This document shows, piece after piece, positions 1 through 47,606 of a DNA stretch of 47,606 bases. This DNA is from Gemmatimonadaceae bacterium. Lineage in GTDB: Bacteria; Gemmatimonadota; Gemmatimonadetes; Gemmatimonadales; Gemmatimonadaceae. The notes under the pieces are model-generated. The model did not search any database. It worked only from the letters and a program-made list of their open reading frames with translations, and was not told the DNA's origin. The position numbers and the translations under genes are program-made. The stretch is from assembly GCA_025927495.1 (NCBI GenBank), contig JAICLH010000002.1, positions 1 to 47,606 of the forward strand, read 5' to 3'. Position 1 is the first letter of the stretch. Every line of letters begins with the position of its first letter.

Positions 1-1
1 C

Positions 2-787
2 GCCGAGCAGGACCTGCTGGCGGCTGCCGGCAGCCAGCAGGCGGTCGATGCGAGTGACGTTCCCGGCGTCCCCGCCGGGACCGGCGATCTGGTCGCCGGT
101 GCCCGACGCCGTCTGTCGCTCCTGGATATCTCCGACGCACAGATCGAGGCCACACTGCGCACCGGGCGCGCGCCGCGGACGGTCACGCTGTACTCGCCGG
201 CGGACGGCGTGGTGATCGACAAGCGCGTCGTGCAAGGCCAGGCCGTTGCCGCGGGACAGGACCTCTACACGATCGCGGATCTCTCCGACGTGTGGGTCGA
301 CGTCCAGTTTCGCGCGTCCGACGCCGGCGTGGCGCGCGCCGGCGCGCCGGTCGACATTGCCGTGGTCGGCCTGCCTAACTGGAGGTTCGAGGGTCGGCTG
401 GCCTCCGTGTATCCCATGCTCGATACGGCCGCGCGCGCCATCCGGGCCCGCGTCACGGTTCCCAATCCGCACGGCGCGCTCAAGTTAGGCATGTACGCCA
501 CCGTGCGCATCCGGACCGGCGGCGGCGCCGTCGTCACGGTTCCCTCGTCCGCGGTGCTGCGGACCGGCGAACGCACCCTCGTGTTCGTCGACCAGGGCGG
601 CGGCCGCTTCGCACCGACCGCCATCAGGATCGGGCGCACGGGCGGTGACTACACCGAAGTGCTGTCGGGCCTCGAGCCCGGCCAGCGCGTCGTGACGTCC
701 GCTCAGTTCCTGCTCGACTCCGAGGCGAACCTCGATCACGTGATGCGATCCATGATCGGCCAGGCACCCGGGGAGATGACGCCATGA
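2..787 (+). CDS. cusB: RND efflux periplasmic adaptor, CusB-like; 5' truncated at window start
   Basis: Frame open from nt 2 (AEQDLLAAAGSQQAV...YSPADGVVIDKRVVQGQAVAAGQDLYTIADLSDVWVDVQF); ATGA overlap with downstream CusA-like gene. N-terminal part appears to be at 47147-47606. Confidence 0.88.
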   Translation, partial: AEQDLLAAAGSQQAVDASDVPGVPAGTGDLVAGARRRLSLLDISDAQIEATLRTGRAPRTVTLYSPADGVVIDKRVVQGQAVAAGQDLYTIADLSDVWVDVQFRASDAGVARAGAPVDIAVVGLPNWRFEGRLASVYPMLDTAARAIRARVTVPNPHGALKLGMYATVRIRTGGGAVVTVPSSAVLRTGERTLVFVDQGGGRFAPTAIRIGRTGGDYTEVLSGLEPGQRVVTSAQFLLDSEANLDHVMRSMIGQAPGEMTP

Positions 788-3700
788 GACTCATCCTGAC
801 GCGGCTGATCCAGTGGTCGGTGCGACACCGGCTGCTCGTCTGCGGCGTGTCCGTCGTGCTCGCCGTGGCTGGCGTCTGGGCGATGGTGCACACGCCGGTC
901 GACGCGATCCCCGACCTCTCGGATGTCCAGGTCATCGTCATGACGGAATGGCCCGGCCAGGCACCCCAAACCGTCGAGGATCAGGTCACGTACCCGTTGT
1001 CGGCCGAGATGCTCAAGGTGCCTAACGTGAAGGTCGTGCGCGGCATGAGTCAGTTCGGGTTGTCGGCGGTGTACATCGTGTTTGCCGACGGCACCGATCT
1101 GTACTGGGCTCGGAGTCGCGTGCTCGAGTATCTCAACGGTGTGCGGAGCAAGCTGCCGGCAGGCGCCGAGCCTGCTCTTGGGCCCGACGCGACCGGTGTA
1201 GGCTGGGTGATGCAGTACGTGGTGCGGGACACGACGGGCACCGTGGACCTCGCCTCGCTGCGCAGTCTCCAAGATTGGACCATTCGACCCGCGCTCACCG
1301 CGGTGCCGGGCGTGGCGGAAATTGCGTCGCTCGGCGGATTCGAGAAGCAGTATCAGGTCGTGGTGGATCCTGCCAAACTGCTCGCCTACGACATCCCGAT
1401 GCACGCGCTCACCGATGCGATTCAGAACGCCAACGCCGACGTGGGCGGGCGCGTGCTCGAGATGGCAGGAACCGAGTACGTGATTCGCGGCCGAGGGCGC
1501 TTCGCGACGCTGGATGACATTCGCAAGGTCGTCGTCAGAACGGGTGCCGGCGGCGCGCCGGTCACGGTGGGCGACGTGGCCGACGTGCAGTTAGGCCCGG
1601 AAATCCGGCGCGGCATCGCGGATCTCGACGGACGCGGCGAGGTCGTGACCGGCTGGGTGGTGATGCGATACGGGGCGAACCCACGCGAAGTGATCCGTGG
1701 CGTGAAGGCGAAGATGGCAGAGGTGCAGCGCACACTGCCGCACGGCGTCGTGTTCGCTGATGGCTACGACCGGTCGGGACTGATCGACGCAGCCATTCGG
1801 ACGCTGCGCGAGAAACTCGTCGAGGAGTCGATCATTGTCGCGCTCGTCGCCGTTCTCTTCTTGTTGCACGCGTCCAGCGCGCTCGTCGCGATCGTCACGC
1901 TGCCGCTTGGCGTGCTCATCGCGTTGTTCGCCATGCGTGTACTTGGATTGAGCGCGAACATCATGAGCTTGGGCGGTCTCGCGATCGCCATCGGCGCGAT
2001 GATCGACGCAGCCATCGTCATGGTGGAGAACCTCCACAAGCACATCGAACGCGCCACCCACGAAGGCCGGGATCCCGGTCCCTCCCGTTGGGCACTCGTC
2101 GTGGATGCGGCGAGCGAGGTCGGTCCGGCGCTCTTCATGTCGCTCCTCATCATCACGGTATCGTTCCTTCCCGTGTTCGCACTCCAGGCACAAGAGGGGC
2201 GCCTCTTCAAGCCGCTCGCGTGGACGAAGACACTCGCGATGGCCGCCGCCGCGCTGCTCTCGGTGACGCTGGTGCCGGTGATGATGGGTCTCTTCATCCG
2301 CGGCGGGGTGAAGCCGGAAACGTCGAACCCGATCAATCGCGGCCTCATTCGTGTCTATCGTCCGCTCATCGCGTTCGTGTTGCGCCACCGATGGTCGACG
2401 CTGTTGGGCGCGGCAGCCGTTCTGCTCGCCACGCTCTACCCGTGGTCCCGTCTCGGCAGCGAGTTCATGCCGCCGTTGAACGAAGGCTCGATCATGGACA
2501 TGCCCTCGCTCCTGCCCGGCATCGGTACGAGCGAAGCCAAGCTCGTGCTCACGCAGCGTGACGCCGCGCTGGCGCGCATTCCGGAAGTCGGTATGGTGTT
2601 AGGCAAAATCGGACGTGCCGAAACGGCCACCGACATGGCGCCGCTGTCGATGATCGAGACGATCGCTGTCCTCAAAGACCGCAGCGCGTGGCGCCACGGC
2701 GTGACGTACGATTCCATCGTCGCCGAGGCGAACAATACCGTACGCACGCCCGGGGTGGCGAACATGTGGTCGATGCCCATCAAGAACCGGCTCGACATGC
2801 TGGCCACGGGCATCAAGACACCCGTCGGCATCAAGATCTTCGGGCCGAACCTCGATACGCTCGACCGGATCGGTGCGCAGCTCGAAGGTCTTCTTCCGTC
2901 AGTCGCGGGGACGAACAGCGTATTCGCGGAGCGCGCGATGGGCGGCGAGTACCTGGACATCACCGTGGATCGGGATGCGGCTGCGCGCTACGGCCTCAAT
3001 GCCGGCGACGTCGAGATGGCGCTCGCGACCGCGGCGGGCGGGATGGAGGTGGGCCAGGTGATCGCGGGCCGGGAGCGCTATTCGGTGCTCGTGCGCTATC
3101 CGCGCGACCTGCGCGACACCCCCGAGAAAATCGCGGCCCTCCTGGTGGCCACGCCACGCGGCGCGTACGTCACGCTCGGAGCATTGGCCCACATCGGGAT
3201 CACGCGCGGGCCGACGCTCATCAAGTCCGAGAACGCGGCGCTCAACGACATTGTGTACGTCGACGCCCGCGGCCGCGACATCGGATCCTACGTCGCCGAC
3301 GCCCAACGCATCGTTAGGCAGCGAATCATCCTGCCGGCCGGCTACCGCCTCGAGTGGTCCGGGCAATTCGAAGCGTTGCAGCGCGCCGCCGCCCGCTTGC
3401 GGGTCGTGGTGCCGGTCACGCTCGCGATCATCTTTTTGCTGCTCTACGCAAACTTCGAGAGCGTGGCCGAGAGCGTGATCGTGATGCTGTCCCTGCCCTT
3501 CGCGCTGGTGGGCGGCGTATGGTTCATGTGGCTGCTCGGTTACCATCTGAGCGTCGCCGTGGCAATCGGCTTCATCGCGCTGGCGGGAGTAGCGGCGGAA
3601 ACGGGAGTCGTCATGCTCATCTATCTGGACCATGCATACCGCGCGCGTGCGCGCGGCCAGACTTTCGTGCGGCGCTCGGACGTGGACGCCGCAGTCACCG

Positions 3701-3924
3701 AGGGCGCGGTGGACCGTGTGCGCCCGAAACTCATGACCGTCATGGCCATCATGGCCGGGCTCGTCCCCATACTCTGGTCGCAGGGCACCGGCGCCGACGT
3801 CATGAAACGCATCGCCGCGCCCATGGTCGGCGGCATGCTGACGTCGACCGTGCTCACGCTCCTCGTGATCCCGGCCGTCTATTCGCTCTGGAAGGAGCGC
3901 GCATCGGCACGGCGCGACGTATGA
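784..3924 (+). CDS. cusA: Heavy-metal efflux RND pump, CusA/CzcA family
   Basis: 1046 aa; N-term TPVDAIPDLSDVQVIV, RND transmembrane segments; operon position after CusB-like adaptor. Confidence 0.95.
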   Translation: MRLILTRLIQWSVRHRLLVCGVSVVLAVAGVWAMVHTPVDAIPDLSDVQVIVMTEWPGQAPQTVEDQVTYPLSAEMLKVPNVKVVRGMSQFGLSAVYIVFADGTDLYWARSRVLEYLNGVRSKLPAGAEPALGPDATGVGWVMQYVVRDTTGTVDLASLRSLQDWTIRPALTAVPGVAEIASLGGFEKQYQVVVDPAKLLAYDIPMHALTDAIQNANADVGGRVLEMAGTEYVIRGRGRFATLDDIRKVVVRTGAGGAPVTVGDVADVQLGPEIRRGIADLDGRGEVVTGWVVMRYGANPREVIRGVKAKMAEVQRTLPHGVVFADGYDRSGLIDAAIRTLREKLVEESIIVALVAVLFLLHASSALVAIVTLPLGVLIALFAMRVLGLSANIMSLGGLAIAIGAMIDAAIVMVENLHKHIERATHEGRDPGPSRWALVVDAASEVGPALFMSLLIITVSFLPVFALQAQEGRLFKPLAWTKTLAMAAAALLSVTLVPVMMGLFIRGGVKPETSNPINRGLIRVYRPLIAFVLRHRWSTLLGAAAVLLATLYPWSRLGSEFMPPLNEGSIMDMPSLLPGIGTSEAKLVLTQRDAALARIPEVGMVLGKIGRAETATDMAPLSMIETIAVLKDRSAWRHGVTYDSIVAEANNTVRTPGVANMWSMPIKNRLDMLATGIKTPVGIKIFGPNLDTLDRIGAQLEGLLPSVAGTNSVFAERAMGGEYLDITVDRDAAARYGLNAGDVEMALATAAGGMEVGQVIAGRERYSVLVRYPRDLRDTPEKIAALLVATPRGAYVTLGALAHIGITRGPTLIKSENAALNDIVYVDARGRDIGSYVADAQRIVRQRIILPAGYRLEWSGQFEALQRAAARLRVVVPVTLAIIFLLLYANFESVAESVIVMLSLPFALVGGVWFMWLLGYHLSVAVAIGFIALAGVAAETGVVMLIYLDHAYRARARGQTFVRRSDVDAAVTEGAVDRVRPKLMTVMAIMAGLVPILWSQGTGADVMKRIAAPMVGGMLTSTVLTLLVIPAVYSLWKERASARRDV

Positions 3925-4541
3925 TGTCCCATGATCGCGAGGCGATGGTCCGGCGCGGCTTGCGGTTGAACTACCTGACGCTTGCGTACAATACGCTCGA
4001 GGCGATCCTGTCGCTCGCCGCGGCCGTTCGCTCCGGCAGCATCGCGCTCATGGGCTTTGGTTTCGACAGCGTCATCGAAGTCGCGGCCAGCGGTGCCGCG
4101 CAGTGGCGCCTCCGCGCCGACGCCGATCGCGCGAGGCGGGCGCGCGTCGAGCGCCGCACGGCGCAGATCATCGCGGGGTCGTTTCTCCTGTTAGGCATCT
4201 ATGTCCTCGCCGACAGCATCACATCGCTGTGGCGGCGCGAGCAACCGCAACGCAGTATCCTGGGCCTGGTCGTGTTGGGCGTTTCTGTCGTCGTCATGCC
4301 CGTGCTGGCGCGCGCCAAGCGGCGCGTGGCGCTTCGCGTGGACAGCGTCGCGCTGTCGGGCGAGGCCGCACAGACATCGCTGTGCGCGTACCTCTCGGCA
4401 ATCGCACTCGCCGGCGTCGGGCTGAATGCCTGGCTCGGCTGGTGGTGGGCGGACCCGGTCGCCGCTCTGGCCATGGTGCCGATCATGGCGCGCGAGGCGG
4501 CCGAAGGCTTGCGCGGCCGCCGCTGTTCGGACGGTTGCTAG
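3921..4541 (+). CDS. Cation-efflux (CDF-like) transmembrane protein
   Basis: MMSHDREAMVRRGLRLNYLTLAYNTLEAILSLAAAVRSGSIALMGFGFDSVIEV...; start overlaps cusA stop; the track ORF from 3354 runs antecedent out-of-frame cusA sequence into this gene. Confidence 0.8.
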   Translation: MMSHDREAMVRRGLRLNYLTLAYNTLEAILSLAAAVRSGSIALMGFGFDSVIEVAASGAAQWRLRADADRARRARVERRTAQIIAGSFLLLGIYVLADSITSLWRREQPQRSILGLVVLGVSVVVMPVLARAKRRVALRVDSVALSGEAAQTSLCAYLSAIALAGVGLNAWLGWWWADPVAALAMVPIMAREAAEGLRGRRCSDGC

Positions 4542-4616
4542 TCTCGCTGTTCGGAAGTACGGTGACGTAGAGTGCCTCGGAATGCACCGGACGAACTGAG
4601 TTGAGCCGATTGAGCG

Positions 4617-5349
4617 GGCAACTCCCCGTGGTCCGTCATGCGTTGTTCGTGTCGTGCTTTCCTACCCGTCGTCCGTGTGCGTTGTTCGTGATCAGTGCTT
4701 ATCCGGGCGAAAATGATGTGACCGGAGCCCGACCGATGATGGACTGCCCCGCGAGACGGCCATTATCCGCCCATGCAAGATTTCCACAATCTTCGCGCCT
4801 GGAACGAAGCGAACAGCCTCGCGATCTCGATCAAGCGGCTCACGAGCGGATTTCCGAAGGCTGACTACGGCTCGCTGCGGAGCCAAATGGTGCGTGCCGC
4901 GGAGTTGATCGCCGACAACATCGCCGAAGGGTGCGGCGCAGCGACGAACGCCGAGTTCGCACGCTACCTGGATATGGCCATCAAGTCTTCGTCGGAGCTC
5001 GAGAACCAGATCGAGCGCACCCACGGGTATGGCCTGACACGCGATCGGGACCGTCAGCGTCTTGCGGGCCACGTGTGCGACGTGCGGAAAATGACGTGGG
5101 GGCTGCACAAGAAGGTGCTCGCCGCTCCCCAGAACCCCGCTCGGCCTTAGTAGCCGCTCACGGCCGTCGCCGGATGACGAACACTGAAGGACGGACCACG
5201 GGTAGGAAAGCACGCAACGAACAACGACTGACGGACCACCTCCCGCGCCACACTGCGCCTCGGTGGTGCGGTCGATCGCTTGAATGAGCCGCAGATGCTC
5301 TCAATCTCCTCCCGTCGACACGTTTCGTCGCCGCGCTTCGGAACAGGAC
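4617..5349. mobile_element. IVS-like element copy A: long imperfect inverted repeat flanking a four-helix-bundle gene, plus ~100-bp right tail
   Basis: Left arm 4628-4706 and right arm 5170-5239 are reverse complements (about 44/49 over the best block, including TCGTTGTTCG and CGTGCTTTCCTACCCGT). Arms and tail recur at 25644-25937 without the ORF. Confidence 0.75.
4773..5150 (+). CDS. Four-helix-bundle protein (23S rRNA intervening-sequence protein / S23 family, Avd-like fold)
   Basis: MQDFHNLRAWNEANSLAISIKRLTSGFPKADYGSLRSQMVRAAELIADNIAEGCGAATNAEFARYLDMAIKSSSELENQIE, a typical family signature. Confidence 0.9.
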   Translation: MQDFHNLRAWNEANSLAISIKRLTSGFPKADYGSLRSQMVRAAELIADNIAEGCGAATNAEFARYLDMAIKSSSELENQIERTHGYGLTRDRDRQRLAGHVCDVRKMTWGLHKKVLAAPQNPARP

Positions 5350-5352
5350 TCC

Positions 5353-6060
5353 CTAGTCGACCGAAAACGCCCGCCGGAACGCATCGACCGCCGGCGGTCC
5401 CGAGCCCGTTCCTTCGTCGTGCTTGAAGTACACGTAGGCCTCGGCCCACGGCAGCCCGCCCAGCTTCCCGGCCCAACCGCCTAACGCAGCGTCGTCGTAG
5501 TCCAGCCGGTGCAGCCGCGCATACCCCCACGGCGCCGTCGCTACCACCGGCGACGCGAATTCCGGCTGCTCCGTGATGCACATCGCGATTCCCCGCCCCC
5601 GCAGCACCTCGTACACCTCATCCTCGAACCACGTGGGATTGCGGAACTCGATCGTGAACTTTCTGTCGTGCGGCAGCGTGTCGACGAACGCCCGGAGCCG
5701 CGGCACGTCCTTCTTCAAGTTAGGCGGCAGCTGAAAGAGCACCGGGCCTAACCGGCCGCCCAACACCGACGTGTTCGCGAGCAGAAATTCCACCGCGCTC
5801 GCGCATTCCGGTTTGAGCCGCGCGTGGTGCGTGATCCGCTGGCTCGCCTTGATCGCGAACGTGAACTGCTCCGGCACCTGCGCGGCCCATTCCCGCAGCA
5901 CGTGCTCCTTCGGCAGCCGGTAAAACGTGTTGTTGATCTCGACGCTCGGAAACTTCCCCGCGTAGAAGCCGAGCATGCCGTCGTCCTTCAAGTCATCCGG
6001 GTAGAACGAGCCCTTCCATTCCTTGAACGCGTACCCGCTCGTCCCCGCGATCAACTTCAC
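5353..6060 (-). CDS. DUF72 domain protein (YecE-like)
   Basis: MKLIAGTSGYAFKEWKGSFYPDDLKDDGMLGFYAGKFPSVEINNTFYRLP; start overlaps the Ku stop. Confidence 0.92.
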   Translation of the reverse strand: MKLIAGTSGYAFKEWKGSFYPDDLKDDGMLGFYAGKFPSVEINNTFYRLPKEHVLREWAAQVPEQFTFAIKASQRITHHARLKPECASAVEFLLANTSVLGGRLGPVLFQLPPNLKKDVPRLRAFVDTLPHDRKFTIEFRNPTWFEDEVYEVLRGRGIAMCITEQPEFASPVVATAPWGYARLHRLDYDDAALGGWAGKLGGLPWAEAYVYFKHDEGTGSGPPAVDAFRRAFSVD

Positions 6061-6887
6061 GACGCCTTTCTCCCCTTCTTCTCCGGCTTGTGTGACTTCT
6101 CCGCGCCGGCTTCCGCCGTTCCGGATAGGCTCGCCTTGAGCGCTTCCATGAGATCGATGATCTTGCCGCCCGTCTCCGGCGCCGCCTCGGCCGTGATCTC
6201 CTGGCCCGCCACCTTGCGTTCGATGGTCTCCAGCACGCGCTCGCGCACCGTGTCCTTGTACTTGGTCGGTTCGAACACGTCGTTCGACGTCTGCTCGATC
6301 AACTGCTTGGCCAGCGCCAACTCGGCCGGCTTCACGTCGCCTTCGGGGATCGTCACTTCGGTGGTTGGCCTAACTTCGTCGGCGTAATGCAGCTGCTCCA
6401 TCACGATCACGCCGTTGAGCGGACGCAGGAGCACCAGGTACTGCTGGCCGCGTGCCGCATACTGCCCGAGCGCCGCGCGACCCGTGTCCTTGAGCGCAGC
6501 CGCGAGGAGCCGGTAGGCGCGGTCGCCTCCCTTGTCGGGGCCCAGGTAGTACACCTTCTCGAGATATTCGCGATCCACCTTGGCGAGCGGGACGAATTCG
6601 ATGACGTCGATGGTCGCCGTCGCCTTTTCCTCGAGCGCCTTGAGCTCTTCCGGCGACAGGATCACGTACTGATCCTTGGCGAACTCGTAGCCCTTCACCG
6701 TTTCGTCGCGCGGGACGATGTCGCCATCCTTCGAGCAGACGTATTGTTGCTTGAGGCGCGACCCGCACTTCTTGTGCAGCATATTGAACGAAATGCTGGC
6801 CTTGGACTCCGACGACGAATACAAATTCACGGGTACAGACACGAGGCCGAACGAGATCGTGGCAGCCGCAATTGGACGAGCAGGCAT
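6057..6887 (-). CDS. ku: Ku DNA end-binding protein (NHEJ)
   Basis: MPARPIAAATISFGLVSVPVNLYSSSESKASISFNMLHKKCGSRLKQQYVC...; start reset to MPARP from the longer track ORF. Confidence 0.95.
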   Translation of the reverse strand: MPARPIAAATISFGLVSVPVNLYSSSESKASISFNMLHKKCGSRLKQQYVCSKDGDIVPRDETVKGYEFAKDQYVILSPEELKALEEKATATIDVIEFVPLAKVDREYLEKVYYLGPDKGGDRAYRLLAAALKDTGRAALGQYAARGQQYLVLLRPLNGVIVMEQLHYADEVRPTTEVTIPEGDVKPAELALAKQLIEQTSNDVFEPTKYKDTVRERVLETIERKVAGQEITAEAAPETGGKIIDLMEALKASLSGTAEAGAEKSHKPEKKGRKAS

Positions 6888-6895
6888 AGAAGAAC

Positions 6896-6925
6896 GGGGA
6901 ATAGGGAATGGGGAATAGGGAATAG
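6896..6925. repeat. Tandem 14-bp repeat (GGGGAATAGGGAAT x2 + AG), i.e. four RGGGAAT heptads
   Basis: ggggaatagggaat ggggaatagggaat ag between divergent ku and ligD. Confidence 0.9.
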
Positions 6926-6960
6926 TCCCGCAGGGGAAAGTTCCGTTGCCCGGGGTCGAC

Positions 6961-9603
6961 ATGGCAAGTGCCGACGACGTACCCTCGCAGGCTGACAATC
7001 TCAGCACCTACCGAGCCAAGCGGTCGACCGACAGGACGCCCGAGCCGTTTGGGACGGTGTCGGCCGTACCTGGACATCTGTTCGTCGTGCACAAGCACGC
7101 GGCGCGGCAGCTCCACTTCGACTTGCGCCTCGAAATGGACGGCGTCCTGCGCTCGTGGGCGGTACCGAAAGGCCCGTCCTACGATACCAACGACAAGCGG
7201 CTGGCGGTCAAAGTGGAGGACCATCCGCTCGAGTACGGCGACTTCGAGGGGATCATTCCCGCCGGCAACTACGGCGCCGGCGGCGTGATCGTGTGGGACC
7301 GCGGCGAATGGGTGCCGCTCGAGGATTGGCGCGAGGGGCTCGAGAAAGGCAAGCTGCTGTTCGAGCTCAAGGGCTACAAGCTCCACGGCAAATGGACGCT
7401 CGTGAAGATCAAGAAGAGCGAGCGCGATTGGCTGCTCATCAAGGAGCGCGACGCATACGTAAAGACGCCCGGCGACCAGTTCCCCGAAGAATCCGTGCTG
7501 TCCGGCCTAACGGTGGAAGAAGTGAAGGCCGGCGGCCTCAAGACCAAGGGCGAATCGGTCCGCGTCGAGCTCGACGACACCGCGGCCAGGCGCGGGCGCG
7601 TCGATCCGCGCACGGTCGAGGTGATGCTCGCCGAGCCGTCCGACAGGATCTTCACGCGCGACGAGTGGATCTTCGAGCTCAAGCTCGACGGGTACCGGTT
7701 GATCGCGAGCAAGCAGCACGGCGAGCCGCTCCTCCTCACCCGCAACGGCAACGACTACACGGCCGTGTTTCCCGAGATCGCAAAGTCGATCGCGGCGCTT
7801 CCGTTAGACAGTTGCATCGTGGACGGCGAGGTGGTGGTGCTCGACCCACAGGGCAAGCCGAGCTTCGCCCGCCTGCAGCAGCGCGGACGGCTCACGTCGG
7901 CGCTCGACATCAAGCGCGCGGCGGTGGAGCTGCCGGCGACGTTCTACGTATTCGACTTCCTCGCGTTCGACGATTTCGACCTGCGGCCGCTGCCGCTCCA
8001 CCAGCGCAAGGCGCTCTTGGCCGAGACGATGCCGAAGTTAGGCGCGGTGCGCGTGCTCGACCACATCGAGCGCGAAGGCGAGCGATTCCTGGAACAGGTG
8101 GCAGCGCTCGGGCTGGAGGGCGTGATCGCCAAGCGCGCGGACGCCAAGTATCGCGGCGGTCGCACGGACGCGTGGCTCAAGATCAAAGCGGAGAAGACCG
8201 GCGATTTCGTGATCGTCGGCTACACGGCACCGAAAGGCGGACGCGGCCACTTTGGCGCGCTGCAGTTGGCCGACCTGGTGAACGGCACCCTCACGTACGC
8301 CGGCCGCGCAGGCACGGGCTTCAACGATGACCTGTTAGGCGAAATCGGCGCGATGCTCGAACCGATCGTGCGCCGCGATCCGCCCTGTGCCGGTCCGGCC
8401 GTCGAGCCCGGGGCGGAGCCGAGGCCGTCGACGGAGATTCCCGAGACGAAGACCACGACCTGGGTCGAGCCCAAGTACGTCTGCGAGGTGCGCTTTCGCG
8501 AGTGGACGCCCGATGGCGTGCTGCGGCATCCCGCGTTTCTGCGCTTGCGGCCCGACAAGGATCCCGAGGACTGCGACCGGCAAGGCTGGAGCGCGGCGCC
8601 AAGCATCGGCGCGAACGGCGAGACGCCTGCGCACGGCGGCGGCGATGGGAAAGCGGCGCCGCCGCCGGTCGCACCGCAACCCGAAGAGAAGACGTTCAAT
8701 TTCTCCAACCTCAAGAAGGTGTATTGGCCGGCCGAGCGGTACACGAAGAATGACCTCATCGAGTACTATCGCGCGGTGTCGGCGTGGCTCCTGCCCTATC
8801 TGCGCAACCGGCCCGTCGTGATGACGCGATACCCGGACGGCATCGACGGGAAGATGTTCTACCAGAAGGATGCGCCGGAATTCGCACCGCGCTGGATCCG
8901 CACGATCCCCATCTGGAGCGAGGACACGCAGCGCGAGATCCGCTATTTCGTGTGCGACGATGAGGAGTCCCTGCTCTACATCGCCAACCTCGGCTCCATT
9001 CCGCTGCACATCTGGGCGAGCCGCGTCGGATCGCTCGAGCAGCCCGACTGGTGCGTGATCGACCTCGATCCGAAAGAAGCACCCTTCTCCGATGTCGTGC
9101 GCGCCGCGATCGTGCTGCGCCGCCTGTGCGAGTCGATCGAGCTGCCGAGCTACGTGAAGACGACGGGCAAGACGGGGTTGCACATCATGCTGCCGTTAGG
9201 CCGCCAGGTGACGTACGCGCAGTCGCGCACGTTAGGCGAGCTCCTGGCGCGCGTGGTGTTACGCGAGAGCCACGGGTACGCGACGATCATCCGGCACGTG
9301 ACCAAGCGTGGCGACAAGGTCTACCTCGACTACCTGCAGAATCGCCACGGCCAGACCATCGTCGCCCCGTTCAGCGTCCGGCCCCTGCCCGGGGCCACGG
9401 TGTCGATGCCGCTCGAGTGGGATGAGGTGAACGACACGCTCGACCCGAAGACGTTCACGATTCGCAACGCGCTCGAGCGGATGGAGCGCATGGGCGCCGA
9501 TCCGTGCGCGCCCGTGCTCGAGGAGAAGCCGGACCTGGGCGCCATCCTGCAGCGGCTGTCGGCCGTGCTGGCGCAGGGACACGACCCGGCCGAGGAGTCG
9601 TGA
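6961..9603 (+). CDS. ligD: Multifunctional ATP-dependent DNA ligase LigD (phosphoesterase-ligase-polymerase order)
   Basis: PE domain FVVHKHAARQLHFDLRLEMDGVLRSWAVPKG; ligase motif FELKLDGYRL; POL domain YTKNDLIEYYRAVSAWLLPYLRNRPVVMTRYPDGIDGKMFYQKDAP. Start 6961 or 6946. Confidence 0.95.
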   Translation: MASADDVPSQADNLSTYRAKRSTDRTPEPFGTVSAVPGHLFVVHKHAARQLHFDLRLEMDGVLRSWAVPKGPSYDTNDKRLAVKVEDHPLEYGDFEGIIPAGNYGAGGVIVWDRGEWVPLEDWREGLEKGKLLFELKGYKLHGKWTLVKIKKSERDWLLIKERDAYVKTPGDQFPEESVLSGLTVEEVKAGGLKTKGESVRVELDDTAARRGRVDPRTVEVMLAEPSDRIFTRDEWIFELKLDGYRLIASKQHGEPLLLTRNGNDYTAVFPEIAKSIAALPLDSCIVDGEVVVLDPQGKPSFARLQQRGRLTSALDIKRAAVELPATFYVFDFLAFDDFDLRPLPLHQRKALLAETMPKLGAVRVLDHIEREGERFLEQVAALGLEGVIAKRADAKYRGGRTDAWLKIKAEKTGDFVIVGYTAPKGGRGHFGALQLADLVNGTLTYAGRAGTGFNDDLLGEIGAMLEPIVRRDPPCAGPAVEPGAEPRPSTEIPETKTTTWVEPKYVCEVRFREWTPDGVLRHPAFLRLRPDKDPEDCDRQGWSAAPSIGANGETPAHGGGDGKAAPPPVAPQPEEKTFNFSNLKKVYWPAERYTKNDLIEYYRAVSAWLLPYLRNRPVVMTRYPDGIDGKMFYQKDAPEFAPRWIRTIPIWSEDTQREIRYFVCDDEESLLYIANLGSIPLHIWASRVGSLEQPDWCVIDLDPKEAPFSDVVRAAIVLRRLCESIELPSYVKTTGKTGLHIMLPLGRQVTYAQSRTLGELLARVVLRESHGYATIIRHVTKRGDKVYLDYLQNRHGQTIVAPFSVRPLPGATVSMPLEWDEVNDTLDPKTFTIRNALERMERMGADPCAPVLEEKPDLGAILQRLSAVLAQGHDPAEES

Positions 9604-9703
9604 CCGCCTCGCACCAGCGCCGCACGTCCACGCGGCGACACAGGATTGCCCTTTTCGGCGCGGCGAGGCAAGATGTCGGTCCCCTCCATATCTTCCGTTG
9701 GGC

Positions 9704-12700
9704 ATGCTGCGCGACGCGACGAACATCCTCTACTCGGCCACGGACCTCGTCAACTTTCTCGGCTGTGCGCATTGCACGGCCCTCGATCTCCGTTGCCGCG
9801 ATGGCCAACTCGCGCCGCCGCCCGCCGCGGACGACGCGTACAGAACGCTCCTCGCCGAGAAAGGGCTCGAGCACGAACGCGGCTTCCTGAACCGCCTGCG
9901 CTCCGATGGGCGCTCGGTGCGCGCGATCGACCACGACGGGCCGCGCGACACGATGGCGGAGGCGACGAGGCAGGCGCTCCGCGATGGCGTCGACGTCATC
10001 TATCAGGGCGCGCTCACCGCCTCGCCATGGCTCGGCTACTCCGATTTTCTGCTCAAGGTCGAACGGCCGTCGTTGCTCGGCGACTATTCCTACGAGGTCC
10101 TCGACACCAAGCTCGCCCGGTCTCCGAGACCGAAACACGTCATCCAACTCGCGCTCTATTCCGAGCTCCTCGCGCGGGAACAGGGCGTGCCGCCGGAGCA
10201 CGCGCATCTTCTGTTAGGCGACGGCGCCCGTGTTGCATTGCGGCTCGCGGAGTATGTGTTCTACTTCGGCACCGCCAGGGATCGCTTCCTGGAGTTCGTC
10301 TCGAGCCCGGGCCAACTGACCACGGCCGAACCGTGCGAGCACTGCGAGCTGTGCCGTTGGTCGCCGCGATGCGAGCACGAATGGAACGCCGCCGACCACC
10401 TGAGCCTCGTCGCCCGGATCAACCGCGCGCAACGGAGGCAGCTGGCGGCTGCCGGGCTCACGACGCTCACCGCGTTGGCGGAGTTAGGCGAATCCACCCG
10501 CGTGCCCAGGCTGCAGCCGGAAACGCTCCATCGCTTGCAGGCGCAGGCGAAGTTGCAGCTCAACAAGCGCACCACGGGTGAGAATCGATTCGAGCTCCTG
10601 CCGCCCGCTCCGCGGCGCGGATTTGGCCGCTTGCCGCAGCCGAATGCCGGCGACCTGTTCTTCGACATGGAGGGCGACCCTATCTACTCCAGCGACGGTT
10701 CGCTGGAGTATCTGTTCGGCTTTCACTCCGTGGACGACGGACACGACGTCTACACGGCGTTTTGGGCCAACGACCGCGCCTCCGAGAAGACGGCGTTCGA
10801 GCACGCGCTGGATTTCATGACCGCGCGATTGGCGGCGTTTCCGAATGCGTACATCTACCACTATGCGTCGTACGAGGAGGTTGCGCTGCGGCGGCTCGCG
10901 CAGAAGTACGGCGCCGCTCCGCCCGCGCCGGTAGCCGCGGACGACCAGACGGGTGCCCTCAAACGGCTCGCCCAACACTACGGCACGCGCGAGAACGAGG
11001 TCGACGACTTGCTGCGCGGCCGCAAGCTCGTCGACCTGTACAAGGTCGTGCGCGAAGGGGTGCGCGTGTCGCAGCGCTCGTATTCGCTCAAGGACCTCGA
11101 GATCTTCTTTGCTCCCGACCGCACGCAGCGCATCACCTCGGGCGGCGAGAGCGTGGTGGCCTTCGAGCGATGGCTCGCCTTACGCGACCAGGCGCTGCTC
11201 GACGACATCGCGGCGTACAACGCGTTCGATTGCACGTCAACGCGCCTGTGCCGCGATTGGCTCCTCGGCATTCGTCCGCCGGACGTCGAGTGGTTCGACC
11301 CGGCCGCGGTAGCCGAAGAGGACGCGGAGAAAGAGGCGGAGCGTGAGCGGAAGCGCCGCGAGAACGACGTGCGCATCACCGCGCTCCGTGCGGACCTGAT
11401 GCGCGATGCGCCTAACGACGAACGCCCGTGGCGCGAGCTGCTCGGATACCTGCTGGAGTATCATCGCCGCGAAGCGCGACGCGAATGGTGGAACTACTTC
11501 GAGCGCCTCAACGACAAGTCGCGCGAGCAATTGATCGAGGACACGGACTGCCTAGGCGGCCTGGTAGTCGACGGATCCATTGCGCCGCGGAGAGACAAGA
11601 GATCGACGGTCTGGACGCTGTCGTTTCCAGAGCAGGACACGAAGCTCAAGGCAGGCAGCAAGGCGGTGCGCGTCGATACGGGCGAACACCTCGAGATCGT
11701 CGCACTGGATGAACGCAACCGCCGGCTCGAGTTGAAGCTCGGTCCCTCCAGAGCGCGGCTCGCGGACGAGATCGCGCTCATTCCGGGGGGGCCGCTCGAC
11801 GACAAGGTGCAGCGCGAAGCGATCGTGCGCTTCGCCGAACGGGTGATCGCGGGGCGAGCGGATGAGACGGGCGCCATTACCAGCATCGTGCGCAGGGACA
11901 AGCCTCGCATACGTGACCGCACCCACATCCAACCCGCTGCCGGTGAACTGCTGTCCGGAACGTCGGACGCCGTTCGTCGAATGGATCGCACGCATCTGTT
12001 AGTCCAAGGCCCGCCCGGCAGCGGTAAGACGTTTACGTCCGCGCACGCCATCGTCGACCGGCTCGAGGCGGGGGAGCGCGTCGGCGTCATGTCCCTCTCG
12101 CACAAGGCGATCAACAACCTGCTCTGGCGGGTCGAGACGGTCGCACTGGAACGCGGGTTCACGTTTGCCGGCGTCAAGAAACGGTCCAAAGAAGACCAGG
12201 CGTTCAACGGCTCGATCATCGAAGACACCGACGACAACGAGGTCGTGATCGAGGGCGATCACCAGCTCGTGGCCGGCACGGCGTGGCTGTTCTCCCGGCC
12301 CGAGCTCCACGGACGCTTCGATTATCTGTTCGTCGACGAAGCCGGCCAATTGAGTCTTGCCACTGTTGTCGCCAGTGGCTCGTGTGCGAGGAACGTCGTG
12401 CTCATTGGCGACCAGATGCAACTCTCCCAGCCCGTCAAGGGTGTGCATCCCGGTGGCAGCGGCGTTTCGGTGATGGATCATCTCATGGCCGCGGACGCGA
12501 CCGTCCCGCCCGACCGGGGCATTTTTCTCGATCGAACGTGGCGCATGCATCCGGCGCTGTGTCGCTTCGTCTCGGATACCTTCTACGACAGCCGATTGCA
12601 GTCGGTCGACAGCGCCGCTCGGCAGAAAGTCATCGTATCATCCGATGTCGACGCAGCGATCGCGCCGTTCGGGCTGCGATTCGTCGCCGTTAGTCACCAA

Positions 12701-13189
12701 GACAACGCGCAAAAAAGCGTCGAAGAAGCCGAGCGCCTCTGTGCGGTGTATCGCGACCTGATCGGGCTGGCGTGGATCGACCGCGACGGCGTCGAGAAGC
12801 CGATCGGCGTGGACGACATCCTCGTCGTGAGCCCGTACAACATGCAGGTCAATCTGCTCCGAGGGGTGCTGCCTGACGGCGCCTGCATTGGGACGGTGGA
12901 CAAGTTCCAAGGACAGGAGGCCGCGATCGTTCTTGTGTCGATGGCGGCGTCGAACAGCGAGCGCATCCCGCGAGGGATCGAGTTCCTATTCTCGCCCAAC
13001 CGGCTCAACGTCGCGATTTCGCGGGCGCGGTGTCTCGCCGTGGTCTTCGCATCGCCGCGCCTGCTCGAGACGGCGTGCCGCTCGATCGAGCAGCTCCGCC
13101 TCGTCAATACGATGTGCCGGATGACCGCCGCCTCGCACGCGATGCGCGCCGATGTGTCGCACGACGACGGACCGTCTACGAAAGACTGA
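9704..13189 (+). CDS. RecB-like (TM0106-type) nuclease with DEDD/RNase H-like exonuclease and SF1 helicase domains
   Basis: GYSDFLL...YEVLDTKLA...HVIQLALYSELL (RecB motifs); cysteines GCAHC and CEHCELCRWSPRC (Fe-S staple); DLFFDMEGDP; Walker A VQGPPGSGKT; DEAGQ. Upstream TTG start at 9698 also possible. Confidence 0.88.
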   Translation: MLRDATNILYSATDLVNFLGCAHCTALDLRCRDGQLAPPPAADDAYRTLLAEKGLEHERGFLNRLRSDGRSVRAIDHDGPRDTMAEATRQALRDGVDVIYQGALTASPWLGYSDFLLKVERPSLLGDYSYEVLDTKLARSPRPKHVIQLALYSELLAREQGVPPEHAHLLLGDGARVALRLAEYVFYFGTARDRFLEFVSSPGQLTTAEPCEHCELCRWSPRCEHEWNAADHLSLVARINRAQRRQLAAAGLTTLTALAELGESTRVPRLQPETLHRLQAQAKLQLNKRTTGENRFELLPPAPRRGFGRLPQPNAGDLFFDMEGDPIYSSDGSLEYLFGFHSVDDGHDVYTAFWANDRASEKTAFEHALDFMTARLAAFPNAYIYHYASYEEVALRRLAQKYGAAPPAPVAADDQTGALKRLAQHYGTRENEVDDLLRGRKLVDLYKVVREGVRVSQRSYSLKDLEIFFAPDRTQRITSGGESVVAFERWLALRDQALLDDIAAYNAFDCTSTRLCRDWLLGIRPPDVEWFDPAAVAEEDAEKEAERERKRRENDVRITALRADLMRDAPNDERPWRELLGYLLEYHRREARREWWNYFERLNDKSREQLIEDTDCLGGLVVDGSIAPRRDKRSTVWTLSFPEQDTKLKAGSKAVRVDTGEHLEIVALDERNRRLELKLGPSRARLADEIALIPGGPLDDKVQREAIVRFAERVIAGRADETGAITSIVRRDKPRIRDRTHIQPAAGELLSGTSDAVRRMDRTHLLVQGPPGSGKTFTSAHAIVDRLEAGERVGVMSLSHKAINNLLWRVETVALERGFTFAGVKKRSKEDQAFNGSIIEDTDDNEVVIEGDHQLVAGTAWLFSRPELHGRFDYLFVDEAGQLSLATVVASGSCARNVVLIGDQMQLSQPVKGVHPGGSGVSVMDHLMAADATVPPDRGIFLDRTWRMHPALCRFVSDTFYDSRLQSVDSAARQKVIVSSDVDAAIAPFGLRFVAVSHQDNAQKSVEEAERLCAVYRDLIGLAWIDRDGVEKPIGVDDILVVSPYNMQVNLLRGVLPDGACIGTVDKFQGQEAAIVLVSMAASNSERIPRGIEFLFSPNRLNVAISRARCLAVVFASPRLLETACRSIEQLRLVNTMCRMTAASHAMRADVSHDDGPSTKD

Positions 13190-13207
13190 CGGTCGTTGCC
13201 ATTGACG

Positions 13208-13223
13208 TTGAACCGCCGTTCAA
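13208..13223. promoter_or_regulatory. Candidate operator TTGAAC-CGCC-GTTCAA upstream of the HTH-EIIA/Hyf-like operon
   Basis: Perfect 6-bp inverted repeat with 4-nt spacer, ~65 bp upstream of the 13288 start. Confidence 0.4.
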
Positions 13224-13287
13224 TAGAATCAACGGCGTGTCCCTCCGGCCCACATCCCTCCGCCCCGTTGCACGAGCTTAACACAGC

Positions 13288-13992
13288 GTGCAGCTCTCCA
13301 TTCGTGATACCGGCCGGCACCTTGGCGTGGATGAAGCAACCGTGCGGCGGTGGATCGCGCAGCGCAATTTGCCGGTCCATCACGCGCACGAGCAGCTCTA
13401 CGTCAACGCCGTCGAGCTCTGGGAATGGGCCATGGAGAACGGCGTCGCGGTGTCGCGGCGGCTGCTCGACGAGGCCCGAGGATCGCCGGAGTCCGTGCCG
13501 CCCCTGCACGAGCTTCTCCGGGTCGGCGGCATATTTCACGGCATTCCCGGATCGACCAAAGACGCAGTCCTTCGCGAGCTCGTCGAGCGTCTACCGGTTC
13601 CGGCCGACTTCGATCGCCGCTTTCTCCTGTCCGTGCTCCAAGCCCGTGAAGCCATGGGTTCGACCGGCATTGGCGATGGCATCGCCATCCCGCATGTGCG
13701 CAATCCCATCATCCTGCGCGTCGAGCAGCCGTTCGTGACGCTCGGACTCCTGCGCGAGGCGATCGACTTCGGCGCGATCGATGGCCAGCCCGTCCATGCG
13801 CTGTTCATGGTCGTGAGCCCAACGGTGCCCGCACACCTGGCGATTCTCGCCCGACTGGCGTTCGCGCTCCGGGACGATGCGCTCCGGCTACTGCTGCGCC
13901 GACGTGCGCCGGCCGGCGACATCCTCGATCGGATCGTCGTGGTGGAAAGCACGCAGACCACCGGCACACACGCCGCGGCGCCGCGGCCATGA
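13288..13992 (+). CDS. Excisionase-type HTH fused to PTS EIIA type-2 (PtsN-like) domain
   Basis: N-term MQLSIRDTGRHLGVDEATVRRWIAQRNLPVHHAHEQLYVNAVELWEWA (HTH_17-like); C-term MGSTGIGDGIAIPHVRNPII with the EIIA phospho-His motif IAIPH. Confidence 0.9.
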   Translation: MQLSIRDTGRHLGVDEATVRRWIAQRNLPVHHAHEQLYVNAVELWEWAMENGVAVSRRLLDEARGSPESVPPLHELLRVGGIFHGIPGSTKDAVLRELVERLPVPADFDRRFLLSVLQAREAMGSTGIGDGIAIPHVRNPIILRVEQPFVTLGLLREAIDFGAIDGQPVHALFMVVSPTVPAHLAILARLAFALRDDALRLLLRRRAPAGDILDRIVVVESTQTTGTHAAAPRP

Positions 13993-15944
13993 CGCTGTTT
14001 CTCGTCGGGTTCGGCCTGGTCGTCGCGGCGGCCATCGTGCCTCCGGTCCTGCCGCACGGCGCCGCCCGACGGAGTGCCTTCGGTGCGCTGCTCGTCGCCG
14101 GCTGCGGCCTAACGGCGGCGGCGGCCGTCGTTGCCCTCGCCGGCGCACGCGTAATCCAGCTGACGTGGCGCAGCTATCTGCCCGGCGGCGATGCCGTGAT
14201 CGGCATCGACCCGTTGTCTGCCGTATTCGCGATCGCCGTCGCCGTGCTGGGCGCGACGAACGGAATCTTCGGCGACGCCGACGTGCGCTCGGGCGCGCAT
14301 CCCGAGCGCTCGACCGAGGCGAACGCGCTCTACGCCGTGTTGGTGGCGAGTCTGCTCCTGGTCGTCACAGCGCAGTCCGTCGTGCTCTTCCTCACGGCGT
14401 GGGAGCTCATGGCGATCAGTTCGTTCCTCCTCGTCATCTTCGACCACGGGCAGGCCGATGTGCGGCGTGCCGGGTGGATCTACGTCGTCGCGACACACGT
14501 GTCGACGCTGCTGCTCTTTGCGATGTTCGCACTGTGGTCTGGAACGGCGCGGGATATGACGTTTGCGTCGCTCGCGGACGCGTGGGCCGGCATGCCGAAT
14601 CGGAGCGTCATCCTGCTCCTCGGCCTGGTGGCGTTCGGCGTCAAGGCCGGTTACGTGCCGCTGCATTTCTGGCTGCCGCCGGCCCACTCGGCGTCGCCGT
14701 CCCATGTCTCGGCGCTCATGTCGGGCGTCGTCATCAAGACCGGCATTTACGGAATTCTCAGGGTGCTCACTCTGTCGGGCGCGCCGCCGGCGTGGTTCGG
14801 GTGGACGGTGCTCGTCCTCGGCGGCATCTCGGCGCTCCTCGGCGTGTTGTGGGCGCTCGCCCAACACGACGTCAAGCGCCTGCTCGCCTACCACAGCGTC
14901 GAGAACATCGGCATCATCATGCTCGGCATCGGGATCGGTGCGTTAGGCGGAGCGTACGGGTACCCCGCGCTGGCGATCCTGGGCTACGGCGCGGCGGTGT
15001 TGCACATGGTGAACCACGCGCTATTCAAGTCCCTGCTCTTCATGGCCGCGGGTGCGGTCTATCGGCGCACGCATACGCGCAACATTGAAGAGCTGGGCGG
15101 TCTCGCGCGGCGCATGCCGTGGACGTTTCTCATGTTCTTCATCGGCGCAGTCGCGATCATCGGCGTCCCGCCGCTCAACGGATTCGTGAGCGAGTGGCTG
15201 ATCTACGTGGGGCTGTACGATGCAGCTCGCACCGTGGGCGCCATGCGGCTCGCGATTTTTGCCGCGCCCGTGCTCGCGCTCGTCGGCGGACTCGCGCTGG
15301 CGTGTTTTGCCAAAGTCACCGGGGTCGTGTTTCTTGGCACTGCCCGATCTGCACGGGTAGCCGAGTCATCGGAGGTCGGATCATCATACCTCATACCGCA
15401 GGGCGTCCTCGCAGCTGCCTGCTTTGCCATCGGCCTCTTGCCCGCATTGCTCGCGACGGCGATCGCCCGCGTGGGCGCATTCGTGGCCGGCGATCCGGCT
15501 TGGGGTTCCGGCGGCGCGGGCGCGTCGATCGGCACGCTGCGCGGGCCGATGCTGTTCGCCATCGCGCTCACGGCGGCAATCGCCGTCGCCGCGCTCCTGC
15601 GCTTCGCGCTCATGCGGCGCCGGTCCATCCGCCGCGCCCCCACCTGGGGTTGCGGCTATCCCGAGCCCACTCCGCGCATGCAATACACGGCATCGTCATT
15701 CGCGTCGCCGTTGGTTTCGATGTTCGGCGCGGTGAGCGGCGTGTACGAACATCGTGGCGCGACGATCTTCCATAGCGAACCGCGCGACATCGTGCTCGAC
15801 GGCGTGCTGGTGCGCGCGTGGGCGCGGGTCGAGGCAGCCGCTCTCCGACTGCGGCCGATCCAACAGGGTCGCCTCCACCTGTATCTGGTCTACGTCGTCG
15901 CCGCGGTGTTGAGTTGTCTGGTCTACTTCGTCGTCGCCCGGTGA
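13989..15944 (+). CDS. HyfB-like / NuoL-M-type proton-translocating subunit of a hydrogenase-related complex
   Basis: Antiporter signatures VKAGYVPLHFWLPPAHSASPSHVSALMSGVVIKTGIYGILR; ATGA overlap with upstream gene. Confidence 0.92.
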   Translation: MTLFLVGFGLVVAAAIVPPVLPHGAARRSAFGALLVAGCGLTAAAAVVALAGARVIQLTWRSYLPGGDAVIGIDPLSAVFAIAVAVLGATNGIFGDADVRSGAHPERSTEANALYAVLVASLLLVVTAQSVVLFLTAWELMAISSFLLVIFDHGQADVRRAGWIYVVATHVSTLLLFAMFALWSGTARDMTFASLADAWAGMPNRSVILLLGLVAFGVKAGYVPLHFWLPPAHSASPSHVSALMSGVVIKTGIYGILRVLTLSGAPPAWFGWTVLVLGGISALLGVLWALAQHDVKRLLAYHSVENIGIIMLGIGIGALGGAYGYPALAILGYGAAVLHMVNHALFKSLLFMAAGAVYRRTHTRNIEELGGLARRMPWTFLMFFIGAVAIIGVPPLNGFVSEWLIYVGLYDAARTVGAMRLAIFAAPVLALVGGLALACFAKVTGVVFLGTARSARVAESSEVGSSYLIPQGVLAAACFAIGLLPALLATAIARVGAFVAGDPAWGSGGAGASIGTLRGPMLFAIALTAAIAVAALLRFALMRRRSIRRAPTWGCGYPEPTPRMQYTASSFASPLVSMFGAVSGVYEHRGATIFHSEPRDIVLDGVLVRAWARVEAAALRLRPIQQGRLHLYLVYVVAAVLSCLVYFVVAR

Positions 15945-15951
15945 GCGCGGC

Positions 15952-16878
15952 GTGAGGCCGGCCGCATCGGCCTGGATCGCGCTCGCGATCGTGCTCGTCG
16001 TCGCGCCCGGCGTGTTAGGCGTGGCGTCGCGGACGCGGGCGTTGCTTACGCGTCGCCGGGGCGCTCCGGTGCTGCAGTCGTACTACGATCTCCTCAAGCT
16101 CCTGCGGCGCGGGAGCGTGTTGAGCGATACGACGTCACGCGTGTTTCGCGCAGCGCCCGTGTGTCTCGTTGCGTCGACGCTCCTGGCCGGCGCGGTGATT
16201 CCGTTAGACGGCAGGGCCGCGCTGATCCGGTTCCCCGGCGACGTCGTCGCGCTGGTGTACGCCCTTGCCTTCGGCCGGTTCCTGCTGGTGCTCGCGGCGC
16301 TCGACACGGGTTCAAGCTTCGAGGGCATGGGCGCCAGCCGCGAGGTGACCGTTGCATCCATCGTGGAGCTCGGGCTGTTCCTCTCGTTCGGCACGCTCGC
16401 AGCCCTCACGAAGACCAGCTCGCTCAGCGGAATGCTCGGTGCGCCGCTCGCGGCGGCGTGGCCCACCGGATCGCCGGCCATCCTGATGACCGCCGTTGGT
16501 CTCTTCGCGTTGATGCTCGCCGAATGCACCCGCGTGCCCGTCGATGATCCCGCCACGCATCTCGAGCTCACGATGATCCACGAAGTGATGATTCTCGATC
16601 ACAGCGGTCCGGATCTCGCGCTGATCCTGTACTCGTCTGCGCTCGAGCTGTCGATCATCGCCGCGATCATCGTGACGCTGCTCGCGCCCCGCGGCGACAT
16701 GCCGGTCGCGGTGTCGCTCGCCGTGCTGGCCGCCGGGCTGCTCGCGACCGGCGTCGCCATCGGCATCGTGGAAGCGACGGTGGCGCGCCTTCGGTTACCG
16801 AAGATTCCGTTGTATCTCGCCAGCGCCGCATCGCTCGGCCTGTTCAGCCTGGTCCTCGTTCTCTGGAGCAGCCCATGA
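15952..16878 (+). CDS. HyfC-like / NuoH-type membrane subunit
   Basis: QSYYDLLKLLRRGSVLSDTTS..., ECTRVPVDDPATHLELTMIHEVMILDHSGPDLALI; GTG start. Confidence 0.92.
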   Translation: MRPAASAWIALAIVLVVAPGVLGVASRTRALLTRRRGAPVLQSYYDLLKLLRRGSVLSDTTSRVFRAAPVCLVASTLLAGAVIPLDGRAALIRFPGDVVALVYALAFGRFLLVLAALDTGSSFEGMGASREVTVASIVELGLFLSFGTLAALTKTSSLSGMLGAPLAAAWPTGSPAILMTAVGLFALMLAECTRVPVDDPATHLELTMIHEVMILDHSGPDLALILYSSALELSIIAAIIVTLLAPRGDMPVAVSLAVLAAGLLATGVAIGIVEATVARLRLPKIPLYLASAASLGLFSLVLVLWSSP

Positions 16879-17516
16879 TGCAATCGGCAACGCACCTGTT
16901 GCTGTTGCTCGTCGTGCTCACGGACTTCGCGGTTCTCGGCACGTCGCGATTGAGCGCCTGCATCCGCTGGATCGCGTTCCAGGGCGCCGTCCTCGGGGTG
17001 CTGTCGCTGCTCGTGGGCGGGGATCTGGCCTGGAACGCCTGGCTGCTCGCGGCCGGCACGATCATCGTGAAAGCGATTCTGCTGCCGGCATTCCTCCGTT
17101 GGGCAATTCGGGAGGCGTCGATCCGCCGCGACGTGGAGCCGCTCGTCGGCTATCTCGCGTCGATGCTCCTCGGCGGCGCCGCGTTAGGCGTCTCGTTCGG
17201 GGTCGCCGTATCCATGCCGGCAACCGTGCGCAACGCGCTCCTCGTCCCCGTCGCGTTGGTCACGCTCATCATCGGCTTGATCGTGCTCATGACCAGGGTC
17301 AAGGCGATCACCCAGGTCATTGGATACCTGATGCTGGAAAACGGCGTGTACCTGTTCGGCATCACGCTCGCCCGTCGGGTTCCCTATCTCATCGAAGCCG
17401 GCGTTCTGCTCGACGTGTTCGTCGGCGTGTTCATCATGGGCATTGTCGTGTTCCACATCAATCGAGAATTCGACTCGATTTCGGCCGCCAACTTGTCGAC
17501 GCTGCGCGAATCGTGA
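16875..17516 (+). CDS. HyfE-like / hydrogenase-4 component E (NuoK-like)
   Basis: Multi-TM; VIGYLMLENGVYLFGITLARRVPYLIEAGVLLDVFVGVFIMGIVVFHINREFDSI. Confidence 0.9.
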   Translation: MMQSATHLLLLLVVLTDFAVLGTSRLSACIRWIAFQGAVLGVLSLLVGGDLAWNAWLLAAGTIIVKAILLPAFLRWAIREASIRRDVEPLVGYLASMLLGGAALGVSFGVAVSMPATVRNALLVPVALVTLIIGLIVLMTRVKAITQVIGYLMLENGVYLFGITLARRVPYLIEAGVLLDVFVGVFIMGIVVFHINREFDSISAANLSTLRES

Positions 17517-18967
17517 TGAGCGGAGTGACGGAGCCCCTACTTGTCGCGGTTCCGATCGCCGGAGCGGTGTTGGCCTATGCGATCCGGGCGAGCTCCTGGC
17601 GTTCGGCGGTGCTCGTCACCATCGCCGTGTTCCATTCCGCCATCGTCGTGTTGTTGTGGCGACAGTCCCCTGCTCCGATCGATGGGCGCTGGATCGATCT
17701 CGATGATCTGGGCCTGATCGTGCTCAGCGTCGCGAGCGCGGTGTTCCTGAGCGTCGCCGTGTATGCGGCCGCCTATCTGCGGTCCAACACTCCCCGCGGC
17801 GGCCGGGTGTTCGTGTCGTGCCTGCTCGTATTCCTGGGCACCACCTCGCTCGTCGCGCTGAGCCAGCAACTCGCACTCCTGTGGGTTGGCCTCGAGGGCA
17901 CCACACTCTCGCTTGCACCGCTCATCTATTCGCGGCACGATCGCCCGTCGCTCGAGGCGGTGTGGAAGTACCTGGTCCTGTCATCGGTTGGCATCGCCCT
18001 GGCGCTGCTCGCCGTGTTTCTCCTCGCCGACGCTCAAGCAGCCGATGCCGGTGCACGTACGTTGTTGCTCACCGATCTGACCAGCCGGGCGACGTTGCTC
18101 GACCCCTGGTGGTTGCGGGCGGCGTACATCTTCGCGCTCGTTGGCTTCGGCACGAAGATGGGGCTCGCGCCGCTGCACACGTGGAAACCGGACGCGTACG
18201 GTGAGGCGCCGAGCCTCGTGGGCGGCCTGTTGGCGGGCACGCTGACCACGTGCGCGTTTCTCGGCGTGGCCCGCTTCACCCAGATCGCAACCGCGGCCGG
18301 CCTCGATCAATTCGTTAGGCCGCTGCTGATCGCGGCCGGCGTGCTCTCGCTCGTCATCGCGGCCGCATTCATCATCGGACAATCCGACGTCAAGCGGATG
18401 CTCGCGTACTCGAGCGTCGAGCATATGGGCCTGCTCGTGCTCGGACTGGGCGTCGGTGGTGTGGGGGCATACGGTTCGGTCCTGCACATGCTCAACAACG
18501 GCCTCGTCAAGGGCGCGTTGTTTCTTGCCGTCGGAAATCTCGTGCTGGCGGCCGGAACGGCGGTTGCCGCGGACATGCGCGGCATGCGCATGGTGCGCCC
18601 CGCGACGGCCCTGCTGGTGCTCGCCGGACTGTTTGCGATCAGCGGGTCGCCGCCGTTCGGCTTGTTCGTGAGCGAATTCGCGATCATCGATGGGACTCTT
18701 CAGCAGAACCATCCGTGGATTGCGATCATCACCATCGGTCTGTTGACGCTGATCTTCGTCGGGCTGGCGCGCATGATCATCGCGATTCTCTATGCGCCAA
18801 GGCCCGAGCCGCTCGACGCGAGCGCGCCCGAACGCGAGCGCCCGCCGTTCGTGATCGCGCCGGCGTTTCTGATGGCGATCGTGCTCCTGTTAGGCATCTA
18901 TATTCCGCCTTCGCTCCAGGCGGCGCTGGCACGGGCCGCCGCGACGCTCGGCGGACACAGCCCATGA
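17516..18967 (+). CDS. HyfF-like / NuoM-N-type antiporter subunit
   Basis: MSGVTEPLLVAVPIAGAVLAYAIRASSWRS...LVGFGTKMGLAPLHTWKPDAYGEAPSLVGGLLAG; track ORF start at 17099 is spurious. Confidence 0.92.
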   Translation: MSGVTEPLLVAVPIAGAVLAYAIRASSWRSAVLVTIAVFHSAIVVLLWRQSPAPIDGRWIDLDDLGLIVLSVASAVFLSVAVYAAAYLRSNTPRGGRVFVSCLLVFLGTTSLVALSQQLALLWVGLEGTTLSLAPLIYSRHDRPSLEAVWKYLVLSSVGIALALLAVFLLADAQAADAGARTLLLTDLTSRATLLDPWWLRAAYIFALVGFGTKMGLAPLHTWKPDAYGEAPSLVGGLLAGTLTTCAFLGVARFTQIATAAGLDQFVRPLLIAAGVLSLVIAAAFIIGQSDVKRMLAYSSVEHMGLLVLGLGVGGVGAYGSVLHMLNNGLVKGALFLAVGNLVLAAGTAVAADMRGMRMVRPATALLVLAGLFAISGSPPFGLFVSEFAIIDGTLQQNHPWIAIITIGLLTLIFVGLARMIIAILYAPRPEPLDASAPERERPPFVIAPAFLMAIVLLLGIYIPPSLQAALARAAATLGGHSP

Positions 18968-20475
18968 CGCCGGCACCAGGCGTGCGCATCGGGAACCGCC
19001 GCAGCGCGCCCGTGGCCGGCATCCCCGTGTTAGGTCTAACGGAGTTCGGCGCGCAGATCGAGGCGGCGACTGCCGGCGGCTGGCGCATCGTGACGCTCTT
19101 CGGCACGCCCGAAACCGCGGACGAGTTGCGGCTCATCTGCGTGATGGCGCACGATGCACGCGGCGACCTGGCGGTCACCAGCGCGCTCGTGGGGCGCGAC
19201 TATCCGGCGATCAGCGCCAGATCGCGCCAGGCCGGGCGGTTCGAGTGCGAGATCGCCGAACAGTGCGCAGCGCGCCCGCACGGACATCCGCGACTGCGCG
19301 CGGTGCGCCGCCACGCCCCGGATCACGCGCCGTCGCATTGGCACGGCGGCTCCGCGGACGCATTGGCCAACGGGCTGACGACGATCGGCGGAGACGAGGT
19401 GCACGAGGTCGCCGTCGGGCCCGTGCACGCGGGCATCATCGAGCCCGGCCATTTTCGATTCAACGCGCACGGCGAGGAGATTCTGTCACTCGACGTCGTG
19501 TTAGGCTATCAGCATCGCGGCGTGGAGCGCCTCCTCGAGTGCACGCCGCGCGATCGCGCGATGTACGTGGCGGAGTCGATTGCGGGCGACAGCGTTATCG
19601 CGCACGCGAGCGCGTACTGCGGCGCGATCGAGGCGCTCGGCCGCAGTCACAAGAGCCCGCGCGCGCAGGCCATTCGCGGCATCGCGCTCGAGCTGGAGCG
19701 GCTCGCCAATCATATCGGCGATCTGGGCGCGCTCTCGGGCGACGTCGCCTATCAGCCCGCGGCCTCGTACTTTGGCCGAATGCGCGGCGACTGCCTGAAC
19801 CTGCTCATGGCGATGTCGGGCAATCGCTACGGACGTGGATTGGTGCGGCCCGGCGGTACAACGTTCGATATCGATGCGGGGACTGCGCGCGACATCGAGC
19901 ACGGCATGGCGCGGCTCGGCGATGACTTCCGCGCCACCGCGGATCTGTTCTTCGGCGCGTCGACGGTCCAGTCGCGGCTCGAAGGCGTTGGCGTTGTATC
20001 CGCCGCGACCTGCATCGCCGAGGGGTTCGTCGGCATTGTCGCGCGCGCATGCGACGTCCCGCGCGACGTGCGCCACGACCATCCCTACGGCGTGTTTCGC
20101 TTCGCACAGATCCCGGTGTCGACCGCGTGGGCCGGCGACGTATACGCGCGCGCGCTGGTGCGGCGGCTGGAGGTTCAACGGTCGATCGCGTTCATCGCCG
20201 AACAGGTGCACTCCCTGCCTGGCGGCGAGACGCGTGCGCCTTGCGGCGCGCTGGCGCGAAACGAATTTGTCGTCGCGCTGGAGGAGGGCTGGCGCGGCGA
20301 GGTGGCGCACGCGGTGCTCACCGATGCCACCGGTAGCGTTAGGCGTCACAAGGTGACCGATCCGTCATTCCACAACTGGCCGGCGATCGAGGTCGCCATG
20401 CCCGGCAACCAGATCTCGGACTTTCCGTTGTCCAACAAGAGCTTCAATCTCTCGTATGCCGGCCATGACTTGTGA
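18964..20475 (+). CDS. HyfG-like large subunit (NuoC-NuoD-type) lacking Ni-ligand cysteines
   Basis: VVLGYQHRGVERLLE, RGIALELERLANHIGDLGALSGDVAY; L1 position reads SIAGDSVIAH (CGIC absent), C-terminus reads SFNLSYAGHDL (DPCxxC absent). Confidence 0.92.
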   Translation: MTPAPGVRIGNRRSAPVAGIPVLGLTEFGAQIEAATAGGWRIVTLFGTPETADELRLICVMAHDARGDLAVTSALVGRDYPAISARSRQAGRFECEIAEQCAARPHGHPRLRAVRRHAPDHAPSHWHGGSADALANGLTTIGGDEVHEVAVGPVHAGIIEPGHFRFNAHGEEILSLDVVLGYQHRGVERLLECTPRDRAMYVAESIAGDSVIAHASAYCGAIEALGRSHKSPRAQAIRGIALELERLANHIGDLGALSGDVAYQPAASYFGRMRGDCLNLLMAMSGNRYGRGLVRPGGTTFDIDAGTARDIEHGMARLGDDFRATADLFFGASTVQSRLEGVGVVSAATCIAEGFVGIVARACDVPRDVRHDHPYGVFRFAQIPVSTAWAGDVYARALVRRLEVQRSIAFIAEQVHSLPGGETRAPCGALARNEFVVALEEGWRGEVAHAVLTDATGSVRRHKVTDPSFHNWPAIEVAMPGNQISDFPLSNKSFNLSYAGHDL

Positions 20476-20532
20476 CGCATCCGCGCGGCCGGCGCGCTGC
20501 GAGCCGGCGCGCGCCGAGCACGTCGCCCCCCG

Positions 20533-21294
20533 GTGGACATGCTGAGCTTTCTGCGCACCCTGCTGCGTGAGCGCCGATCCACATCGCCGTTCCCCGGCAT
20601 GGTGCCGCCGTTCCCGCCTCGCTTCCGCGGCCGGCCGGCGATCACGCGCCTAACCGACGGGACGCGGGCGCTGCCCGTGGTCGACCTCGGCGCGTGCCTC
20701 TTCTCGCCGGAGGAGACGATTCGGGCGGACGGCGCCGAACTCGCGTTCACACCAGCCATTGACATGTCGGCTCGCGCGCGCCCATCGCTGGTGACCGACA
20801 CGGGACGGGTCGCCTTCGGCGACGCGCTCGGTGAGCGGATGCGCGCGCTACTCGGGCGCTCGCTCCGGCTTCGCTCGGTCGTGGCCGGAAGCTGCGCGGG
20901 CTGCGAAGGCGAACTCACCGCGCTCTCCAACGCCGTCTTCGACATCGCCCGCTTCGGCGTGCAATTCGTGGCTTCGCCGCGGCACGCGGACGGCATTGTG
21001 ATCACGGGCGTCGTCAACCGCAACATGGTTGGAGCGCTCGAGCGCACGTACGACGCCGTTCCCGATCCGCGTCTCGTGATCGCCGTCGGCGCGTGCCCGG
21101 CGAGCGGCGGGCCGTTCCACGGCAGCCCGGAGATCGCCGGCATCCCCGATGCGATACCCGTCGATCTCTGGATTCCGGGCTGTCCGCCGCACCCGCTCAC
21201 CATCATGGACGGCATCCTGCGCCTGCTCGGCCGGTTAGGCACCGGGGCGCGGGCTGCGGCGGATCGTGCGCCCGGCGCGGGGCCGAGTACCTGA
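20533..21294 (+). CDS. HyfI/NuoB-like small Fe-S subunit with degenerate N-terminal ferredoxin-like region
   Basis: SCAGCEGELTALSN, VGACPASGGPF, PGCPPHPLTIMDGI (four N2-type Cys retained); N-term LGACLFSPEETI. GTG start. Confidence 0.88.
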   Translation: MDMLSFLRTLLRERRSTSPFPGMVPPFPPRFRGRPAITRLTDGTRALPVVDLGACLFSPEETIRADGAELAFTPAIDMSARARPSLVTDTGRVAFGDALGERMRALLGRSLRLRSVVAGSCAGCEGELTALSNAVFDIARFGVQFVASPRHADGIVITGVVNRNMVGALERTYDAVPDPRLVIAVGACPASGGPFHGSPEIAGIPDAIPVDLWIPGCPPHPLTIMDGILRLLGRLGTGARAAADRAPGAGPST

Positions 21295-21905
21295 TGCCGG
21301 GCCACAAAGCCTCCGAGGATGCGCGCCGCAGGCAGATCGTCCGCGCCGCGTACGACATCGCGTCGCGCGAAGGACTCGCCGGCCTCACCGTTAGGCGCGT
21401 CGCCACACGCGCCGGACTCAGCACCGGGCTCGTCCTTTTTCACTTCACGAACAAGGAGCGCCTCGTCGTCGCGCTGCTCGATTACGTCCTCGAGACGACG
21501 ACGGTGCTACGCATCACACCGGACATCAGCGCCATCCCCGCGCCGCTGGACCGGTTGCTCGCGCTATTGCGGCAGGAGATGCTTCGCCTGGCCTCCGAGC
21601 CGCGGCGCCTGCGGTTGTTCTTCGATTTCTGGGCCAAGGGCCTGACCGAGCCACTCGTCCGGATGAAGATGCAGGCCGAGCTGGACCGCTATCGTGAAGC
21701 GTTGCGGCCGATCGCCGCCGACGTGCTCGCCGCCGAGCCCGAGCGATTCGTCGGCGTGACTGCCCGCGGGCTGGCGGCTGTGGCGGTGAGCGTCATCAAA
21801 GGCTGCGCGGTGCAGTCGATGATCGACCCGGCGCATTTCGACATCGATGAGTTCCTCGCCGCGACGACCGGACTGATGGGCCAATTCGCGCGCGTCGCAG
21901 ACTAA
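21294..21905 (+). CDS. TetR/AcrR-family regulator
   Basis: [60 protein letters not shown] overlap with HyfI-like gene. Confidence 0.9.
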
Positions 21906-22447
21906 CGCAACGCCCCGGCGACCTTCTCGCCGCGCTTGGGCAGCACCCATCCCGGCCGCACGAAGTGGCACGTGTAGCCGTTGGGGATGCGCTCGAGATA
22001 GTCCTGGTGCTCGGGCTCCGCCTCCCAGAACGCTCCGGCCGGCGACACCTCTGTCACGACTTTGCCGGGCCAGAGTCCCGACGCGTCGACGTCGGCAATC
22101 GTGTCGCGCGCGATGCGCTCCTGCTCCGGCGTCGTGTAAAAAATGGCGGAGCGATAGCTCATCCCGATGTCGTTGCCTTGGCGGTGGCGGGTGGTGGGGT
22201 CGTGGATCTGGAAGAAGAATTCGAGCAGCTTGCGAAAGCTGGTCTTGGCGGGATCGAAGATGATCTCGATCGACTCGGCGTGGGTGCCGTGGTTGCGATA
22301 TGTTGCGTTCGGCACGTCGCCACCCGAGTATCCGACGCGCGTCGAGATGACGCCGGGTTGCCGGCGGATGAGTTGCTGCACGCCCCAAAAGCAGCCGCCG
22401 GCAAGGACGGCGCGTTCGGTATTGCTGGTATCGACAGCGTTTGTCAT
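21902..22447 (-). CDS. msrA: Peptide methionine sulfoxide reductase A
   Basis: [54 protein letters not shown]. Confidence 0.96.
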
Positions 22448-22559
22448 GGCAGTTCCCTCCTCTGCTCACCCTAAGCCGGACCCAGCGTCATTTCAAGATG
22501 CCTCACATCATGCGGCGTCGGACCGGGACAGCGGCGTTGTAAATAGCGGTGTCGCGACG

Positions 22560-25241
22560 TCAGTCCGCGCGCAGCGCCACGTTGGGATCCACGCGCGCGG
22601 CACGCACCGCCGGCACCGCGCTCGCCAGACACGTCACGCCCAGCAGCACGCCGGCCACCAGCAGCACGACGGCCGGGTCACGCGGCGACACGTCGAACAA
22701 CAACGGCGACAACCACCGGCCGGCAACGAGCGCCAGCAGGATGCCGATGCCCATCCCGATCGCGCCCAGCCGCAAGCCGTCACGCAGCACGAGCGCTGTG
22801 AGGTGTGCGACCCGGGCGCCAAGCGCGATGCGGACGCCGATCTCGTGCGTGCGCTGGGTGACGTTGTAGGCGATCACGCTGTAGATGCCGATCGCCGCCA
22901 GCAGGAGCGCCAGCATGCCTAACGCAGAAAACATCGTCGCGCCGATCTGCCACGATTGTTCGGCGGTTCCCACGATGCGGCCGAACGGCATCACCACCAC
23001 ATAGGACACCCCGGGCATCGCCGCCTGCAGGCGCCGGCGGACCGCCTCCACGTAGTCCGCGCCGCGGCCGCGGACGCGGACGTACAGGCCGTACGTGGCC
23101 CGATTCGCCTGATCCGCCGCGATGTAGTAGTTGGCCTCCGCCGTGTGCGAAATGCCGCGCGTGACCGTGTTCTCCGACACGCCCACGACCGTTGAACACC
23201 CGCCGGCATCCACCTTGACGCATTTGCCTAACGGATTCTCCCCGGGCCACAGGCGGTGCGCCATCTCCGCGCTGACGACGATCGCCAGCGGCGATCCCGC
23301 CCGGTCCGTGGAATCGATCGCCCGCCCGGCCACGATCCGCGTGCCCACCGTGCGAAAGTATCCGGGCGACACGAGCTGCAGCTCGAACGGTCCCAGGCGG
23401 CCCGCCGAGTCGATGCCGGGGACGTCGATGCGCGTCCCCTCAAAGCTGTAGAATGGCGTGCTCACCATTTGCGTCGCCCCGGCGACGCCGGGCACCAGGG
23501 ACGCCTCGTCGGTCAGCCGCTGCATCAGGCGCTTCTGCTCGTCGACGGATAGCTGCATCCCGCGCAGATTGACCTCGGCCACCAGCGTGTGATCGACGTC
23601 GTAGCCTAACGGCATGGCGCGGACGTTGGCGAAGCTGCGCACGAACAAGCCGGCCGCGACGAGCAGGGCGGTCGAGAGCGCGCCCTGCACGACGACGAGC
23701 GCCGTGCGCGCCCGCGACCGCTGGTACGTTCCCTCGCGCACGCCCGCCTTGAGCGACGCGGCCAGGTCGCCGCGCAGGCCCACGAGCGCCGGCGCCAGCG
23801 ACGTGGCGATCCCGACGATGAGCGTGATCGCCGCGCAGAAGATCACCGTGCGCGCGTCGAGCGCGCGGCCGCCCGGGCCGGCGCCGCCGTAGAGCCGCAT
23901 GAAGCCCCCCGCCACGAGCCACCCTATGCCCAACCCAGTTAGTCCGCCGGCCGCGGCGAGCAGCAGTCCCTCGCTGAGGAGCTGCGCCACCAGGCGCCCG
24001 CGCCCCACGCCCAACGCCAGGCGCAGCGCGATCTCGCGCCGTCGCCGGAACGCGCGCGCCAGCATCAGCCCCGCGACGTTCGCCCCGGCGACGATGAGCG
24101 TCACCAGCGCCACCGCGCCCACCCAGAACGGAATGCGACCCTGGGCACCGGCGTCCGGCCCTCTGGCCGACGGCGTCGGCGCGAGAATCATCGCGGGCTT
24201 GGCGACATCCACCGGCGCGAGCGTGGGGTCCATGGCGCGCTCCGCCTGCCAGCTGCGCCGGTACGCGGTCGACAGATCCGCGGTCGCTCCCTCCGCCGAG
24301 ACGCCCGGCTTGCGTCGGACAAGGATGCCCAGCCAACCCCAGTTGTAGTTGTCGGCGAACGTCGATTTTCGGAGTCCGCCGTACGCCGTGACTGGAATCC
24401 ACGCGACTGGCGTATCGCCATCGGCCATGCCGGCAAAGCCCTGGGGCGCGACACCGATAATCGTATATGAACCACGATCGATCGCGATCTGCCGTCCGAG
24501 CACGTCGCGCCGGCCACCGTAGCGCGACTGCCAATACGGATAGCTGAGCACGGCGACTAACGCACCGCGGGGCGCCCGATCTTCGGATGCCGAGTAGAAT
24601 CGGCCGAGCGCGGGCTTGGCATCGAAGAACGAGAAGAAGCTCGCGCTGGCCCGGCCCACGGGCACCTCGGACGCGTCCTGCCCAACGCCCACCGCGAGGA
24701 CGCCGACGGAGAAGGCCGCGGCCTGCGAGAACGACGACGACCACTGTGTGAGGTCGACATAGCGCCGGTACTCGAACGACTCGTCGATGCGGTGCTTGCC
24801 GCGGAAGTCGTACGCGCGGTACGCCCGGCTCACGGACGATGGATCGTGCATCATGGGCGGCGGCTGGAACATCAGCCGATCGATCACGCTGAAGATGCCC
24901 GCTGTGGCGCCGATGCCGAGTCCCAGCGTGATGACGACGGCGAGTGTGAAGCCCGGCGTGAGGCGCAGCGTACGCACGGCATAGCGAAGGTCCTGCGCCG
25001 CGGCATCGAACAACCCGACGCCGCGCGCGTCGCGGTCATCGTCCTTGATCCGCTCGACGCCGCCTAACACAATGCGCGCCCGCCGCTCGGCTTCCCGTCG
25101 CGGCACCCCGGCGCGCACGTACTTCTCGGCCTCGCGCTCGAGGTGAAACCGCAGCTCGTCGTCCAGCTCTCGCTCCACCGCGTCGCGCCGCACGATGGCG
25201 CGCATGCGATGCACCAGCTCACTGAAGACTCGGCCGAGCAT
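22560..25241 (-). CDS. ABC transporter permease, ADOP-type (MacB-like/FtsX duplicated permease)
   Basis: 893 aa; LRFHLEREAEKYVRAGVPRREAERRARIVLGG; DLRYAVRTLRLTPGFTLAVVITLGLGIGATAGIFSVIDRLM; C-term ISPLLFDVSPRDP-type ending. Confidence 0.9.
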   Translation of the reverse strand: MLGRVFSELVHRMRAIVRRDAVERELDDELRFHLEREAEKYVRAGVPRREAERRARIVLGGVERIKDDDRDARGVGLFDAAAQDLRYAVRTLRLTPGFTLAVVITLGLGIGATAGIFSVIDRLMFQPPPMMHDPSSVSRAYRAYDFRGKHRIDESFEYRRYVDLTQWSSSFSQAAAFSVGVLAVGVGQDASEVPVGRASASFFSFFDAKPALGRFYSASEDRAPRGALVAVLSYPYWQSRYGGRRDVLGRQIAIDRGSYTIIGVAPQGFAGMADGDTPVAWIPVTAYGGLRKSTFADNYNWGWLGILVRRKPGVSAEGATADLSTAYRRSWQAERAMDPTLAPVDVAKPAMILAPTPSARGPDAGAQGRIPFWVGAVALVTLIVAGANVAGLMLARAFRRRREIALRLALGVGRGRLVAQLLSEGLLLAAAGGLTGLGIGWLVAGGFMRLYGGAGPGGRALDARTVIFCAAITLIVGIATSLAPALVGLRGDLAASLKAGVREGTYQRSRARTALVVVQGALSTALLVAAGLFVRSFANVRAMPLGYDVDHTLVAEVNLRGMQLSVDEQKRLMQRLTDEASLVPGVAGATQMVSTPFYSFEGTRIDVPGIDSAGRLGPFELQLVSPGYFRTVGTRIVAGRAIDSTDRAGSPLAIVVSAEMAHRLWPGENPLGKCVKVDAGGCSTVVGVSENTVTRGISHTAEANYYIAADQANRATYGLYVRVRGRGADYVEAVRRRLQAAMPGVSYVVVMPFGRIVGTAEQSWQIGATMFSALGMLALLLAAIGIYSVIAYNVTQRTHEIGVRIALGARVAHLTALVLRDGLRLGAIGMGIGILLALVAGRWLSPLLFDVSPRDPAVVLLVAGVLLGVTCLASAVPAVRAARVDPNVALRAD

Positions 25242-25244
25242 GGG

Positions 25245-25571
25245 TCACTGCATCTCGAGCACGAGCGAGACGGCCGTGGTCAACTTTTGCCACGCATCCA
25301 TCTCGGCGCCGAGTTGTTTGCGGCCGGCGCGCGTGAGCTCGTAGAACTTGGCGTGCCGGTTGTTGTCCGATGGGCCCCAGCTTGCCTTGATCCAGCCGCG
25401 CCGCTCGAGGCGGTGCAGCGCGGGATAGAGCGAGCCTTGCGGCACATCGAGCATGGCGCGCGACACCTGGCGGAGGCGCTCCGAGATCGCCCATCCGTGC
25501 TGCGGCTGGAGCGAGAGCGCCTTCAAGATCAGGAGATCGAGCGTGCCTTGTGGAAGATCGAGACGGTCCAT
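25245..25571 (-). CDS. PadR-family regulator (ADOP-associated)
   Basis: MDRLDLPQGTLDLLILKALSLQPQHGWAISERLRQVSRAMLDVPQGSLYPALHRLERRGWIKASWGPSDNNRHAKFYELT. Confidence 0.93.
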   Translation of the reverse strand: MDRLDLPQGTLDLLILKALSLQPQHGWAISERLRQVSRAMLDVPQGSLYPALHRLERRGWIKASWGPSDNNRHAKFYELTRAGRKQLGAEMDAWQKLTTAVSLVLEMQ

Positions 25572-25584
25572 GGGGTCCCCTTGT

Positions 25585-25617
25585 GCTTCTACAGGATAGG
25601 GAGAGTCCTGTAGAAGC
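25585..25617. promoter_or_regulatory. Candidate PadR operator: GCTTCTACAGGA-9-TCCTGTAGAAGC
   Basis: Perfect 12-bp inverted repeat, 9-nt spacer, just upstream of the padR start codon (25571). Confidence 0.65.
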
Positions 25618-25643
25618 GCAAGAGGATGGGGAAGCGCGCACTG

Positions 25644-25937
25644 GGGCAATTCCCCGTGGTTCGTCATTCGTTGTTCGTGTCGTGCTTTCCTACCCGTCGT
25701 CCGTGTGCGTTGTTCGTGATCAGTGCTTATCCTGGCGAAAATGATGTGACGGAGCTCGCCGGATGACGAACACCGAAGGACGGACTACGGGTTGGAAAGC
25801 ACGCAACGAACAACGACTGACGGACCACTTCCCGCGCCACACTGCGCCTCGGTGATGCGGTCAATCGCTTCGTTAGGCCGGAGACGCTCTCTATATGCCT
25901 GCCGCGAGATGTTTCGTCACCGCGATTTGGACAGGAC
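25644..25937. mobile_element. ORF-less copy B of the 4617-5349 inverted-repeat element
   Basis: Left arm 25656-25732 and right arm 25759-25828 nearly identical to copy A arms but joined directly; ~100-bp right tail to ACAGGAC also shared. Confidence 0.8.
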
Positions 25938-25968
25938 CACGTAGGGAAGCGCTGACGCTGGGGGAATG

Positions 25969-25982
25969 GGGAAGCGCTTCCC
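25969..25982. repeat. Palindrome GGGAAGCGCTTCCC, part of a GGGAAGCGC/GCGCTTCCC cluster
   Basis: Perfect 14-bp palindrome; further copies at ~25944 and 26000-26010; possible terminator for the minus-strand kinase. Confidence 0.6.
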
Positions 25983-26007
25983 TAAGCGCGGGCCAGCGCG
26001 CGCTTCC

Positions 26008-27708
26008 CTAAAGCTCGCCGCCCGGCAGCACGAGCGTGAACGTCGATCCCACCCCCACCGCGCTCACCACCGTCAAATCGCCGCCCATCGCCCGCGCGAG
26101 ATGGCGGCTGATCGCCAGGCCTAACCCGACGCCCTGCTGGCTGCCGGGCGTCGACTGGCGGTCGATCTGCACGAACGGCTCGAACACGCTGGCCAGCTTC
26201 TCCTCTGGAATCCCGCGGCCCGTGTCCGCGACGCGCACCGCCACCATACGCCGGCCGTTCCTCGGCCCGCGCTCGTGCGCCTGCGACAGCTCGTCGCACA
26301 CGACCTGCACGCTCCCGCCGCTCGCCGTGAACTTGCACGCGTTGCTCAGCAGGTTGAGCAGAATCTGCTGCAGCTTTTCCGCGTCGGCGTGCACCGTGAG
26401 CCCCTCGGTGGCGCCTGCCTCGCGGTACGCGAGCCCTTTGGCGCGCATCTGCGGCGCCATGAGCGCCTCCACGTTCGTCATGACCTCGGCAATCCGGACA
26501 TCGCCTAACTGCAGATCCAGGCGTCCGGCCTCGATGCGCGCCAGATTCAGGATGTCGTTGATCAACGACAACAGATGCTGGCCGCTCTTCTTGATGCGCG
26601 CGAGATCCTGGCGTTGGGCATCGGTCACCGGGCCGCGCAGCTCCATGGCCAGGAGATCCACGTAGCCGCTGATGGCGTTGAGCGGTGTGCGCAGCTCGTG
26701 ACTCATGGTCGCCAGAAACTCCGACTTGGCCGCACTCGCCGTCTCGGCGGCCTGACGCGCCGCCTGCACCACCTGTCGCTCCTGCTCGAGATCGAGCACG
26801 ACGCGCTCGAGCTCGACGTTCACCGTGTGCAGGTCCTCGTTCGCATGCGTCAATGCCTCCGACTGCATTTCCAGCTCCGTCGCCTGCTCCTGGAGATGAT
26901 GCTGCTGTTGTTCCATCTCGAGCGCTTGCTCCTGCAACTGCTGGTTCTGGACCTCGAGCTCCTCCGCCTGTTGCTCGAGCCGCGCGTTCGAGAGATCCAG
27001 GTCGCGGCTCAGGCGCTCCTGCGAGGCGGCGTGGCGCGACAGCAACGTGTTCACCAACACCGCGACCAGCACCTCGACGATCGTGCCGAAGATGAGCACC
27101 CACTTGATGATGCCCGCCAAGCGCATCTCCCGCGCCGCTCGCGCCGCGAGGAGTGTTGTCTCGCGCTCTTCCATCGAGGCTGCGACGGCACGCGCCGCGT
27201 CCATGAACCGTTTGCCGCGACCGCTCTCGACGATCGCGACCGCCGAATCGCGCTGGCCAACACGGGCCATCCGGATGGTGGTATCGATGTCGGCGAACTT
27301 GTGGGCGCTGAGTGCGGCGAGCGTGTCGAGCCGCATCAGTTGCGCCGGCCGACCCGCGAGCAACGCGCGCAGCGAGTCCAAAGCGACCGTCGCGTCGCGC
27401 TCGGCTGCGAGGTAGGGCTCCAGATAATCGCCGCGGCCCGTCAGCAAATACCCGCGCTGCCCGGTTTCGGCGTCCGTTATGCGGGCGAGCACGCGTTCCA
27501 CCTGTTCGATCACCCGGTGGGTGTGTGCCACGTCTGCACGATCTCGCACCTGTGCCTGGAGGCCCGCGTAGACGAGTCCGGCGAACACCAGCACGACGAC
27601 GCCAGGGCCCAGGACCGCCGCCACATGTTGGGCCCGCGACCACTCCGTGAGGCGCGCGGCCAGGCGGCGCCGCCGGGGTGTCGTATGCTCATTCGTCGCC
27701 ATCGACAC
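26008..27708 (-). CDS. CHASE3-domain sensor histidine kinase
   Basis: VLARITDAETGQRGYLLTGRGDYLEPY (CHASE3-like); FLATMSHELRTPLNAISGYVDLL (HisKA); VADTGRGIPEEKLASVFEPFVQ...GLGLAISRHLARAMGG (HATPase). Start may be 27702. Confidence 0.92.
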   Translation of the reverse strand: MSMATNEHTTPRRRRLAARLTEWSRAQHVAAVLGPGVVVLVFAGLVYAGLQAQVRDRADVAHTHRVIEQVERVLARITDAETGQRGYLLTGRGDYLEPYLAAERDATVALDSLRALLAGRPAQLMRLDTLAALSAHKFADIDTTIRMARVGQRDSAVAIVESGRGKRFMDAARAVAASMEERETTLLAARAAREMRLAGIIKWVLIFGTIVEVLVAVLVNTLLSRHAASQERLSRDLDLSNARLEQQAEELEVQNQQLQEQALEMEQQQHHLQEQATELEMQSEALTHANEDLHTVNVELERVVLDLEQERQVVQAARQAAETASAAKSEFLATMSHELRTPLNAISGYVDLLAMELRGPVTDAQRQDLARIKKSGQHLLSLINDILNLARIEAGRLDLQLGDVRIAEVMTNVEALMAPQMRAKGLAYREAGATEGLTVHADAEKLQQILLNLLSNACKFTASGGSVQVVCDELSQAHERGPRNGRRMVAVRVADTGRGIPEEKLASVFEPFVQIDRQSTPGSQQGVGLGLAISRHLARAMGGDLTVVSAVGVGSTFTLVLPGGEL

Positions 27709-27846
27709 GCAAAAAAACCTACGATGGGGTCACTCCGCCGCAAGAGAGTACCGTGACAAACCGCCCGGCCGTCGAGTAGAGCATCGGTCCTCTTCCTGTC
27801 GTACGGACGCGCTTCGCGCAACTCCCAGAGTCTGCGACGAGCGGCG

Positions 27847-28161
27847 ATACGATTCGGGCTGGCGCTGATTCCTATCGGCCTCTCTCACATCTTCTATCCG
27901 GCTCAAACCGCGTCGCTCGTCCCGGCATGGCTTCCATTTCATCGCGGTTGCGCCTATTTCACCGGTGCAGCACAGCTCGCGCCGGACCTCGGGGATGTCT
28001 TCTCGGTCGTACCGGCGTTGGCGGCGACGCTCGAAGTTGCGGTGCCCACCGTCTTTACCATCCTGGTGTGGGTGCCCGGTCTCTTTCCCGCGCACACCGG
28101 CCGTCCACAGTGGACAGCTGTGACGACATCGAGCATGATCACGGCCGGCGCGTGGGGGTGA
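27847..28161 (+). pseudogene. DoxX-like small membrane protein remnant without recognisable start codon
   Basis: Frame reads IRFGLALIPIGLSHIFYPAQTASLVPAWLPFHRGCAYFTGAAQLAPDLGDVFSVVPALAATLEVAVPTVFTILVWVPGLFPAHTGRPQWTAV...AWG*; open from 27757 with no suitably placed ATG/GTG/TTG; not in the ORF track. Confidence 0.6.
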
Positions 28162-28338
28162 CCGCGAGTCTGATCTCGGGTGATGGTGCCCAAGGTGCTG
28201 ACTTGGCGCTCTATCAAGCCGGTCGGTGGCCGCGTTCTTGCTCGCGTTTCCGGCGACGCCCGCGGGTCAGCTTCGCCAGCCCAAACTCTCGGTAGCAATG
28301 ACCGTGCTCAGCAGTAACGGCAGCAGGTAAAGGACGGC

Positions 28339-30081
<1,743 letters not shown>

Positions 30082-30115
30082 GGCGCGCGCGAGCCCGCGC
30101 GCTCCCTCCCTCCCG

Positions 30116-30769
30116 TTAGGCCTTTCGTTCCCTCCGCCATTCCAACCGATACGCCAACGCAGGCCCCCGCGTTCCCTCGTACGCGAGCTGCGCCATGAGC
30201 AGCGTGAACGGCTCCGTGTATCGCGCAATCCGGAGGGGCCCGGCATCGACCGGCTCGAATCCCACATCGCGAATCAGACGCGCTGCCGTCTTCTTTGCGC
30301 CGGCGTCGTCACCACAGTAGACGAGGCTCGGTCGCTTCCTGCTCCGGCGTCCGCTGAAGACAGTGAACAGGACTTCGCTCGGTACCGTGCTGAACGCCGA
30401 TACGACACGCGCCTTCGGCACCTTCTTCGCCAAAGTTTCCGAGCCCGACGACGTGTGTGCAACAACCAACGTCGTGTCATCGGCGTTCATGGGGAGCGAG
30501 CAGCTCACGATGACCTTTCCGGACACGTCGCCCGCCTTCTCGAGAACGTCGCTCACGCGTGACCAATGCACCGCGAGGAGCAAAGCATCCGCGGATTCCG
30601 CCGCCTCTGCCGGCGTACCGGATCGGGCGCCGTGTCCGGCGCTCTGCGCCAAGCGGTCGAGCTTGCGCTGATCGTGCGAGTAGCTGAACACGACGTGGTG
30701 ACCGACGCGGGCGAAGATGGTGCCGAGCTTGGCTCCCATCAAACCTGAGCCGAGTATGCCGATGCGCAT
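30116..30769 (-). CDS. NADPH:F420 oxidoreductase-like NAD(P)-binding protein
   Basis: MRIGILGSGLMGAKLGTIFARVGHHVVFSYSHDQRKLDRLAQ; Rossmann GxGxxG; start reset from track ORF. Confidence 0.8.
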   Translation of the reverse strand: MRIGILGSGLMGAKLGTIFARVGHHVVFSYSHDQRKLDRLAQSAGHGARSGTPAEAAESADALLLAVHWSRVSDVLEKAGDVSGKVIVSCSLPMNADDTTLVVAHTSSGSETLAKKVPKARVVSAFSTVPSEVLFTVFSGRRSRKRPSLVYCGDDAGAKKTAARLIRDVGFEPVDAGPLRIARYTEPFTLLMAQLAYEGTRGPALAYRLEWRRERKA

Positions 30770-30999
30770 CCGTTTCTCCGTTGCCAGGTATGAGCGAAGC
30801 CTTCGATGGCAATCGCCGCGCCGTCGGCGACGATCCTCTCGATCGCTCCAGGCATCCTTGTAGATATCCTTTGAACGCTGTTTGCTGGACCCCGCGGCGC
30901 CGGACGACTGCTCTTCCCATCGACCATCGACTGGTATTGACAACTTTGGCCGGTCACGCGATCCTTCCCATCGTCTATCGATAGGAAGGCCGCACGCAC

Positions 31000-31329
31000 A
31001 TGCAGACCGCCGCCGAGCTCCTGCCGGGAACGCTGGATCTCATCGTACTGCGCACGCTCGTTCGGGGGCCCATGCACGGCTACGGTATCGCGCAGCGCGT
31101 GAAGGAGATCTCGAAGGACGTGCTGCACGTAGGCGAGAGCTCGCTCTACCCTGCGCTCCAGCGCCTGCTGCTCGACGGATACGTGAAGGCGGAATGGGGT
31201 GCGTCCGAGAACAATCGGCGAGCGCGCTTCTACACGCTCACGGCGGCGGGGCGGCGTCAGCTCGCCACTGAGCGCGAGGAGTTCGAGCGGATCATCGGCG
31301 CCATCCACGCGGTTTTGCGGTTCGCCTGA
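31000..31329 (+). CDS. PadR-family regulator (ADOP-associated)
   Basis: MQTAAELLPGTLDLIVLRTLVRGPMHGYGIAQRVKEISKDVLHVGESSLYPALQRLLLDGYVKAEWGASENNRRARFYTLT. Confidence 0.93.
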   Translation: MQTAAELLPGTLDLIVLRTLVRGPMHGYGIAQRVKEISKDVLHVGESSLYPALQRLLLDGYVKAEWGASENNRRARFYTLTAAGRRQLATEREEFERIIGAIHAVLRFA

Positions 31330-31336
31330 GGTCGCC

Positions 31337-34018
31337 ATGCGCGTGCTCCGTCGTTTCGCCCACTGGATCCGGTCGCGCGGCCATCGTACCGAGCTGGACG
31401 ATGAGCTCGCGTTTCACCGCGAGATGGTGGAGCGCGATCTCGTGTCGCGCGGATGGACACCGGACTCGGCGCGTGTCGCCGCGCGGCGCGCGATGGGCAA
31501 CGAGACACTGAGCCGTGAGGAGGCGCGGTCGGTGTGGGTCTGGTGGTGGCTCGACGCGCTGCGCCAGGACGCCGCCTACACGGTGCGCAGCCTCCGCAAG
31601 AGTCCCGGCTTCACGGCCGCCGTCGTGCTCACGCTTGCGTTAGGCCTAGGCGCCAATGCCGCGATGTTCGCGGTGGTCGATCGGATCCTGTTTCGCGCAC
31701 CACCGCGGATGATCGACCCGGCCTCGGCGCACCGCACGTACCTGTATCGCACATCGGAAGGCATCGAGGCCGAGCGCAGCGGCCAGTACGTGCGCTACAC
31801 CGACCTCGCGCGGTGGACGTCGTCCTTCTCGCACATCGCGGCGGTCGAGGAACGGGCCCTGCCCGTGGGCACCGGTGATGCCACGCGCGAGCTGCCCATC
31901 GGCATCGTTACCGCGAGCTTCTTCGCGTTCTTCGACGCGCCGCCTGCGTTAGGCCGTTATTTCACGCCGGCCGAAGACACGCCGCCGGTCGGGGCAGCGG
32001 TAGCGGTGCTCACCGACGCGGCGTGGAAGACGCGGTATGGCGGACGGCGCGACGTGATCGGGTCCCCCATCACGATCGGGCCCACGCGCTTCACGATCAT
32101 CGGCGTCGCCCCTTCCGGCTTCGCGGGACTCTGGCCCGAGCGGCCGCCGGCGGCGTTCATCCCGGTCACCGCCTTCGGCCCGATGGACGGCGCGAGCACC
32201 TGGTGGTCATCATATGGTCATGCCATTGGCATCACGACGATCGTGCGCCGGAAGGCAGGCGTCAGCGTCGCGGCCGCGACCGCGGATCTCACCACCGCGC
32301 TCCGGCGGAGCTATCAGCATCAGATCGACGTCGAGGAGCCGAGTGCGGGCTTGACTCTGGCGTCGCTGCGGCCGCGTGCCGTGGTCGCGTCGATCCTGAG
32401 CGAGCGGGGTCCCGAAGCGTCGAGCTTCTCGCGTGTCGCGCTCTGGTTGTCGGGCGTCGCACTCATCGTCCTGCTCATCGCGTGCGCCAACGTGGCCAAC
32501 CTGCTCCTCGCGCGCAGCCTGCAGCGCCGGCGCGAGATCGCCGTGCGCATTGCGTTAGGCGTAAGCCGCGCGCGCCTCACGTCGCAGCTGATCCTCGAGG
32601 GCGTGCTGCTCGCGATCCTGGCCGGCGTGGCCGGCGTCGTGAGCGCCGCGTGGACGAGCTCGGCCATGCAACGGGTCTTTCTGCCTAACGACGTCTCGCC
32701 GGCGGTGCTCACCGACCCGCGCACGATCGCCTTGGCGATCGCCATCGCGCTCGTCGTCGGCATCGCGACGGGCATCGTGCCCGCGCTCCAGACCGGCCGC
32801 CGCAGCCTCACCGCCGACCTGAAAGCCGGCGCGCGCGAGGGCACGTATCAGCACGCACGTCTGCGCGGTGCGCTCCTCATCGCCCAAGGCGCCTTGTCGG
32901 TGCTGCTCCTGGTCGGCGCGGGGCTCTTCGTCCGCAGCCTGCGCAACGTACGCCATGTGCCGCTCGGCTACGATGCGAAGCCGGTCCTGGTGGTGGACCT
33001 CAACATGCGCGGGGTGGCGCTCGACAGCGCGCGCCTCGCCGCTCTCGACGAGCGCCTCCTCTCGGCGTCGTTAGGCATGGCGGGCGTCGAACACGCCACG
33101 CTCATGAAGACCACCCCCTTCGAGGGAATCATGTCGACCGCCCTGTTCGTCGCCGGTATCGACTCCGTCGACCGGCTCGGCGAGTTCGACCTGAACGGCG
33201 TGTCGCCCGACTATTTCGCGACGATGGGGACGCGCATCCTGCGCGGACGCGGGTTCGTACCGGCAGATGGACCGCGCTCGGCGCCGGTCATGATCGTGGG
33301 GGCGTCGATGGCGCGGGCCCTGTGGCCGCACGTGGACCCAATCGGAAAATGCGTTCGGCTCGCGGTGGCCGATGCGCCCTGCACCACCGTTGTCGGCGTC
33401 GCGCAGGACGTACACATGCACAGCGTCGGCGACGAGAGCGGCTACTACTTCTACTATCTACCGGCCGCGCAGATGACGCCGGACAACACGGGACTGTTCG
33501 TACGCGGGCGCGACCCCGCGCAACTCGCCGCGCCGCTCCGGAGCCGCCTGCAAACCGAGATGCCAGGCGCGTCGTATGTCACGGTGCGACCTTTGTCGGA
33601 GGTGGTGGGCGACCAGCAGCGCTCGTGGGAGGTTGGCGCCGAGGCGTTCTCTGCGTTAGGCGCGCTGGCGTTGGGCATGGCGGCGCTGGGCCTGTACAGC
33701 GTGATCGCCTACGGGGTGGTCCAACGAAAGCACGAGTTGGGCGTGCGCCTTGCCCTCGGGGCGCGGGGCGCCGACATCACCCGGCTCGTGGTCGGCGAGA
33801 GCCTCCGCGTCGCGCTCCTCGGCCTCGCGATCGGCGCCGGCGCGAGCCTCGGTGCCGCGCACTGGATCGCGCCACTGTTGTTTGAGGAATCGCCGCACGA
33901 CCCCGTCGTGTTCGGGTTGACCGGGCTGGTGCTGATCGCGGCCGCCATCGCCGCGAGCTGGCTGCCGGCACGCCGCGCCGCGCGCATGGACCCCACTACC
34001 GCACTGCAGGCTGGATGA
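31337..34018 (+). CDS. ABC transporter permease, ADOP-type
   Basis: MRVLRRFAHWIRSRGHRTELDDELAFHREMVERDLVSRGWTPDSARVAARRAMGN; DAAYTVRSLRKSPGFTAAVVLTLALGLGANAAMFAVVDRIL. Confidence 0.92.
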   Translation: MRVLRRFAHWIRSRGHRTELDDELAFHREMVERDLVSRGWTPDSARVAARRAMGNETLSREEARSVWVWWWLDALRQDAAYTVRSLRKSPGFTAAVVLTLALGLGANAAMFAVVDRILFRAPPRMIDPASAHRTYLYRTSEGIEAERSGQYVRYTDLARWTSSFSHIAAVEERALPVGTGDATRELPIGIVTASFFAFFDAPPALGRYFTPAEDTPPVGAAVAVLTDAAWKTRYGGRRDVIGSPITIGPTRFTIIGVAPSGFAGLWPERPPAAFIPVTAFGPMDGASTWWSSYGHAIGITTIVRRKAGVSVAAATADLTTALRRSYQHQIDVEEPSAGLTLASLRPRAVVASILSERGPEASSFSRVALWLSGVALIVLLIACANVANLLLARSLQRRREIAVRIALGVSRARLTSQLILEGVLLAILAGVAGVVSAAWTSSAMQRVFLPNDVSPAVLTDPRTIALAIAIALVVGIATGIVPALQTGRRSLTADLKAGAREGTYQHARLRGALLIAQGALSVLLLVGAGLFVRSLRNVRHVPLGYDAKPVLVVDLNMRGVALDSARLAALDERLLSASLGMAGVEHATLMKTTPFEGIMSTALFVAGIDSVDRLGEFDLNGVSPDYFATMGTRILRGRGFVPADGPRSAPVMIVGASMARALWPHVDPIGKCVRLAVADAPCTTVVGVAQDVHMHSVGDESGYYFYYLPAAQMTPDNTGLFVRGRDPAQLAAPLRSRLQTEMPGASYVTVRPLSEVVGDQQRSWEVGAEAFSALGALALGMAALGLYSVIAYGVVQRKHELGVRLALGARGADITRLVVGESLRVALLGLAIGAGASLGAAHWIAPLLFEESPHDPVVFGLTGLVLIAAAIAASWLPARRAARMDPTTALQAG

Positions 34019-34545
34019 TCAGCAGACGACAACATCCCTCCGGACGGCGCGGGCTGCTCGTCGCCGTGATGCTTGCTGCCGCGACCGCCTGCGCCGGCGC
34101 GCGCGGCACGCGTGCGGCCAACGAACGTCCGTACACGCCGCGCGCACGGACCATCACGATCACTACCGTCCCGCTGTTGGTACGGGAACAGCAACGCGTC
34201 TTTCCATTCCTAACGAAGGACTTCGCCAAGGGCGGCGTCCTCGATGGGAAAGAAGTCTATGCGTTCTCGCCGTCCACGGTCACCGTCGCGGAAGGCGACA
34301 CCATCCACTTCGTGTTCATTAATCCGGAAGACGACATTCACTCGTTTGTGCTCCCCGATTTCGCGGTCTCACTGCCCGCCCAACACACCACCGAAGCGAC
34401 CTACGTTGCCAAGCACGCGGGAATCTTTCCATTCACGTGCGCGATTCAATCGCACCTGCCGATGATGTGGGGGCAGCTCGTCGTCCTGTCAGGCGCGACG
34501 ATGACGGCGCGGCTGCCGTCCACGGAAAGGGATGGTGCGCGCTGA
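34015..34545 (+). CDS. Exported cupredoxin-like protein
   Basis: Signal peptide with Cys (AAATACAG); VAEGDTIHFVFINPEDDIHSFVLPDFAV...GIFPFTCAIQSHLPMMWGQLVV (H/C/H/M copper ligands). Confidence 0.8.
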   Translation: MISRRQHPSGRRGLLVAVMLAAATACAGARGTRAANERPYTPRARTITITTVPLLVREQQRVFPFLTKDFAKGGVLDGKEVYAFSPSTVTVAEGDTIHFVFINPEDDIHSFVLPDFAVSLPAQHTTEATYVAKHAGIFPFTCAIQSHLPMMWGQLVVLSGATMTARLPSTERDGAR

Positions 34546-34551
34546 CGCCGC

Positions 34552-34589
34552 GCGTGATGGGCTTCGCCGCTCCGGGAAGCCCATCACGC
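34552..34589. terminator. Bidirectional hairpin terminator between convergent genes
   Basis: GCGTGATGGGCTTC (34552-34565), 10-nt loop, GAAGCCCATCACGC (34576-34589): perfect 14-bp stem; no clear T-tract. Confidence 0.75.
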
Positions 34590-34613
34590 ACGAGCCGTGG
34601 CGCGCTGCCCCGC

Positions 34614-36194
34614 CTAACGGCCCGGCGCCGCCGACCGCCGCCAATCTCGAATGATCTCGAGGATGCCTTCCGACGGCTCCGCACCAGGTTCCCAGTCGGT
34701 GGGTGAGCCCGCGTCTAGCAGCAACCGGCCGACGGCCGCGAAGTCATGGCCGTTCTCGCCCTGTGACCGTTGGCCTTCGGCCGCCCACACAAGTGGTGTC
34801 CCATGGAACTCGGAGTCGCGTGCCGCCGCCGATGCGCCATGCGCGAGTAAGACCCGAACGGCGTCCGGCTGCCCGCTCATCGCCGCTGCGTGCAATCCCG
34901 TCTTGCCGATTTCGTCGTCGGCATGGTTGGGATCGAACCCGCACGCCAGCATCGTATCGAGCACGCGCGCGTCGCCGCGTTCCGCCGCCCGATAGAACGC
35001 CGCGTAGTGCTCGGCGCCTATCGTCTCGCGCAGAGTGGGGTTCACGGCGAGCATTGCCTGCGCGACTGCGCGATCACCGCGGCCGCACGCCGCCGCGAAG
35101 CGATCGACGTCGGAGAGCTCGGTGGCGCCGCCGTTGGCCGCGAGCCACTGCGCCACCGGGTCGTTGCCCGCTGTCGCCGCGACCGCATAGGGGGTGCGGC
35201 CGTCGCGCCGCGGGCGCGCGGGATCGGCGCCGCGCCGCACGAGCTCGGCGGCGAGGTCGGCGCTGCCGCGCCGTGCCACCACGTGCAGCGGCGTTTCTCC
35301 GTTAGGCGCGAAGACCGGGTCCGGATCGGCGCCGTGATCCAGCAGCCAGCGCGCGCCGTCGGTCGCGTCCGACCACGTGAGGATCGCGTAGAGTGTGGCG
35401 GAGCCGTCCGTGGCCCAGGTCTGATTGACGTCGGCGCCGTGCGCGAGCAGGAGGTCGAGCGCAGCGATGTTTCCGCCGCTCGCCGCGAGCGTGAGCGTCA
35501 CGCCGTCGTCTGGATTTGCGCCCGCGTGGAGCAGGACCTCGGCGAGGGGCAAGAGGTGGGCGACGCACACCGCGCCCCACAACGCCGGGCGGTGGACGCC
35601 GTGGTGCAGCCAGGGGAACCGCGTATTCGGATCGGCGCCGAGTGCGAGCAGGCGCCGCGCAATGGCGACGAGACCGCCCGCGCGGGCCGGTGGCCCGAAG
35701 CCTAACGCGGTGTGACAGACGTAGAGGAGCGGCGGCCAGTTGCGCGGCCCGCCGGGCTCCGTCGCCAGCGCGGGACTGTCCGTTAGGCGCGCAATGACGC
35801 GGTCCGCGTCGCCGAGGAGCAGCGCCGTGTGGAAATTGGCGTGCGCGACGGCCGGGTGCAGCGCGAGCAGCCGCGCGGCGCGCTCGGGTCGCACTTCGGT
35901 GGCCGCTTCGATGAACTGCGTCATGGCATCGCCTAACTGGAGCGTGAGCTCCTCGACGCGCGCCACGAGGGCCGTCCACGACGGGAATCCATGCTCGCGC
36001 GCAATCACCGACTGGGCGTCGTGCAGCGCGACCGACGCCGCAAGGGCAGCGTCGTCCCGGTGCTGGGCGAACGCCGGGAGGGTGCGGAGCCGCGCGAGTG
36101 CGGCGGCGTCACGGGCTCTCGCGGCGTGCAGCAGGTCCTTCGCCTGCCGCTTGAGCTGCTCGACATTCGGGCGCTCGGGTAACTGCGGCGTCAT
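34614..36194 (-). CDS. Ankyrin-repeat protein
   Basis: Repeats such as GGNIAALDLLLAHGADVNQTWATDGSATLYAIL, NGETPLHVVARRGSADLAAELVRRGADPARPRRDGRTPYAVA. Confidence 0.92.
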   Translation of the reverse strand: MTPQLPERPNVEQLKRQAKDLLHAARARDAAALARLRTLPAFAQHRDDAALAASVALHDAQSVIAREHGFPSWTALVARVEELTLQLGDAMTQFIEAATEVRPERAARLLALHPAVAHANFHTALLLGDADRVIARLTDSPALATEPGGPRNWPPLLYVCHTALGFGPPARAGGLVAIARRLLALGADPNTRFPWLHHGVHRPALWGAVCVAHLLPLAEVLLHAGANPDDGVTLTLAASGGNIAALDLLLAHGADVNQTWATDGSATLYAILTWSDATDGARWLLDHGADPDPVFAPNGETPLHVVARRGSADLAAELVRRGADPARPRRDGRTPYAVAATAGNDPVAQWLAANGGATELSDVDRFAAACGRGDRAVAQAMLAVNPTLRETIGAEHYAAFYRAAERGDARVLDTMLACGFDPNHADDEIGKTGLHAAAMSGQPDAVRVLLAHGASAAARDSEFHGTPLVWAAEGQRSQGENGHDFAAVGRLLLDAGSPTDWEPGAEPSEGILEIIRDWRRSAAPGR

Positions 36195-36558
36195 ACGTCC
36201 TCCATGCCGATAGCCGGCGGTCCGCAGGCTGGCCAGCACGGAGATGACGTGCAGTCACCGTGATTGGAGGAGTGGACTCAGTCCTTCGCGCGGACCCGCG
36301 TGCGCCTCCGGGCGCACGCCACAATAGTTCACGCCACGGGTTGCGTCGTCAACCCCGCTGCGCGCCCGTGCCAACCCGCGATGACGCTAGTGACCTTGCC
36401 GAGTGCGCGATGCATAGGGACCTCCAATGAACGGGATGTCAATCTTGATCGCCAACAAATCCCCTTGCGCCTTCAATGGAATGACGCGCGGCTACTGTTG
36501 TAAATCTGTCGCCCGGCGAGTCCCACACGTGCCAGCCACCGACGCAGGCCGCCAGACT

Positions 36559-37710
36559 TCACGAGACACCCTTCGCCGCGACGCCCACGACACCCGCCGC
36601 CAGGATCCAGATCGGTTCCGGAATCCGGCGTACGCGAGTCAGTAGCACCAGCGTTGCGATGGCTATCGCGATCGTTGGCCCGTCGACGATCGATCGTCTG
36701 CCTAACACGATGGCGGCGCCTGCTATCGCACCGGTCGCGGCAGCAGTCACGCCGTCGACGAACGCACGCACGCGCCGATCCGCTTTGAGGCGCTCGTACC
36801 GCGGAGCTGCGACCACGGTGATCGCGTACACCGGCGCGAACACGCCCAAGGCGGCAGCCGTCGCGCCGGCGAAACCACCGACCAGATATCCGATAAATGC
36901 GACTGTGATCACCACAGGCCCTGGCGTGATCAACGCCACCGCAACCGCGTCGAGGAATTGCCGGTCGGTCAGCCAGCGATGCTGCCGGACCACGCCGTCA
37001 TAGAGAAACGGTACGATCGCCAGTCCGCTTCCGAACACGAACAGCCCGGCCGACGCGAAAAATAGGAACAGCGCCGCGACCTCCGGCACGGACCCCGCGC
37101 CGTGCAGTCCACTCGTCAGTTGCGTTAGGTCCGAGAGCCCGCCGACGTAGGATGCCAGCGACTTGCTTCGTCGGGGCGGCGCCTTGACCACCATCGCGAT
37201 GACTCCGCACAGCACGAAGAGCCACACGAGCTCGGCCTCGCGCCACGCCGTGACGGCCGCGCACACGGCAAAGAGCGCCCACATCAGGCCATCGCGTCCG
37301 AGTGTCGTGCGTGTCAGCTTGATTGCACTCCGGGCAATGATGGCGATGACCGACGCGCCCACACCGTAGAAGGCGCCCTGCAGCCACGCGATCCCGCCAA
37401 AGCGCGCGTACATCGCGGCGAGCACCACAACCATGACAAACGATGGGCCCACGAACGCGAGGCCGGTGATCGTCGCGCCACGGACGCCGTGGCACACCCA
37501 CCCGAGATAGATCGCGAGTTGTGCCGCGAGCGGACCCGGCGCGAGCTGCGAGAACGCAAGCCCGTCCCGAAATTCCTGCGGCGTCACCCACTGGCGCTGC
37601 TCAACCAGCTCGCGCTCCATGTAGCCCACGAGCGCAATCGGGCCGCCGAAGCCGGTCGTCCCGAGATGCGCGAACAACAGGACGAGCTCGGAGCGTGTGG
37701 GACGCATCAC
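36559..37710 (-). CDS. chrA: Chromate transporter ChrA family
   Basis: LVLLFAHLGTTGFGGPIALVGYMERELVEQRQWVTPQEFRDGLAFSQLAPGPLAAQLAIYLGW. Confidence 0.95.
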   Translation of the reverse strand: MMRPTRSELVLLFAHLGTTGFGGPIALVGYMERELVEQRQWVTPQEFRDGLAFSQLAPGPLAAQLAIYLGWVCHGVRGATITGLAFVGPSFVMVVVLAAMYARFGGIAWLQGAFYGVGASVIAIIARSAIKLTRTTLGRDGLMWALFAVCAAVTAWREAELVWLFVLCGVIAMVVKAPPRRSKSLASYVGGLSDLTQLTSGLHGAGSVPEVAALFLFFASAGLFVFGSGLAIVPFLYDGVVRQHRWLTDRQFLDAVAVALITPGPVVITVAFIGYLVGGFAGATAAALGVFAPVYAITVVAAPRYERLKADRRVRAFVDGVTAAATGAIAGAAIVLGRRSIVDGPTIAIAIATLVLLTRVRRIPEPIWILAAGVVGVAAKGVS

Positions 37711-38687
37711 GTGCCCGCGGCGTACACGGCGTACAGGTCGTCGAACATGAGCGAGCCACGCTCGAGTCGGGCGTCGTCATCGGCGTAGCCGGCGGCCACG
37801 CCCGACAGCACGCGTTCAATGCCGGGCGCCTCATCGCGTCCGAATTTGTCGTCCCTGAGATCGATGTCGTGCACGATCTCGCCGATTGCGTGCAGCGCCG
37901 GATCATCCATGCGAAAACGATGGAGCAGCGTCTCGAAGGTGCAGCGCTCGCCTTCGTGGGTGAACTCGCCGTCGAACATGTCGAAGCGCAGCTCGCCGGC
38001 AGCCGGTCGGAACGCCGCCGGATCGACGAACTTGAACCGTGCGTCGCGGTCGATGAATCGGCGGATCAACCATGCGCTCGCGATGCGGTCGACAAAGATG
38101 CCCCGGCGCGTCACCCACGTGCGTCCACGCAGCGGGGCGGCGGCGACCATGCCTAACGGGTTCTCCTGTCCTCTCGACGGCATCACGGCTGCGGAAGCGG
38201 TGCGCAGCGCCTCCTCGGCCATGGCGCGCCCGGGAGCGCGGAAGAAGTCGATGGCGGCAACGGCGGCGAACCGTTTTTTCAATCGGGCGACCTGGTCCTC
38301 CGGACGGACGCTCCGCCCGTCAGCATCCGGGTCGCGTCGGCGCAGCGCGGCGCGCACCGCGCGCGCCGCGGCCGCGAGAGCCGCGTAGTCGCCGTCCCGA
38401 GCTCCACGGAACAGTGCGATGATCTGCTCATCGGTTAGGCCGTCCACGAAGTCCGCCTCGCAGATCGAGGCGTCGCCGCCCCCGTCGATGATCTCGGTCC
38501 GGACCCATTGGAAGTCCTCGAGCGATTGCGGTCGAGCGGGCAGCACGTACACCGACTTCTTGACGGGCACGGCACCGAGTCGCTGCAACCGGCGCCCGAT
38601 TTTGACGCGCAGGTAATCGGGCTTGGGCGGAATCTGGTGGATGAGGAGCAGCCACGGTCGTTCGCTCGTCGTGGGCGCTCGCGTCAT
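37707..38687 (-). CDS. chrB: ChrB-domain chromate resistance protein
   Basis: WLLLIHQIPPKPDYLRVKIGRRLQRLGAVPVKKSVYVLP...TWVTRRGIFVDRIASAWLIRRFIDRDARFKFVD; overlaps chrA start. Confidence 0.93.
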   Translation of the reverse strand: MTRAPTTSERPWLLLIHQIPPKPDYLRVKIGRRLQRLGAVPVKKSVYVLPARPQSLEDFQWVRTEIIDGGGDASICEADFVDGLTDEQIIALFRGARDGDYAALAAAARAVRAALRRRDPDADGRSVRPEDQVARLKKRFAAVAAIDFFRAPGRAMAEEALRTASAAVMPSRGQENPLGMVAAAPLRGRTWVTRRGIFVDRIASAWLIRRFIDRDARFKFVDPAAFRPAAGELRFDMFDGEFTHEGERCTFETLLHRFRMDDPALHAIGEIVHDIDLRDDKFGRDEAPGIERVLSGVAAGYADDDARLERGSLMFDDLYAVYAAGT

Positions 38688-38765
38688 GGCGGCGCGCCGA
38701 CGTCATGCCTAACGGACCGCGCGATCGGCGGCGCACCACTAACCTCTGTCATGGTCAATTTATAA

Positions 38766-38780
38766 TATCACAATTGAATC
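38766..38780 (+). promoter_or_regulatory. Direct repeat copy 1 TATCACAATTGAATC
   Basis: Identical 15-mer recurs at 38893-38907; lies in the AT-rich divergent chrB/DUF1259 promoter region. Confidence 0.6.
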
Positions 38781-38892
38781 ATCGCAACTCGGCCCTGGCG
38801 TCGTGGTACCGCGACCGGGTCGCGCCGCCACGTAAGCAACCAGAGCGGCGGAAGCTTGCGACATACCTTGCCTGCGCCGCGACGGGAAGTAT

Positions 38893-38907
38893 TATCACAA
38901 TTGAATC
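38893..38907 (+). promoter_or_regulatory. Direct repeat copy 2 TATCACAATTGAATC
   Basis: Identical to 38766-38780; ~33 bp upstream of the DUF1259 start. Confidence 0.6.
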
Positions 38908-38939
38908 CGACGCTTGATTGCTTACTACTGGGGGAGTCT

Positions 38940-39857
38940 ATGACACGTCTGTGGTCGCACGCCATCGGTGCTCTCCTGATCGTGGCCGTGCTCGCCGCCC
39001 GGCCGCGCGCGGCTCTCGCGCAAGGCGCCGCGTCCTGGTCGGCTGTCGAGCAAGCCTTGGGGCGGACGGGATCGGCGCAGCCCGGGGGCGTCATGAAGTT
39101 TTCCTTCCCGCGTCGCGACCTGCATGTCAGGGTCGGCAATGTCGATGTCCGGACCGCACTCGCGCTCGGGGGATGGGTCGCCTTCAAGCAGCTGGCGGAC
39201 GGCAAAGCCATGGCGATGGGCGATCTCGTTCTCACGGAAGACGAGGTCGAGCCAGTCATCTCGGCGTTGCAGCAAGGCGGGGTCGAACAAACGGCCCTGC
39301 ACAATCACCTGCTCGGCGCCGTGCCCAACGTCATGTATCTGCACATCGCCGGGCGCGGGAACGCTGTGACCATTGCCCGTGCGATCCGACACGCGCTCGA
39401 GGCGAGCAAGACACCGCTCGACACCGCGGCCGCGGTCGCTCCTCCCGCGCTTGACCTCGATACGGCGGCGATCGCCAAGGCGCTCGGCTATCCCGGAAAA
39501 GCCAGCGGTGGCGTGTACCAGGTCGGCGTGCCGCGTGCCGGGAAAATCACAGAAGGAACCGAGGAAGTCCCGGCATCGATGGGCACTGCGACATCCATCA
39601 ATTTTCAGTCGACCGGCGCCGGCAAAGCGGCGATCACCGGCGACTTCGTGCTGACGGGCAACGAGGTCAATCCCGTGATCCGCGTGCTTCGCGACAACGG
39701 CATCGAGATCACGGCGCTCCACAGCCACATGATCGGAGACACGCCGCACCTGTACTTCATGCACTACTGGGCGAACGACGATGCGATCAAGCTGGCCCGC
39801 GCCATGGGTGCCGCGCTCGCAAAGACGCAATCGGCGAGGCCTAACGGAAAAGCGTGA
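38940..39857 (+). CDS. Secreted DUF1259 (LppY/LpqO-type) protein, two repeats of the domain
   Basis: Signal peptide MTRLWSHAIGALLIVAVLAARPRAALAQ; paired GDLVLTEDEVEPVISALQQGGVEQTALHNHLLGAVPNVMYLHI and GDFVLTGNEVNPVIRVLRDNGIEITALHSHMIGDTPHLYFMHY. Confidence 0.9.
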   Translation: MTRLWSHAIGALLIVAVLAARPRAALAQGAASWSAVEQALGRTGSAQPGGVMKFSFPRRDLHVRVGNVDVRTALALGGWVAFKQLADGKAMAMGDLVLTEDEVEPVISALQQGGVEQTALHNHLLGAVPNVMYLHIAGRGNAVTIARAIRHALEASKTPLDTAAAVAPPALDLDTAAIAKALGYPGKASGGVYQVGVPRAGKITEGTEEVPASMGTATSINFQSTGAGKAAITGDFVLTGNEVNPVIRVLRDNGIEITALHSHMIGDTPHLYFMHYWANDDAIKLARAMGAALAKTQSARPNGKA

Positions 39858-39927
39858 TCGCGCCGCACGATTCAGTGCGCGCCGAGCCGGTGCCGGGGAG
39901 CCGACACGCGCGTTCATTGGCGATCGG

Positions 39928-42150
39928 TTGATTCGTCGCGCCGTCTGGTTTGCGCTCGCCGTCGTGATCATCGGCCGTCTTCTACCGGCGCAGGACTCGA
40001 CTGCGCGGCGCGACCTGGGGCCGGCCAACTCGATCACCGCACGCGAAGTCAGCGCCGCACCGCGCACAGATAGTGGTATCGACGCGGCCGCGTGGAGCGG
40101 CGCGGACTCGATCACGAACTTTCGCCAGCGCGATCCATCCGAGGGCGCTCCGGGAAGCGAACGCACCGTCGTCAAAATTCTGCACGATCACGACGCGCTC
40201 TACGTGGCGGTGCGCGCATGGGATCGCGATGCGAGCCGGATCAAAGCGACTCAGCTGCGGCGAGATGCCGATCTCTCCTCCGACGACAACGTGACGATCT
40301 TGATCGACAGTTTTCACGACCGCCGCAGCGCGTATCTGTTTCAGACGAACCCGAACGGAGCGCGGTGGGACGCGCAGATCACGACCCAGGAAACCAACCA
40401 GGATTGGAACGGGATCTGGTACGTGACGACGCGCCGCGACTCGACCGGATGGACTGCAATTTTTCGCATCCCGTTTCGCACGCTGCGATTCACGTCGGGC
40501 GCGGGGGCCGCCTTCGGCTTCAACGTGCGGCGCTACGTGCGACGGAAAAACGAAGAAGATCTGTGGCGCGGGTGGCGCCGGACGGAGGGTCTGGACCAGC
40601 TGCTGGCGGAAGGCGAGCTCGTCGGGTTAGGCGGAGTGAGTCGAGCGCGGGACATCGAGCTCAGGCCGTATGCGCTGGCGAGTGCGCACCAGGCGCCGCA
40701 CGACTCGGCGCTGACGCCGACCGGAGGAGCCGGCGTGTCGGGAAAGGCCGGCGTCGACGCGAAGCTCGCCGTGTCGCCCACGCTGACTGCCGACCTCACG
40801 GTCAATACCGATTTTGCACAGGTGGAGGTCGACAGCCAGGTCATCAACCTCACCCGCTTCCCGACCTTCTTTCCGGAGAAGCGGGAGTTCTTTCTCGAGT
40901 CCAGCGGCATCTTCGAGTTCGGGTTCAACCAGAAAGCGCTGCTCTTCTACTCGCGGCGTATCGGCCTAACGGACAGCGGAACCGTTGCACCCATTCTCGC
41001 CGGCGCTCGTCTGTACGGGAGGGCGGGCCCCTGGAGCCTCGGATTCATCGACGCACGCACCGGCGGTGACGAAAACGACAACGACGCGGTCGTGCGCGTG
41101 AAGCACGATCTCTTTGATCGCTCCTACGTCGGCGCGATGGCCACGCTGCGCACGGGACCAAACGTCCAGGGCACCGAGGTCGCTGCGGGTGTCGACGCCG
41201 ACTTTCCGCTCGTTGTGGGCGGCCAAAACATCGAACCGACCGTATGGGTGGCGGGGACGCGGACGCCACAGGCACCGGGCACGCAAACCGCCTGGCGCGT
41301 CGCGACGGACTTCCCGAACGATCTCTTCGATAACTTCGTCGGACTCGCCCGCTACGACGCCGGTTTCGCACCGACGCTGGGATTTGTGAACCGGACCGAT
41401 GCCTGGGAGACGTACGGCCACATCGACTTCATGCCGCGACCGCACGCGCTCGGTATCCGGCAACTCGAGTTCGAGCTGCCGTCGTGGGACATCTACGCGA
41501 ACCACAACGGGTCCCTGCTGCATGCGCGCGACTGGCAAAACGCGACCATCGAATGGCACCCGTTAGGCGCGGTCTTCGAGAGCGGCGACCAGTTTCAGAT
41601 CATGATCGTTCGCGCGATGGACGCGCCGACCTCGCCATTCCCCATCGCTCGAGGCGTCTCGATTCCGGCCGGGCGGTATTGGTGGACACAGACCGGCGCG
41701 CAGTTTCAGACGTCGCTCGGGCGAACGTTCGGCGGATTCGGGCTGTTCTCCACGGGCACGTTTTACGACGGACGCAGCACCGAGACCGACGGCGGCTTGA
41801 CGTGGCGATCGGGCGGACATCTCATTCTCGGTGCGAATTTGTCACGGACCGACGTCACGCTGCCCGTCGGTCACTTTGTCGCGGTCCAGTCCGCTGGGCG
41901 CGTGGAGTATGCCTTCACGACCCAAATGGATTTCCTCGGCTTCGCGCAGTACGAGACGGCCCTCGAACGCACCGATTTCGACTTGCGATTCCACTGGGCC
42001 CCGGTCATTGGCGACGACCTGTACGTCGTCTGGAATTCGGGCTATACCAACGATCCGCTTTCCTCGTCCCGCTTTCCGGATGGCCGCGCACTCGCGCGGC
42101 CATTGACCGCGACGTTCACCATCAAGTATGTCCAACGCATCGCACCGTGA
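39928..42150 (+). CDS. DUF5916 outer-membrane-like protein with N-terminal CBM9-like domain
   Basis: DNVTILIDSFHDRRSAYLFQTNPNGARWDAQI...TRFPTFFPEKREFFLESSGIFEFG...; TTG start inferred, exact start uncertain. Confidence 0.8.
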   Translation: MIRRAVWFALAVVIIGRLLPAQDSTARRDLGPANSITAREVSAAPRTDSGIDAAAWSGADSITNFRQRDPSEGAPGSERTVVKILHDHDALYVAVRAWDRDASRIKATQLRRDADLSSDDNVTILIDSFHDRRSAYLFQTNPNGARWDAQITTQETNQDWNGIWYVTTRRDSTGWTAIFRIPFRTLRFTSGAGAAFGFNVRRYVRRKNEEDLWRGWRRTEGLDQLLAEGELVGLGGVSRARDIELRPYALASAHQAPHDSALTPTGGAGVSGKAGVDAKLAVSPTLTADLTVNTDFAQVEVDSQVINLTRFPTFFPEKREFFLESSGIFEFGFNQKALLFYSRRIGLTDSGTVAPILAGARLYGRAGPWSLGFIDARTGGDENDNDAVVRVKHDLFDRSYVGAMATLRTGPNVQGTEVAAGVDADFPLVVGGQNIEPTVWVAGTRTPQAPGTQTAWRVATDFPNDLFDNFVGLARYDAGFAPTLGFVNRTDAWETYGHIDFMPRPHALGIRQLEFELPSWDIYANHNGSLLHARDWQNATIEWHPLGAVFESGDQFQIMIVRAMDAPTSPFPIARGVSIPAGRYWWTQTGAQFQTSLGRTFGGFGLFSTGTFYDGRSTETDGGLTWRSGGHLILGANLSRTDVTLPVGHFVAVQSAGRVEYAFTTQMDFLGFAQYETALERTDFDLRFHWAPVIGDDLYVVWNSGYTNDPLSSSRFPDGRALARPLTATFTIKYVQRIAP

Positions 42151-42157
42151 TTTCACC

Positions 42158-43156
42158 ATGCGTCTAACGCTTTTCGTCCTTGCCGGCGCCTTGGCCGCTC
42201 CATCCGCAGCCCAGGCACCCGTGCTTCGCGCCGTGGCCGAGGTGCCGATGCCCGGCCCGGCCGTGCGCTTCGACTACCAGAGCCTCGACACCGCGTCTAA
42301 CCGACTCTACATCGCGCACATGAACGCCGGACACCTCGTCGTGTTCGATGTCGCGACGCGCCGAGTGATTGCGAACCTGGACGGGTTCGCTCGCGTGCAC
42401 GGTGTCTGGGCGGTGCCGGAGCTCGGGCGCGTCTACGCCTCCGTCACCGGCACGCACCAGGTCGCCGTACTCGATGCGAAGACATTGGCCGTGCTGGCAC
42501 GCGTGCCGGGGGTCGACTATCCGGACGGCATCGCATACGCGCCTGGCGTTAGGCGGGTGTTCGTGTCCGACGAGCGCGGCAAGGCGGACGGCGTGATCGA
42601 CGCGACGACGAATGCGTTTCTTGCGTCGGTGAAACTCGGTGGCGAGGCCGGCAACACGGTGTACGACCCGACCGCAAAGCGGATCCTCGTCGCCGTGCAC
42701 GAGTCGAACGAGCTCGTGGCGCTCGACCCGGCGACGGCCAGGATCATCGCACGGTATCCGTTGCCGGGAATCAGAGAGCCGCACGGAATCGCGCTCGATC
42801 CGATGCACGGCGTGGCGTTCGTCGCGGGTGAAGGCAACGCCACCCTCGCGGTGGTGGACCTCGCGGCAATGCGCGTGCTCGAGACGCACCCGGTTGGCGA
42901 CGATCCGGACGTCTTGGCGTTCGATCCCGCGTGGCGGCGTCTCTACGTGTCCGCCGAGTCGGGCACGGTCGCCGTGTTCACCGAGCGCGCGGGCGCGCGC
43001 GGGATCACGCTACATCACGATGGCGATCTCGTCATGCCGCACGCGCACACGGTTGCCGTCGACCCGCGGACCCATCTCGTCTATTTCCCGCTCGAGAACA
43101 TCAACGGCAAACCGGTGCTGCGCGTCATGGCCGGCGAGAAGCCACCGGGCTCGTAG
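42158..43156 (+). CDS. YncE-type beta-propeller secreted protein
   Basis: MRLTLFVLAGALAAPSAAQA...SNRLYIAHMNAGHLVVFDVATRRVIANLDGFARVHGVW; repeating propeller blades. Confidence 0.85.
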   Translation: MRLTLFVLAGALAAPSAAQAPVLRAVAEVPMPGPAVRFDYQSLDTASNRLYIAHMNAGHLVVFDVATRRVIANLDGFARVHGVWAVPELGRVYASVTGTHQVAVLDAKTLAVLARVPGVDYPDGIAYAPGVRRVFVSDERGKADGVIDATTNAFLASVKLGGEAGNTVYDPTAKRILVAVHESNELVALDPATARIIARYPLPGIREPHGIALDPMHGVAFVAGEGNATLAVVDLAAMRVLETHPVGDDPDVLAFDPAWRRLYVSAESGTVAVFTERAGARGITLHHDGDLVMPHAHTVAVDPRTHLVYFPLENINGKPVLRVMAGEKPPGS

Positions 43157-43269
43157 CGGACGGATCGCCGAGGCGATACGTCGCGTCCACGTCGCCGCCC
43201 CGCGCAACCGGTGCCGGCACGGCGTCGAGCTCCGGCAGATTGGCATGGACGACCGACACCTGGCGTATT

Positions 43270-43749
43270 TCACACCAGCGCTCGCTTCATCGCGACGGCC
43301 GTGGCTGGACACGCCAATTTGAATTCCACCGTGTCCGCGATCTCGCTCGGCACCGACGACCGGTCGATTCGTTCGAAGCCCAGGCGTGGGAAATAGTGTT
43401 CGGCGGTCAGCGTGAGCAAATAGAGCGCGTGAATGCCGCGCGATTCCGCGTCGCAGACGATTTGTCGCACGAGTTCGCGCCCGAGCCCGCGGCTACGCCA
43501 TTCCGGCGCGACGGCAACTGACCGGAGCACGGCCGTGTTACAGCACACCTCCAGTCCCGCCACGGCAACGATCCGGTTAGGCGCGAGATTCGTCTCGGCG
43601 ACGAAGAAGTCCGCCGGATGTGCACGCATGATTTCCGCCACGCCGGCCGTCGGCAGACCAGCGGACACCAGCAGGCCCTCGATCGCCGGTAGGTCGTCGC
43701 GCTCGGCTCGTCGAACGTTCGCAACGCCCAATGTTGTCGATGTCGTCAT
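43270..43749 (-). CDS. arsN2: GNAT N-acetyltransferase, ArsN2-like
   Basis: LRSVAVAPEWRSRGLGRELVRQIVCDAESRGIHALYLLTLTAEHYFPRLGFERIDRSSVP; adjacent to arsM/arsR. Confidence 0.8.
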   Translation of the reverse strand: MTTSTTLGVANVRRAERDDLPAIEGLLVSAGLPTAGVAEIMRAHPADFFVAETNLAPNRIVAVAGLEVCCNTAVLRSVAVAPEWRSRGLGRELVRQIVCDAESRGIHALYLLTLTAEHYFPRLGFERIDRSSVPSEIADTVEFKLACPATAVAMKRALV

Positions 43750-43765
43750 CGTAGTCCCTCGTTTC

Positions 43766-44698
43766 TCACGGAACATCTCGCGTAGTGGCCTCCGCAAGGA
43801 CTCTGCGAGTCTCGCGCGGCGCCGCGGCGCCGGCCGTCATTGGCTTCGTTGCGCGTACGAACCCACTCATGATCCTGTTCTCGACCCGATCGGCCAATTC
43901 CGCGTCAAGGCCGGTGCCGACGAGGAGGGCGGCCGCATCGTCGCGGGTATAGACGCGCGTCGGCTCGATGCTCGCGTTTTCGAAGCCCACCGCGGTCAGC
44001 AGCTCAAGGAACTCCTGCTCCTCGAGTGCCCCCGCGACGCACCCCGTCCAGAGCGGCATGCTCGCCTTCACAGCGTTAGGCAGCCCGCCGCGGACGATCA
44101 CGTCGCTCACGGCAAAGCGACCGCCTGGCTTGAGCACGCGGAACGCCTCGGCCAGAGCCGTTCGCTTGTCGCCCGAGAGATTGATCACGCAATTCGAGAT
44201 GATGACGTCGACGGTGTTCGACGGCAGCGGGATCGCCTCGATGTGTCCTCTGAGGAATTCGACATTCGTTGCGCCTGCCTTCGCCTTGTTCTCGAGAGCG
44301 AGCACAAGCATCTCGTCGGTCATGTCCAGGCCGTATGCCTTGCCGCTCGGTCCAACCCGCTTGGCCGACAACAGCACGTCGATGCCGCCGCCGGATCCGA
44401 GGTCGAGTACCGTCTCACCCTCGTGGAGCTCGGCGAGCGCGGTCGGATTGCCGCATCCCAGCGATGCGAGGAGTGCCTCGGCCGGCAAGCCGGCAGTCTG
44501 GCCGGCGTCGTACAGATTGGCGGTGATGGGATCCCAGGTCTCGTTCGCCGGGCCGCAGCACCCGGACGACTCGCTCGTGCCGCAGCACGATACGTTAGGC
44601 GCGCCGTCGGCGACTTGCTGCGCAACCCGGCCATAACGCGAACGGACGACTTCACGAATCTCCTCGAGCGTGACGTGGCCCACTGTGTTCTCGGACAT
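43766..44698 (-). CDS. arsM: Arsenite S-adenosylmethionine methyltransferase
   Basis: CCGTSESSGCCGP N-term, GETVLDLGSGGGIDVLLSAKRVGPSGKAYGLDMTDEML, SNCVINLS. Confidence 0.93.
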   Translation of the reverse strand: MSENTVGHVTLEEIREVVRSRYGRVAQQVADGAPNVSCCGTSESSGCCGPANETWDPITANLYDAGQTAGLPAEALLASLGCGNPTALAELHEGETVLDLGSGGGIDVLLSAKRVGPSGKAYGLDMTDEMLVLALENKAKAGATNVEFLRGHIEAIPLPSNTVDVIISNCVINLSGDKRTALAEAFRVLKPGGRFAVSDVIVRGGLPNAVKASMPLWTGCVAGALEEQEFLELLTAVGFENASIEPTRVYTRDDAAALLVGTGLDAELADRVENRIMSGFVRATKPMTAGAAAPRETRRVLAEATTRDVP

Positions 44699-44713
44699 CA
44701 GCTCCTCCTGCTT

Positions 44714-44735
44714 AATCAAAAAATATTGATATATT
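44714..44735 (+). promoter_or_regulatory. Candidate ArsR box AATCAAAAAATATTGATATATT upstream of arsM
   Basis: 20/22 match to the reverse complement of 45090-45111. Confidence 0.7.
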
Positions 44736-44753
44736 GAAGAAAAGAAAAGGCCC

Positions 44754-45083
44754 TCAATCGCAGCATGCGGCTCCTCGTCGCACGGGCATCGCGCGTCGCG
44801 ACGGCTTGAGCGCGCCGAGCGCCTCCTGCATCTCGGCGAAGGCGTCGGCATTCAACGCGTAGTAGACCCACCGCCCATCCTTCCGATCGATCACCAGGCC
44901 GGCGTCCTTGAGCACTTTCAGGTGAAACGACAACCGGGACTGTGCGGCGTCGAGTGCGTTCTGCAGCTCGCACACACATCGCTCGCCATTCTGGAGCATC
45001 TCCACTATGGACACGCGCGTTTCGTCGGAGAGCGCGTGAAAGAGCTCGGCGGCTCGACGGATGTTCGGAGCGGTGGCGGTCAC
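44754..45083 (-). CDS. arsR: ArsR/SmtB-family regulator
   Basis: RRAAELFHALSDETRVSIVEMLQNGERCVCELQNALDAAQSRLSFHLKVLKDAGLVIDRKDGRWVYYAL; CVC sensor motif. Confidence 0.95.
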   Translation of the reverse strand: MTATAPNIRRAAELFHALSDETRVSIVEMLQNGERCVCELQNALDAAQSRLSFHLKVLKDAGLVIDRKDGRWVYYALNADAFAEMQEALGALKPSRRAMPVRRGAACCD

Positions 45084-45089
45084 GACTGC

Positions 45090-45111
45090 AATATATCAAG
45101 ATTTTTCGATT
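45090..45111 (-). promoter_or_regulatory. Candidate ArsR box (reverse complement AATCGAAAAATCTTGATATATT) upstream of arsR
   Basis: 20/22 match to 44714-44735; directly upstream of the arsR start. Confidence 0.7.
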
Positions 45112-45208
45112 GAACAAGGCCCGCGGACCATGGTCGCCGCCGCCACAGTTGGCCTGCGCTCCGCCACGGCGCGCTGGCGCCCGACGGACGTCGCGCGCAT
45201 CATTCCTA

Positions 45209-45595
45209 ATGATGACGTGTCTTCGCCGGCATGCCGTTTGGCTCATCGTGCTGCTGTGCAGCCAATTTGCGTTGGCCGCCAACGGCGTCGCTTGCGTTAG
45301 GCAGACGGATGCCGCGGCGCAGGCGCGAATGGCGACCGACATGCCGCGCATGGACATGGCGCCGTCCTCCACGCAGGCTCCGGCCCACTCGGAACGGCAT
45401 CCGCAGCCTCCGTGCGATCGGCCGTTCGGACCCGATAACTGCCAGCCGCTGTCCGCTTGTGCGCCGGCGATCGCCGTACCGCCGGCGCCGAGCGCGACGC
45501 GCTCCATGCGAGTGCGCTCCGACATGCTGCCCCTGGTCGTGCTCGCGCCGGCGGCGCGCGCCACACCCCCCGACCTCCCGCCTCCCCGCGCGTAA
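45209..45595 (+). CDS. Small secreted protein, Met/His/Cys-containing, function unknown
   Basis: MMTCLRRHAVWLIVLLCSQFALAANGVACVRQTDAAAQARMATDMPRMDMAPSSTQAPAHSERHPQPPCDRPFGPDNCQPLSACAP. Confidence 0.6.
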   Translation: MMTCLRRHAVWLIVLLCSQFALAANGVACVRQTDAAAQARMATDMPRMDMAPSSTQAPAHSERHPQPPCDRPFGPDNCQPLSACAPAIAVPPAPSATRSMRVRSDMLPLVVLAPAARATPPDLPPPRA

Positions 45596-45722
45596 TTCGA
45601 TCGGGTTGTGACCGCCGAGAGCCGGGTGCGTTAGGCATCAGACTCTCGCGCCGCGCCGCGCGTTCGATCCGCCGTCGTCTCGACGGACCACGGACCGCAT
45701 TCCCTGAACGAGAACAGTCCTC

Positions 45723-47150
45723 ATGTGGAGTCGCTCACCGCGACGCGCATCGGGCGCGATCGCCATCTCCGTCTGCACGTTTCTATGTCCGTTCGTCGAC
45801 GCGCCGGCGGTACCGGGACAGCAGGCACCCATGATCGCCCAACGGCCCGCAGCACCCACCGACGCGGTCGATTCACTCATCACGCTGGCGCTCGCAGCGA
45901 ATCCGATGGTGGCTGCTGCCGGTGCCCGGGTCGATGCTGCGCTCGCGCGCGTCGGTCCCGCTGGTGCGAGACCCGACCCAGTGCTGAGCGCTGGCATCCA
46001 GAACCTTCCGCTCGGCAGCGAGGCGCCAATGTCGGTCCCCGCCGGAACCGCGCCGACGAATGATCCCATGACCATGCGAACCATCGGCGTGAGTCAGCGC
46101 ATCCCGTTCCCCGGGAAGTTGGCGCTCCAAGAGCGCGCCGCCCAACGACAAGTCGACGCCGCGAACGCGATGCTGCTCACCGCACGCCTCGACGTCGCAC
46201 GCCAGGTTCGCGATGCGTATTACGACGTTGCGTTCGCCGATCAGTCGTTGATCCTCGTCGCCCGGCAACGCGACGTGCTCGCCGGCATCGTGCGCGTGAC
46301 GGCGGCGCGGTACACCACCGGTGCGAGCGCCCAACGCGACGTACTCGCGGCGCGCGTGCGCGCGGCGCAACTCGGAGATCAAGCCAGCGAACTCATCGAG
46401 CGACGTCGCGCGGCACTCGCCGTGCTGAACGGGCTCTTGAACCAGAAGAGCGACGCGCCGCTTGGGCCTGCGTCGATCCCGGAGCGCGTCGCTGCGGCCG
46501 CCGTGGCCGATTCCGCGTCGGCGATTCACTTTGCCGCGCAGTCGCTCGGCGCCCGCGTCGCCAACTCGCCGCTCCTTCCGCTCGACAGCATCCAGCAACT
46601 CGCCGTCGACAACAGTCCAATGCTGCGCGAACATGAAGCGCGCATCGCGGCCCAAACCGCGCGCGTTGCGCTCGCCGAGAAGGCGACGCGACCCGACTTC
46701 GATGTCTCCGTGCAATACGGACAGCGAAACGGTTTGACGGACATGTTGACCGCGCAGGTCTCGATCCCGATTCCGATTCAGCACTTGCGCAACCAGGACC
46801 TCGACGTCGCGGCGGCGCGCGACGAGCTGGTTGCGTTGCACGCCGAGCATCAGGCGCAAGTCAACGATCTGCGCGCGCGTACTGCGGCTTTGGTCAGTGA
46901 TCTGGAACGCGATCGCACGCAGCTCGCCATCGACGTCAAGGCCGTGCTGCCGCAAGGACAGGGCATGGTGTCGGCCGCGACTGCGGCGTACGACGCCGGT
47001 CGGGGCGACCTCGTGGCGGTGCTCGACGCGCGCTCGACGCTGTTGAACTACGAGTTCGAGTACGCCAAGTCGCTCACCGACTTCGCCAAGAAGCTGGCGG
47101 AGTTGCAGGAGGTGGCGGGCAGCGATGTGCTGCAGGAGGCCGCACCATGA
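45723..47150 (+). CDS. TolC-family outer-membrane efflux protein (CusC-like position)
   Basis: LITLALAANPMVAAAGARVDAALARVGPAGARPDPVLSAGIQNLPLG...; stop overlaps next adaptor start. Confidence 0.9.
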   Translation: MWSRSPRRASGAIAISVCTFLCPFVDAPAVPGQQAPMIAQRPAAPTDAVDSLITLALAANPMVAAAGARVDAALARVGPAGARPDPVLSAGIQNLPLGSEAPMSVPAGTAPTNDPMTMRTIGVSQRIPFPGKLALQERAAQRQVDAANAMLLTARLDVARQVRDAYYDVAFADQSLILVARQRDVLAGIVRVTAARYTTGASAQRDVLAARVRAAQLGDQASELIERRRAALAVLNGLLNQKSDAPLGPASIPERVAAAAVADSASAIHFAAQSLGARVANSPLLPLDSIQQLAVDNSPMLREHEARIAAQTARVALAEKATRPDFDVSVQYGQRNGLTDMLTAQVSIPIPIQHLRNQDLDVAAARDELVALHAEHQAQVNDLRARTAALVSDLERDRTQLAIDVKAVLPQGQGMVSAATAAYDAGRGDLVAVLDARSTLLNYEFEYAKSLTDFAKKLAELQEVAGSDVLQEAAP

Positions 47151-47606
47151 TCTCCCACGCGAGAACGCTAAGGGTCGCGCAGCTCGTTGGTGCGGCCGGT
47201 GTCGCACTGACCATTGCGGCGTGCCGGAACGATCGTGCGCCGGCCGGTAAGACACCGCCCGCTGCGCCGGCCGCGCACGCGCCGGAAACCGGCGGCATGT
47301 CGGCAATGCCTGGTATGGCGAACATGCCCGACATGGGGTCCTCTCGGGCGGACAGCGGTTTCGTTAGGCTGTCGGCGGCGCAGGTGCGGCAGCTGGGCAT
47401 TACGTTCGGCACGGTGGCCGTGAGGCCGCTCGCGGCCGACATCCGGGCCACCGGTGTCATCGTGGTCGATGAACGGCGCGTCGCGCAAATCGCGCCCAAG
47501 TTCGACGGCATCGTCGAGCGACTGGATGTCAACGCCACCGGTCAGATTGTTAGGCGCGGCGATCCCCTGCTCGACATCTACTCGCCCGATGTCCTCGCCG
47601 CCGAGC
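47147..47606 (+). CDS. cusB: RND efflux periplasmic adaptor, CusB-like; 3' truncated at window end
   Basis: MISHARTLRVAQLVGAAGVALTIAACRNDRAPAGKTPPAAPAAHAPETGGMSAMPGMANMPDMGSSRADSGFVRLSAAQVRQLGITFGTV...GDPLLDIYSPDVLAAE. Confidence 0.88.
   Translation, partial: MISHARTLRVAQLVGAAGVALTIAACRNDRAPAGKTPPAAPAAHAPETGGMSAMPGMANMPDMGSSRADSGFVRLSAAQVRQLGITFGTVAVRPLAADIRATGVIVVDERRVAQIAPKFDGIVERLDVNATGQIVRRGDPLLDIYSPDVLAAE

Follow-up and report, generated by a model that had tools for sequence, protein, structure and literature searches.

Positions 25644-25937 of the window (the whole 47,606-nt stretch of DNA analysed here) hold copy B, an ORF-less, left-truncated relic derived by internal deletion from a transposon-like element that is specific to this genome and numbers ~40 copies. 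The left part of B (25644-25766) aligns with positions 4616-4739 of copy A in the same window at 94% identity (E 2e-47), and its right part (25756-25937) with 5167-5349 at 87% identity (E 4e-56), while A's four-helix ORF (4773-5150) is absent from B. These alignments bear out the sequence-only reading, in which B matched both arms and the tail of A, skipped the ORF-bearing loop and was taken for an ORF-less derivative; the family as a whole proved to be mostly ORF-less, and several of its deletion types are MITE-like, with the same junction at different sites. Folding of the B hairpin gives -102 kcal/mol for RNA and -62 kcal/mol for DNA; with z at -10 in both cases, the hairpin is not a product of chance.

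Anatomy of copies A and B

The complete unit (type A, ~820 bp) exceeds the hairpin, spanning 4538-5356 in A, and comprises, in order, a CTAG target, a ~27-bp TIR, a leader, a 65-75-nt arm, a loop with the four-helix gene, the complementary arm, a tail, a TIR and CTAG (Table 1). The TIR is imperfect (CTGTTCGGAAGTNCGGTGACG on the left and, as reverse complement, CTGTTCCGAATTGCGGTGACG on the right), and alignment of the copies gives the unit a tail of ~110 bp. Both A and B are sited between protein genes, and both CTAGs of A overlap stop codons, those of the convergent Cation_efflux and DUF72 genes. B begins at GGGCAATT, so its left ~75 bp, including the left TIR, are gone; its deletion, 49|477 in A-loop coordinates, is private to it. 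Where ends are complete, most termini of copies carry CTAG or a one-base variant, so that TIRs and a target preference are features of the copies, of which B itself keeps the right end only. Rfam gave zero matches in the window and in seven relative loci.

Table 1. Features of copies A and B and of the repeat surrounding B, in window coordinates
Feature	Position	Strand	Basis
A left TIR with its CTAG target, which overlaps the Cation_efflux stop codon	4538..4567	+	
A left hairpin arm	4628..4693	+	
A four-helix-bundle protein gene (PF05635/TIGR02436), in loop	4773..5150	+	
A right hairpin arm	5173..5239	+	
A tail	5240..5325	+	
A right TIR and CTAG; overlaps stop codon of convergent DUF72 gene	5326..5356	+	
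GGGAAGCG-type hairpin repeat around B, left part	25627..25643	+	
B leader remnant (GGGCAATTCCCC)	25644..25655	+	alignment of copies
B left hairpin arm	25656..25721	+	match to A and folding
B residual loop with private junction 49|477; loop-edge motif GCGAAAATGATG kept	25722..25761	+	
B right hairpin arm	25762..25828	+	match to A and folding
B tail and right TIR (CGTCACCGCGATTTGGACAGGACCACGTAG)	25829..25944	+	alignment of copies
GGGAAGCG-type hairpin repeat around B, right part	25945..26012	+	

A multiplied, mostly ORF-less family in one genome

The source genome (G000; 3.55 Mb, 321 contigs, 75% complete) is the sole MAG for the A/B family, and DNA searches of five same-genus genomes returned no copy. 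Places matching B number 39 with strand duplicates merged, and family places rise to 47 once left-end, tail and A queries are added; many contigs end in the repeat, and some of the contig-end pieces counted may be halves of one copy. Four-helix ORF sequence is kept at three places only (intact in A, cut by the contig end in C306, internally deleted in C86); a fourth four-helix gene, in C209, is 31% identical and lies in another hairpin type. A, B and C232 form one arm subfamily. As in MITEs, the copies are many, dispersed and transposase-less, and have internal deletions in common.

Most family copies carry parts of the outer ends (the TIR at CTAG and the ~110-bp tail), three (L016, L030 and L031) look hairpin-only, with neither TIR nor tail, and in two (L113 and L114) the leader is joined to the tail and the hairpin is missing. 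The earlier suggestion that the hairpin alone might be the mobile or functional unit holds in part, although in this family the hairpin usually does not make up the complete unit: hairpin-only copies speak for it, as does the L030 site, which is empty in a congener, whereas the prevalence of outer ends, the two hairpin-less copies and the condition of B itself, a left-truncated relic with a private junction, speak against it.

Deletion junctions were expressed in A-loop coordinates, with L009 and L014 counted once on account of their same upstream flank. A genome-wide comparison of junctions, which the sequence-only reading had put forward as the check on a one-off decay product, gave a mixed picture: endpoints vary (about ten types), yet several types have multiplied. 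Junction 37|452 is exact in L009/L014, L036 and L042 and near in L029 and L024; 38|419-421 occurs in L027b and L026, with the same 3′ side in L015; and 35|471 is common to L018 and L020. The presence of one junction at at least two sites with different flanks indicates that ORF-less copies multiplied in a MITE-like manner. Pieces of the ORF 3′ end or of its 5′ flank persist in the ORF-less loops of L012, L015, L026, L033 and L035, and these copies therefore descend from ORF-bearing ones.

Three further arrangements were seen in this genome. The hairpin is inverted relative to the tail or leader in some copies, for example L019, L027, L029 and L042, as if the arms recombine. L009 (contig C87) and L014 (C70) hold a near-identical element behind the same upstream flank and represent either one locus assembled in two versions or a duplicated one. 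Finally, five A/B-family places (L010, L029, L041, L044 and L113) have a common left neighbour, CTATCCGAACCTCAGACGCGCCCCACTAG, beyond which GGGAAGCG-type arm sequence is seen where the contig extends; either the two form a compound unit or insertion beside that repeat has occurred repeatedly.

Empty sites and a second hairpin family around B

B is nested in another repeat, GGGAAGCG..CGCTTCCC (25629-26008), flanked by genes for a PadR-like protein and a histidine kinase. It is absent from the corresponding site in the congeners G001, G004 and G005: G001 has there an ORF-less GGGAAGCG hairpin (-207 kcal/mol) without B, whereas G004 and G005 have neither B nor the GGGAAGCG hairpin. This difference places B within a second family of ORF-less hairpins, one that is polymorphic in its turn. 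Arms of the GGGAAGCG type enclose no ORF at the B site or at the G001 site (L119), and a four-helix gene in C209 (L109).

The joined flanks of twelve other copies were also compared with the congeners. Element-free sites were found for at least five: those for L012, L023, L030 and L036 align across the junction, and the one for L019 does so with a small gap. At several of the compared sites the flanks are too diverged for exact junctions. L030 is a hairpin-only insertion, and a site in G001 aligns across its junction without the hairpin.

Inverted heptad arms around four-helix genes

The product of the A ORF is a 125-aa PF05635/TIGR02436 four-helix protein (E 2e-22), to which the closest solved chain by sequence is XCC0516 (2GSC; E 1e-11). 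PF05635 relatives are present in 42 of the 60 genomes searched with query P0001, up to nine per genome, and no relative was found in viral contigs. Inverted arms scoring >30 bits surround 43 of the 59 four-helix loci at which the gene could be placed; shuffled pairs exceeded this score in 1 case of 200. Arm sequences are unlike between loci, yet they are built of 7/14-bp repeats: across the 59 pooled loci, the 5′ arms match themselves with a mean identity of 0.505 at lag 7, 0.497 at lag 14, 0.42 at lag 21 and 0.40 at lag 28, compared with about 0.26-0.31 at nearly all other lags and in control stretches. The loci were picked by similarity to P0001, and the shuffled-pair and lag statistics ignore relatedness. 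Units of 8, 13 or 14 bp also occur among the arms, and in A's own arms the heptad is only degenerate (lag 7, 0.39; lag 14, 0.43).

Cyanobacterial plasmid loci have the same arm type, with units such as GGGAACA, GGTGACA and AGTCAGG. On these plasmids four-helix genes lie between cas6/cas4 or cas10/cmr3 in L211, L215 and L218; heptamer arms flank L211 and L215, and those of L218 are weaker. The same kind of arms is found at L219 (Azospirillum AZO_p2), within a 23S rRNA gene, a finding that connects rRNA IVSs with the elements outside rRNA. The likeness to rRNA IVSs with and without an ORF, drawn earlier from the window, is thereby upheld: arms of this kind occur in a genuine 23S IVS.

Four-helix paralogues tend to group by genome in the tree, and the arms of closely related paralogues within one genome are wholly different. 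At one intergenic site, four-helix genes with unrelated arms occur in five genera (L146, L154, L095, L165 and L090). Vertical orthologues with drifting arms were considered for this site and ruled out, as the proteins form no clade; insertion there has therefore been repeated. L168 and L172 may be orthologous, although their node support is only 0.035.

Proposed mechanism and competing explanations

We consider it slightly more probable than not that B and its family are trans-mobilised TIR/hairpin DNA, with the four-helix protein as a hairpin-binding accessory. In its favour stand the copy number and anatomy of the family, the junctions common to separate sites, the empty sites in congeners, the heptad arms around PF05635 genes in general and in a 23S IVS, and the repeated insertion at one site. 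The arms would fold in single-stranded or extruded DNA; the four-helix protein, of the family of rRNA-IVS proteins and Avd, would bind the folded arms as a trans-acting accessory; and ORF-less copies with cis ends could still be moved by proteins supplied in trans. We infer a DNA hairpin as the active form and a role in mobility for the four-helix protein. Against this explanation count the failure to find a transposase with the same TIR in the assembled genome (~75% of the genome) and the lack of any known catalytic activity of the four-helix protein; the mismatch bias described below could also mean an RNA-level hairpin. The hairpin may be dispensable for some copies, as in L113 and L114, unless these are palindrome deletions. 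Paired change between the arms was also sought in the A/B family and is weak only, covariation being 0.816 within the same copy and 0.806 when shuffled.

An appreciable chance, short of even, belongs to an ordinary MITE, in which the TIRs and CTAG are those of a DNA transposon with its transposase in trans and the four-helix hairpin is a captured passenger. The 27-bp imperfect TIRs, the CTAG or near-CTAG at most complete ends (which we take to resemble IS630- or IS5-like targets) and the two hairpin-less copies all suit this explanation. It accounts less well for L016, L030 and L031, which are hairpin-only, and for the L030 site, hairpin-free in congeners. Nor was a transposase-bearing element with the same TIR found in the assembled genome (~75% of the genome), and relatives, in which this TIR was not seen, generally have arms around their four-helix genes.

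Rather doubtful, in our judgement, is an action of the hairpin in RNA like that of rRNA IVSs, in which it would reside in transcripts, be cut by RNase III and have its stem bound by the protein, spread being secondary. The presence of the same architecture within 23S rRNA and, in cyanobacterial operons, of four-helix genes with cas genes on either side is consistent with such a role. So is a bias in the mismatches between arms: read on the ORF strand, G-T is in excess of A-C both in relatives (117:71, p 0.001) and in the A/B family (73:35). That excess points to a single-stranded hairpin, whether RNA or DNA, and strand-biased mutation could give the same pattern. Against an RNA role stand the location of A between convergent genes and a promoter-like motif conserved in many relatives, 43-44 nt upstream of the start codon and inside the loop; as a putative promoter, this motif suggests that the four-helix gene's transcript starts downstream of the 5′ arm and so would lack it. 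A sigma-70 scan gave no match around A.

It is unlikely that the order of events was the reverse, with four-helix genes inserting into pre-existing hairpin repeats and the ORF-less copies representing ancestral targets. Such insertion would fit the wholly different arms of close paralogues in one genome, as well as the C209 gene, whose surrounding arms are of the GGGAAGCG type also seen in ORF-less hairpins, but the ORF-less loops of the A/B family that retain the ORF 3′ end or 5′ flank argue for descent in the other direction.

We regard as improbable that B represents no more than one-off decay of A: its private junction, its lost left terminus and the common arm subfamily of A, B and C232 are what decay would leave, while the other ORF-less types with the same junction at several unrelated sites, and the roughly 40 ORF-less places in the genome, are not. 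A retroelement, in which the hairpin would be copied by a reverse transcriptase acting in trans and an Avd-like protein would be the accessory, is suggested by the resemblance of PF05635 to Avd of diversity-generating retroelements (PMC10053308) and is very improbable; retro-mobility was rejected for lack of an RVT_1 match in all 6 genomes of the genus and in 13 of the 16 four-helix-bearing relatives searched.

Implications and comparison with known systems

We tentatively propose a broader reading, in which PF05635 genes inside and outside 23S rRNA mark one widespread class of mobile hairpin, its arms are inverted ~7-bp arrays made or renewed at each insertion, and its ORF-less members would be the source of the heptamer repeats of cyanobacteria, xanthomonads and others. 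Heptad-armed four-helix hairpins may in this way link two long-unexplained kinds of bacterial repeat. So far, rRNA IVSs, their four-helix protein, which has no assigned function, and heptamer repeats, which have no assigned origin, have been separate subjects; the same architecture across phyla, together with spreading ORF-less derivatives, brings all three under one testable hypothesis, namely that a hairpin conserved in shape and not in sequence has the four-helix protein as its partner in trans.

Like an ORF-bearing 23S rRNA IVS, copy A encodes a PF05635/TIGR02436 protein within the loop of its long hairpin, B being its counterpart without the ORF, and the Azospirillum plasmid 23S IVS shares with the relatives heptad-type arms around four-helix genes. 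Unlike 23S rRNA IVSs, the A/B family lies outside rRNA, numbers ~40 dispersed copies, has TIRs and a CTAG target, and is mostly ORF-less. With MITEs it has in common short, non-coding, TIR-bounded and dispersed copies and internal-deletion derivatives with common junctions; it differs from them in its long internal hairpin and in a parent that carries a four-helix gene, no transposase parent having been found in the assembly. PF05635 is related to Avd, the accessory protein of DGRs (PMC10053308), but in this genus, unlike in DGRs with Avd, reverse transcriptase was not detected.

The remaining comparison is with heptameric STRRs. According to PMC4692102, heptamer repeats, inverted pairs included, occur in Xanthomonas and Nostoc, with 70-75 inverted pairs of GGGAATC repeats per Xanthomonas genome; PMC4679880 describes TAACTGA heptamer repeats in Beggiatoaceae. 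Term searches of these papers met no mention of S23 or of the four-helix protein, and full-text searches, with subscription papers mostly outside their scope, returned no literature link of four-helix loci to heptamer repeats. The arms of the pooled four-helix loci, though A's own only in degenerate form, resemble the heptameric STRRs of cyanobacteria, Xanthomonas and the TAACTGA kind in their 7-bp units and mostly intergenic position. They differ in that the inverted arrays flank PF05635 genes, whereas the descriptions consulted connect the repeats to no protein gene.
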